In this document: positions 1-39,163 of the stretch, in pieces | How the letters are laid out: every line of letters begins with the position of its first letter | Numbering within the stretch: the stretch's first letter is position 1 | Origin: Geobacillus thermocatenulatus | GTDB taxonomy: Bacteria; Bacillota; Bacilli; Bacillales; Anoxybacillaceae | NCBI RefSeq assembly: GCF_002217655.1 | Contig: NZ_NEWK01000002.1 | Span: forward strand, 1 to 39,163 | Direction: 5' to 3' | DNA: 39,163 nucleotides | Made by a program: the position numbers and the translations under genes | The notes under the pieces: generated by a model | What the model was told of the DNA's origin: nothing | Seen by the model: the letters and a program-made list of their open reading frames with translations, nothing else | Database searches by the model: none

Positions 1-96
1 TAGTCAAAGCTACAGGGGGAAGAAGAGTGGCCCCGATGATCCTCAAGATCATTATCCAGGAACATCGCGAAAAGTCCAACCCCGATGTGGTGCGAT

Positions 97-132
97 CCAC
101 GGGGGGGAGGGGCGCGCCCCTCCCCCCCGTGG
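97..132. repeat. 36-bp perfect GC-rich palindrome
   Basis: The left arm CCACGGGGGGGAGGGGCG (97-114) is the exact reverse complement of the right arm (115-132), with no loop bases. A seven-G run and a seven-C run make this the strongest inverted repeat in the first kilobase. No T-tract follows on either strand, so it is not a classical intrinsic terminator. It could still end transcription of an unseen upstream gene, or be a mobile-element end or protein site. No gene is supported in 1-229. Confidence 0.8.
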
Positions 133-229
133 GCAAATCACTCAAGCATATACGATTGTCAAGGAGCATATCCAACTGGAAATTCGATTTAAAAATCTTT
201 CTAAACATACTATACGAGGGGGAGAAAAG

Positions 230-1420
230 GTGTACGAGTTGCTCATGCCAAGCCGGGTGGTGTATGGACGCGGAACGTTGGGGGAGGTGGGCCAACAGGC
301 GAAGGCATTTGGGATAAAAGCGCTCATCGTCAGCGACCCGGTGATGGAAAACATCGGGGTGGTTGCCCGCTGCGCGCAATATTTGCAAGAAGCAGGGCTG
401 CCGTTTGCGAAGTATACAGGAGTCGACAGCGAGCCGACGGATGTTCATGTGAAAGAGGCGCTTGACGTCTGCCGAAGCGAGCGGTGCGATGTCGTCATCG
501 CCATCGGCGGCGGCAGCAGCATCGACGCTGCCAAGGCGGTCGCCGTCATGATGACAAATGAAGGGGAGATTGGCGATTATGTCGGCAATCAGAAACGGTT
601 TGCCGAAAAGCCGCTGCCGCTCATCGCCATTCCGACGACGGCCGGAACGGGTTCGGAAGTGACGAAAGTAACGGTCATTATCAATACGAAGACGGACGTC
701 AAAATGATGATTTCCCAGCCGGCGCTCCTTCCCGCTGTGGCGATCGTCGACCCGCTGCTCACGGTTTCGTGCCCGCCGTCCGTCACCGCGGCCACGGGCG
801 TCGATGCGCTCTGCCACGCGATCGAGGCGTACATTTCCCGGCGCGCCCATCCCGTGACCGATGTGTTGGCGCTCTCTGCCATCGAAGCGATCGTCGGTTA
901 CTTGCGCCGGGCGTACGAAAACGGCCAAGACATCGAAGCGCGCGAGAAGATGGCAGTTGCGGCCATGAAAGCCGGCATGGCGTTCTCCAACGCTTCCGTG
1001 ACGCTCGTGCACGGCATGTCGCGGCCGATCGGCGCGCTCTTCCACGTACCGCACGGCGTCTCGAACGCGATGTTGCTGCCGGGGGTGCTTGAGTTTACAA
1101 AAGACAGCGCCATCGAGCGGTTGGCGGTTATCGCCCGCATCATCAAGCCGTCTCTCAAAGATGTTTCCGATGCGGAAGCGGCTGATGCGCTGGTGGAGGA
1201 AGTGAAGCAGCTTTGCCGCGATTTGCGCATCCCGAATATGAAAACGTGGGGCATTGACAAAGCGGCGTTTGACAAGGCGGTCGATAAAATGGCAACCGAC
1301 GCGCTCGCGAGCGGCAGTCCAAGCAACAATCCGAAAGTGCCGACCCATGAGGAAATCGTCGCCTTGTACCATTATTGTTACGACTATCAGTACGACACAA
1401 ATCCCATTAGCCACGGATAA
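230..1420 (+). CDS. Iron-containing (group III) alcohol dehydrogenase
   Basis: A 396-residue NAD(P)-dependent alcohol dehydrogenase of the Fe-ADH family, the family's normal length. The N-terminal nucleotide-binding half has the GGGSS-IDAAKA loop near residues 89-99 and PTTAGTGSEV near 129-138. The metal site is complete: Asp192, His196 (DALCHAIEAY), His261 and His275 (HGMSRPIGALFHVPHG), with the spacing of FucO-type enzymes. The start is GTG at 230, behind a purine-rich gaggggga site; no better in-frame ATG precedes it. The gene lies 158 bp upstream of a semialdehyde dehydrogenase on the same strand. This suggests the pair oxidises a hydroxy acid or alcohol to a semialdehyde and then to an acyl-CoA. 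The substrate cannot be read from sequence; 3-hydroxypropionate or 1,3-diol type substrates are guesses. The family assignment is firm. Confidence 0.93.
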   Translation: MYELLMPSRVVYGRGTLGEVGQQAKAFGIKALIVSDPVMENIGVVARCAQYLQEAGLPFAKYTGVDSEPTDVHVKEALDVCRSERCDVVIAIGGGSSIDAAKAVAVMMTNEGEIGDYVGNQKRFAEKPLPLIAIPTTAGTGSEVTKVTVIINTKTDVKMMISQPALLPAVAIVDPLLTVSCPPSVTAATGVDALCHAIEAYISRRAHPVTDVLALSAIEAIVGYLRRAYENGQDIEAREKMAVAAMKAGMAFSNASVTLVHGMSRPIGALFHVPHGVSNAMLLPGVLEFTKDSAIERLAVIARIIKPSLKDVSDAEAADALVEEVKQLCRDLRIPNMKTWGIDKAAFDKAVDKMATDALASGSPSNNPKVPTHEEIVALYHYCYDYQYDTNPISHG

Positions 1421-1489
1421 GGCAACGCCCAAGCCGCTGGCGCAATCGATTCGCTGCGTAGGGAAGTACACGTGCACGGTTGGCGATCA

Positions 1490-1532
1490 GGCATGCGGCG
1501 GGCGTTTGCATCGATTCGCCCGCCGGCGTGCC
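1490..1532 (+). promoter_or_regulatory. Hairpin between adh and mmsA
   Basis: An imperfect inverted repeat pairs GGCATGCGGCGGGCG (1490-1504) with CGCCCGCCGGCGTGCC (1517-1532), leaving one bulged base and a 12-base loop. No T-run follows directly. It may slow transcription or stabilise the mRNA end rather than terminate, so the two genes may still be partly co-transcribed. Its role is inferred only. Confidence 0.3.
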
Positions 1533-1578
1533 CTTGGCGCTCTCTTATACTCGATTTTCTAGAAAGGTGGTTTCGTTC

Positions 1579-3042
1579 ATGAGTTTTGTCACGGAAACAA
1601 AAACGTTGAAAAACTTTATTGGCGGCCAATGGGTCGCGTCAACATCCGGAAAAGAGGAAATTGTGCCGAACCCGGCCACTGGGGAAGTATTGGCGAAAGT
1701 GCCGCTTTCCTCGCGCGAGGAGCTTGATGCGGCGGTGGCCGCTGCGAAAGAAGCGTTCCGCGAATGGCGCAAAGTGCCCGTTCCGCGCCGCGCCCGAATT
1801 TTGTTCCGCTGCCAGCAGCTGCTTGTCGAGCATTGCGAAGAACTTGCCCGCCTTGTGACATTGGAAAACGGCAAAGTGTACGAAGACGCATACGGCGAAG
1901 TGCAGCGCGGCATTGAGTGCGTCGAATTTGCGGCGGGAATTCCGACGCTTATGATGGGCCAGCAGCTGCCGGATATCGCGACCGGCATTGAATCGGGCAT
2001 GTACCGCTACCCGCTCGGCGTCGTCGCGGGCATTACGCCGTTCAACTTCCCGATGATGGTGCCGTGCTGGATGTTCCCGCTTGCCATCGCCTGCGGCAAT
2101 ACGTTCGTGCTGAAGCCGTCCGAGCGGACGCCCATGCTGGCCAACCGCTTGGCGGAGTTGTTCACCGAAGCCGGCCTGCCGCCGGGAGTGCTCAATATCG
2201 TGCACGGAGCGCACGAGGTGGTCAATGGCATCCTGGAGCATAAAGACATTAAAGCCGTCTCGTTCGTCGGCTCGCAACCGGTCGCCGAATATGTGTACAA
2301 AACAGCCGCCGCCCACGGCAAGCGCGTACAGGCGCTCGCCGGCGCGAAAAACCATTCGATCGTCATGCCGGACGCCGACCTCGACATGGCGGTGACGAAC
2401 ATCATCAACGCCGCGTTCGGTTCGGCAGGTGAGCGGTGCATGGCGTGTTCGGTTGTCGTCGCCGTTGGTGATATCGCCGATGAGTTGGTCGAACGGCTCA
2501 AAGAAGCTGCCGACCGCATTCAAATCGGGAACGGACTTGACCAAGGCGTCTTTTTAGGCCCGGTCATCCGCGAGGCGCATAAAGAACGGACGATCAAATA
2601 TATTGAAATCGGCGAAAAAGAAGGGGCGCTCCTTGTCCGCGACGGCCGCCGCGACTCGGCGACAAGCGGAAAAGGGTACTTCATCGGCCCGACAATTTTC
2701 GACCATGTCAAACCAGGCATGACGATCTGGACGGATGAAATTTTCGCCCCGGTTCTGTCGGTCGTCCGCGCCCGCGATTTGGACGAAGCGATTGAGATCG
2801 CCAACCGGTCGGAATTCGCCAACGGCGCCTGCATCTACACGGACAGCGCCAAAGCGATCCGCCAGTTCCGCGAAGAAATCGACGCCGGCATGCTCGGTGT
2901 CAACGTCGCCGTCCCGGCGCCCATGGCGTTCTTCCCGTTCTCGGGCTACAAAAACTCGTTTTACGGCGACCTTCACGCCAACGGCCGCGACGGCGTCGAG
3001 TTTTATACGAGAAAGAAAATGGTGACGGCGAGATATCAATAG
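1579..3042 (+). CDS. mmsA: CoA-acylating methylmalonate-semialdehyde dehydrogenase
   Basis: A 487-residue aldehyde dehydrogenase of the MmsA/IolA type. It converts methylmalonate or malonate semialdehyde to propionyl-CoA or acetyl-CoA, with NAD, CoA and loss of CO2. The N-terminus [10 protein letters not shown], the [16 protein letters not shown] block and the catalytic Cys287 in [10 protein letters not shown] all match this branch; the Bacillus IolA enzyme uses the same cysteine number. A longer in-frame reading from 1480 exists. ATG 1579 is preferred because it follows an AGAAAGGTGG site and starts exactly where family members start. No inositol genes adjoin it, so a role in valine or 3-hydroxy-acid breakdown with the upstream alcohol dehydrogenase is more likely than an iol role. 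A terminator follows 12 bp after the stop codon. Confidence 0.93.
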
Positions 3043-3054
3043 ATAAACAATGAA

Positions 3055-3085
3055 GCAGCCCGCTTGGATTCGGGTTGCTTTTTTA
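3055..3085 (+). terminator. Intrinsic terminator after mmsA
   Basis: The stem GCAGCCCG (3055-3062) pairs with CGGGTTGC (3071-3078) around an 8-base loop and is followed by six T. It ends the mmsA transcript. It also lies inside the reading frame of the truncated antitoxin remnant, so it probably marks the junction where that gene lost its 5' end. Confidence 0.85.
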
Positions 3086-3092
3086 TCGCCCT

Positions 3093-3224
3093 GAATTGGC
3101 AGGAAAATCCTTAGGGGAATTTATCGATGTATTGCGTTCGAAGGCGATTCCTTGGATGGAATATACGGAGGAACACATCAAAGATAATTGGGACACGGTG
3201 CAACAATTGAGCAATGAAAATTAG
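3093..3224 (+). pseudogene. 5'-truncated antitoxin remnant (UPF0175-like)
   Basis: A 43-codon open stretch with no start codon at its head reads ELAGKSLGEFIDVLRSK, then AIPWMEYTEEHIKDNWDT, and stops at TAG 3222-3224. The L-A-G-x-S-L-x-E-F pattern and the IPW...EE.I..DW tail resemble the C-terminal part of UPF0175 antitoxins, which commonly precede DUF3368 toxins. Upstream the frame runs into the mmsA terminator and a stop at 3051-3053, so the N-terminal DNA-binding half is missing. It sits 8 bp before the toxin ATG, the expected operon spacing. Calling it a remnant is well supported by the missing start; the family name is from memory. Confidence 0.68.
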
Positions 3225-3232
3225 GGATCACA

Positions 3233-3736
3233 ATGAGTAGGGTTACGGTCAACTCTACACCGATTATAGGTCTGTCGATCGTTGGTCAATTGACTCTTTT
3301 GTCTGACCTATTTGATGGAGTATATGTTCCGGAAGCTGTCTATCAAGAAATTGTTCATCACCATGCCCCACGCCATTATGGAAAAGAAGAGCTCAAACGA
3401 TTGGTCAATGAGGAGGTGTTTCGACTATACCATGTAAAAAATCGCAGCCTTGTTGAAAGTTTATATGGAAAATTCCATGCCGGGGAGTTAGAAGTTATTA
3501 TTGGAGAGAAAGAACTTGGCGCTCAAGCCGTTGTGATGGATGAGCATGCTGCTAGATCATTGTCGAAACAATTCTTTTTAAGGCCTATCGGTACAATTGG
3601 AGCTTTGATTCTGGGGAAGAAAAACAGGAAAATAGCGGAAGTCAAGCCGCTGTTAGATAATCTGCTTGACAATGGATTTTATCTCTTCCAACGTCTCTAT
3701 CGAGAGGCGTTGTCGTTGGCAGAAGAAACGCCGTAA
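3233..3736 (+). CDS. DUF3368/PIN-like putative toxin of a toxin-antitoxin pair
   Basis: A 167-residue protein with DUF3368 features: an N-terminal strand VTVNSTPIIGLSIVGQL, the middle GELEVIIGEKELGAQAVVMDEHAARSLSKQ, the PIGTIGALILGKK block and a C-terminal VKPLLDNLLDNGF. These proteins are PIN-like nucleases expected to cut RNA. The acidic residue of a PIN first motif is Asn here (VNSTP); as I recall this Asn occurs in many DUF3368 members, so it need not mean inactivity. MDEHAAR supplies a conserved acidic pair. Its antitoxin survives only as a 43-codon tail directly upstream. The gene is lower in GC than its neighbours, consistent with transfer. Either a cognate antitoxin is encoded elsewhere or the toxin is weak or silent. 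Confidence 0.78.
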   Translation: MSRVTVNSTPIIGLSIVGQLTLLSDLFDGVYVPEAVYQEIVHHHAPRHYGKEELKRLVNEEVFRLYHVKNRSLVESLYGKFHAGELEVIIGEKELGAQAVVMDEHAARSLSKQFFLRPIGTIGALILGKKNRKIAEVKPLLDNLLDNGFYLFQRLYREALSLAEETP

Positions 3737-3767
3737 CCCCGCCCGCCGCGCGGGGCTTTTCTTTTTT
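3737..3767 (+). terminator. Intrinsic terminator after the toxin gene
   Basis: The stem CCCCGC (3737-3742) pairs with GCGGGG (3750-3755), followed by C and a T-rich tract (3757-3767). It separates the toxin gene from the mannitol promoter. Confidence 0.8.
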
Positions 3768-3773
3768 AACCCC

Positions 3774-3838
3774 TGTCAACAACCCCCTTGACAAAATCGC
3801 GTTTACTTCTCATTGAAGGCCGGTTGTAAGCGTTTTAA
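3774..3838 (+). promoter_or_regulatory. mtlA promoter region with cre-like site
   Basis: TTGACA at 3788-3793 is a consensus -35. The matching -10 at 17-bp spacing is poor (CATTGA, 3811-3816), as expected of an activator-dependent promoter. TTGTAAGCGTTTTAA (3824-3838) matches the catabolite-responsive element consensus except at one position and would lie at the start of the transcript, a position where CcpA blocks transcription. TGTCAACAA (3774-3782), just upstream of -35, recurs near mtlR and is a candidate MtlR half-site. Promoter and operator roles are inferred. Confidence 0.6.
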
Positions 3839-3877
3839 GATAAAGGTACAGTCAAGCAGAAAAGGAGGAACAGCTTT

Positions 3878-5329
3878 ATGACGCATACAACCGGAAACGA
3901 AACAGGCTTCCGTGTGAAGATTCAGCGGTTTGGCAGTTATTTGAGCGGCATGATTATGCCGAATATCGGCGCATTTATCGCCTGGGGGCTGATTACCGCC
4001 CTGTTTATCCCGACCGGGTGGCTGCCGAATGAGACGTTTGCGAAGCTTGTCGGACCGATGATTACGTATTTGTTGCCGCTGTTGATTGGCTATACGGGCG
4101 GCAAAATGATTTATGACGTCCGCGGCGGCGTCGTCGGGGCGACGGCGACGATGGGGGTCATCGTCGGTTCGGACATCCCGATGTTTTTAGGCGCGATGAT
4201 CATGGGGCCGCTTGGCGGTTATGTGATCAAAAAAGTGGATGGATTGTTCCAAGGGAAAGTCAAGCAAGGATTTGAGATGCTTGTCAACAACTTCTCGGCC
4301 GGGATCGTTGGCGGCGTGTTGACGCTGCTTGCCTTTAAAGGAGTCGGCCCGGTCATCTCGCTCATCAGCAAAACATTAGCGGCCGGAGTGGAAAAAATCA
4401 TTGACTGGCATTTGTTGCCGCTGGCGAACTTGTTCATCGAGCCAGGGAAAGTGCTGTTCTTGAACAATGCCATCAACCACGGCATTTTAAGCCCGCTTGG
4501 CGTCGAACAGGCAGCGAAAACGGGAAAATCGATTTTGTTCTTGCTGGAAACGAACCCTGGTCCAGGGCTGGGGATTTTGCTCGCGTATTGGTTGTTTGGC
4601 AAGGGGATGGCGAAACAATCGGCGCCGGGGGCGGTCATCATCCACTTCCTTGGCGGGATTCATGAAATTTACTTCCCGTACATTCTCATGCGCCCGATTT
4701 TGATTTTGGCGGCGATGGCGGGCGGCGTCAGCGGGGTGTTCACGTTTACCATCCTCAACGCCGGGCTGGTGGCGGTGCCGTCGCCGGGAAGCATTTTCGC
4801 TTTGCTGGCGATGACGCCAAAAGGGAACTACTTCGGCGTGTTGGCGGGCGTGTTCGTCGCCGCTTCGGTATCGTTCCTCGTCGCGTCGGTGTTCTTGAAA
4901 TCGGCGAAACAAAAAGAAGAGGAAGAAGACTTGGCGAAAGCGGCGGAAAAAATGCAACAGTTAAAAGGGAAACAAAGCCAAGTGGCGGCCGCGTTGCAGC
5001 AACAAGAGGAAGTGGCAGCGGCGGTGGCGGAACAGGCCGTCCCTGTACGGGTGAAAAAAATTGTCTTTGCGTGTGATGCCGGAATGGGCTCAAGCGCGAT
5101 GGGGGCGTCGATTTTGCGCAACAAAGTGCAAAAAGCCGGCCTCGATATCGAAGTGACGAACACGGCGATCAACCAGCTGCCGGCTGATGCCGACATCGTC
5201 GTCACCCACCAAAACTTAACCGACCGAGCGAAAGCAAAATTGCCAAACGCCTACCACGTATCGGTCGAAAACTTCTTAAACAGCCCGAAATACGATGAGT
5301 TGATTGAACAATTGAAAAAGAATGCGTAA
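3878..5329 (+). CDS. mtlA: Mannitol-specific PTS transporter EIICB
   Basis: A 483-residue membrane permease that imports mannitol and phosphorylates it to mannitol-1-phosphate. Residues about 1-340 form the hydrophobic EIIC domain, with GSYLSGMIMPNIGAFIAWG at the start and the HFLGGIHEIYFPY block near residues 260-270. A charged Gln/Glu/Lys-rich linker (about 345-390) leads to the EIIB domain, whose phosphorylated residue is Cys399 in FACDAGMGSSAMGA. There is no EIIA domain; it is supplied by the separate mtlF gene, as in Bacillaceae. The ATG follows AAAGGAGGAA. It is the first gene of the mannitol cluster. A hairpin-T terminator lies between it and mtlR, so the transporter and its regulator can be transcribed separately. 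Confidence 0.96.
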   Translation: MTHTTGNETGFRVKIQRFGSYLSGMIMPNIGAFIAWGLITALFIPTGWLPNETFAKLVGPMITYLLPLLIGYTGGKMIYDVRGGVVGATATMGVIVGSDIPMFLGAMIMGPLGGYVIKKVDGLFQGKVKQGFEMLVNNFSAGIVGGVLTLLAFKGVGPVISLISKTLAAGVEKIIDWHLLPLANLFIEPGKVLFLNNAINHGILSPLGVEQAAKTGKSILFLLETNPGPGLGILLAYWLFGKGMAKQSAPGAVIIHFLGGIHEIYFPYILMRPILILAAMAGGVSGVFTFTILNAGLVAVPSPGSIFALLAMTPKGNYFGVLAGVFVAASVSFLVASVFLKSAKQKEEEEDLAKAAEKMQQLKGKQSQVAAALQQQEEVAAAVAEQAVPVRVKKIVFACDAGMGSSAMGASILRNKVQKAGLDIEVTNTAINQLPADADIVVTHQNLTDRAKAKLPNAYHVSVENFLNSPKYDELIEQLKKNA

Positions 5330-5341
5330 ATCGGCATGAAG

Positions 5342-5376
5342 CGCAGGGGAATGGCGTTCCCCCTGCGTTTTGTTTT
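5342..5376 (+). terminator. Intrinsic terminator after mtlA
   Basis: The stem CGCAGGGGAA (5342-5351) pairs with TTCCCCCTGCG (5357-5367) with one bulge, followed by TTTTGTTTT. It probably sets a higher level of mtlA than of mtlRFD. Confidence 0.8.
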
Positions 5377-5457
5377 GCGGAATCCGGCTGTTTCGGTGGG
5401 GCAGCCAGCGGGTTTCGTTTGGTGCCGAAACAGGAACTGTGAATGTGAAATTAAAAT

Positions 5458-5571
5458 CTGTCAACAATAACAATGACGAAAAAGAAACATCTATTCATTG
5501 TCAAACAAAGAAAAAAGCCCTTACAATAAGTGATGAGGAACTGATTGGTTAATGTAAAACTGTCAACAATA
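5458..5571 (+). promoter_or_regulatory. mtlR promoter with repeated TGTCAACAATA elements
   Basis: A promoter TTGTCA (5498-5503), 18-bp spacer, TACAAT (5522-5527) precedes mtlR. CTGTCAACAATA occurs at 5458-5469 and again, identical, at 5560-5571, one upstream and one just downstream of the predicted start. TTGTCAAACAA overlaps the -35. The shorter TGTCAACAA also lies before mtlA. The repetition at both mannitol promoters suggests a binding site for MtlR (autoregulation); this is inference. No gene is supported in 5377-5597, although a short AT-rich reading frame (5370-5552) exists. Confidence 0.5.
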
Positions 5572-5597
5572 CGATCGAAGATGGGAGGTGAACGGCG

Positions 5598-7688
5598 ATG
5601 TACGTATCGGCACGGGAGCGGAAGTTGCTTGAGCGTTTGTTGGCGAGCGACCGTGATTTGACCGTCGGCGAGCTGGCCGAGGAGCTGAACGTCAGCGCCC
5701 GCACGGTCCACCGCGATTTGCAAGGGCTCGAATCGGTGTTGCGCCGTTACGGGCTCGAGCTTGTCAAAAAGGCGGGTGTCGGCATCCGCCTTGTTGGGAA
5801 GGAAGAAAACAAACAGGCGTTGGCCGCAGAGCTGCTCCGCCTTTCCCATCATGAATATACACCGGAAGAACGGCAGCTCATGATTTTAATCGCGCTGTTG
5901 GAAGCGGCCGAGCCGGTGAAACTTGTCTCATTGGCGAACGACTTGAACGTGACGGTGGCGACCGTCAGCCTTGATTTGGACAAATTGGAACAAACAGTCG
6001 GAGCGTACGGGCTTTCGCTCATCCGCAAGCGCGGGTACGGGGTGGAACTGGCTGGTTCGGAATCGGCGAAGCGGCGCCTGATCAGCGATTTGTTGTTCCG
6101 CCATGTCAATGAACACGAATTTTTGGCATTGATGAAAGAGACGATCCAAAGGCGCGCTGACGAGCCGCTTGATACGATGGCGGAAAAATTGCTCGGGTTC
6201 GTCGACCGGAAAAAGCTCGCCATCATCGAGCGGCAAATCGAGCAAGTGAAAGAAACGTTCCCGTTTACGATGGCCGATAGCTCGTACATCGCCTTTGTCG
6301 TTCACCTGGCGCTTGCGATCGAGCGCATCCAACGGGGAGACGCGATCCATTTTGACCCGCATGATTTACAGGCGCTGCAAGCGACGAACGAATACGAAAT
6401 CGCCCGTGCGCTCGCCGAATCGCTGGAAAAGGTCTTTGGCGTTGACATCCCGAACGAAGAGATCGGCTATATGACGATGCACTTGATGGGAGCGAAATGG
6501 CGCAGCCGCCAAGGGACGATGATGGAGGAAACGAGCTTAGCTGTCGGCATGAAAGCGCAGCAACTCATCCGCTTTGTCAGCCGCGAACTTGGCATCGATT
6601 TATCTGCCGACCGCACGCTGTACGAAGATTTGATCGTCCACTTGAAGCCGGCTCTGTACCGTTTGGAGCACGGGATGGGAGTGTCCAATCCGCTGCTTGC
6701 GCAAATTAAGCGGGACTATGCGGAGCTGTTCGCCATTGTCGCAGAAGGGGCAAAGCAACTGTTTGGCAGCGTTCCGATGCCTGAGGAGGAGATCGGTTAT
6801 TTGGTGCTCCATTTTGCCGCCGCGCTTATGCGGGAGAGAAAAGGGTGGCGGGTGCTCGTCATTTGTTCGAGCGGGCTCGGCACGGCGAAAATCTTGGCGA
6901 CAAGGCTGAAAAAAGAGATTCCGGACATCGTTTCGCTGGAACAAGCGTCCGTGTTTGAATGGAAAGAGAAAGATGCAAGCGCGTATGATCTTGTCGTCTC
7001 GACCGTGCCGCTGGCCGATGAAGCCGGCTCGTATTTTACCGTCAGCCCGATGTTGACGGAAGAGGAAGCGTGGGCGATTCGTGAATTTTTAGAGCGAAAA
7101 TCGGCCGCTGAAAAGCGGATGAGGAAAGAGTCAACCGCACAGAGAAACAGGCCAGCGCTCGAGGCGATGAAGGCGGTTCGGCGCATCAGCGAGACGATCG
7201 TCCACCTGTTGGACGGTTTTTCCCTCGAGGTGGTCAAGGGGCGCTCTGTTCATGAACTATTGGCGGACGCGTGCCGCCGCCTTGAACGAATTGGCGTCAT
7301 CGTCGATGCCGATGTCGTCATCGAGGAGCTGCGGCGCCGTGAGTCGCTTGGCGGGCTTGGCATCCCCGGCACCACATTGGCGCTGTACCACGCCCGAAGC
7401 TTCGCGGTTCTTCGCCCATCGCTTACGATGTACCGGCTTGATGCGCCGCAAACGGTGCCCGGCATGGACGGAGAGCCGATGGAGATCAACACGGTTGTGC
7501 TGCTGCTCGGGCCGTCAGATGCCGATAAGGAGATGCTCGCTGTGTTAAGCGAGGTCAGCTCCTTGCTCGTGAAGGATGAGCAAATCCTTGCCGTTTTGGC
7601 GCATGGCGGCGAGGAAGAAGTGTATTCACTTGTCAGCGCCCATTTGGAGCAATTTTTTGATCATTACTGGACATCAACGAAGGAGTGA
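5598..7688 (+). CDS. mtlR: PRD-containing activator of the mannitol operon
   Basis: A 696-residue regulator of the MtlR type. Two N-terminal helix-turn-helix segments are visible: LTVGELAEELNVSARTVHRD near residue 22, and VSLANDLNVTVATVSLDLDK near 112. Two PTS regulation domains follow (about 200-305 and 315-415; the conserved helix is PNEEIGYMTMHLMGA in the first and PEEEIGYLVLHFAAAL in the second). Then come an EIIB-Gat-like domain with Cys423 in VLVICSSGLGTAK and an EIIA-like domain with His598 in GIPGTTLALYHARS. The family is activated by phosphorylation of PRD2 by HPr/EI and modulated through the Cys and His of the EIIB/EIIA-like domains, so it reads both sugar supply and mannitol flux. 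ATG 5598 follows GGGAGGTG. Its stop overlaps the start region of mtlF. Confidence 0.95.
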   Translation: MYVSARERKLLERLLASDRDLTVGELAEELNVSARTVHRDLQGLESVLRRYGLELVKKAGVGIRLVGKEENKQALAAELLRLSHHEYTPEERQLMILIALLEAAEPVKLVSLANDLNVTVATVSLDLDKLEQTVGAYGLSLIRKRGYGVELAGSESAKRRLISDLLFRHVNEHEFLALMKETIQRRADEPLDTMAEKLLGFVDRKKLAIIERQIEQVKETFPFTMADSSYIAFVVHLALAIERIQRGDAIHFDPHDLQALQATNEYEIARALAESLEKVFGVDIPNEEIGYMTMHLMGAKWRSRQGTMMEETSLAVGMKAQQLIRFVSRELGIDLSADRTLYEDLIVHLKPALYRLEHGMGVSNPLLAQIKRDYAELFAIVAEGAKQLFGSVPMPEEEIGYLVLHFAAALMRERKGWRVLVICSSGLGTAKILATRLKKEIPDIVSLEQASVFEWKEKDASAYDLVVSTVPLADEAGSYFTVSPMLTEEEAWAIREFLERKSAAEKRMRKESTAQRNRPALEAMKAVRRISETIVHLLDGFSLEVVKGRSVHELLADACRRLERIGVIVDADVVIEELRRRESLGGLGIPGTTLALYHARSFAVLRPSLTMYRLDAPQTVPGMDGEPMEINTVVLLLGPSDADKEMLAVLSEVSSLLVKDEQILAVLAHGGEEEVYSLVSAHLEQFFDHYWTSTKE

Positions 7689-7693
7689 AAAGG

Positions 7694-8137
7694 ATGGCAG
7701 CTCATTCGATTTTAAACAAAGAAAACATTGTGCTAAATGCCCAACCAAAAACGAAAGAAGAGGCGATCCGCCTTGCCGGTGAAGTGCTCGTCAAGCAAGG
7801 GTATGTCGATCCGGCGTATGTGGATGCGATGCTTGAGCGGGAAGAACTGACAACCACGTATATCGGCAACAGCGTCGCCATTCCGCACGGAACGGAAGCA
7901 GCCAAAGCGCTTGTGAAACGGTCCGGCATTTCGATCGTGCAAGTCCCGGGAGGCGTCGATTTTGGCGGCGGCAATACGGCTCTGATTGTGATCGGCATTG
8001 CTGGCAAAGACGGGGAGCATTTGGATATTCTGTCAAAACTGGCGCTCGTCTGTGCGGAAGCGGACAATGTCGCCGCCATGGCGAACGCGAAGACAGAAGA
8101 CGATATTCTTGCGCTGCTCCATGAGGTGAACGGCTGA
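7694..8137 (+). CDS. mtlF: Mannitol-specific PTS EIIA component
   Basis: A 147-residue cytoplasmic EIIA of the mannitol/fructose type. It passes phosphate from HPr to the EIIB domain of MtlA. The active residue is His65 in [10 protein letters not shown]. The ATG at 7694 is chosen over the overlapping GTG at 7685 because AGGAG (7681-7685) sits at proper spacing only for the ATG. The gene begins 5 bp after the mtlR stop, and its TGA shares one base with the mtlD ATG, so mtlR-mtlF-mtlD are translationally linked. Confidence 0.95.
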
Positions 8138-9297
8138 TGCAGGCGGTTCATTTTGGCGCTGGCAACATCGGCCGCGGCTTTATCGGCAGCTTGCTGGCGG
8201 CGTCGGGATATAAGGTCGTCTTTGTCGATGTCAACGAACAAATCGTCCGCCTGCTCAAGGAGCGGGGGGAGTATCGGGTCATTGTTGCCGGCGAGCGGCA
8301 AGAAGAGCAATGGGTGCGCGACGTTTCGGCGTTGAACAGCCAAACAGAGCGGGAGCAAGTCATCGCGGCGATCGCCGCCGCTGATTTGGTCACGACCGCC
8401 GTCGGCCCGCACATTTTGCCGGCCATCGCCCCCCTTGTTGCCGATGGGCTCAAGCAGCGGCTGGGCGTCCAGCAAACTCCGCTTCATGTCATCGCGTGCG
8501 AAAACATGATCGGCGGCACGGAGACGTTGAAGCAACACATATTTGCCCATCTTTCTGAAGCGGAACAACAGCTGGCGGGCGAATCGGTTGGCTTTCTCAA
8601 CTGCGCGGTTGACCGCATCGTGCCGAACCAAACGAACGATGATCCGCTGGCGGTGACGGTCGAGCCGTTTTTCGAATGGGCGGTTGAAACGCGCAACGTC
8701 ATCGGCGCGGTTCCATCCATTCAAGGGGCCCACTTCGTCGCCGACTTAGGCCCGTATATTGAACGAAAGCTGTTCACCGTCAACACCGGCCATGCCCTTG
8801 CCGCCTACTTAGGCTACCTAAAGGGATGCGAAACCGTGCAAGAGGCGATGAAAGACAGCGCCATTCGGGCGGGCGTCGAACAGGCGCTCAGCGAATCCGG
8901 AGCGGTGTTGGTGAAAAAGCACGGTTGGGAGGCAGATGCGCACCGCACGTATATCGAGACGACGATTGGACGATTCATGAATCCGGCGCTGTCCGACGAC
9001 ATCATCCGCGTCGCCCGCTCGCCGATCCGCAAACTTGGACCGAACGACCGCCTCGTCGCGCCAGCCGTGCAATATTGCGCCTTATTTGGCAACGTCCCAC
9101 ACGGCTTGGCTAAAGGAATCGCCGCCCTCCTGCGATTCGATGATGCCCGCGATGCGGAAGCCGCCGCCCTTCAACAAACAATCGCCCAGCACGGGATCGA
9201 AGGCGCGCTTCGGCAATATGCAGGCCTTGAGAGTGGGCACCCGCTTGTGGCGGCGGTGAAGGACGAGTACGGAAGAATGGAGAAAAACAAAAGCTGA
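8137..9297 (+). CDS. mtlD: Mannitol-1-phosphate 5-dehydrogenase
   Basis: A 386-residue NAD-dependent long-chain polyol dehydrogenase converting mannitol-1-phosphate to fructose-6-phosphate, the last step of the pathway. The N-terminal Rossmann motif is [13 protein letters not shown] with the acidic FVDVN strand end. The catalytic region includes CAVDRIVPN (near 165) and the [13 protein letters not shown] block (near 216-228). Length matches the family. Translation is coupled to mtlF by TGATG. No separate terminator lies between this gene and CRISPR leader 1, which begins 12 bp after the stop. The inverted repeat plus seven T inside that leader could end the mtl transcript. Confidence 0.96.
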
Positions 9298-9309
9298 CCG
9301 TCTTGCAAA

Positions 9310-9477
9310 TGTCGTCGACCTCCAATCGTGCAAAAATCCCGGGGGATCGACGACAATGTTTTTTTGCGTCAAAATCCTACAAACAACACGGCTGAACGGT
9401 ATTGACAGAATTTTTGAAACGTGATATTCTGAAAACAACTCAGAGAGAAAAAGCTTGATTTGATGCGTATGGTTTGG
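9310..9477 (+). promoter_or_regulatory. CRISPR leader 1
   Basis: A 168-bp leader with the same length as leader 2 (20920-21087) and only about 21 mismatches by hand alignment. It starts with an inverted repeat TGTCGTCGA (9310-9318) / TCGACGACA (9347-9355) that encloses a C-rich/G-rich pair and is followed by seven T. A promoter TTGACA (9402-9407), 17 bp, TATTCT (9425-9430) points into the array, giving a start near 9437, about 40 bp before the first repeat. The most conserved parts are the inverted repeat, the promoter and the AAAGCTTGATT block near the first repeat, where adaptation factors would be expected to act. Confidence 0.88.
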
Positions 9478-12400
9478 GTTTTTATCGTACCTATGAGGGA
9501 TTGAAACTTTTTTGTGTAAAAAAAGCGGAGCTATCACTCCGCGTTTTTATCGTACCTATGAGGGATTGAAACCATCAAACTGGGAAAACCAAAAAAGCGT
9601 TACTTGATAGTTTTTATCGTACCTATGAGGGATTGAAACCAAAAATATATTACAATAATCATGAAATAAAAGAAAAGGTTTTTATCGTACCTATGAGGGA
9701 TTGAAACATGTAAAACATGCCCCCTATATGCTTTTCAATTGCCCTGAGTTTTTATCGTACCTATGAGGGATTGAAACTAATTTTATTATTCCCAACCTGC
9801 CAACCGTTTCCGGTTTTTATCGTACCTATGAGGGATTGAAACATTTTTTCACGTCTGAATATCCAATTAGCTTCATGTGTTTTTATCGTACCTATGAGGG
9901 ATTGAAACCAATGCAAGCCATTTCGCTATTTTCTGCGTTGTTAGTTTTTATCGTACCTATGAGGGATTGAAACTTGTAGTATCAGACAGCGGCGCTGAAC
10001 CGCTGGCGTTTTTATCGTACCTATGAGGGATTGAAACAAAGTTCAATACCAGCACCAAGGCGCAATAGCTTTGGTTTTTATCGTACCTATGAGGGATTGA
10101 AACATAATTGCGCCTCCGCCTCGATTTCTTCCCGTGTGTGTTTTTATCGTACCTATGAGGGATTGAAACGTAAAGGCACACTCTCGGCAGGCGGAAGTGA
10201 AGTGGTTTTTATCGTACCTATGAGGGATTGAAACGTAAAGGCACACTCTCGGCAGGCGGAAGTGAAGTGGTTTTTATCGTACCTATGAGGGATTGAAACA
10301 GAGATCCATCCAGCAATTTGCTCCTCATCTACTCCAGTTTTTATCGTACCTATGAGGGATTGAAACTAATATTCAAAATCTTCTGCTGCCACGATGAAAC
10401 TGGTTTTTATCGTACCTATGAGGGATTGAAACATTTTTTCGTTCCGAATCTTTTTGGCGACTTCGGGTTTTTATCGTACCTATGAGGGATTGAAACCCGC
10501 AAGGGAATGGTAAACTCCCGCCGCGACGGCCGTTTTTATCGTACCTATGAGGGATTGAAACGATATTATTTTTGAGGGGTATAACGCGTTTAAGACTGTT
10601 TTTATCGTACCTATGAGGGATTGAAACTGGGGTCATGGTTTCGTGCATATAAGAGCGATAGAGTTTTTATCGTACCTATGAGGGATTGAAACTTTTGTTA
10701 ATGGTGCTTATGTTTTTAGGGCTGTGAGTTTTTATCGTACCTATGAGGGATTGAAACCCTCGTCTATTTCCTGCTCAACAAAGCCATCACGCGTTTTTAT
10801 CGTACCTATGAGGGATTGAAACAGTCCGATCAGGTTGTCCAAGTCGAGCTCAATGACAGCGTTTTTATCGTACCTATGAGGGATTGAAACCCGAAAAGAT
10901 TTGATAATCCTTCACCGCTACGACAAGTTTTTATCGTACCTATGAGGGATTGAAACTCGCGTGTCGCAAGTTGATTCCGATTTCGGTACGGTGTTTTTAT
11001 CGTACCTATGAGGGATTGAAACTCCTTCTCTCTTTAAGGACTCGCTGGCGTCCTTTCTGTTTTTATCGTACCTATGAGGGATTGAAACACACACCGAGGG
11101 AACAGGCATGACACAAGATATTCCGTTTTTATCGTACCTATGAGGGATTGAAACCTTCAGCAAGTTCTTGTTGATACTGTGTCACAAGGTTTTTATCGTA
11201 CCTATGAGGGATTGAAACACTGTTGCGATGACGCGCTTCTTGTCGTCAATAATCTTGTTTTTATCGTACCTATGAGGGATTGAAACTGACGAATGGTCGA
11301 TCCCATGCGCTCGCTCAACGGTTTAGTTTTTATCGTACCTATGAGGGATTGAAACATTTTTCGTCAAATGTTATTTTTTTGTAGATTACTTGTTTTTATC
11401 GTACCTATGAGGGATTGAAACTCGAGAATTGCGAGTTGAGCGAAGAAATCGCGAGCTTAGTTTTTATCGTACCTATGAGGGATTGAAACCGTTGGTCGGA
11501 GGCGGCATATTGATTATTCTTTATGCGTTTTTATCGTACCTATGAGGGATTGAAACTAAAATAAGATACCTGCAATTCCACACATAGGCTTGTTTTTATC
11601 GTACCTATGAGGGATTGAAACTGACGATCACTTTCCCACCGTCAACCGCTATGACGTTTTTATCGTACCTATGAGGGATTGAAACTCCCAGCGCACGCTC
11701 GGATTCATCACGCGCGGAACAGTTTTTATCGTACCTATGAGGGATTGAAACACAGCTCGAACGCTTTCTCTGACACGTTGCATTCCGTTTTTATCGTACC
11801 TATGAGGGATTGAAACTCGCTTGACTGACGTTGCCGTTGAAAATATATGACTCGGTTTTTATCGTATCCTATGAGGGATTGAAACCCAGCCTAAATCGCG
11901 ACTTGGCCTATTATGTTGGGTTTTTATCGTACCTATGAGGGATTGAAACAAAAGTGAAGCACATCGGATAGCTCCTCAAAATAGCTGCGTTTTTATCGTA
12001 CCTATGAGGGATTGAAACATTCCAACAAAAACACGGCGTATTGCTCCCATGTCGTTTTTATCGTACCTATGAGGGATTGAAACTTTTTCTATCGCCGGTC
12101 TCAATATAACCGCTTTTCGTTTTTATCGTACCTATGAGGGATTGAAACTATAACACTTTTGCATATGTAGATGTCATGGTGATCGGTTTTTATCGTACCT
12201 ATGAGGGATTGAAACTATTCATAAAGAGCTTTTACTTCATTCATATTAAGTTTTTATCGTACCTATGAGGGATTGAAACAGTTTTGTTCCCGTCTTCTCG
12301 ATCCCTCCCGAGTTTGTTTTTATCGTACCTATGAGGGATTGAAACGCGCTAATCGCCGATAAACTATTAACGTTCAGCTTAGTTTTTATCGTACCTATGA

Positions 12401-13088
12401 GGGATTGAAACTTGTGCAATTTGTTGTAATTCAGTAATTACATTTCGCCAGTTTTTATCGTACCTATGAGGGATTGAAACCATCGAATGGTTAGAAAGAA
12501 ATGACAAAGGCGCTATGGTTTTTATCGTACCTATGAGGGATTGAAACGTTTCCATATTTCTCAACCAGAGAGCGAATCGAATCGTTTTTATCGTACCTAT
12601 GAGGGATTGAAACAACCGCGTCATCCCCGACGCGGCGGCGGGATAGAGGGTTTTTATCGTACCTATGAGGGATTGAAACTTCACCAAAAGACAAGACAAC
12701 GAACAACGAGCGGGTTGTGTTTTTATCGTACCTATGAGGGATTGAAACGTTTACGCCGTAATATCGCTCTCCCATGTATTTCGAGTTTTTATCGTACCTA
12801 TAAGGGATTGAAACTCTTGGAACTGTGGCAAAAAGCATTAGTTGCCGCAACGTTTTTATCGTACCTATGAGGGATTGAAACCGTATAACCCATATAAATA
12901 CAGTAGCTTTGTAACGTATGAGTTTTTATCGTACCTATGAGGGATTGAAACTATTTTTCATTCAAACGAATAAAATGAAAAACATTAGTTTTTATCGTAC
13001 CTATGAGGGATTGAAACACACATCTGTTCAACAGTTAAATCACGTGGTACAGGAATACATTTTTATCGTATCTGTAGAGGACTGAAAC
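9478..13088 (+). CRISPR. CRISPR array 1: 55 repeats, 54 spacers
   Basis: The 30-bp repeat begins GTTTTTATCGTACC and ends TATGAGGGATTGAAAC; the last eight bases ATTGAAAC are the usual 5' handle in type I-B and some type III systems. Spacers are about 34-40 bp. Spacers 11 (10170-10204) and 12 (10235-10269) are identical. Repeat 37 (11855-11885) is 31 bp because of an extra T (GTATCCTATG). Repeat 51 (12785-12814) has TATAAGGG. The last repeat (13059-13088) is degenerate, ending TGTAGAGGACTGAAAC, which sets the trailer end. Counts come from reading each repeat by hand. Translations of the array on either strand are artefacts. No cas gene adjoins it. Confidence 0.98.
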
Positions 13089-13186
13089 ACTACAGTACCG
13101 TACAACATTTTCCCTCTCCGATGCAGGAGTTTCCGTCTGTACTTGCGAATGGATATACTGGAACACGTTCAAAGAGAGGTGATCAA

Positions 13187-14026
13187 ATGGCCATTGATCA
13201 TGACCGATTGTTCAAAGAGCTGATTCAAACGTTCTTCGAAGAGTTTCTTCTCCTCTTTTTCCCCGACATGCACGAACACATTGATTTCCGCCATTTGTCC
13301 TTCCTGTCCGAAGAACTGTTCACTGATGTCACGGCAGGTGAAAAATACCGCGTCGATCTATTGGTCGAGACGAAGCTGAAAGGGGAAAATGGGCTGATCA
13401 TCGTTCATGTGGAGAACGTTCCGATCGCTGTCTTCAGCCATGATGCCCTTCGCGAGGAACCATCCGTGTTCTCAATCGCGTTTCCCTTTGGCGACGTGCT
13501 GCAGTTTCGCTTTTTCCCCGTAGAGCTGCGCAAGAAACATTGGAGAGACTACATCCGGCATGACAATCCGATCGCGGCTGCCCTCCTTGGCAAAATGGGG
13601 TATACTGAAAGTGAGAAAGTCGAGTTGAAAAAAGAGTGTTTGCGCATGTTGGTTCGATTGGAGCTGGATGAGGCGAGGCAGCGGCTCTTGTTGGGCTTTT
13701 TTGAAACATATGTGAAGCTGTCGGAGGAGGAAGAGCAACAACTGCAAAGAGAGGTGAAGGCGATGGAAACGAAAGAAAGAGAAAAAGTGTTGGAGCTGAT
13801 CATTTCCTATGAGCAAAAGGGAAGGAAAGAGGGATTGGAAGAAGGAATAAAACGCGGGATTCAACAAGGAATCCAGCAAGGAATGAAGCAAGGAATGAAA
13901 CAAGGAATGAAACAAGGAATGAAACAACTGATCCGCAACATGGCGCGCAAAGGAATGACGGTGGAAGACATTGCCCGGTTGGTGGATCTTCCAGAGGAAG
14001 ATGTTTGGGAATTGCTTGAAGAGTAA
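13187..14026 (+). CDS. Rpn-like PD-(D/E)XK-family protein, copy 1 with motif deletion
   Basis: A 279-residue member of the Rpn/YhgA-like family (putative recombination-promoting nucleases, often labelled transposase or cytosolic protein). It starts at ATG 13187 behind AGAGGTGAT, giving MAIDHDRLFKELIQTFFEEF; the 22 in-frame upstream codons look non-coding. The nuclease core begins with Asp57 in YRVDLLVETK, but after Glu76 (VHVE) the sequence jumps to NVPIAVFS. Against copy 2 this is a net loss of 27 residues, including the Gln of the E-x-Q motif, so catalysis is doubtful. The C-terminus has a run of G-I/M-K/Q-Q-G units; four 12-bp repeats (ggaatgaaacaa type) occupy 13880-13927. The gene lies 98 bp past the last CRISPR repeat, as does its paralogue at array 2. 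Confidence 0.85.
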   Translation: MAIDHDRLFKELIQTFFEEFLLLFFPDMHEHIDFRHLSFLSEELFTDVTAGEKYRVDLLVETKLKGENGLIIVHVENVPIAVFSHDALREEPSVFSIAFPFGDVLQFRFFPVELRKKHWRDYIRHDNPIAAALLGKMGYTESEKVELKKECLRMLVRLELDEARQRLLLGFFETYVKLSEEEEQQLQREVKAMETKEREKVLELIISYEQKGRKEGLEEGIKRGIQQGIQQGMKQGMKQGMKQGMKQLIRNMARKGMTVEDIARLVDLPEEDVWELLEE

Positions 14027-14406
14027 TGGAATCCAATACAAAAGGCGGCCATTTAACGAGGACAGTTGGCGGCGGCAAAAGAGGCAGATGAAATCACTGA
14101 TTCGTAAGTGATCGATTGTAGAAAACGGATGATCGTCCGGTCACATGAAAGAGGAGGAACAAAAATCAGAAAGTATGTACCGTGCCAACGTTTTATGCAC
14201 CGTCGGCCTTGAAAGGCAGGCGGCCTTTTTTTGTTATGGGGCTCCGGCGTTCCGCTAGGCGTCTTGGCCATATGAGATCATGTCGGCTATATGTCCATGA
14301 ACAAAATGCACAAAATTCATTTTATTTTCAAAAACTTCACACTCATCCCACAGCATGGTAAGGTTGTGATTGAAAACGTTATCAAAAACAAGGGGGCAAG
14401 GGAGAA
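14027..14406 (+). other. Gene-free spacer before tctC
   Basis: No supported gene. A perfect-looking ribosome site AGGAGG (14152-14157) is followed seven bases later by ATC, opening a 15-codon frame that ends at TGA inside a hairpin. ATC starts are so rare that this is not called a gene, though it could be a degraded leader peptide. GGCCTTGAAAGGC and AGGCGGCC followed by seven T (about 14199-14231) form a probable weak terminator. An AT-rich stretch (14301-14335) precedes the cre site and may hold the response-regulator target. Confidence 0.45.
14371..14384 (+). promoter_or_regulatory. cre site upstream of tctC
   Basis: TGAAAACGTTATCA fits the CcpA consensus TGWAANCGNTNWCA at every position. 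It lies 22 bp before the tctC ATG, where bound CcpA would block transcription. This indicates carbon-catabolite repression of the transporter. Confidence 0.75.
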
Positions 14407-15447
14407 ATGAAGAAAACGAAATGGTGGGGATTGCTCGCCGCAGGGATGATGACACTGGCTTTGGCGGCCTGTGGGGGCAATGAATCGGCAGGGTCGAAAT
14501 CATCCGGTTCGAACTCTGGCTCATCGGCCTCAAACTATCCGACGAAGCCGATTACGATTGTTGCTCCGTCTGGGGCGGGCGGCGGTTGGGATTTAACGGC
14601 CCGCGCCATTGTGAAAGTGCTCGATGAGACGGGGCTCGTCAAACAAACGATGACGGTCGAAAACAAACCGGGCGGCGGTGGGGCGGTTTTTATGGCTGAG
14701 TACGCCACCCAGGATGTCAAAAACGATTATAAGTTGTTTGTCAACTCGCCGCCGATTATCATCAACAACCTGAAAAAAGAAGGGAACAGCCCGTTCGGCT
14801 ACAAAGACACAACCCCACTCGCCCAGTTGACAAAAGACTTTGGCGCGATTGTCGTTAAAGCGGATTCGAAGTTTCAAACGTTGACCGACTTGCTGAACGC
14901 CATTAAGCAAAATCCGAAATCCGTCACCATTGCCGGAGGGTCGGCGCCAGGGTCGATGGACCACTTAGTGGCGATTTTGCCGATTTACAAATCCGGCATC
15001 GATCCAAAATCAGTTAAGTACGTTTCGTACGATGGCGGCGGAGAAGCGATGGCGGCGCTGCTTGGCGGCAATGCGGATGTGATTGCGACGGATGCGTCTT
15101 CGGTTGGCGAATATTTGAAAGCCGGCAAAGTGCGGGTGCTGGCGGTTTCCGCTCCGGAACGCCTCGGCGGAGTGCTGAAAGACATGCCGACGATGAAAGA
15201 GCTTGGCGTTGATGCCGAGTTTACGATTTGGCGCGGCGTGTTCGGGCCGAAGGAAATGTCTTCGGAAGCAAAAGCGTTTTGGGAAGAGACATTGAAAAAA
15301 CTGTCTGAGCATGAAAAATGGAAAGAAGAGCTGCAAAAACAAGGTTGGGAAGCAGAGTACCGCAATTCCGAAGAGTTTACGAAATTTTTACAAGAGCAAG
15401 AGCAGCAAGTCGGCGACCTGCTGAAGTCGCTTGGGATGCATAAATAA
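14407..15447 (+). CDS. tctC: Tripartite tricarboxylate transporter, lipoprotein receptor TctC
   Basis: A 346-residue extracellular solute receptor of the TctC/Bug family that hands a carboxylate to the TctAB membrane complex. The N-terminus is a lipoprotein signal, MKKTKWWGLLAAGMM followed by a LALAAC lipobox, with Cys22 lipidated, then a Ser/Gly linker. Family blocks are present: YPTKPITIVAPSGAGGGWD near residues 43-61, VENKPGGGGAVF near 83-94 and VSYDGGGEAMAALLGGNADV near 206-225. The second contains the NxPGxG loop that typically contacts the ligand carboxylate. A hairpin-T element lies between this gene and tctB, which would give more receptor than permease. The substrate is probably citrate or a related di/tricarboxylate, judged from the CitA-like sensor nearby; this is not proven by sequence. 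Confidence 0.92.
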   Translation: MKKTKWWGLLAAGMMTLALAACGGNESAGSKSSGSNSGSSASNYPTKPITIVAPSGAGGGWDLTARAIVKVLDETGLVKQTMTVENKPGGGGAVFMAEYATQDVKNDYKLFVNSPPIIINNLKKEGNSPFGYKDTTPLAQLTKDFGAIVVKADSKFQTLTDLLNAIKQNPKSVTIAGGSAPGSMDHLVAILPIYKSGIDPKSVKYVSYDGGGEAMAALLGGNADVIATDASSVGEYLKAGKVRVLAVSAPERLGGVLKDMPTMKELGVDAEFTIWRGVFGPKEMSSEAKAFWEETLKKLSEHEKWKEELQKQGWEAEYRNSEEFTKFLQEQEQQVGDLLKSLGMHK

Positions 15448-15453
15448 CTCGAG

Positions 15454-15478
15454 GGGGAAGAGTATTCTTCCCCTTTTT
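15454..15478 (+). terminator. Intercistronic attenuator between tctC and tctB
   Basis: A perfect 8-bp stem GGGGAAGA (15454-15461) / TCTTCCCC (15466-15473) with a GTAT loop is followed by five T. It lies 22 bp before the tctB ATG. Partial termination here would keep receptor mRNA above membrane-subunit mRNA. Confidence 0.75.
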
Positions 15479-15499
15479 CCAAAAGCGGGAGGGAAAGCG

Positions 15500-15955
15500 A
15501 TGAACAAAACGGCTGACCGTATCGCGGCGGTGGCGTTTTTGGCTTTGGGCGCTTTGTTTATGGTGGAAAGTTTGCGCATATCGAAAAGCGCCTACGGCAG
15601 CGCTGTCGGGCCGAATGTGTTTCCGTTTTTGCTTGGACTTGTGTTGGTTTTCTTAAGCATCAAACTGTTGTTGGAGACGAGACGTTATTCAGAGGCAACA
15701 AGCGAGAAACAGGCTAGGCAATATAAAAAGTTTCTTGTTATTTTCATCGCCGCCATTTTCTATGCGGGGCTGCTTGAAATGGTTGGATATGTGATCACGA
15801 CGTTTCTGTTTCTTGTGATTGGGTTTCAAACGATGGAAAAAGGGGCGCTGTGGAAATCGATCGCCCTTGCGGCTAGCTTTTCCCTCGGCGTATATGGCCT
15901 TTATGTGAAACTGCTGCAAGGAACATTGCCGAGCTGGCCGATTTGGTTCCAATGA
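15500..15955 (+). CDS. tctB: Tripartite tricarboxylate transporter, small membrane subunit TctB
   Basis: A 151-residue membrane protein with about four hydrophobic segments (near residues 8-25, 38-55, 77-100 and 118-138), the size and topology of TctB subunits. An in-frame extension upstream to 15431 covers the attenuator hairpin and has no ribosome site. ATG 15500 follows GGGAGGGAAAGCG and is chosen. TctB sequences are poorly conserved, so the call rests on topology and on its position between tctC and tctA (13 bp before the tctA ATG). It likely stabilises the TctA channel. Confidence 0.88.
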   Translation: MNKTADRIAAVAFLALGALFMVESLRISKSAYGSAVGPNVFPFLLGLVLVFLSIKLLLETRRYSEATSEKQARQYKKFLVIFIAAIFYAGLLEMVGYVITTFLFLVIGFQTMEKGALWKSIALAASFSLGVYGLYVKLLQGTLPSWPIWFQ

Positions 15956-15968
15956 AAGGAGGGGCATC

Positions 15969-17495
15969 ATGGACACACTATCGTTTTTGCTTGAGGGGTT
16001 TCAAACGGCGCTTCAGCCGCATAACTTGTTGTTTGCGTTTATCGGGGTGTTGATCGGCACGGCGGTCGGCGTGCTTCCTGGGATTGGGCCGATGAGCGGG
16101 GTGGCGCTGCTCATTCCGGTGACGGCGTCGATGACAGCGGGCTTGAGTCCCGAGCAGGCGGCCGCCAGTTCGATCATTTTGTTGGCAGGCGTCTATTACG
16201 GAGCGATGTACGGCGGGTCGACGACGTCAATTTTGTTAAACACGCCCGGGGAATCATCGTCTGTTGTCACGACGCTGGACGGCTATCAAATGGCGCGTCA
16301 AGGCCGGGCTGGGGCGGCGCTGGCGATTGCGGCGATCGGCTCGTTTGTCGCCGGGATTGTGTCGCTCATCGGCCTTGTATTATTAGCGGAGCCGCTGTCC
16401 AATGTCGCCTTGAAGTTCGGTCCGGCCGAGTATTTTTCGCTCATGCTGCTGGGGCTTGCCGCGGTGAGCGGCCTTGCCGGCAAGTCGATGACGAAAGCAT
16501 GGATCATGACCGTCTTTGGCCTGCTTCTTTCCACGATCGGGCTGGACAATGTCTCTGGCGTCGCACGCTTCACGTACAACATTTCCTATTTGTACGGGGG
16601 GCTGGAGTTTTTAACCGTAGCGGTCGGGTTGTTTGCGTTAGGGGAAGTATTCAAGTCCATTCTCCATAATGAGATGAACGACGGGGACATTGCCAAAATC
16701 GGGCGCATCTTGCCGACCAAATCGGACTTGAAAGAAAGCGCCGGCCCGATCGCCCGTGGGTCGCTGCTTGGGTTTTTCATCGGCGTGCTGCCGGGAGCCG
16801 GAGCGACGTTGGCCTCGTTTTTCTCTTATATTCTTGAAAAGAAAATCAGCAAACATCCAGAAAAATTTGGACAAGGGACGATCGCCGGCGTCGCGGCGCC
16901 CGAGTCAGCGAACAACGGCGCGTCTGGAGGCGCCATGATTCCGCTGTTGACGCTCGGGATTCCAGGGTCTGGGACGACGGCCATTTTGATGGGAGCGCTC
17001 ATTATGTACAACGTCCAGCCAGGTCCGCTATTGTTTGATGAACATCCGGCTGTCGCCTGGGGATTGATTGCGAGCATGTTTATCGGAAATGTGATGTTGT
17101 TAATTCTCAACATGCCGCTTGTGAAACTATTTGCGAAAATCATCCAAACACCGACGAAGTATTTGTTGCCGCTGATTATCGCCATTTCTATATTCGGTGT
17201 GTATGCGGTGCAAGTGACGACGTTTGACGTGTTTCTATTGTTGGCGTTTGGACTGCTCGGCTATTGGCTGGCGGAACACGACTACCCGCTTGCGCCTCTT
17301 GTATTGGGGCTTGTGCTGGGGCCAATGATTGAAAACAACATGCGCCGGGCGTTGACGGCATCCAACGGGGACTATCTCGTGTTCGTTGAAAAGCCGATTT
17401 CGCTCGTCTTGTTGGTCATCGCCTTGTTGTGGATTGCCGTGCCGTTTTTCATGAAATTACGAGGAAAAACCGTCATTGTCAATGAAGATATGTAA
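15969..17495 (+). CDS. tctA: Tripartite tricarboxylate transporter, large membrane subunit TctA
   Basis: A 508-residue integral membrane protein with many hydrophobic helices, the family's normal size. Family blocks include GTAVGVLPGIGPMSGVALLIP (residues 29-49), the YGGSTTSILLNTPGE loop near residue 80 and, in the second half, GVLPGAGATLASFFSY and a TLGIPGSGTTAIL block near residue 330. The two PGxGP/PGAG-type loops mark the internal repeat of the fold and likely line the transport path. The ATG follows AAAGGAGGGGC. With TctB it forms the cation-coupled permease served by the lipoprotein TctC. Confidence 0.95.
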   Translation: MDTLSFLLEGFQTALQPHNLLFAFIGVLIGTAVGVLPGIGPMSGVALLIPVTASMTAGLSPEQAAASSIILLAGVYYGAMYGGSTTSILLNTPGESSSVVTTLDGYQMARQGRAGAALAIAAIGSFVAGIVSLIGLVLLAEPLSNVALKFGPAEYFSLMLLGLAAVSGLAGKSMTKAWIMTVFGLLLSTIGLDNVSGVARFTYNISYLYGGLEFLTVAVGLFALGEVFKSILHNEMNDGDIAKIGRILPTKSDLKESAGPIARGSLLGFFIGVLPGAGATLASFFSYILEKKISKHPEKFGQGTIAGVAAPESANNGASGGAMIPLLTLGIPGSGTTAILMGALIMYNVQPGPLLFDEHPAVAWGLIASMFIGNVMLLILNMPLVKLFAKIIQTPTKYLLPLIIAISIFGVYAVQVTTFDVFLLLAFGLLGYWLAEHDYPLAPLVLGLVLGPMIENNMRRALTASNGDYLVFVEKPISLVLLVIALLWIAVPFFMKLRGKTVIVNEDM

Positions 17496-17500
17496 TAATA

Positions 17501-17556
17501 GAAAGAAAGGCTTTCTTCCTTAAATAGTTGGAGGATGGTCTTTCTTTTCATTTTTT
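17501..17556 (+). terminator. Possible terminator after tctA
   Basis: GAAAGAAAGG (17501-17510) can pair with CTTTCTTTTC around 17540-17549, and T-rich sequence follows. The stem is AT-rich and the loop large, so termination is uncertain; the sensor kinase ATG lies only 18 bp beyond. Confidence 0.35.
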
Positions 17557-17574
17557 CGTTTGGGGGACAGCACG

Positions 17575-19173
17575 ATGAAATTGCAAACAAGATTGATGAT
17601 GATCATTTGTTCGCTGCTTTTGTTTGTCATCGTGTTTCTTACGTTTTTATTCCAACATATGTTTGCTGAGACGCTCAAACAACAAATCGGCATGCGGGCG
17701 CTGAACGTGGCGGAAACCGTCGCGTCCACGCCGCTTGTGCGCGAGGCGTTCCGCGACCCCGATCCGTCCGTGCGCTTGCAGCCGTTTGCCGAATATATTC
17801 GCCGAAAGACAGGGGCGGAATACGTCGTCATCGGCAACCGCCAAGGAATCCGCTATGCTCACCCGCTGCCGGACCGGATCGGCAAGCCGATGGTCGGGGG
17901 CGACAACGGCGAGGTGCTCAAAGGCAAGGCCATTATTTCGGAGGCGGTTGGTTCACTCGGTCCAGCGATCCGCGGAAAAGCGCCGGTTTTGGATGAAAAC
18001 GGACATATGATCGGCATTGTTTCGGTCGGTTTTTTGCTAGAGGATATTCGACAAACGGTGTGGTCATATAGCCTGAAGATTTTTCTCTTCTCTGTTCTTG
18101 CCCTTTTGCTCGGAGCGGTGGGGGCCGTGGCGATCGCCAAGGCGGTGAAGAAATCGATTCATGGCCTTGAACCGGAAGAAATCGGTTTGCTCTACCAAGA
18201 AAAGCAAGCGATTTTAGAGGCGATTCGCGAAGGAATTGTGGCCATCAATCAAGAGGGAACGATTACAATGGTCAACCGAACGGCACTGAAGCTGCTTGGG
18301 TATGAGAACGAACGCGATGTGCTGGGAATGCCGATCTTGCAGCTTATTCCCCACTCGAGACTGCCTGAAGTCATTCGGACGGGGCAGGCGGAATTTGACG
18401 ATGAAATGGCGTTAGGTGAAGAAACGGTCATTGCAAATCGCATTCCGATTAAAGATAAAACGGGCCGCGTGATCGGAGCGGTGTCGACGTTTCGAAACAA
18501 ATCGGAATTGTATCGCTTGACCAAAGAGTTATCGCAGCTTCGCAGTTATGCCGATGCCTTGCGCGCGCAAACGCACGAATTTTCCAACAAGCTGTATTTG
18601 ATCTCTGGCCTGATTCAACTAGAATCATATGAGGAAGCGCTTGAACTGATCGCAAAAGAGACCGACTTGCAACAAAACATCGTTCGGTTTGTGATGAAGG
18701 AAATTCCCGATCCGATCATCGGCGGGCTGCTGATCGGCAAGTTCAATCGCGCCAACGAGCTGAAAATTGTGTTTGAGATTGATCGGGAAAGCAGTTTCCG
18801 TGATGTGCCGCCATGGATGGACCGGGACCATCTAGTAACCATTATTGGAAATGTAGTAGATAACGCCATGGAAGCCGTTCTCCATAACGGAAAGAAAGAG
18901 AAACGGGTGGCCGTTTTTTTGACTGATCTTGGCGATGATTTAATTATTGAGGTTGAGGATAACGGATTAGGCATTGACCCAGCTGTAGCGGAACGGATCT
19001 ACGAGCGCGGTTTTTCAACGAAGGCTGCCGGAGGGCGGGGGTATGGGCTTGATCTAGTGAACCGAGCGCTCGCGATGCTTGGCGGGCAAATCACCTGCCA
19101 GTCGAAACAGGAAGAGGGGACGGTGTTTACCGTCATGATTCCGAAAAGGCTGAACCGCGCCCATCTATGCTGA
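17575..19173 (+). CDS. CitA/DcuS-family sensor histidine kinase
   Basis: A 532-residue membrane kinase of the carboxylate-sensing CitA/DcuS group. Transmembrane helix 1 is at about residues 9-27. The extracytoplasmic PAS-like (Cache) domain spans about 35-160, with the TPLVREAF and YVVIGNRQGIRYAHPLPDRIG blocks. Transmembrane helix 2 is near 168-188. A cytoplasmic PAS domain follows (about 215-310, ILEAIREGIVAINQEG), then a dimerisation helix with the phosphorylated His334 in LRAQTHEFSNKLYLISGL, and a C-terminal ATPase with N box NVVDNAMEA and G boxes VEDNGLGID and GRGYGLDLV. ATG 17575 follows GGGGGACAGCACG. It lies directly downstream of tctA and upstream of its regulator, so it probably senses the carboxylate carried by TctABC. 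Confidence 0.93.
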   Translation: MKLQTRLMMIICSLLLFVIVFLTFLFQHMFAETLKQQIGMRALNVAETVASTPLVREAFRDPDPSVRLQPFAEYIRRKTGAEYVVIGNRQGIRYAHPLPDRIGKPMVGGDNGEVLKGKAIISEAVGSLGPAIRGKAPVLDENGHMIGIVSVGFLLEDIRQTVWSYSLKIFLFSVLALLLGAVGAVAIAKAVKKSIHGLEPEEIGLLYQEKQAILEAIREGIVAINQEGTITMVNRTALKLLGYENERDVLGMPILQLIPHSRLPEVIRTGQAEFDDEMALGEETVIANRIPIKDKTGRVIGAVSTFRNKSELYRLTKELSQLRSYADALRAQTHEFSNKLYLISGLIQLESYEEALELIAKETDLQQNIVRFVMKEIPDPIIGGLLIGKFNRANELKIVFEIDRESSFRDVPPWMDRDHLVTIIGNVVDNAMEAVLHNGKKEKRVAVFLTDLGDDLIIEVEDNGLGIDPAVAERIYERGFSTKAAGGRGYGLDLVNRALAMLGGQITCQSKQEEGTVFTVMIPKRLNRAHLC

Positions 19174-19222
19174 AAGAAAGCGCGGGTCTATGCATCACAA
19201 TATCTCGGAGGGAAGCAGAGGG

Positions 19223-19909
19223 ATGATTCGTGTACTCATTATTGAAGACGACCGCCGCATTGCGGAAATTAATCGGCGCTTTGTCGAGAAAGTGAGTGGT
19301 TATGAAGTGGTCGGCATCGCCACGAACGCTGAAGAGGCAAGGGAATTGACGGAGGTATTGCGGCCAGACATGTTGTTACTTGACGTCTATTTTCCCAATA
19401 TGAACGGCCTTTCGTTTTTGAAATGGGTGCGAGAGCGTTTTTCCGATATCGATATTATTATGATCACCGCAGCACGGGAAGTGGAGGCGCTGAAGCAAGC
19501 GCTGCATGGCGGAGTGTTTGATTACATTATCAAGCCGATTATGTTCGACCGATTCGTCGACACATTGCATCGATATAAAGAGTACTATGACAAAATGCAA
19601 CGGTGGGTGAAAGAGAAAGAGTGGATTGGCCAAGAAGAGGTTGATGCCTTAATGGGAAGAGAAGTGTCCGTTAAGGAACAGCCCATGTTGCCTAAAGGCA
19701 TTCAGCCGTTGACCTTAGAAAAAGTGTTGGCGGTTGTGAGACAGTGCCCGGAAGGCATCACCGCTGAAGAAGTGGGGCGGCAAATCGGCACGAGCCGCAC
19801 GACGGCTCGTCGTTACTTGGAGTATCTCGTCTCTGTCGGCCAGGTGACGGCCGATATTGCCTATGGATCCGTTGGGCGGCCGGAACGAGTTTACAAGAAG
19901 AAAATGTAG
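19223..19909 (+). CDS. CitB/DcuR-family response regulator
   Basis: A 228-residue two-domain regulator. Its receiver domain (1-120) has Asp9/Asp10, the phosphorylated Asp54 in LLLDVYFPNMNG, Thr near 82 (MITAA) and Lys near 105 (IIKPI). The C-terminal part (about 160-228) has a helix-turn-helix, ITAEEVGRQIGTSRTTARRY, typical of the CitT/DcuR group. A reading from ATG 19190 exists. ATG 19223 is preferred because GGAGGGA lies 9 bp before it and the protein then starts MIRVLIIEDD like the family. It starts 49 bp after the kinase stop and presumably activates the tct promoter on carboxylate sensing. Confidence 0.93.
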   Translation: MIRVLIIEDDRRIAEINRRFVEKVSGYEVVGIATNAEEARELTEVLRPDMLLLDVYFPNMNGLSFLKWVRERFSDIDIIMITAAREVEALKQALHGGVFDYIIKPIMFDRFVDTLHRYKEYYDKMQRWVKEKEWIGQEEVDALMGREVSVKEQPMLPKGIQPLTLEKVLAVVRQCPEGITAEEVGRQIGTSRTTARRYLEYLVSVGQVTADIAYGSVGRPERVYKKKM

Positions 19910-19968
19910 ATATGGATTTTCAAAAATGAAACATGCATTATATGGATAAAGAAAGAGAGGAGAGCGTC

Positions 19969-20904
19969 TTGGCTGTTTTTAGCGGCATTTTATTGCAAGT
20001 GATGGTTCCGATGTTATTGATTGTCGGCTTGGGGGCAGGGCTTCACCGCTTCTTTCATCTTGACCTCAATACGTTATCCAAATTGAACATGTACGTCCTG
20101 TTGCCGGCAGTCGCATTCATCAACGTGTATGACAGTGAGTTGAATGGAAAGGTGTTGGCGGCCATCTTAGAATTTCTCTTGTTGCAAAACAGCGGACTGA
20201 TCGTTTTGAGTATGATGATGGCCAAGTTGTTCAAATTAGAACGGAGTTTGTCAGCCGTATTTCAAAACACCATTGTGTTGAACAACTCAGGTAATTTCGG
20301 CATCCCGGTCAGTCAGCTTGTATTTCATCAACATCCGCTCGGGGCGACGATTCAAATTATGGTGACGATCTTTCAAAATTTCTTGACGAATACATATGGG
20401 GTATATCAGTTCGTATCCGGGAATGGAAAAAGGGAGAAATGGACTGCGGAGATATGGAAAAATCCCGTCCTTCACGCGCTGTTGCTCGGTGTGGTCTGTC
20501 GATGGCTTCACATCTCCATCCCATCATTTCTATGGGCGCCGCTTCAGCGGGTCGCCGATGCGTTTTTAGCCATCGCTCTCTTTACGTTGGGAGCGCAAAT
20601 CGCCTACGCCCGGTTTACTGCCTTGCCGCCGCTTGTGTATGTGAGTGTGCTTGGGCGCCTGATGGTGTCGCCGCTGTTGGCTGCGTCTTTGATCTTTCTA
20701 TTAGGAATGGATGGCGTGACGGCTCAAGCGTTGCTGATTGCCAGTTCGTATCCATGTTCACGCAATACGGCGCTGTACGCGCTCGAGTATGACTGCCACC
20801 CCGATTACGCCGCCCAGGCAGTGCTGGTGTCGACCTTGTTGAGCGCCATTACCGTGACAGGCACAGTATATGCGGCCCGCCTGCTGTTTCCGATTGGCGG
20901 ATGA
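19969..20904 (+). CDS. AEC (auxin efflux carrier) family permease
   Basis: A 311-residue membrane protein with about ten hydrophobic helices and the AEC-family landmarks LSKLNMYVLLPAVAF (near residues 34-48) and NTIVLNNSGNFGIPVSQLVF (near 103-122). The C-terminal ASSYPCSRNTALYALEYD replaces the more usual SAMPAA-type segment. Bacterial members carry malate, malonate or other organic acids. TTG 19969 follows GGAG at 6 bp and gives a membrane-entering N-terminus; the in-frame ATG 19933 would add 12 hydrophilic residues and lacks a good ribosome site. Its place behind a carboxylate sensor pair suggests carriage of a metabolically linked organic acid, possibly in exchange with the TctABC substrate. 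CRISPR leader 2 starts 15 bp after the stop. Confidence 0.87.
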   Translation: MAVFSGILLQVMVPMLLIVGLGAGLHRFFHLDLNTLSKLNMYVLLPAVAFINVYDSELNGKVLAAILEFLLLQNSGLIVLSMMMAKLFKLERSLSAVFQNTIVLNNSGNFGIPVSQLVFHQHPLGATIQIMVTIFQNFLTNTYGVYQFVSGNGKREKWTAEIWKNPVLHALLLGVVCRWLHISIPSFLWAPLQRVADAFLAIALFTLGAQIAYARFTALPPLVYVSVLGRLMVSPLLAASLIFLLGMDGVTAQALLIASSYPCSRNTALYALEYDCHPDYAAQAVLVSTLLSAITVTGTVYAARLLFPIGG

Positions 20905-20919
20905 AAACAGGGGGCAAGC

Positions 20920-21087
20920 TGTCGTCGACCCCCAATCGTGCAAAAATCCCGGGGGATCGACGACAATGTCTTTTCGCGTCAAACTCCTACAGCCAACGCA
21001 GCTAGACCGTATTGACAGAATTTTTGAAACGTGCTATTCTGAAAACAGCCAAAAGGGGAAAAGCTTGATTTTATGCGCATGGTTTTG
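20920..21087 (+). promoter_or_regulatory. CRISPR leader 2
   Basis: A 168-bp leader matching leader 1 in length without net indels. The inverted repeat TGTCGTCGA (20920-20928) / TCGACGACA (20957-20965) is retained at the same 28-bp separation, with a cleaner CCCCC/GGGGG inner pair, but the following T-run is interrupted (TCTTTTC). The promoter TTGACA (21012-21017), 17 bp, TATTCT (21035-21040) drives the array. Differences from leader 1 cluster at 20984-21006 and 21050-21059, between the conserved blocks. Confidence 0.88.
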
Positions 21088-23300
21088 GTTTTTATCGTAC
21101 CTATGAGGGATTGAAACCTCTTATGCTTCTCATATGCTTCTTTCGCTTTTTCGTTTTTATCGTACCTATGAGGGATTGAAACTACGTAAAACTGGATGTC
21201 CACGATTTTGACGCAGTCGTTTTTATCGTACCTATGAGGGATTGAAACCCTTTTACTCAAATGAGAAACCAAATCCGTCGACAAGTTTTTATCGTACCTA
21301 TGAGGGATTGAAACTACGTAAAACTGGATGTCCACGATTTTGACGCAGTCGTTTTTATCGTACCTATGAGGGATTGAAACTAATTTCGTTAAGTTTTATG
21401 TTCAGAATCAATTGTAGGTTTTTATCGTACCTATGAGGGATTGAAACATAAAGGAGAGGATTCTATTATGAAAAGCCTTGTGGTTTTTATCGTACCTATG
21501 AGGGATTGAAACTCGTTTTTCTTTTTCCTTTTTCGGCGACAAAATACACCGTTTTTATCGTACCTATGAGGGATTGAAACTTTTTACCGTAGAGGCGTTG
21601 ACAAGTGACCAATACGAGTTTTTATCGTACCTATGAGGGATTGAAACTCAAAAAACGGTTCGAGCCCATGAAGGAACACAGCTGGTTTTTATCGTACCTA
21701 TGAGGGATTGAAACACGCTAAAGACAGCTTAAAATATGGAGATTTTTATTGTTTTTATCGTACCTATGAGGGATTGAAACCTTTGAACGCCAACTTGAAA
21801 AATGTTACAATTTCTAGTTTTTATCGTACCTATGAGGGATTGAAACCTGGGTGTGGTTCGAGGAAGCCTTTGAAATCGAGACAGTTTTTATCGTACCTAT
21901 GAGGGATTGAAACCGTCCGATCGCAAACGAATATTAATTCGCTCATCTCGTTTTTATCGTACCTATGAGGGATTGAAACTAATCGGTCTAAATGCTCCTT
22001 GATAAAGACATTCGGCAGGTTTTTATCGTACCTATGAGGGATTGAAACACAGAAGAGCAAGTCAAGGCATTCCGAATTGCAGACAAGTTTTTATCGTACC
22101 TATGAGGGATTGAAACTTCATCGTGCAAAAAATCATGTTCCAGACCAAGGTCGTTTTTATCGTACCTATGAGGGATTGAAACTGAAACGACAAACATTCG
22201 GCAATTTCGCGTCACGACAGTTTTTATCGTACCTATGAGGGATTGAAACTCAAGTGGTAATTTTGGACCGGCTGAATTTTAGGATTCGTTTTTATCGTAC
22301 CTATGAGGGATTGAAACTTCAAATTTCATCACATTGTCTACATAACGAATCAGTTTTTATCGTACCTATGAGGGATTGAAACAAAAATTCGGCGTAATGC
22401 AGCACCTCGAAAACGCCGGTTTTTATCGTACCTATGAGGGATTGAAACAACGTACCGCCACGCCACCTTTCGGTTGCGTTTGCGTTTTTATCGTACCTAT
22501 GAGGGATTGAAACTTTCTTCGTTGGCTAGCGTTGGTCTTTCGGTGATGGTGGTTTTTATCGTACCTATGAGGGATTGAAACCCAGACGACCGGAAAGAAA
22601 GTCCGGTCGCTTCGAACTGTTTTTATCGTATGAGGGATTGAAACTCTTTCCAGAACGGGATAATTTGCTCGCTCGGAATCGTTTTTATCGTACCTATGAG
22701 GGATTGAAACTAAAGGGACGTCCGGAGCATCATGTGTCCAACTTTGTTTTTATCGTACCTATGAGGGATTGAAACAAACGAAAGTCATGACAATGTGACG
22801 AGGGTAACGAGTTTTTATCGTACCTATGAGGGATTGAAACTTAGCTTTTCCGCTTTTGATTGCAGATGTTGCTAACGTTTTTATCGTACCTATGAGGGAT
22901 TGAAACAATTTCAGTGCCAACTGTGTGATCAAATGGAATTTGGTTTTTATCGTACCTATGAGGGATTGAAACTACTTTTTTCTATTTGCTTTCGTACGGC
23001 ATTTCCGTTTTTATCGTACCTATGAGGGATTGAAACCCATCTGAACGTCAAGAAATCGACAACCTTGCCCGTTTTTATCGTACCTATGAGGGATTGAAAC
23101 AAAGATGACGATATCGTGATATTCAGTCATGACAATGAGTTTTTATCGTACCTATGAGGGATTGAAACAATTTACAGCCACTTTTGGCTTCTTTTGCGAC
23201 GTTGGTTTTTATCGTACCTATGAGGGATTGAAACCTTCATTCATGACGGCGCGCTTTTCATATTCTGCGAGTTTTTATCGTACCTATGAGGAACTGAAAC
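21088..23300 (+). CRISPR. CRISPR array 2: 34 repeats, 33 spacers
   Basis: The repeat is identical to that of array 1 (30 bp, GTTTTTATCGTACC...ATTGAAAC) and has the same orientation; spacers are about 34-39 bp. Spacers 2 (21183-21218) and 4 (21315-21350) are identical and separated by a different spacer. Repeat 24 (22619-22644) is only 26 bp, having lost CCTA or an equivalent four bases. The last repeat (23271-23300) ends GAGGAACTGAAAC. Spacer 6 (21448-21482) carries what looks like a ribosome site and ATG of its target gene. No cas gene is next to the array. Counts were made by hand. Confidence 0.98.
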
Positions 23301-23473
23301 TATTTCCCGCCACAGCTGAGCCGCCGCTGAGTTCAGCTTGTTTTACCGCTCGACATAGGAAAAGAGCAAATGCGAAATGGCGCATGCCCAAAAAACGTGG
23401 GAGGGATAAGGAGGAATTTGGACGCGAAGAGCGAATACAGTACGGTGAATCCGACAATGCAGGGAGGGAAAAT

Positions 23474-24376
23474 GTGGCCAAACAGCGCGTCGATCATGAC
23501 CGGTTGTTCAAAGAGCTGCTGTCGACGTTTTTCGAAGAGTTTTTGCTTCTTTTCTTTCCTCACGTGTACGAGCACATCGATGTTCACCATCTCTCTTTCC
23601 TCTCCGAAGAATTGTTCACCGATGTGACGGCTGGGGAAAAGCATCGCGTCGACTTGTTGGTCGAAACAAAGGTGAAAGGGGAAGACGGGCTCGTCATTGT
23701 CCATGTCGAGCATCAAAGCTACACCCAGCGGACCTTCCCCGAGCGAATGTTCCTCTACTTCAGCCGCTTGTTTCAAAAATACCGCCGCCGCATTCTCCCG
23801 ATCGCCATTTTCAGCTATGATGAACAATACGACGAACCTTCCTCATTGGTCATCCAGTTTCCGTTTTTGACCGTTCTCGACTTCCGCTTTTTAACGGTGG
23901 AGCTATGCAAACTGCCGTGGCGCGCGTACATCCGCCAGGACAATCCCGTCGCCGCTGCCTTGTTAAGCAAAATGGGGTATAATGAAGAGGAGAAAGTCGA
24001 CGTGAAAAAGGAATTTTTGCGCATGCTCGTCCGTCTCGAGCTGGATGAAGCGAAACAGCGGCTGTTGTTCGGTTTTTTCGAGACGTATTTGCGGCTATCC
24101 GAAGAGGAGGAAGCAAAACGGCGACACGAGGTGAGCCAAATGGAAACGAAGGAAGCAAAACGTGTGATGGAGCTCATCGTCTCATACGAACAGCGGGGGC
24201 TGGAAAAAGGAATCCAACAAGGAATCGAACAGGGGATGAAGCAAGGACGCCAACAAGGAATCGAGGAAGGGAAGCTCGACGTGGTGAAGAGAATGCTGGC
24301 GAAAGGGTACGATGTCGACACGATTCACGAACTGACCGGGCTGCCGGTCGAGACGATTGAGAAGGTGAAGAAGTAA
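23474..24376 (+). CDS. Rpn-like PD-(D/E)XK-family nuclease, copy 2 (intact motif)
   Basis: A 300-residue Rpn/YhgA-like family protein with the full nuclease core: Asp60 in HRVDLLVETK and Glu79-x-Gln81 in VHVEHQSYTQ, the E-x-Q variant of PD-(D/E)XK. A helical segment follows (RTFPERMFLYFSRLFQKY) that copy 1 has lost. The C-terminus holds G-x-x-Q-G repeats (GIQQGIEQGMKQGRQQG, about 258-274) and a short helical end, DTIHELTGLPVETI. The open frame reaches back into the array (23129), but that part is translated repeats. GTG 23474 follows AGGGAGGG and aligns with the copy 1 start. It begins 173 bp after the last repeat. DNA divergence from copy 1 is substantial (roughly a fifth to a quarter by eye), so the two are old paralogues. 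A role in DNA rearrangement or defence is inferred. Confidence 0.86.
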   Translation: MAKQRVDHDRLFKELLSTFFEEFLLLFFPHVYEHIDVHHLSFLSEELFTDVTAGEKHRVDLLVETKVKGEDGLVIVHVEHQSYTQRTFPERMFLYFSRLFQKYRRRILPIAIFSYDEQYDEPSSLVIQFPFLTVLDFRFLTVELCKLPWRAYIRQDNPVAAALLSKMGYNEEEKVDVKKEFLRMLVRLELDEAKQRLLFGFFETYLRLSEEEEAKRRHEVSQMETKEAKRVMELIVSYEQRGLEKGIQQGIEQGMKQGRQQGIEEGKLDVVKRMLAKGYDVDTIHELTGLPVETIEKVKK

Positions 24377-24585
24377 GTTGGATGCTCTCTGACTGGAGCG
24401 AACGTCGCCGCCCGCAATGGCGTCAAATTCTTCATAAAGGGCGGCGGCCGTCTCGTTAAAGCCTTCGGACGTTTCGTTCTCAGGGGAGGTTTTTTGGAAA
24501 CGCCGTGTTTTGGGCACTTTTTCGACTTATGAACGGTTTCGACTTATGAACGGCGTTTTTCTTTTATCATCAGTCTTCTAATTTT
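24377..24585 (+). other. Non-coding stretch with 17-bp tandem duplication
   Basis: TTTCGACTTATGAACGG occurs twice in direct contact, at 24520-24536 and 24537-24553. Upstream (24380-24517) the minus strand is open for about 45 codons with a plausible composition (MPKTRRFQKTSPENE at its head), but the frame continues as the antisense of the Rpn-like gene and has no recognisable family, so it is not called. Nothing else is seen here. Confidence 0.5.
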
Positions 24586-24681
24586 TTACCGTTTTCTTAT
24601 GAATTTCACAACCATAAAAACAGCTAAAATAACGATACCTATAAAAAGGTAGCCGAAAATAGACGTCATGGTAGTCAGCAT
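24586..24681 (-). CDS. Possible 31-residue single-pass membrane peptide
   Basis: On the minus strand, ATG at 24681 follows AAAAGGAGAATGGGAC, a good ribosome site. It encodes 31 residues with a hydrophobic core IFGYLFIGIVILAVFMVV and a basic tail KFIRKR, an ideal single transmembrane segment with an inside-positive end. It lies 18 bp downstream of the broken secreted-protein gene on the same strand, so the two were probably an operon. No family is recognised. Small toxic or holin-like peptides share this shape, but so do many harmless ones. Confidence 0.5.
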   Translation of the reverse strand: MLTTMTSIFGYLFIGIVILAVFMVVKFIRKR

Positions 24682-24699
24682 GTCCCATTCTCCTTTTCT

Positions 24700-25200
24700 C
24701 TAATTGGTACCGGTATACAATGTGTGATTCTTCACACGAGCATATAAATAAATCGTCCATTCTCCACCCCAAATGCTATTAAGGGTTAGATGATATCTAG
24801 CTTCGGCCGGTAAAGTATATGTTTCTGTTTTTCTAAGAATAGAGACCCAATCTTTTTTAACAGTGTAAGGCGGAGTTATAAAATACCACCCATTATAAGC
24901 TCGCGTTATTGTGGCTAACCCAGTACTACTAATATTAATATCCACATAAAAATGATAATTGACAGTTCCAGAATACCAATAAATCTTCCAAGTACTATTC
25001 CCTGTACCGATTTTATATGAAGCTAAAGCTGATATCATTTTGTCATTTGATCCTGCCGAGAGCACAGGTTCAATACCAAGAGTCCCTACGTACTCACTAT
25101 TTTCATTATAAATTTTTTGTTCTTGTCGTTTTAATAAAGATAAGTCAAATCAAACCCAACACTTTAATTCAAAAAGAATCCAGTTTACCAGCTTTTTCAT
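24700..25200 (-). pseudogene. Secreted-type protein gene broken by in-frame TGA
   Basis: The minus-strand ATG at 25200 has a strong AAGGGGA site 1-2 bases upstream and opens MKKLVNWILFELKCWV, a basic-hydrophobic signal-like start. It then meets TGA at 25150-25152 (codon 17). The same frame continues for another 149 codons to TAG at 24700-24702. The continuation has protein-like content (YVGTLGIEPVLSAGSNDK, then an aromatic-rich beta-type sequence with WKIYWYSGTVNYHFYVD). A start at the internal GTG 25065 would give a 121-residue product without signal peptide or good ribosome site. The low GC and unusual codon use suggest acquisition by transfer. The family is not recognised. A sequencing error at the TGA cannot be excluded. 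Confidence 0.6.
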
Positions 25201-25731
25201 TCCCCTTCATTCTCAATCGTTCAACAAGAACATGTTATGGTAAACCAACTATATATTGGTTCATCACCACAACATGTACTTGACAAGCAATGCGGTTTCC
25301 TGTACAAAGATGTGCAAAAATCATCCATTTACTGATTTTTCAGCACAAGTGTAAATAGGGGATGTTCAGAAAAAGTCAAGTGCAACTTTTGGTGAAGAAC
25401 CTATATATTTACAATTAAAATTTTATTGGAAATTAAAATTAAAAAAAGGAACTTTATTACCATATCAAAAATAGGTATTTGTTCATAAAAATGAATCAAT
25501 TTATTGTTTAGTGCAAAATGAAAGTACAGAGTTCTGCAACGAAAAGTGCAGAGCTTCATGGCATAAAAAAGGCTTGCCAGCTCTTAAAAAATCCTCTACT
25601 GTTTAAGGTTATATCGCTGATTCTACGAAGCCGTTTGGCGCGATCCATTCGGGCGGAATGGCATCACTCGATTGGCAAGCTGTCACGGCCGCATACCGTT
25701 CAGTGATTTTTAGGATTTTCATCAAAAACTA
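25201..25731 (+). other. AT-rich gene-free region
   Basis: No supported gene. The sequence is markedly AT-rich compared with the flanks. It has a hairpin in which AAAAATCA (25316-25323) pairs with TGATTTTT (25333-25340), extended by GTGC (25312-25315) / GCAC (25343-25346). A 62-codon frame (25518-25706) shows no ribosome site or family pattern and is not called. The region may be what remains of an acquired segment, together with the broken secreted gene. Confidence 0.5.
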
Positions 25732-25807
25732 TTGTAAACCGCTTTCATTTGGTTTATAATAAAGCTAAACCGGTTTATGAAAACGTTTTTGAACTAAATC
25801 GATTTAG
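25732..25807 (+). promoter_or_regulatory. Gluconate operon promoter with operators and cre-like sites
   Basis: A near-consensus promoter TTGTAA (25732-25737), 17 bp, TATAAT (25755-25760) gives a start near 25767. The spacer contains AAACCGCTTTCA, a partial cre/LacI-type match. The palindrome TAAACCGGTTTA (25766-25777) covers the start, TGAAAACGTTTTTG (25778-25791) is a 12 of 14 cre match, and CTAAATCGATTTAG (25794-25807) is a perfect 14-bp palindrome with the central CG of LacI-family operators. The last motif recurs three times before the permease gene, so it is most likely the operator of the regulator encoded next. Confidence 0.75.
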
Positions 25808-25826
25808 TGCGAGAGAGGGATCCCTT

Positions 25827-26843
25827 TTGAAAAAAGTAACGATGGCCGATGTTGCGAAATTGGCCAACGTTTCGAAAAGCACCGTGTCGCAATACTTAAA
25901 TAAGCGCTATGAGTATATGAGCGAGGAGACGAGAAAACGCATCGCCGAGGCGATTGAAGAGCTTGGGTATCAGCCGAACATCATCGCCCGCAGTTTGAAG
26001 CAAAAGACGACAGCGACCATTGGCGTGATTGTTTTTAATATGCTTCATATGATGACAACGCAAGTGCTGCACGCCATTGAAGAGGAATGCCAAAAGCGCG
26101 GGTTTCAAGTGATCGTCTGCAATTCCGGCGATGATCCGGATAAGGAAAAAACATATGTTGATACGCTGCTGGCGAAGCAAGTGGACGGGTTGATCGTGTT
26201 TCCAACAGGGAAGAACGAGGACGTCTATCGCCGTCTTGTCGAGGAACGGTTTCCGCTTGTGTTTGTCGACCGGATGGTGCCGGGAGTGGAGGCAGACAGC
26301 GTGCTGCTTGATAATGCAGGTGCAGCGGAAATGGCGGTTCAGTATTTCGCTTCCCAGGGACGCGATCGGATTGCGATTGTCACCCCGCCGCTTGTCTCTT
26401 ACAACGTGCCGCGGATGGAGCGGTTGGAAGGGTTTCGGGCGGCTATGCGCAAAAGAGGGCTGGACGTTGAAGATGGGAACATCATCGCCGCTGATCCGGA
26501 CGCGCTGCCGGAAGTGTTGAAACAGCGATTTGCCGAACCGAGGCGGCCTAATGCCTTGTTTGCGATCAACGACTTGACGCTGATGGGGGTTTTGCGGTTT
26601 GTGAAAGACGCAGGGGTTCGTGTGCCGGATGAGGTGGCGATCATCAACATCGATGATGTGCCGTTTGCCGATATTTACACGCCGGCGCTGACAACGATCG
26701 CCCAGCCGACGTTTGCGATGGGGAAAAAAGCAGCTGAGCGCGTGTTTGAACAAATGAAAGTGAAAAAAGCCGACGGTCCGCGCGTATTTCGTTTCTCCCC
26801 GACATTGATGGAACGGACATCGATCAGGCGGGGGAAGGAATGA
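25827..26843 (+). CDS. LacI-family regulator of gluconate genes
   Basis: A 338-residue LacI/GalR-type repressor. The N-terminal helix-turn-helix and hinge read VTMADVAKLANVSKSTVSQYLN followed by a YEYMSEETR segment, then GYQPNIIARSLKQ near 50-62. The periplasmic-binding-protein-like effector domain has IGVIVFNMLHMMTTQ, LIVFPTGKNEDVYRRL, VFVDRMVPG and the typical FAINDLTLMGVLRF and ALTTIAQPTFAMG blocks. The open frame extends to 25749, but the predicted transcript starts near 25767; TTG 25827 follows GAGAGGGA and gives the normal family N-terminus. Its stop is 17 bp before the kinase ATG, and the operators lie around its own promoter and the permease gene. It probably responds to gluconate or a phosphorylated product. 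It is not the GntR-type regulator used by Bacillus subtilis for the same pathway. Confidence 0.9.
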   Translation: MKKVTMADVAKLANVSKSTVSQYLNKRYEYMSEETRKRIAEAIEELGYQPNIIARSLKQKTTATIGVIVFNMLHMMTTQVLHAIEEECQKRGFQVIVCNSGDDPDKEKTYVDTLLAKQVDGLIVFPTGKNEDVYRRLVEERFPLVFVDRMVPGVEADSVLLDNAGAAEMAVQYFASQGRDRIAIVTPPLVSYNVPRMERLEGFRAAMRKRGLDVEDGNIIAADPDALPEVLKQRFAEPRRPNALFAINDLTLMGVLRFVKDAGVRVPDEVAIINIDDVPFADIYTPALTTIAQPTFAMGKKAAERVFEQMKVKKADGPRVFRFSPTLMERTSIRRGKE

Positions 26844-26860
26844 AGAAGGGAGGAGAAACG

Positions 26861-28405
26861 ATGGCGATTCATGAGGACGTCGTCATTGGGATTGATATTG
26901 GAACGACAAGCACGAAAGCGGTTGTGTTTGACGGACAGGGGAAGGTGCTGGCTTCTCACGCCGTCGACTATCCGATCATCCAGCCGCATCCGGGGTTTGC
27001 CGAGCAGGATCCCGATGAACTGTTCGCGGCGGTCGTTCAAGCGGTCGGGGCGGTGACGATCCGCCACGGCATCCGCCCAGAACAGGTGAAAGCGATGGGT
27101 TTGAGTGCGGCGATGCACTCAATTATGGCGCTTGACGAGTCGGGCCGGCCGCTCACCCGTCTCCTCATTTGGGCGGACAACCGAAGCGTTGCGCAAACGG
27201 AGCGGCTGTTGAAAGAGCAAAACGGGCTTGCCATTTACCGGCGGACGGGGACGCCCATCCATCCGATGTCGCCGCTATCGAAATTGCTTTGGCTCAAGGA
27301 AGAGCAGACGGACGTATTTCAGCAAGCACGGCGGTTTGTGTCAGTAAAAGATTATGTGTTGCACCGTCTGTACGGCGACTATGTCGCCGACCATTCCATG
27401 GCATCGGCGACGGGCTTATTTCGGTTGGACACGCTCGATTGGGACGAGGAGGCGCTTGCGCTTGTCGGCATTCGCCGCGACCAGCTACCGCGGCTCGTTC
27501 CTGCCACGCATATTATGACTGGCATGAAAAGAGAATGGGCGGAAAAAATGGGAGTCGCTTCAGATGTGCCTGTTGTCGTCGGAGCAAGCGACGGCGTGCT
27601 CGCCAATGTCGGCGTCGGGGCGGTGCTCCCAGGTGAAGCGGCCATCACGATCGGAACGAGCGGGGCGGTGCGGACGATTGCCGCGGCTCCGACGACGGAC
27701 GAAAAAGGGCGGACGTTTTGTTATGCGTTGACGCCCGGCTATTGGGTCGTCGGCGGACCGACGAACAACGGCGGCATTTTGCTTCGCTGGCTGCGCGACG
27801 AGTTCGGCGCCCACGAGCGGGAAGTGGCGAAAAAGCTCGGCATGGATCCGTATGACTTGTTGACGAAATACGCGGAACGCGTCCCGCCGGGGGCGGAAGG
27901 GCTTGTGTTTTTGCCGTTTTTGTCGGGTGAGCGGGCGCCGTACTGGAATGCGAACGCGCGCGGGACGTTTTTCGGCCTTGGCCTTCATCATAAGCGCGAG
28001 CATTTCATCCGCGCTGTCATGGAAGGCGTCTGCTTCAGCATTCTCTCGGTCGCTTTAGCCATTCGCGACGTCACCGGGCCGATGACGGAAATCCGCGTCT
28101 CGGGCGGATTCGCCAAATCGCCGTTTTGGCGGCAAATGCTTTCTGATATGCTCGGCAAACCGCTCATCGTGCCGCAGACGCACGAGGCGTCGGCGTTGGG
28201 GGCGGCTGCGGTGGCGCTTTACGCATTAGGCGAGCTGCCATCGCTGGAAACGGTAAAAACGTGGATCGACACGACAGCCCGTCATGAACCGAAGGAAGAA
28301 CATACGCTCATTTACGCTGAACTGTTTGACTTGTATGCCCGCTTGTATGAGCGGCTGAAAGCGGAGTTTGACATCATCGCCGCGTTTCAGCGGCGGAGTG
28401 GGTAA
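26861..28405 (+). CDS. gntK: Gluconokinase (FGGY family)
   Basis: A 514-residue sugar kinase producing 6-phosphogluconate from gluconate and ATP. The N-terminal phosphate loop is GIDIGTTSTKAVVFD. Other FGGY landmarks are FAEQDPDE, LIWADNRS near residue 100, GASDGVLANVGVGA and ITIGTSGAVR near 255-265, GGPTNNGGILLRW near 297, and the C-terminal RVSGGFAKSPFWRQ. Length agrees with Bacillus GntK. ATG 26861 has GGGAGGAG six bases upstream; the alternative ATG 26840, overlapping the regulator stop, has a poorer site. Two operator palindromes follow the stop, and the permease gene comes next. Confidence 0.94.
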   Translation: MAIHEDVVIGIDIGTTSTKAVVFDGQGKVLASHAVDYPIIQPHPGFAEQDPDELFAAVVQAVGAVTIRHGIRPEQVKAMGLSAAMHSIMALDESGRPLTRLLIWADNRSVAQTERLLKEQNGLAIYRRTGTPIHPMSPLSKLLWLKEEQTDVFQQARRFVSVKDYVLHRLYGDYVADHSMASATGLFRLDTLDWDEEALALVGIRRDQLPRLVPATHIMTGMKREWAEKMGVASDVPVVVGASDGVLANVGVGAVLPGEAAITIGTSGAVRTIAAAPTTDEKGRTFCYALTPGYWVVGGPTNNGGILLRWLRDEFGAHEREVAKKLGMDPYDLLTKYAERVPPGAEGLVFLPFLSGERAPYWNANARGTFFGLGLHHKREHFIRAVMEGVCFSILSVALAIRDVTGPMTEIRVSGGFAKSPFWRQMLSDMLGKPLIVPQTHEASALGAAAVALYALGELPSLETVKTWIDTTARHEPKEEHTLIYAELFDLYARLYERLKAEFDIIAAFQRRSG

Positions 28406-28416
28406 AGGGAGGAAAA

Positions 28417-28513
28417 CTAAATCGATTTAGCTAGCTATGATCGGGCGCTAAATCGATTTAGCTCTTGCCTTCAAAGAACTGAAAACGTTTGCTTTGTTCA
28501 CTAAATCGATTTA
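28417..28513 (+). promoter_or_regulatory. Three operator palindromes and a cre before gntP
   Basis: CTAAATCGATTTAG occurs intact at 28417-28430 and 28448-28461, and CTAAATCGATTTA at 28501-28513, matching the operator before the regulator gene. TGAAAACGTTTGCT (28480-28493) is a near-consensus cre. The 31-bp spacing of the first two and 53-bp spacing of the last two are close to three and five helical turns, which would put all three on one face and favour looping. A promoter for the permease gene is expected between them but no clear -10 is seen. Confidence 0.75.
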
Positions 28514-28539
28514 TCTCAAAGATAAAGGAGGAGCTTGTG

Positions 28540-29889
28540 ATGGGAATCGCCATTGTTGTTGCTGCTATTATCGTGTTATTATTGCTCATTACTATGGCGA
28601 AAATGCATCCGTTTGTCGCACTCATTTTAGTGTCTGTCGGCGTCGGACTGGCGATGGGCATGCCGCTTATCGCGCCGTCTCCGGAAACGCCGGGCATCAT
28701 TGATTCGATCAAGGCGGGGCTTGGCAATACGCTCGGCTTTTTAGCGATTGTCTTGGCGCTTGGGACAATGCTCGGCAAAATGATGGCCGAATCAGGCGGC
28801 GCTGAGCGCATTGCGAAAACGTTGATCGACCGCTTCGGCCAAAAACGCGTCCATTGGGCGATGATGGTCGTCGCCTTTTTAGTCGGGATTCCGGTCTTTT
28901 TCCAAGTCGGGTTTGTCTTGCTTATTCCGCTTGTCTTTACGATTGCGATGGAAACGGGCATTTCACTGGTCACGATCGGTATTCCGCTTGTCGCTGGTTT
29001 GTCCGTCGTGCATGGGCTTGTCCCTCCGCACCCGGCGGCGATGGCGGCAGTCGGCATTTTTAAGGCGGATGTCGGAAAAACGATCCTTTACTCGATCATC
29101 GTCGGCTTGCCGACTGCCATTATTGCCGGTCCGCTGTACGGCAAATGGATCGGTTCGCGCCTGTACAAAAAAGTGCCGACGGAGATTGCCGAACAGCTTG
29201 TGCAGCATAAAGAAGCACGTGAGCTTCCTGGCTTTGGCAATACGCTGTTCACGATTTTGCTTCCGGTCATTTTGATGTTGGTTGCCTCGGTTGCGAATGT
29301 AACGCTGGATCAAAAATCGGAAGCAGCGAAAGTGCTGCGCTTTATCGGCGACCCGATTGTTGCGCTTTTGATTGCGACGGTTTATTCGTTCTTTAGCTTG
29401 GGTTACGCCCGCGGATTCAACCGGGACAAGGTGCTTCAATTCGCCAATGACTGCCTCGGACCGGTCGCGAACATTCTGCTTGTCATCGGGGCGGGCGGCG
29501 CATTCAACAAAGTGTTGCTTGATTCCGGCATCGGCGAACAAATCGCGGAAGTGGCGAAACACTCGCACTTCTCTCCGCTCCTGTTAGGATGGGGCATTGC
29601 GGCGCTCATCCGTGTAGCGACGGGGTCAGCGACTGTCTCAATGATGACCGCTGCCGGCATCGTTGCCCCCATCGCGGCTACCATGCCGGGAACGAATATG
29701 GAACTGCTCGTCTTGGCGACCGGCGCGGGTTCATTGATCTTGTCGCACGTCAACGATTCTGGCTTCTGGATGATCAAGGAGTATTTCGGCATGACGGTAA
29801 AAGAAACACTCATGACATGGACAGCGATGGAGACGATTATTTCGGTGGTGGCGTTTGTCTTCATTTTGTTATTGAATATGGTTCTCTAG
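28540..29889 (+). CDS. gntP: Gluconate permease (GntP family)
   Basis: A 449-residue gluconate:H+ symporter with about 12-14 hydrophobic helices. GntP-family blocks are present: MHPFVALILVSVGVGLAMG near residues 22-40, LGNTLGFLAIVLALGTMLGKMM near 60-80, VPPHPAAMAAVG near 165, GAGGAFNKVLLDSG near 320 and LILSHVNDSGFW near 402-413. ATG 28540 follows AAAGGAGGAGC; in-frame upstream codons overlap the third operator and are excluded. It imports the substrate of GntK. No 6-phosphogluconate dehydrogenase gene follows, unlike the Bacillus subtilis gnt operon. A terminator lies 12 bp after the stop. Confidence 0.94.
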   Translation: MGIAIVVAAIIVLLLLITMAKMHPFVALILVSVGVGLAMGMPLIAPSPETPGIIDSIKAGLGNTLGFLAIVLALGTMLGKMMAESGGAERIAKTLIDRFGQKRVHWAMMVVAFLVGIPVFFQVGFVLLIPLVFTIAMETGISLVTIGIPLVAGLSVVHGLVPPHPAAMAAVGIFKADVGKTILYSIIVGLPTAIIAGPLYGKWIGSRLYKKVPTEIAEQLVQHKEARELPGFGNTLFTILLPVILMLVASVANVTLDQKSEAAKVLRFIGDPIVALLIATVYSFFSLGYARGFNRDKVLQFANDCLGPVANILLVIGAGGAFNKVLLDSGIGEQIAEVAKHSHFSPLLLGWGIAALIRVATGSATVSMMTAAGIVAPIAATMPGTNMELLVLATGAGSLILSHVNDSGFWMIKEYFGMTVKETLMTWTAMETIISVVAFVFILLLNMVL

Positions 29890-29901
29890 CCTTTTCTAGG
29901 C

Positions 29902-29941
29902 AAGACGCTCGTTTTTAGAAGAACGGGCGTCTTATTTTTAT
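29902..29941 (+). terminator. Intrinsic terminator after gntP
   Basis: The stem AAGACGCTCGTT (29902-29913) pairs with AACGGGCGTCTT (29922-29933) with one G-T pair and an 8-base loop, followed by a T-rich tail. It ends the gluconate operon. Confidence 0.85.
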
Positions 29942-29950
29942 ATGTCCTTT

Positions 29951-29990
29951 TGTCATATTTTATATTATAATTATGTAATAAAAAATGACA
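29951..29990 (+). promoter_or_regulatory. Two TnrA/GlnR-type boxes before the chemoreceptor gene
   Basis: TGTAATAAAAAATGACA (29974-29990) matches the consensus TGTNANAWWWTMTNACA at 16 of 17 positions, and TGTCATATTTTATATTA (29951-29967) at 15 of 17. TATAAT (29966-29971) lies between them and is a candidate -10, though its -35 is poor. The stronger box sits only 16 bp before the likely start codon. That favours GlnR-like repression, or a degraded promoter, over TnrA activation from -50. Confidence 0.6.
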
Positions 29991-30006
29991 TAAGGAGTGA
30001 CGCCTG

Positions 30007-30867
30007 TTGATTTTTGCGAGACGTGGGGAACGAAAAACAAAGTGCGAACTGGATCAGCCTCGACGTGAGGACACTGAGGGAGGATCGCAACAAATTGCAA
30101 GGCAAATTGTCGTGGCTGTCGATCAGCTCAAAGCGGTGATGGAACAGATGAAGATAGCAGCGCTTTCGCTGAATGACATTTCCGATTCAAGCCGGAACAG
30201 TGCGGCAGAGCTGATGGATCACAGCGAGAAAACGGTGGAGTATACGGAAAAAGTGGCGAACAAAATGCGGACAATCGAGGAGGCGGCTAGAGAAATCGCT
30301 GCATCTTCGCGTGATATGTATGCGAGCAGCCAGCAGTTTTCCGAACATTGGCTGCATTCATGGAATTCATTGGAGACGTTGCAAAAAGAAATTCGAACAC
30401 TGCGCTCCCATCATGAAACGTTGTTGAAACAAATGGACCATCTCGTTCATCATTCGCGACGCATCAATGAAATTATATCAGCGATCGGCGATATTTCACA
30501 GAAAACGAAAATTTTGTCGCTCAATGCCAATATTGAGGCGGCTCGTGCGGGAGAACATGGGCGCGGGTTTGCGGTTGTGGCGCGGGAAATCGGCATGTTG
30601 GCGAACCAAACGTCGGAAGCTGTCCAACAAACACAGGATATTTTGTCTCTGATTCAACGCGAAATCGCAGCGACAACCGATATCGTTCGCGAAGAAACAA
30701 AGCAAATCGATGTCGAAGAGAAAGAAATGGAAGCGATTATGTCATTCCTTCATTCGCTGCAGCGGCGGCTGAATGATATGACGGACCTCGTCTCCTCTTC
30801 TGTCCGGTCAGCGTCTGGGCAGTCGGACAGCGTGAAAGAAATCGCCGTTCTCCTAGAAGGCCGGTGA
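30007..30867 (+). pseudogene. Soluble methyl-accepting chemotaxis protein, 5' part (interrupted)
   Basis: This is the first 282 codons of a chemoreceptor gene; the frame then runs into an inserted element and stops at TGA 30865-30867. There is no transmembrane segment, so the protein was cytoplasmic. Long heptad helices lead to the conserved signalling tip [24 protein letters not shown] (in two halves, near residues 159-182), followed by [21 protein letters not shown]. The start is TTG 30007 behind AAGGAG. Removing 30853-30985 joins this frame exactly to the downstream part, giving a 465-residue protein. The fragment still has the CheA/CheW-binding tip but only part of the returning helix, so it is probably non-functional. 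Confidence 0.88.
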
Positions 30868-30985
30868 AAAACCGCTGTTTGCCTTGATCGATGGGTGAAC
30901 GCGTGAAATTAGGGACTGATGCTACAAGTTTTTTTACTTGGAGAGCGGTTTCAAGAAGCTGTTCCTAGTGTAAATCACCGGCCTT
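30858..30985. mobile_element. 128-bp MITE-like insertion in the chemoreceptor gene
   Basis: Terminal inverted repeats AGGCCGGTGA (30858-30867) and TCACCGGCCT (30975-30984) bound the element. The target CTAGA is present on both sides (30853-30857 and 30986-30990); because of local symmetry the duplication could be CTAG with 11-bp ends. Removing the element and one target copy restores the chemoreceptor frame perfectly. An inner inverted pair AAACCGCT (30869-30876) / AGCGGTTT (30944-30951) would add to a stem-loop. It has no coding capacity, so it would need a transposase elsewhere. No second copy was seen in this window. Confidence 0.85.
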
Positions 30986-31537
30986 CTAGAAGAAATCGTG
31001 CAATTGAGCCGGGAAAATCAACGGTTTGTCGAGCACGTGACGGCGGATATGAACGAACAGCATGAAAGCGTCGAACAGATTTTACGCATTAATGAAGCGC
31101 TGCAAAAGACAGCGGAGGAGCTGCAACAAACGGTCGGGCGTGATTGGATGAGAGAAACGATTTCTGTCGATGATGCGGTCGTGAAAAACATGATTCAGAA
31201 ACTATCCGCTTTGCTTCAGTCAGCTCCGTTGGAACAGATGGATGAGGCCATGCACCGACGCGTGCTGGACCGATTTTTATCTGAGAATGGAGAGATTGAG
31301 GCTGTCTGGTCGAATCGTCTTGATGGGGCGTTTGTCTATTCCAATCCGCCGGCGGGCTTGGTCAACGCCAAAGTCCGGTCGTGGTTTCAGGAAGCTTGTA
31401 GAGGGACAGTGTATGTTTCCGATCCGTATGTATCGGCATTGACAAAACATCTTTGCGTCACGGTGTCCGCTCCTATTACGGATCATAACGGTCAAATTGT
31501 CGGAGTCATCGGAGCGGATTTGGCGCTTTCGAAATGA
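30986..31537 (+). pseudogene. Chemotaxis protein, 3' part with C-terminal sensory domain
   Basis: The remaining 183 codons of the interrupted chemoreceptor begin in frame at CTA 30986; a GTG at 30998 could start a 179-residue orphan product but lacks a good ribosome site. The first half continues the coiled-coil bundle (QLSRENQRFVEHVTADMNEQ). The second half is a sensory module of the Cache/PDC type at the C-terminus, with VWSNRLDGAFVYSNPP, SWFQEACRGTVYVSDPYVS and ITDHNGQIVGVIGADLALS. C-terminal ligand domains on soluble receptors are uncommon but known. The ligand is unknown; nitrogen-type control and the neighbouring urea transporter make urea or a related amide a reasonable guess. A strong terminator follows. 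Confidence 0.83.
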
Positions 31538-31540
31538 AAG

Positions 31541-31583
31541 ATGCCCCAAAAAGGCGCACATGCGCCTTTTTGGGGCATTTTTT
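31541..31583 (+). terminator. Strong intrinsic terminator after the chemoreceptor gene
   Basis: The arm at 31541-31558 (ATGCCCCAAAAAGGCGCA) is the exact reverse complement of 31561-31578, separated by two bases. The TTTTTT that follows makes it a strong terminator for the + strand, isolating the urt operon from upstream transcription. Confidence 0.9.
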
Positions 31584-31640
31584 GTTTTTCAACCTGGCTG
31601 ATTGATCGGAAGATGATTGATAATAAATATAACAAAATTG

Positions 31641-31692
31641 TGTAATAAAATATGACAATTTTGTTGAATCCGTGAAACATGGGCCTTATACT
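31641..31692 (+). promoter_or_regulatory. urt promoter with perfect TnrA/GlnR box
   Basis: TGTAATAAAATATGACA (31641-31657) fits TGTNANAWWWTMTNACA at all 17 positions. A sigma-A promoter TTGAAT (31664-31669), 17 bp, TATACT (31687-31692) puts the start near 31699, so the box centre (31649) lies at about -50. That is the position from which TnrA activates in Bacillus. The arrangement predicts induction of urea uptake when nitrogen is limiting. A 5' untranslated stretch of roughly 128 bases separates the start from urtA. Confidence 0.85.
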
Positions 31693-31826
31693 GCGAATCA
31701 AGAACAAATCCTCAAAACGGAGAATACTCATCACTTTTGAGGAACAAGGGAGGGATGTGCTCTTTTAGATGAATGAGGTATAGGAATTCATCGATTTTCG
31801 AAATGAATAGGGGGAAGGGTGTGCAA

Positions 31827-33083
31827 ATGAAACCAACATTCATGTGGAAATTATGGCTGCTTTTATGCGTCAGTGTTTTTGCTCTTGGGGGATGTGCGGC
31901 GTCATCAGCAGTGGATCAAGCCAAAAACGAGAATCAAAATGATTCATCTTCGGCTGGCAAAGAAGGGGATGTGGTCAAAGTAGGAATCCTTCACTCGTTA
32001 AGCGGAACGATGGCCATCAGTGAAGTATCGTTGCGCGATGCCGAGTTAATGGCCATTGAGGAAATCAATGCATCGGGCGGGCTGCTCGGCAAGAAGATTG
32101 AACCGATTGTGGAAGATGGAGCGTCCGACTGGCCGACATTTGCCGAAAAGGCGAAAAAATTGCTGCAAAAAGATCAAGTGGCCGCCATTTTCGGCGGTTG
32201 GACATCGGCGAGCCGCAAGGCGATGCTTCCGGTTGTGGAGCAAAACAACGGGCTGCTTTGGTATCCGGTGCAATACGAAGGGATGGAGTCGTCTCCGAAC
32301 ATCTTTTACACTGGGGCGACGACGAATCAACAAATCGTTCCGGCGGTCAGCTGGCTCTTGAAAAACCGCGGCAAAACGTTTTTCTTGCTTGGATCGGATT
32401 ACGTCTTTCCGCGGACAGCGAACAAAATCATCAAGGCCCAGTTGAAGGCCGAAGGTGGGCAAGTGGTCGGGGAAGAATATACGCCGCTCGGCCATACCGA
32501 TTATAGCACCATTATCAGCAAAATCAAACAAGTGAAACCGGCTGTCGTCTTCAATACACTCAACGGCGATAGCAATGTTGCCTTTTTCAAACAGTTGAAA
32601 GACGCTGGCATCACACCGAAAGACGTGACGGTGATGTCCGTCAGCATCGCAGAAGAAGAAATCCGCGGGATCGGGCCGGATGTATTGGCCGGTCATTTGG
32701 CTGTGTGGAACTATTTTCAGACGACCGATACACCGGAGAATAAGGCATTTGTTCAAAAGTATAAAGAAAAGTACGGGCAAGACCGCGTGACCGATGACCC
32801 GATTGAAGCGGCGTATACAGCCGTTCATTTATGGGCCGAAGCAGTGAAAAAAGCCGGCTCCTTTGATGTGGATCAAGTGAAAAAAGCGGCGGCCGGCCTT
32901 GAATACAAGGCGCCGGAAGGAACGGTGAAAATTGACGGGGAAACGCAACATCTATGGAAAACGGTGCGCATCGGCGAAATCCAAGCCGACGGACAATTCA
33001 AAGAGTTATGGAATTCCGGTCAGCCGGTGAAGCCGGATCCGTATTTAAAAAGCTACCCATGGGGGAAAGGATTAAGTGAATAG
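31827..33083 (+). CDS. urtA: Urea-type ABC transporter substrate-binding lipoprotein
   Basis: A 418-residue extracellular receptor of the UrtA/amide-binding group. The signal is [19 protein letters not shown] with the LGGC lipobox, Cys23 being lipidated. The mature part has [17 protein letters not shown], the family signature [38 protein letters not shown] near residues 145-165 and [12 protein letters not shown]. The YPVQYEG and SPNIFYTGA blocks are typical of urea/short-amide receptors rather than branched-chain amino acid receptors. ATG 31827 follows GGGGGAAGGG; the upstream in-frame codons from 31773 would put charged residues before the signal and are excluded. It is the first gene of urtABCDE, under the nitrogen promoter described above. 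Confidence 0.93.
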
Positions 33084-33143
33084 TTGCATGGGAGGAAGGC
33101 GTGTCCTTCCTTCTCGCCCAGCGGACATGAAAGGGGGACGGCG

Positions 33144-34037
33144 ATGCTTATTGACCAATTATTCAACGGGCTGAGCGTCGGTTCGATTTTGCTTTTGATC
33201 GCCATTGGGTTGGCGATCACCTTTGGATTGATGGGCGTCATCAATATGGCGCATGGTGAACTGATGATGGTCGGCGCGTATACAACCTACGTCATTCAAC
33301 AAATCTTTGCCCATCATGCGCCGCAATCAGCGGGGATGTACTTTGTCATTGCCATTCCGTCGTCGTTTCTCATCGCTGCCTTGCTTGGATGGGGGTTGGA
33401 AAAAAGCTTGATCCGCCATTTGTACCACCGCCCGCTGGACAGTTTGTTGGCGACATGGGGGATCAGTTTGATTTTGCAACAGACGGCCCGTCTCATCTTT
33501 GGGGCGCCCAACGTGGCGGTTGTGCCGCCAAGCTGGCTGGATGGAGGAATCCACTTATTTGGAGCGGTGTTTCCGTATAAACGGTTGTTTATTCTCTGTC
33601 TTGTGTTGGTGATCGTTTTCTTTCTTTATATGTATTTAACGAAAACACGAGCTGGCCGACGCATTCAGGCTGTCACCATGAACCGGCCGATGGCGGCCTG
33701 TCTCGGCATTGCCACGCCAAAGGTCGATGCTTACTCGTTTGCGATCGGTTCAGGATTGGCAGGGGTGGCGGGATGCGCGTTGACCTTGCTTGGGCCAATC
33801 GGGCCGACGATCGGCACATACTATATTGTCGATGCTTTTATGGTCGTCATTTTAGGGGGAGTGGGAAAACTGGCTGGGACGATGGTGGGAGCGTTTGGCA
33901 TTGGTTTGATTTCGACGTTCGTCGAATATTCCACAAGCGCCACCATCGCTAAAGTCATTGTGTTCGTTCTCATTATTGCGTTCTTGCAATGGAAACCGTC
34001 CGGTCTTCTTCGCTTGAGGACGCGGTCGCTCGATTGA
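33144..34037 (+). CDS. urtB: Urea-type ABC transporter permease UrtB
   Basis: A 297-residue permease of the LivH-like family with about eight hydrophobic helices. The N-terminal LSVGSILLLIAIGLAITFGLMGVINMAHGE block is the family mark (split here at GLAITFG), and RRIQAVTMNRPMAACLGI near residue 190 is the cytoplasmic loop that contacts the ATPase. ATG 33144 follows AAGGGGGACGGCG; the ORF extension to 33084 covers untranslated leader. It forms the membrane channel with UrtC. Confidence 0.93.
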   Translation: MLIDQLFNGLSVGSILLLIAIGLAITFGLMGVINMAHGELMMVGAYTTYVIQQIFAHHAPQSAGMYFVIAIPSSFLIAALLGWGLEKSLIRHLYHRPLDSLLATWGISLILQQTARLIFGAPNVAVVPPSWLDGGIHLFGAVFPYKRLFILCLVLVIVFFLYMYLTKTRAGRRIQAVTMNRPMAACLGIATPKVDAYSFAIGSGLAGVAGCALTLLGPIGPTIGTYYIVDAFMVVILGGVGKLAGTMVGAFGIGLISTFVEYSTSATIAKVIVFVLIIAFLQWKPSGLLRLRTRSLD

Positions 34038-34051
34038 GGGGAGGGAGCATC

Positions 34052-35107
34052 GTGAACAAACGTTGGGGATACTGGCTGTTTTTCGCCGCTTTGTTTCTTG
34101 CGCCATTTTATTTAACTGAGTTTCGCTTGTCTTTGCTCGGCAAATTTCTTTGCTTTGCCATCGTGGCGGTCGGCATTTCTCTCATTTGGGGACATACCGG
34201 CATTTTGAGCCTTGGCCATGGGGTGTATTTCGGATTGGGCGCTTATTGCATGGCGATGTATTTGAAGCTCGAAGCTTCGCGAGGGCATTTGCCTGATTTT
34301 ATGGAATGGAGCGGCGTGCGCGAACTGCCGTGGTTTTGGAAGCCGTTTGCGCATCCGATGGTGGCCATCGCCGCCGCGATCGCTCTTCCTACATTGCTCG
34401 CTGCGCTATTAAGCTATTTCACGTTTAAAAATCGGATTCAAGGCGTCTATTTTTCTCTCCTTTCCCAGGCGGTTGTTGTCGTGTTTGTTACGCTGTTTAT
34501 CGGCAAGCAAGAATGGACGGGTGGAACGAACGGCTTGACCAATTTTTCGACCGTGTTCGGCTTTTCGTTATCATCGCCGCTTACGCAAATTGTGTTGTAT
34601 TGGCTGACAGCAGCTGTTCTTGCCCTCATTTTCGTTATGACGCGCCGTCTAACGACTGGTCGGCTAGGAAAAGTGCTCATTGCCATTCGCGACGCTGAAA
34701 ATCGGGTTCGTTTTTTAGGGTTTAATCCGACCGTCTATAAAGTGTTTGTGTATAGTTTGTCAGCCGCCTTTGCCGGAGTGGCAGGCGCATTGTTTGTCCT
34801 GCAAGTCGGGCTCATTTCCCCGGAGATGATGGGGATTATTCCTTCAATCGAAATGGTGCTGTGGGCTGCTGTCGGCGGACGCCACTCGCTCATGGGCGCG
34901 ATTATGGGCGCGATCGTCATGAACACGGCGAAAAGCTTTTTAAGCGAAAATTATCCAGATCTATGGCTGCTTTTGTTAGGCGCCTTGTTTGTCGTTGTTG
35001 TGCTGTTTGTTCCGAAGGGATTGGCGGGCATTTATGAATCGCTCGCTGCCGTTCGCATCAAAGAAAAAAGGGGGCATGAATGTGAAGCCCGTGTTGATGT
35101 GTCGTGA
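34052..35107 (+). CDS. urtC: Urea-type ABC transporter permease UrtC
   Basis: A 351-residue LivM-like permease with about nine to ten hydrophobic helices. Blocks include LIWGHTGILSLGHGVYFGLGAYCMAMYL (split, near residues 45-72), EWTGGTNGLTNF near 153-164 and GRLGKVLIAIRDAENRVRFLG near 207-227, the coupling loop. The start is GTG 34052 behind GAGGGGAGGGAG, 14 bp after urtB. The open frame extends back into the urtB coding region (33989) but has no ribosome site there. The 3' end overlaps urtD by 32 bp. Confidence 0.92.
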   Translation: MNKRWGYWLFFAALFLAPFYLTEFRLSLLGKFLCFAIVAVGISLIWGHTGILSLGHGVYFGLGAYCMAMYLKLEASRGHLPDFMEWSGVRELPWFWKPFAHPMVAIAAAIALPTLLAALLSYFTFKNRIQGVYFSLLSQAVVVVFVTLFIGKQEWTGGTNGLTNFSTVFGFSLSSPLTQIVLYWLTAAVLALIFVMTRRLTTGRLGKVLIAIRDAENRVRFLGFNPTVYKVFVYSLSAAFAGVAGALFVLQVGLISPEMMGIIPSIEMVLWAAVGGRHSLMGAIMGAIVMNTAKSFLSENYPDLWLLLLGALFVVVVLFVPKGLAGIYESLAAVRIKEKRGHECEARVDVS

Positions 35108-35846
35108 CGTCGTCGTTGACTTCGATGGATTTCGCGCTTTGCAAGGCGTCGATCTCGTGGTTTACCCCCATGAAGTGCGATTTTTGATCGGTCCGAACGG
35201 AGCTGGAAAAACGACGCTGCTCGATGTCATTTGCGGGCGGACGAGAGCGACGGACGGGCGGGTGCTGTTTTTTTCCCATGACATCACGCAACGGCCGGAA
35301 TATGAGATCGTGCAAATAGGGATCGCCCGGAAGTTTCAAAGCCCTTCCATTTTTCCGTTTTTGACGGTGTGGGAAAATATGGAGTTAGCCATGCGACAAG
35401 ATCGGCGTCTGCGTTCCGTTTTGCGGGCGAAGCTGACTGGAGAAGAGAAAGAAATGATGGCAGCACAGCTAGAGAAAATTGGATTGCTCGATGAACGTCA
35501 TCGCTTAGCGGGCTCGCTGTCTCATGGCCAAAAGCAGTGGTTGGAAATCGGCATGCAGCTCATTCAGCGTCCGCAGCTCCTCCTATTGGATGAGCCGATC
35601 GCCGGCATGAGTGCGGCGGAGCGGGAGCGCACGGGGGAATGGCTCCATGAAATGGCCGAACATTGTGCGGTCATTATTGTCGAGCATGATATGGACTTTG
35701 TCCGCCGCTATTCCAAACAAGTGACCGTCATGCATGAAGGAAAAGTATTGTGCGAAGGATCGATGGATGAAGTGCAGCAAAACGAACGAGTGATCGATGT
35801 GTACCTTGGAAGGGGGAAAAACGCGTGCTGCGCCTCCGGGATGTAA
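35076..35846 (+). CDS. urtD: Urea-type ABC transporter ATP-binding protein UrtD
   Basis: A 256-residue ABC ATPase of the LivG-like branch. The Walker A is GPNGAGKTT near residues 37-45, the signature LSHGQKQWLEIG near 150, Walker B LLLLDEPIAGM near 170, and the switch His lies in IIVEHDMDFV near 205. ATG 35076 follows an AAAAAAGGGGG purine run and begins inside the urtC 3' end, indicating coupled translation. The last residues overlap the start of urtE by 22 bp. It pairs with UrtE to power UrtBC. Confidence 0.93.
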   Translation: MNVKPVLMCRDVVVDFDGFRALQGVDLVVYPHEVRFLIGPNGAGKTTLLDVICGRTRATDGRVLFFSHDITQRPEYEIVQIGIARKFQSPSIFPFLTVWENMELAMRQDRRLRSVLRAKLTGEEKEMMAAQLEKIGLLDERHRLAGSLSHGQKQWLEIGMQLIQRPQLLLLDEPIAGMSAAERERTGEWLHEMAEHCAVIIVEHDMDFVRRYSKQVTVMHEGKVLCEGSMDEVQQNERVIDVYLGRGKNACCASGM

Positions 35847-36526
35847 CGGCTGGCTATGACGGGAGTGTGGTGCTCGATCATGTTGACATGAATGTTCCTC
35901 TTGGTCGGGTGACGGCGGTGTTGGGCAGAAACGGGGTTGGAAAAACGACGTTGATGAAGACGATCATCGGGTTGATTCGCCCGATGTCAGGCGTCATCGA
36001 ATGGGAGGGGGAAGATATCACGCGCTGGCCGCCGGAGCGGCGGGCGCGAGCGGGGATCGGCTATGTGCCGCAAGGGAGGGAAATTTTTTCTGCGTTGACG
36101 GTGGAGGAAAATATTCTTCTCGGGCTGGAAGCGCAGGCCGAAAAAGTCCGTCCCCAGCCGACCCTTGATGAAATGTACGCGCTGTTCCCGATTTTAAAAG
36201 AGATGCGCCAGCGAAAAGGAGGGGATTTAAGCGGCGGACAGCAGCAACAGCTGGCCATTGCCCGTGCGTTGGCCGGCCGGCCGAAACTGCTGCTGCTTGA
36301 TGAACCGATGGAAGGCATTCAGCCCTCGATCGTTGCGTTGATTCATGATGCGATTATGAAAATCGCCGAAGAAAAGCAGGTTGGCATCATATTGGTCGAA
36401 CATAACGTGGAACTGGCGTTTGCTTGTGCCGATCATTTCTATATTTTCGACCGCGGCGCTGTCGTGGCGAAAGGGGATGTCGATGGCGCTGATCTGGATC
36501 ATATTCAATCGTTTCTTGCGGTTTAA
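35825..36526 (+). CDS. urtE: Urea-type ABC transporter ATP-binding protein UrtE
   Basis: A 233-residue LivF-like ABC ATPase. Walker A is GRNGVGKTT near residues 34-42, the signature LSGGQQQQLAIARAL near 136-150, Walker B LLLLDEPMEGIQPS near 155-168, and the H-loop IILVEHNVELAF near 187-198. The start is GTG 35825, inside the urtD end, with GGAAGGGGGA about 8 bp upstream. It is the last gene of the transporter operon. The next 194 bp (36527-36720) hold no clear gene or terminator, so urease may be partly co-transcribed. Confidence 0.93.
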   Translation: MLRLRDVTAGYDGSVVLDHVDMNVPLGRVTAVLGRNGVGKTTLMKTIIGLIRPMSGVIEWEGEDITRWPPERRARAGIGYVPQGREIFSALTVEENILLGLEAQAEKVRPQPTLDEMYALFPILKEMRQRKGGDLSGGQQQQLAIARALAGRPKLLLLDEPMEGIQPSIVALIHDAIMKIAEEKQVGIILVEHNVELAFACADHFYIFDRGAVVAKGDVDGADLDHIQSFLAV

Positions 36527-36720
36527 GCAACAGGAGGATTTGGTGAAGTTTCGCGTTGGCAAATGAGATATTTCGCTAAAAGAACGGTTATAAGCGTCTT
36601 TCTCAAAAGAGCGAACATGGTAAAAACCGCCCATTTTTCGTATGAGCAAGTTTATCATGTTTTGCCCGCAATGTAATGAGTGAAGAATGTCCAACTCGGT
36701 GTAGAAGGAGGGAGGAACGA

Positions 36721-37026
36721 TTGAAGCTGACTCCGCGTGAACAGGAAAAGTTGTTGATTGTCGTTGCCGCCGATTTGGCGCGCCGCCGGAAAGAGCGGGG
36801 CTTGAAGCTAAATTATCCGGAAGCGGTGGCGTTCATTACGTATGAACTGATGGAAGGAGCCCGCGACGGGCGGACGGTGGCGGAGTTGATGCAATACGGC
36901 GCAACGATTTTGACGCGCGATGATGTGATGGAAGGCGTCGCTGACATGATCGACGAGATTCAAGTCGAGGCGACGTTTCCGGACGGCACGAAACTCGTCA
37001 CGGTCCACCAGCCGATCCGGTCATAA
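36721..37026 (+). CDS. ureA: Urease gamma subunit
   Basis: A 101-residue gamma subunit of the nickel urease that splits urea to ammonia and carbamate. It opens [20 protein letters not shown] and carries the family pattern [21 protein letters not shown] and the AFT-like end [21 protein letters not shown] 36721 follows a strong AGGAGGGAGG. Upstream in-frame codons (from 36676) are not preceded by a ribosome site, and the family N-terminus begins at MKL. As in other Bacillaceae, gamma, beta and alpha are three separate genes. Confidence 0.95.
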
Positions 37027-37101
37027 AACGATGGATCAGCAGCCTCGCGGTGGCGACGGTTCGTATAAGCAAGGTGCAAAAACGAGGAAAGAGGTGCCAA
37101 C

Positions 37102-37437
37102 ATGATTCCCGGAGAATACCGATTGCGCGACGAACCGATTGTGTGCAACCGGCAAAAGCCGGTTACGAAGCTGACGGTGGTCAATCGCGGCGACCGCCCG
37201 GTGCAAGTCGGTTCCCATTTTCACTTTTTTGAAGTCAATTCGTTTCTCGAATTTGACCGACAGGCGGCGTACGGAAAACATTTGAACATCCCTGCAGGGA
37301 CAGCGGTCCGTTTTGAACCCGGGGATGCGAAGCAAGTGGAGCTCGTCCCGTTCTCCGGCGAGCGCCGGGTGTACGGATTAAACAATATGGTCAACGGTCC
37401 GCTTGATGACAACGGGAAGGAGGGAGTAAGAGAATGA
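37102..37437 (+). CDS. ureB: Urease beta subunit
   Basis: A 111-residue beta subunit. Landmarks are [10 protein letters not shown] at the start, [21 protein letters not shown] near residues 27-47 and [17 protein letters not shown]-like sequence (here [17 protein letters not shown]) near 60-76. The SHFHFFE block packs against the alpha subunit near the nickel site. ATG 37102 follows GAAAGAGGTGCCAAC. Its stop overlaps the ureC ATG (ATGA), giving translational coupling. Confidence 0.96.
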
Positions 37438-39143
37438 GTTTTTCCATGTCAAGACGGCAATACGCGGATATGTTTGGGCCGACGACCGGGGACTGCATCC
37501 GGTTGGCGGACACGGACTTATGGATTGAAATTGAGCATGACTATACCGTTTACGGCGATGAAGTGAAATTCGGCGGCGGGAAGGTGATTCGCGACGGGAT
37601 GGGGCAGCATCCGCTTGCCACCCGCTCTGAAGCGGTCGATTTAGTGTTGACGAATGCCGTCATTGTTGATTACACCGGCATTTACAAAGCCGATATCGGG
37701 ATTAAAGATGGAAACATCGCCGCCATCGGCAAGGCCGGGAATCCGCTGTTAATGGACGGCGTCAACATCGTCATCGGTCCTTCCACAGAAGTGATCGCGG
37801 CCGAAGGGAAAATCGTGACAGCTGGAGGAGTGGATGCCCATATCCATTTCATTTGCCCGCAGCAAATCGAAACCGCCCTGTCATCCGGCATTACGACGAT
37901 GATTGGCGGCGGGACCGGACCGGCGACCGGAACGAATGCCACGACGTGCACGCCGGGAGAGTGGAACATTTACCGGATGCTTGAAGCCGCCGAAGCGTTC
38001 CCGATGAATCTTGGGTTTTTAGGAAAAGGCAACGCGTCGGCGAAAGAGCCGATCGCGGAGCAAGTGCGCGCCGGAGCGGTTGGACTCAAGCTTCATGAAG
38101 ACTGGGGAACGACGGCGGCAGCGATTGATGCGTGCTTGCAAGTGGCTGATGAGTACGATGTGCAAGTCGCCATTCATACCGATACGTTGAATGAAGGTGG
38201 GTTTGTCGAGCATACACTGAAGGCCATTAACGGACGTGTCATCCATACATACCATACGGAAGGGGCGGGAGGCGGACATGCACCCGATATTATGAAAGTC
38301 GCCAGCTTCCCGAACATTTTGCCTTCTTCCACGAACCCGACGCGGCCGTATACGAAAAACACGCTCGATGAGCATTTAGATATGTTAATGGTGTGCCATC
38401 ATTTAGATCCGTCCGTTCCAGAAGACATTGCCTTTGCTGATTCGCGCATCCGCAAAGAAACGATCGCGGCAGAAGACATTTTGCACGACATCGGCGCCTT
38501 CAGCATGATCAGTTCCGACTCGCAAGCGATGGGACGGGTCGGTGAAGTCATTTTGCGCACGTGGCAAACGGCCGACAAAACGAAAAAACAGTTTGGCCGC
38601 TTGCCGGAGGAAACGGGGCGAGGCGATAATGTCCGCGTCAAACGGTATGTAGCCAAATATACGATCAACCCGGCTATCACTCATGGCATCGCGGAGTATG
38701 TCGGGTCAGTCGAAGTCGGAAAATTCGCGGATTTGGTCGTTTGGCATCCCGCTTTTTTCGGGGTCAAGCCTGAGCTCGTCATCAAAGGCGGGATGATCGC
38801 CTACAGCGTGATGGGCGACCCGAACGCCAGCATTCCAACGCCGCAGCCCGCACTGTACCGCCCGATGTTCGCCAGCTATGGCGCCGCCGTCGCGAAAACG
38901 TCCATTACGTTTTTGTCTAAAGCGGCGTTCGAGCGCGGCGTTCCTGACAAACTGCGATTGCACAAAATCGTCAAACCGGTTGGAAACATTCGCTCGTTGA
39001 CGAAACACGATATGGTGTTCAACAACGCCATGCCTCAAATCGATGTCGATCCGCAGACGTATGAAGTGAAGGTCGACGGGCGGCTCATTACGTGCGAACC
39101 GGCTGAAGTCGTGGCCATGGCGCAGCGATATTTTCTTTTTTGA
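37434..39143 (+). CDS. ureC: Urease alpha (catalytic) subunit
   Basis: A 569-residue catalytic subunit, full length. All active-site residues are present: nickel ligands His136 and His138 (DAHIHF), the carbamylated Lys219 (GLKLHEDW), His221 as a conserved active-site residue, His248 (HTDTLNE), His274 ([12 protein letters not shown] region) and Asp362 (SSDSQAMGR). The mobile-flap pair Cys321-His322 is in MVCHHLD. Numbering is one lower than the Bacillus pasteurii enzyme throughout. The N-terminus [20 protein letters not shown] is typical. Nickel insertion needs UreE/F/G/D-type factors, the first of which seems to start right after this gene. Confidence 0.98.
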
Positions 39144-39150
39144 GGTGATG

Positions 39151-39163
39151 ATGGTGATTATTG
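39151..39163 (+). CDS. ureE: Start of the next urease gene (probably ureE), cut by window end
   Basis: GAGGTGATG overlaps the end of ureC and ATG 39151 (or GTG 39154) opens M-V-I-I, compatible with the N-terminus of UreE nickel chaperones. Only four codons are in the window, so the name rests on the usual ureABC-ureE order. Confidence 0.4.

Follow-up and report, generated by a model that had tools for sequence, protein, structure and literature searches.

In the RpnL/RpnS toxin-antitoxin systems described by Zhong et al. (2023, PMC10327210), one gene lies within the other. Going by the passages of that paper considered here, the rpn genes described below resemble them in family (TIGR01784/PF04754), in the conserved D and E-x-Q residues, in a putative internal start with a Shine-Dalgarno sequence, in variable four-residue repeats and in low dN/dS. 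In contrast, the same passages deal with general defence-gene clustering and hold nothing on a fixed contact with CRISPR leaders or trailers. A second comparison is with CreTA (PMC9458426, PMC8501985, PMC10097628), where a toxin gene likewise stands against CRISPR-like sequences with degenerate repeats. In the parts of these papers drawn on here, CreT is an RNA toxin and CreA a crRNA-like guide, whereas our candidate toxin would be a protein that comes with a candidate antitoxin of its own, and a search for exact guide matches gave none beyond chance in 15 units.

The type I-B/III-B arrays of Parageobacillus thermoglucosidasius are similar in that repeats are common to I-B and III-B arrays and several arrays occur per genome; the words Rpn and transposase are absent from the main text of that report (PMC10551041). 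Within the portions consulted, the words leader, hairpin and Geobacillus are absent from PMC9067536 and the word Rpn from the review PMC12737573, and two Thermosynechococcus papers mention Rpn genes within tandem gene arrays and deal with CRISPR systems elsewhere in the text. In the open-access literature, we found no paper linking Rpn genes with CRISPR arrays by such contact. That toxin-antitoxin genes and CRISPR systems come together in defence islands is already known; the link is sharper where a single nuclease family contacts both array ends in co-orientation, partly in copied blocks. Such loci allow a natural test for coupling between toxin-type and adaptive defences, and they hint at how one genome gains many arrays with one leader.

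Two co-oriented units in one genome

The window, the whole stretch of 39,163 nucleotides from Geobacillus thermocatenulatus that was analysed, carries two units on the forward strand, each consisting of a 168-bp leader, an array, a degenerate last repeat and an rpn gene (Table 1). The original prediction had described the same order, strand, leader length and repeat in both, and the coordinates together with the 87.5% identity of the leaders bear this out. Both arrays have regular repeats, unique spacers and a leader, as expected of CRISPR arrays, and a few of their spacers are present twice. An ungapped repeat scan returned 54 and 33 repeats, and two copies with small indels bring the totals to 55 and 34. 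In an Rfam search only the repeat was matched (CRISPR-DR2, 49.4 bits, minus strand), the leader hairpin being without a match. The hairpin at the edge of leader 1 is predicted to fold with -24.9 kcal/mol (z -3.57). The core motif of this inverted repeat was present in 39 of 41 genomes of the family, against 0 for a reversed-motif control. The genome as a whole holds 7 full leaders, one 104-bp leader remnant and 10 rpn loci, 5 of which contact an array unit: the two at trailers in the window and three just upstream of a leader.

Table 1 Features of the two CRISPR-rpn units
Feature	Position	Strand	Remarks
Leader of unit 1, 168 bp	9310..9477	+	homologous to 20920-21087 and to genus leader matches
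Inverted repeat, 5' edge of leader 1	9310..9355	+	strong hairpin followed by T run, terminator-like
Sigma-70-like promoter in leader 1	9402..9430	+	TTGACA-17-TATTCT; identical in leader 2
CRISPR array 1	9478..13088	+	55 repeats, 54 spacers; 30-nt repeat
Degenerate last repeat of array 1	13059..13088	+	7 changes; ACTGAAAC
rpn 1 (P1 clade)	13187..14026	+	nuclease core partly lost, C-terminal RpnS-like part intact
Putative internal RpnS antitoxin of rpn 1	13763..14023	+	87 aa; ATG behind AGAGAGGTGA; by analogy with PMC10327210
Leader of unit 2, 168 bp	20920..21087	+	inverted repeat 20920-20965, promoter-like 21012-21040
CRISPR array 2	21088..23300	+	34 repeats, 33 spacers; 30-nt repeat as in array 1
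Degenerate last repeat of array 2	23271..23300	+	2 changes; ACTGAAAC
rpn 2 (P2 clade), intact	23474..24376	+	D61 and E80-x-Q82 present
Putative internal RpnS antitoxin of rpn 2	24140..24373	+	78 aa; ATG behind GAGGTGA

The rpn genes and their putative internal antitoxins

As had been noted before, an Rpn-like gene is the first gene after each trailer, on the same strand. The ATG of rpn 1 at 13187 lies 98 bp beyond the last repeat of array 1 (a second in-frame ATG is at 13121), and the GTG of rpn 2 at 23474 lies 173 bp beyond that of array 2. The two proteins share 65% identity, in agreement with their earlier description as diverged. Protein 2 passed the profile cut-offs of TIGR01784 (75.5, cut-off 52.1) and PF04754 (26.4, cut-off 21) and stayed below that of PF12784 (24.0 vs 27.4), while protein 1, with 51.3, fell just under the TIGR01784 cut-off. 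Residues D61, E80 and Q82, which we take to be the catalytic PD-(D/E)XK residues of Rpn, were invariant across 14 aligned Rpn proteins including protein 2. An 81-bp in-frame deletion at about 13416/13417 has deprived protein 1 of 27 nuclease-core residues, Q82 among them. A sequence search of the PDB returned no relative, and a fold search with the predicted structure (mean pLDDT 70.6) gave no match at E <= 0.001; the best matches, with E values of 0.003-0.02 and low TM-scores, included McrBC as three of the first four.

Among 21 rpn coding sequences, GAGGTGA precedes an ATG in all 15 matches of a motif search, the other 6 being without a match to the search pattern; both window genes have such a candidate internal start. 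The Rpn proteins also contain varying four-residue repeats. Values of dN/dS were 0.06-0.17 in 16 of 17 pairs, site D included, and 0.27 in one near-identical pair. The rpn genes resemble RpnL/RpnS toxin-antitoxin genes and appear to be under purifying selection, and a nuclease or toxin function is predicted for them by homology.

Contact between rpn genes and array units

Across 14 Geobacillus genomes, 41 of 125 rpn loci were in contact with an array unit, all 41 on the strand of the unit, compared with 0.1 contacts expected under uniform placement; orthologous sites entered these counts once per species. This is far more than the chance linkage that the original prediction had allowed for, and the enrichment that it proposed to look for is strong. 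The contact between rpn genes and arrays is real, co-oriented, far above chance and stronger than first described. The count of 41 is a lower bound, because there is an extra contact in G. icigianus (L228) with an array whose leader is absent from the contig. The remaining 84 loci, 22 of them on contigs without a unit, had no contact. At 11 of these, all non-adjacent (L055, L178-L187), an ungapped scan detected no repeat (up to 10 changes) and no leader motif (up to 8); the same scan missed a gapped degenerate leader edge in genome G012 at site B, so that faint remnants can escape it.

Leader matches numbered 73 in the 14 genomes, leader 1 of the window counted, and 71 units resulted after two pieces without a leader start were left out. 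An rpn gene, whole or as its C-terminal part, lay 18-63 bp upstream of 26 of the 71 leaders, and 15 units had one downstream; 30 had rpn on neither side. The trailer-linked pattern first described thus exists and is the smaller half of the whole: the fixed partner of rpn is the leader as much as the trailer. Among 66 leaders from the family's other genera, 5 had an rpn gene upstream and none a same-strand rpn gene downstream, this set being 70 leader-motif places minus four with 3 mismatches each. Outside the family, 0 of 32 Rpn loci touched an array, among nearest relatives only, taken from the best 80 loci of the scan.

Could the leader itself account for its neighbours? Its hairpin and T run might act as a terminator, so that arrays would settle behind any same-strand gene, rpn included. 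Consistent with this, 117 of the 131 units for which an upstream ORF was found (of 137) had the nearest one on the strand of the array, and in 43 of 103 same-strand units without rpn the stop codon of this ORF lay 5-42 bp before the leader, many of these genes being cas genes and orthologues. Moreover, the insert at site A lies between the mtlD stop codon and a terminator-like hairpin that is kept in empty sites (read by eye). Such a position effect nevertheless leaves unexplained why rpn genes, which number 125 in 14 genomes (about 9 each), are the upstream neighbours at 26 of 71 leaders, and why rpn contacts trailers at all; we regard it as highly improbable.

Sites of contact and copied blocks

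After places with matching flanks had been joined, upstream contacts fell into 8 places in the genus (C, D, E, G, H, I, K and L, with H, I, K and L in one genome each) and 3 in other genera (M, N and O), and downstream contacts into 5 (A, B, C2, Q and E); about 15 places were counted for the two array ends. Site identity was taken from the flanks, in partly fragmented assemblies, and replaced a DNA clustering of flanks that was too loose. Sites C, G, C2 and Q are not fully independent, since they occupy linked stretches within a single defence region. Cas6, Cas3, RAMP and TM1802 genes adjoin arrays of this set, and site C adjoins a DUF3323/DUF2399 gene, presumably a Wadjet-type component. Several places have metabolic rather than defence flanks, namely mannitol dehydrogenase and tct genes, a transporter, an S9 peptidase with an MFS gene, UDP-glucose dehydrogenase, and a histidine kinase.

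These neighbourhoods bear on ordinary clustering in defence islands, by which rpn genes and arrays would occupy the same hotspots with no specific joint between them. The setting of site C and the common region of C, G, C2 and Q would suit this explanation, as would the tendency of rpn to cluster with defence genes, Cas systems included, reported in the passages considered from Zhong et al. (PMC10327210). However, rpn genes near arrays touch them rather than being scattered: among the 50 rpn loci within 10 kb of a unit, the 41 co-oriented contacts stand against 9 others, and sites A, B, D, E and M are beside metabolic or signalling genes. We therefore disfavour island clustering and consider it distinctly unlikely.

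The general order in Geobacillus and the family would be rpn, 15-45 bp from stop codon to leader, leader, array, about 35-300 bp, and rpn again. One locus (L068) has the full leader-array-rpn-leader-array order, with 2 repeats in the first array and 51 in the second. Among the matches listed, its stretch from trailer to rpn is common to site B and its stretch from rpn to leader is common to C and D. Since the one-sided forms at several sites share junctions of this full-order locus, they are probably pieces of such tandems. Also among the matches listed, rpn and leader belong to a single homologous stretch (about 1.1-1.2 kb) that is found at sites with otherwise different flanks. This recurrence between unrelated flanks indicates that such blocks were copied as units among chromosomal sites, most likely through homologous recombination, for which leaders, repeats and rpn genes offer many copies.

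Of the 14 genomes, 6 have leader, array and rpn together at site A and 5 lack all three; the insert is bounded on the left by the leader, and its right edge is without a defined limit. Site B has kept remnants: G012 retains part of an rpn gene followed by a degenerate leader edge, and G004 retains a degenerate leader edge beside lacI. Both edges align starting at the first base of the leader and score above all 300 shuffles, narrowly in G012 (score 33 vs a shuffle maximum of 31) and clearly in G004 (39 vs 29); three of four control stretches without a leader failed to beat their shuffles. A stretch of G002 at site B matched another part of the leader weakly, 10 of 300 shuffles scoring as high.

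Blocks of rpn and leader at unrelated sites, the fusion of sites A and B through an array in G001, and up to 8 leader matches per genome would also be expected if Rpn were itself the agent, a nuclease promoting recombination at leaders or repeats and so spreading or rearranging arrays. This proposal is improbable in our judgement. Many leaders without rpn contact have multiplied as well (30 of the 71 units have rpn on neither side, as mentioned above), the longer array of the window adjoins the rpn gene with the damaged nuclease core, and Zhong et al. saw no sign of autonomous rpn transposition in the passages considered (PMC10327210).

Relationship between the two defences

Because rpn genes stand against arrays, co-oriented and far more often than by chance, two different phage defences seem to travel together. 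Taken together, the data are probably best explained by rpn genes of the RpnL/RpnS kind having repeatedly been joined to arrays of this leader in fixed polarity, with blocks being copied, as independent and co-inherited defences. Each rpn gene would encode a phage-defence nuclease of its own, restrained by its internal antitoxin, and would be inherited with the array as a second defence that does not depend on it.

A closer association is conceivable and in our estimation unlikely. The array-rpn-leader-array tandem would then be a compound immune locus in which the expression or action of Rpn is tied to the flanking arrays, for example by transcription running on from the leader promoter through the trailer; abortive defence by Rpn would be set off when CRISPR immunity fails or is saturated, and the pair would be kept and copied as a unit.

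At trailers, a toxin-type nuclease gene follows directly on the degenerate last repeat, which also recalls the CreTA modules known from the parts of other work cited above. By analogy, a crRNA-like RNA from the trailer with this repeat would repress the adjacent rpn gene, and loss of Cas or of the array would free the toxin. All 15 trailer-rpn units, however, lacked a spacer match beyond chance in the first 330 bp after the trailer, in a scan for exact matches of at least 8 bases against simple shuffles that short or gapped pairing could escape. Most contacts lie upstream of the leader, and the majority of those loci showed no degenerate repeat there; the rpn gene at site D is under purifying selection although 11 of 12 units there have 0-2 repeats; and Rpn has its own putative antitoxin. 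We thus hold such a guard to be very improbable. In a scan of all 1277 spacers, the two longest matches (20 nt) came from a spacer inside the target stretch itself and the other three were 14-15 nt long; a CreTA-like guide was rejected. Co-inheritance of independent defences remains our preferred reading.

History of the two units of the window

The original prediction had proposed a module that was duplicated or moved as a unit. The copying of rpn-leader blocks between sites supports this in part, but the two units of the window do not look like products of a single leader-array-rpn duplication. We reject that origin on the ground that the leaders resemble each other far more than the Rpns do: in the four genomes with both units (A and B), leaders are 87.5-94.6% alike and Rpns 65-69%. 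The last repeats do share the T-to-C change described in the original prediction, both reading ACTGAAAC. Among arrays of at least 3 repeats, some of which end at a contig end, 5 of 13 rpn-followed arrays carried this change in the last repeat scanned, against 0 of 30 others. It is limited to sites A and B and is lacking in some species there, and thus carries little weight for a shared origin.

The original prediction had also proposed to compare the histories of leaders and Rpns; their distances were only weakly correlated (Mantel r 0.35, p 0.003, 26 leader-side units; r 0.31, p 0.02 for pairs from different sites only), so that its two tests, this one and the enrichment, gave a split result. 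On the Rpn tree, which includes one broken copy with a long branch (Q_dn_G001), the labels leader side, trailer side and none need at least 10 changes. The two units probably go back to separate events in which old, diverged rpn genes were paired with younger leaders, or to a later exchange of leaders between sites. Also against a single duplication, Rpn 1 is closer to the Rpn of another genus. Rpn A is about 77% alike to three Rpns of other genera, and the leaders beside those three are less alike than the A and B leaders, at 76-81% over 168 bp and 82-86% over the first 104 bp.

Association of rpn genes with CRISPR arrays

The window opens contig 2 of G000, a genome of 3.56 Mb assembled in two contigs. 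It holds two units, each composed of a 168-bp leader, a CRISPR array with a degenerate last repeat and an Rpn nuclease-family gene (rpn). Unit 1 (site A) is flanked by the mannitol dehydrogenase gene mtlD and by tct transporter genes; unit 2 (site B) is flanked by a membrane transport gene and by a lacI-type gene in a sugar-acid region. In profile searches, rpn 2 scored above the cut-offs of TIGR01784 and PF04754, and rpn 1 fell narrowly under that of TIGR01784. The spacer nearest the leader in array 1 contains a hairpin with a terminator-like score on both strands.

Features of the two units and related loci (window positions unless a contig is named)
Feature	Position	Strand
Unit 1, leader	9310-9477	plus
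Unit 1, leader-edge hairpin	9310-9355	
Unit 1, spacer nearest leader	9508-9542	
Unit 1, array (55 repeats)	to 13088	plus
Unit 1, rpn 1 (ATG)	from 13187	plus
Unit 2, leader	20920-21087	plus
Unit 2, leader-edge hairpin	20920-20965	
Unit 2, array (34 repeats)	to 23300	plus
Unit 2, rpn 2 (GTG)	from 23474	plus
L056, part of split rpn	G000:C1:1509999-1510550	
L057, part of split rpn	G000:C1:1548252-1548491	

Across the genome there are seven full leaders, a further leader reduced to a 104-bp remnant, and ten rpn loci, five of which directly contact an array unit. Two of these, the pair in the window, are at the trailer; the other three, including one short fragment, precede a co-oriented leader, with the rpn match ending 34-46 bp before it.

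Leaders (73 matches) and rpn (150 tblastn matches, merged into 125 loci) were present in all 14 genus genomes. We mapped 71 leader units on the DNA of these genomes and defined contact as ≤120 bp upstream of the leader or ≤400 bp downstream of the last repeat. An rpn gene or its C-terminal part was found upstream in 26 of the 71 units and rpn downstream in 15, all co-oriented. The enrichment of rpn, predicted for trailers, was strong at arrays as a whole: 41 of the 125 loci were in contact (26 upstream, 14 downstream, one overlapping a leader), all 41 on the strand of the array, compared with 0.1 expected from uniform placement. This count is a lower bound (a further contact exists at L228) and is inflated by orthologous sites, as each species was counted. 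The remaining loci were 0.1-10 kb from a unit (9), farther away (53) or on contigs without a unit (22); among the 64 loci with a match of at least 230 residues, 26 were in contact. Joining places with matching flanks left eight upstream places in the genus plus three in other genera, and five downstream. These represent about 15 distinct places, judged from flanks of ≤2.6 kb in partly fragmented assemblies, since the single rpn of site E is counted both upstream and downstream, and C and C2 mark opposite ends of a single site; sites C, G, C2 and Q are linked stretches of one region. Strand agreement at 15 places has a chance probability of ~2^-15, if the places are independent.

Across the family, a 38-base leader motif occurred in 39 of 41 genomes (reversed control, 0). 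Outside the genus, 5 of 66 motif places had rpn upstream on the same strand, with the match ending 31-34 bp and the stop codon 25 bp before the leader. None of the 66 had a same-strand rpn downstream; one (L144) had a weak fragment 84 bp downstream on the opposite strand. Among the best 80 Rpn loci in named genomes, contact with an array or leader motif was found for 8 of the 48 within the family and for none of the 32 from outside.

Descent of leaders and Rpns

The original prediction derived the two units from an ancestral module duplicated or moved as a unit; the identities between sites A and B do not support one duplication: in G000 the leaders are 87.5% alike versus 65.2% for the Rpns, with corresponding values of 91.6 and 67.5% (G007), 94.6 and 69.4% (G011), and 90.5 and 68.2% (G013). 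Rpn A of G000 is nearer to three Rpns of other genera (76.7-77.5%), whose leaders, one of them without an array, share 76.3-81.3% with leader A over 168 bp and 81.9-85.6% when only the first 104 bp are compared. The contrast between leaders is modest, yet leader and Rpn similarity rank in opposite order: either the Rpn clades separated before the leaders did, or leaders were exchanged. With matching leader and Rpn trees expected, the distances of the leader and of the rpn end showed a weak correlation among the 26 leader-side units (r 0.35; between sites 0.31). On an Rpn tree of 43 rows, the labels leader-side, trailer-side and unattached require a minimum of 10 changes, against a mean of 20.6 after shuffling. 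The position of rpn therefore changes, though non-randomly.

At sites C, D and E, a single alignment of ~1.1-1.2 kb (84-91% identity) extends from ~25-70 bp before rpn across the joint into the leader. The flanks of these sites differ (a DUF3323/DUF2399 gene; S9 peptidase and MFS genes; UDP-glucose dehydrogenase), and the non-coding rpn-leader joint is similar between C and D. In L068 (site E, G002), a leader with 2 repeats precedes rpn, which is followed by a second leader with 51 repeats; the alignment of this locus's trailer-rpn stretch with site B starts 148 bp before rpn. Site B itself holds part of an rpn followed by a degenerate leader edge in G012, and such an edge adjoining lacI in G004; in each case the alignment starts at leader base 1 and scored above 300 of 300 shuffles, G012 narrowly. 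The simplest reading of these joints and remnants would be an earlier array-rpn-leader-array tandem, pieces of which would have been retained at most sites.

At site C in four species (L081, L090, L100, L107), the rpn before the leader lacks the nuclease part, and its C-terminal, antitoxin-like part is still encoded by 123-127 uninterrupted codons.

Presence and absence at sites A and B

Site A carries leader, array and rpn in 6 of 14 genomes (G000, G004, G007, G009, G011, G013), and an array without rpn in two (G012, G001). The rpn-less arrays have a different leader type forming its own clade (SH-aLRT 100, quick tree); thus leader type and rpn go together here. G006 has rpn without leader or repeats, and mtlD was also not found. 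The site is empty in five genomes (G002, G003, G005, G008, G010), with 224-389 bp between mtlD and tctC. By eye, the insert sits between the mtlD stop codon and a terminator-like hairpin retained in the empty sites. The oldest spacers are common to G000 and G009, and to G007, G011 and, bar one base, G013; the array is therefore old and inherited.

Site B is complete in five genomes (G000, G003 with 2 repeats, G007, G011, G013). G005 and G009 have leader remnants, accompanied in G005 by 75 bp of rpn; G010 has a leader with no array detected, G002 1.9 kb of other sequence, and G008 an empty site, and the flank was not found in G006. In G001, the left flank of site A and the right flank of site B are connected by one array of 31 scanned repeats (L063, contig C59), the product expected of recombination between arrays A and B.

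The leader edge

The leader starts with an inverted repeat predicted to form a strong hairpin, followed by seven T and, 3' of it, a promoter-like site. The hairpin appears terminator-like, and is absent from the list of a terminator pattern scan limited to short loops. Its loop is conserved too, and 39 of the 41 family genomes contain the core motif; because this conservation exceeds a terminator's need, the hairpin may be a protein-binding site. An upstream ORF was found in 131 of 137 units (none in the other 6). The nearest one shared the strand of the array in 117 of the 131, and in 43 of 103 units without rpn its stop codon lay 5-42 bp before the leader.

Function of the rpn genes

Of 17 pairs of rpn coding sequences, 16 had dN/dS values of 0.06-0.17; the remaining pair, with dS 0.015, had 0.27. 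The low values include site D, where the array has 0-2 repeats in 11 of 12 units, and were also seen at the unattached locus Z. Within both window genes, a Shine-Dalgarno sequence and ATG predict C-terminal proteins of 87 (rpn 1) and 78 (rpn 2) residues, with a varying number of four-residue repeats. Judged by sequence, the internal start and these repeats are marks shared with RpnS as described by Zhong et al. (PMC10327210), who report inhibition of RpnL by RpnS and protection from certain phages by an Rpn. Rpn 1 has lost 27 residues, including Q82 of the E-x-Q motif, that are retained in orthologues of other species, and is probably nuclease-dead. Given purifying selection even beside near-empty arrays and at an unattached locus, the RpnS-like marks and the damaged rpn 1, we favour the reading that rpn and arrays would be independent, co-inherited defences rather than a coupled system.

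In G000, a relative of rpn 1 exists as two separate pieces (L056 and L057) with 38 kb between them. The breakpoints of these pieces coincide to the base with the boundaries of the 81-bp deletion in rpn 1, and the start of an IS21-like transposase lies at one of them.
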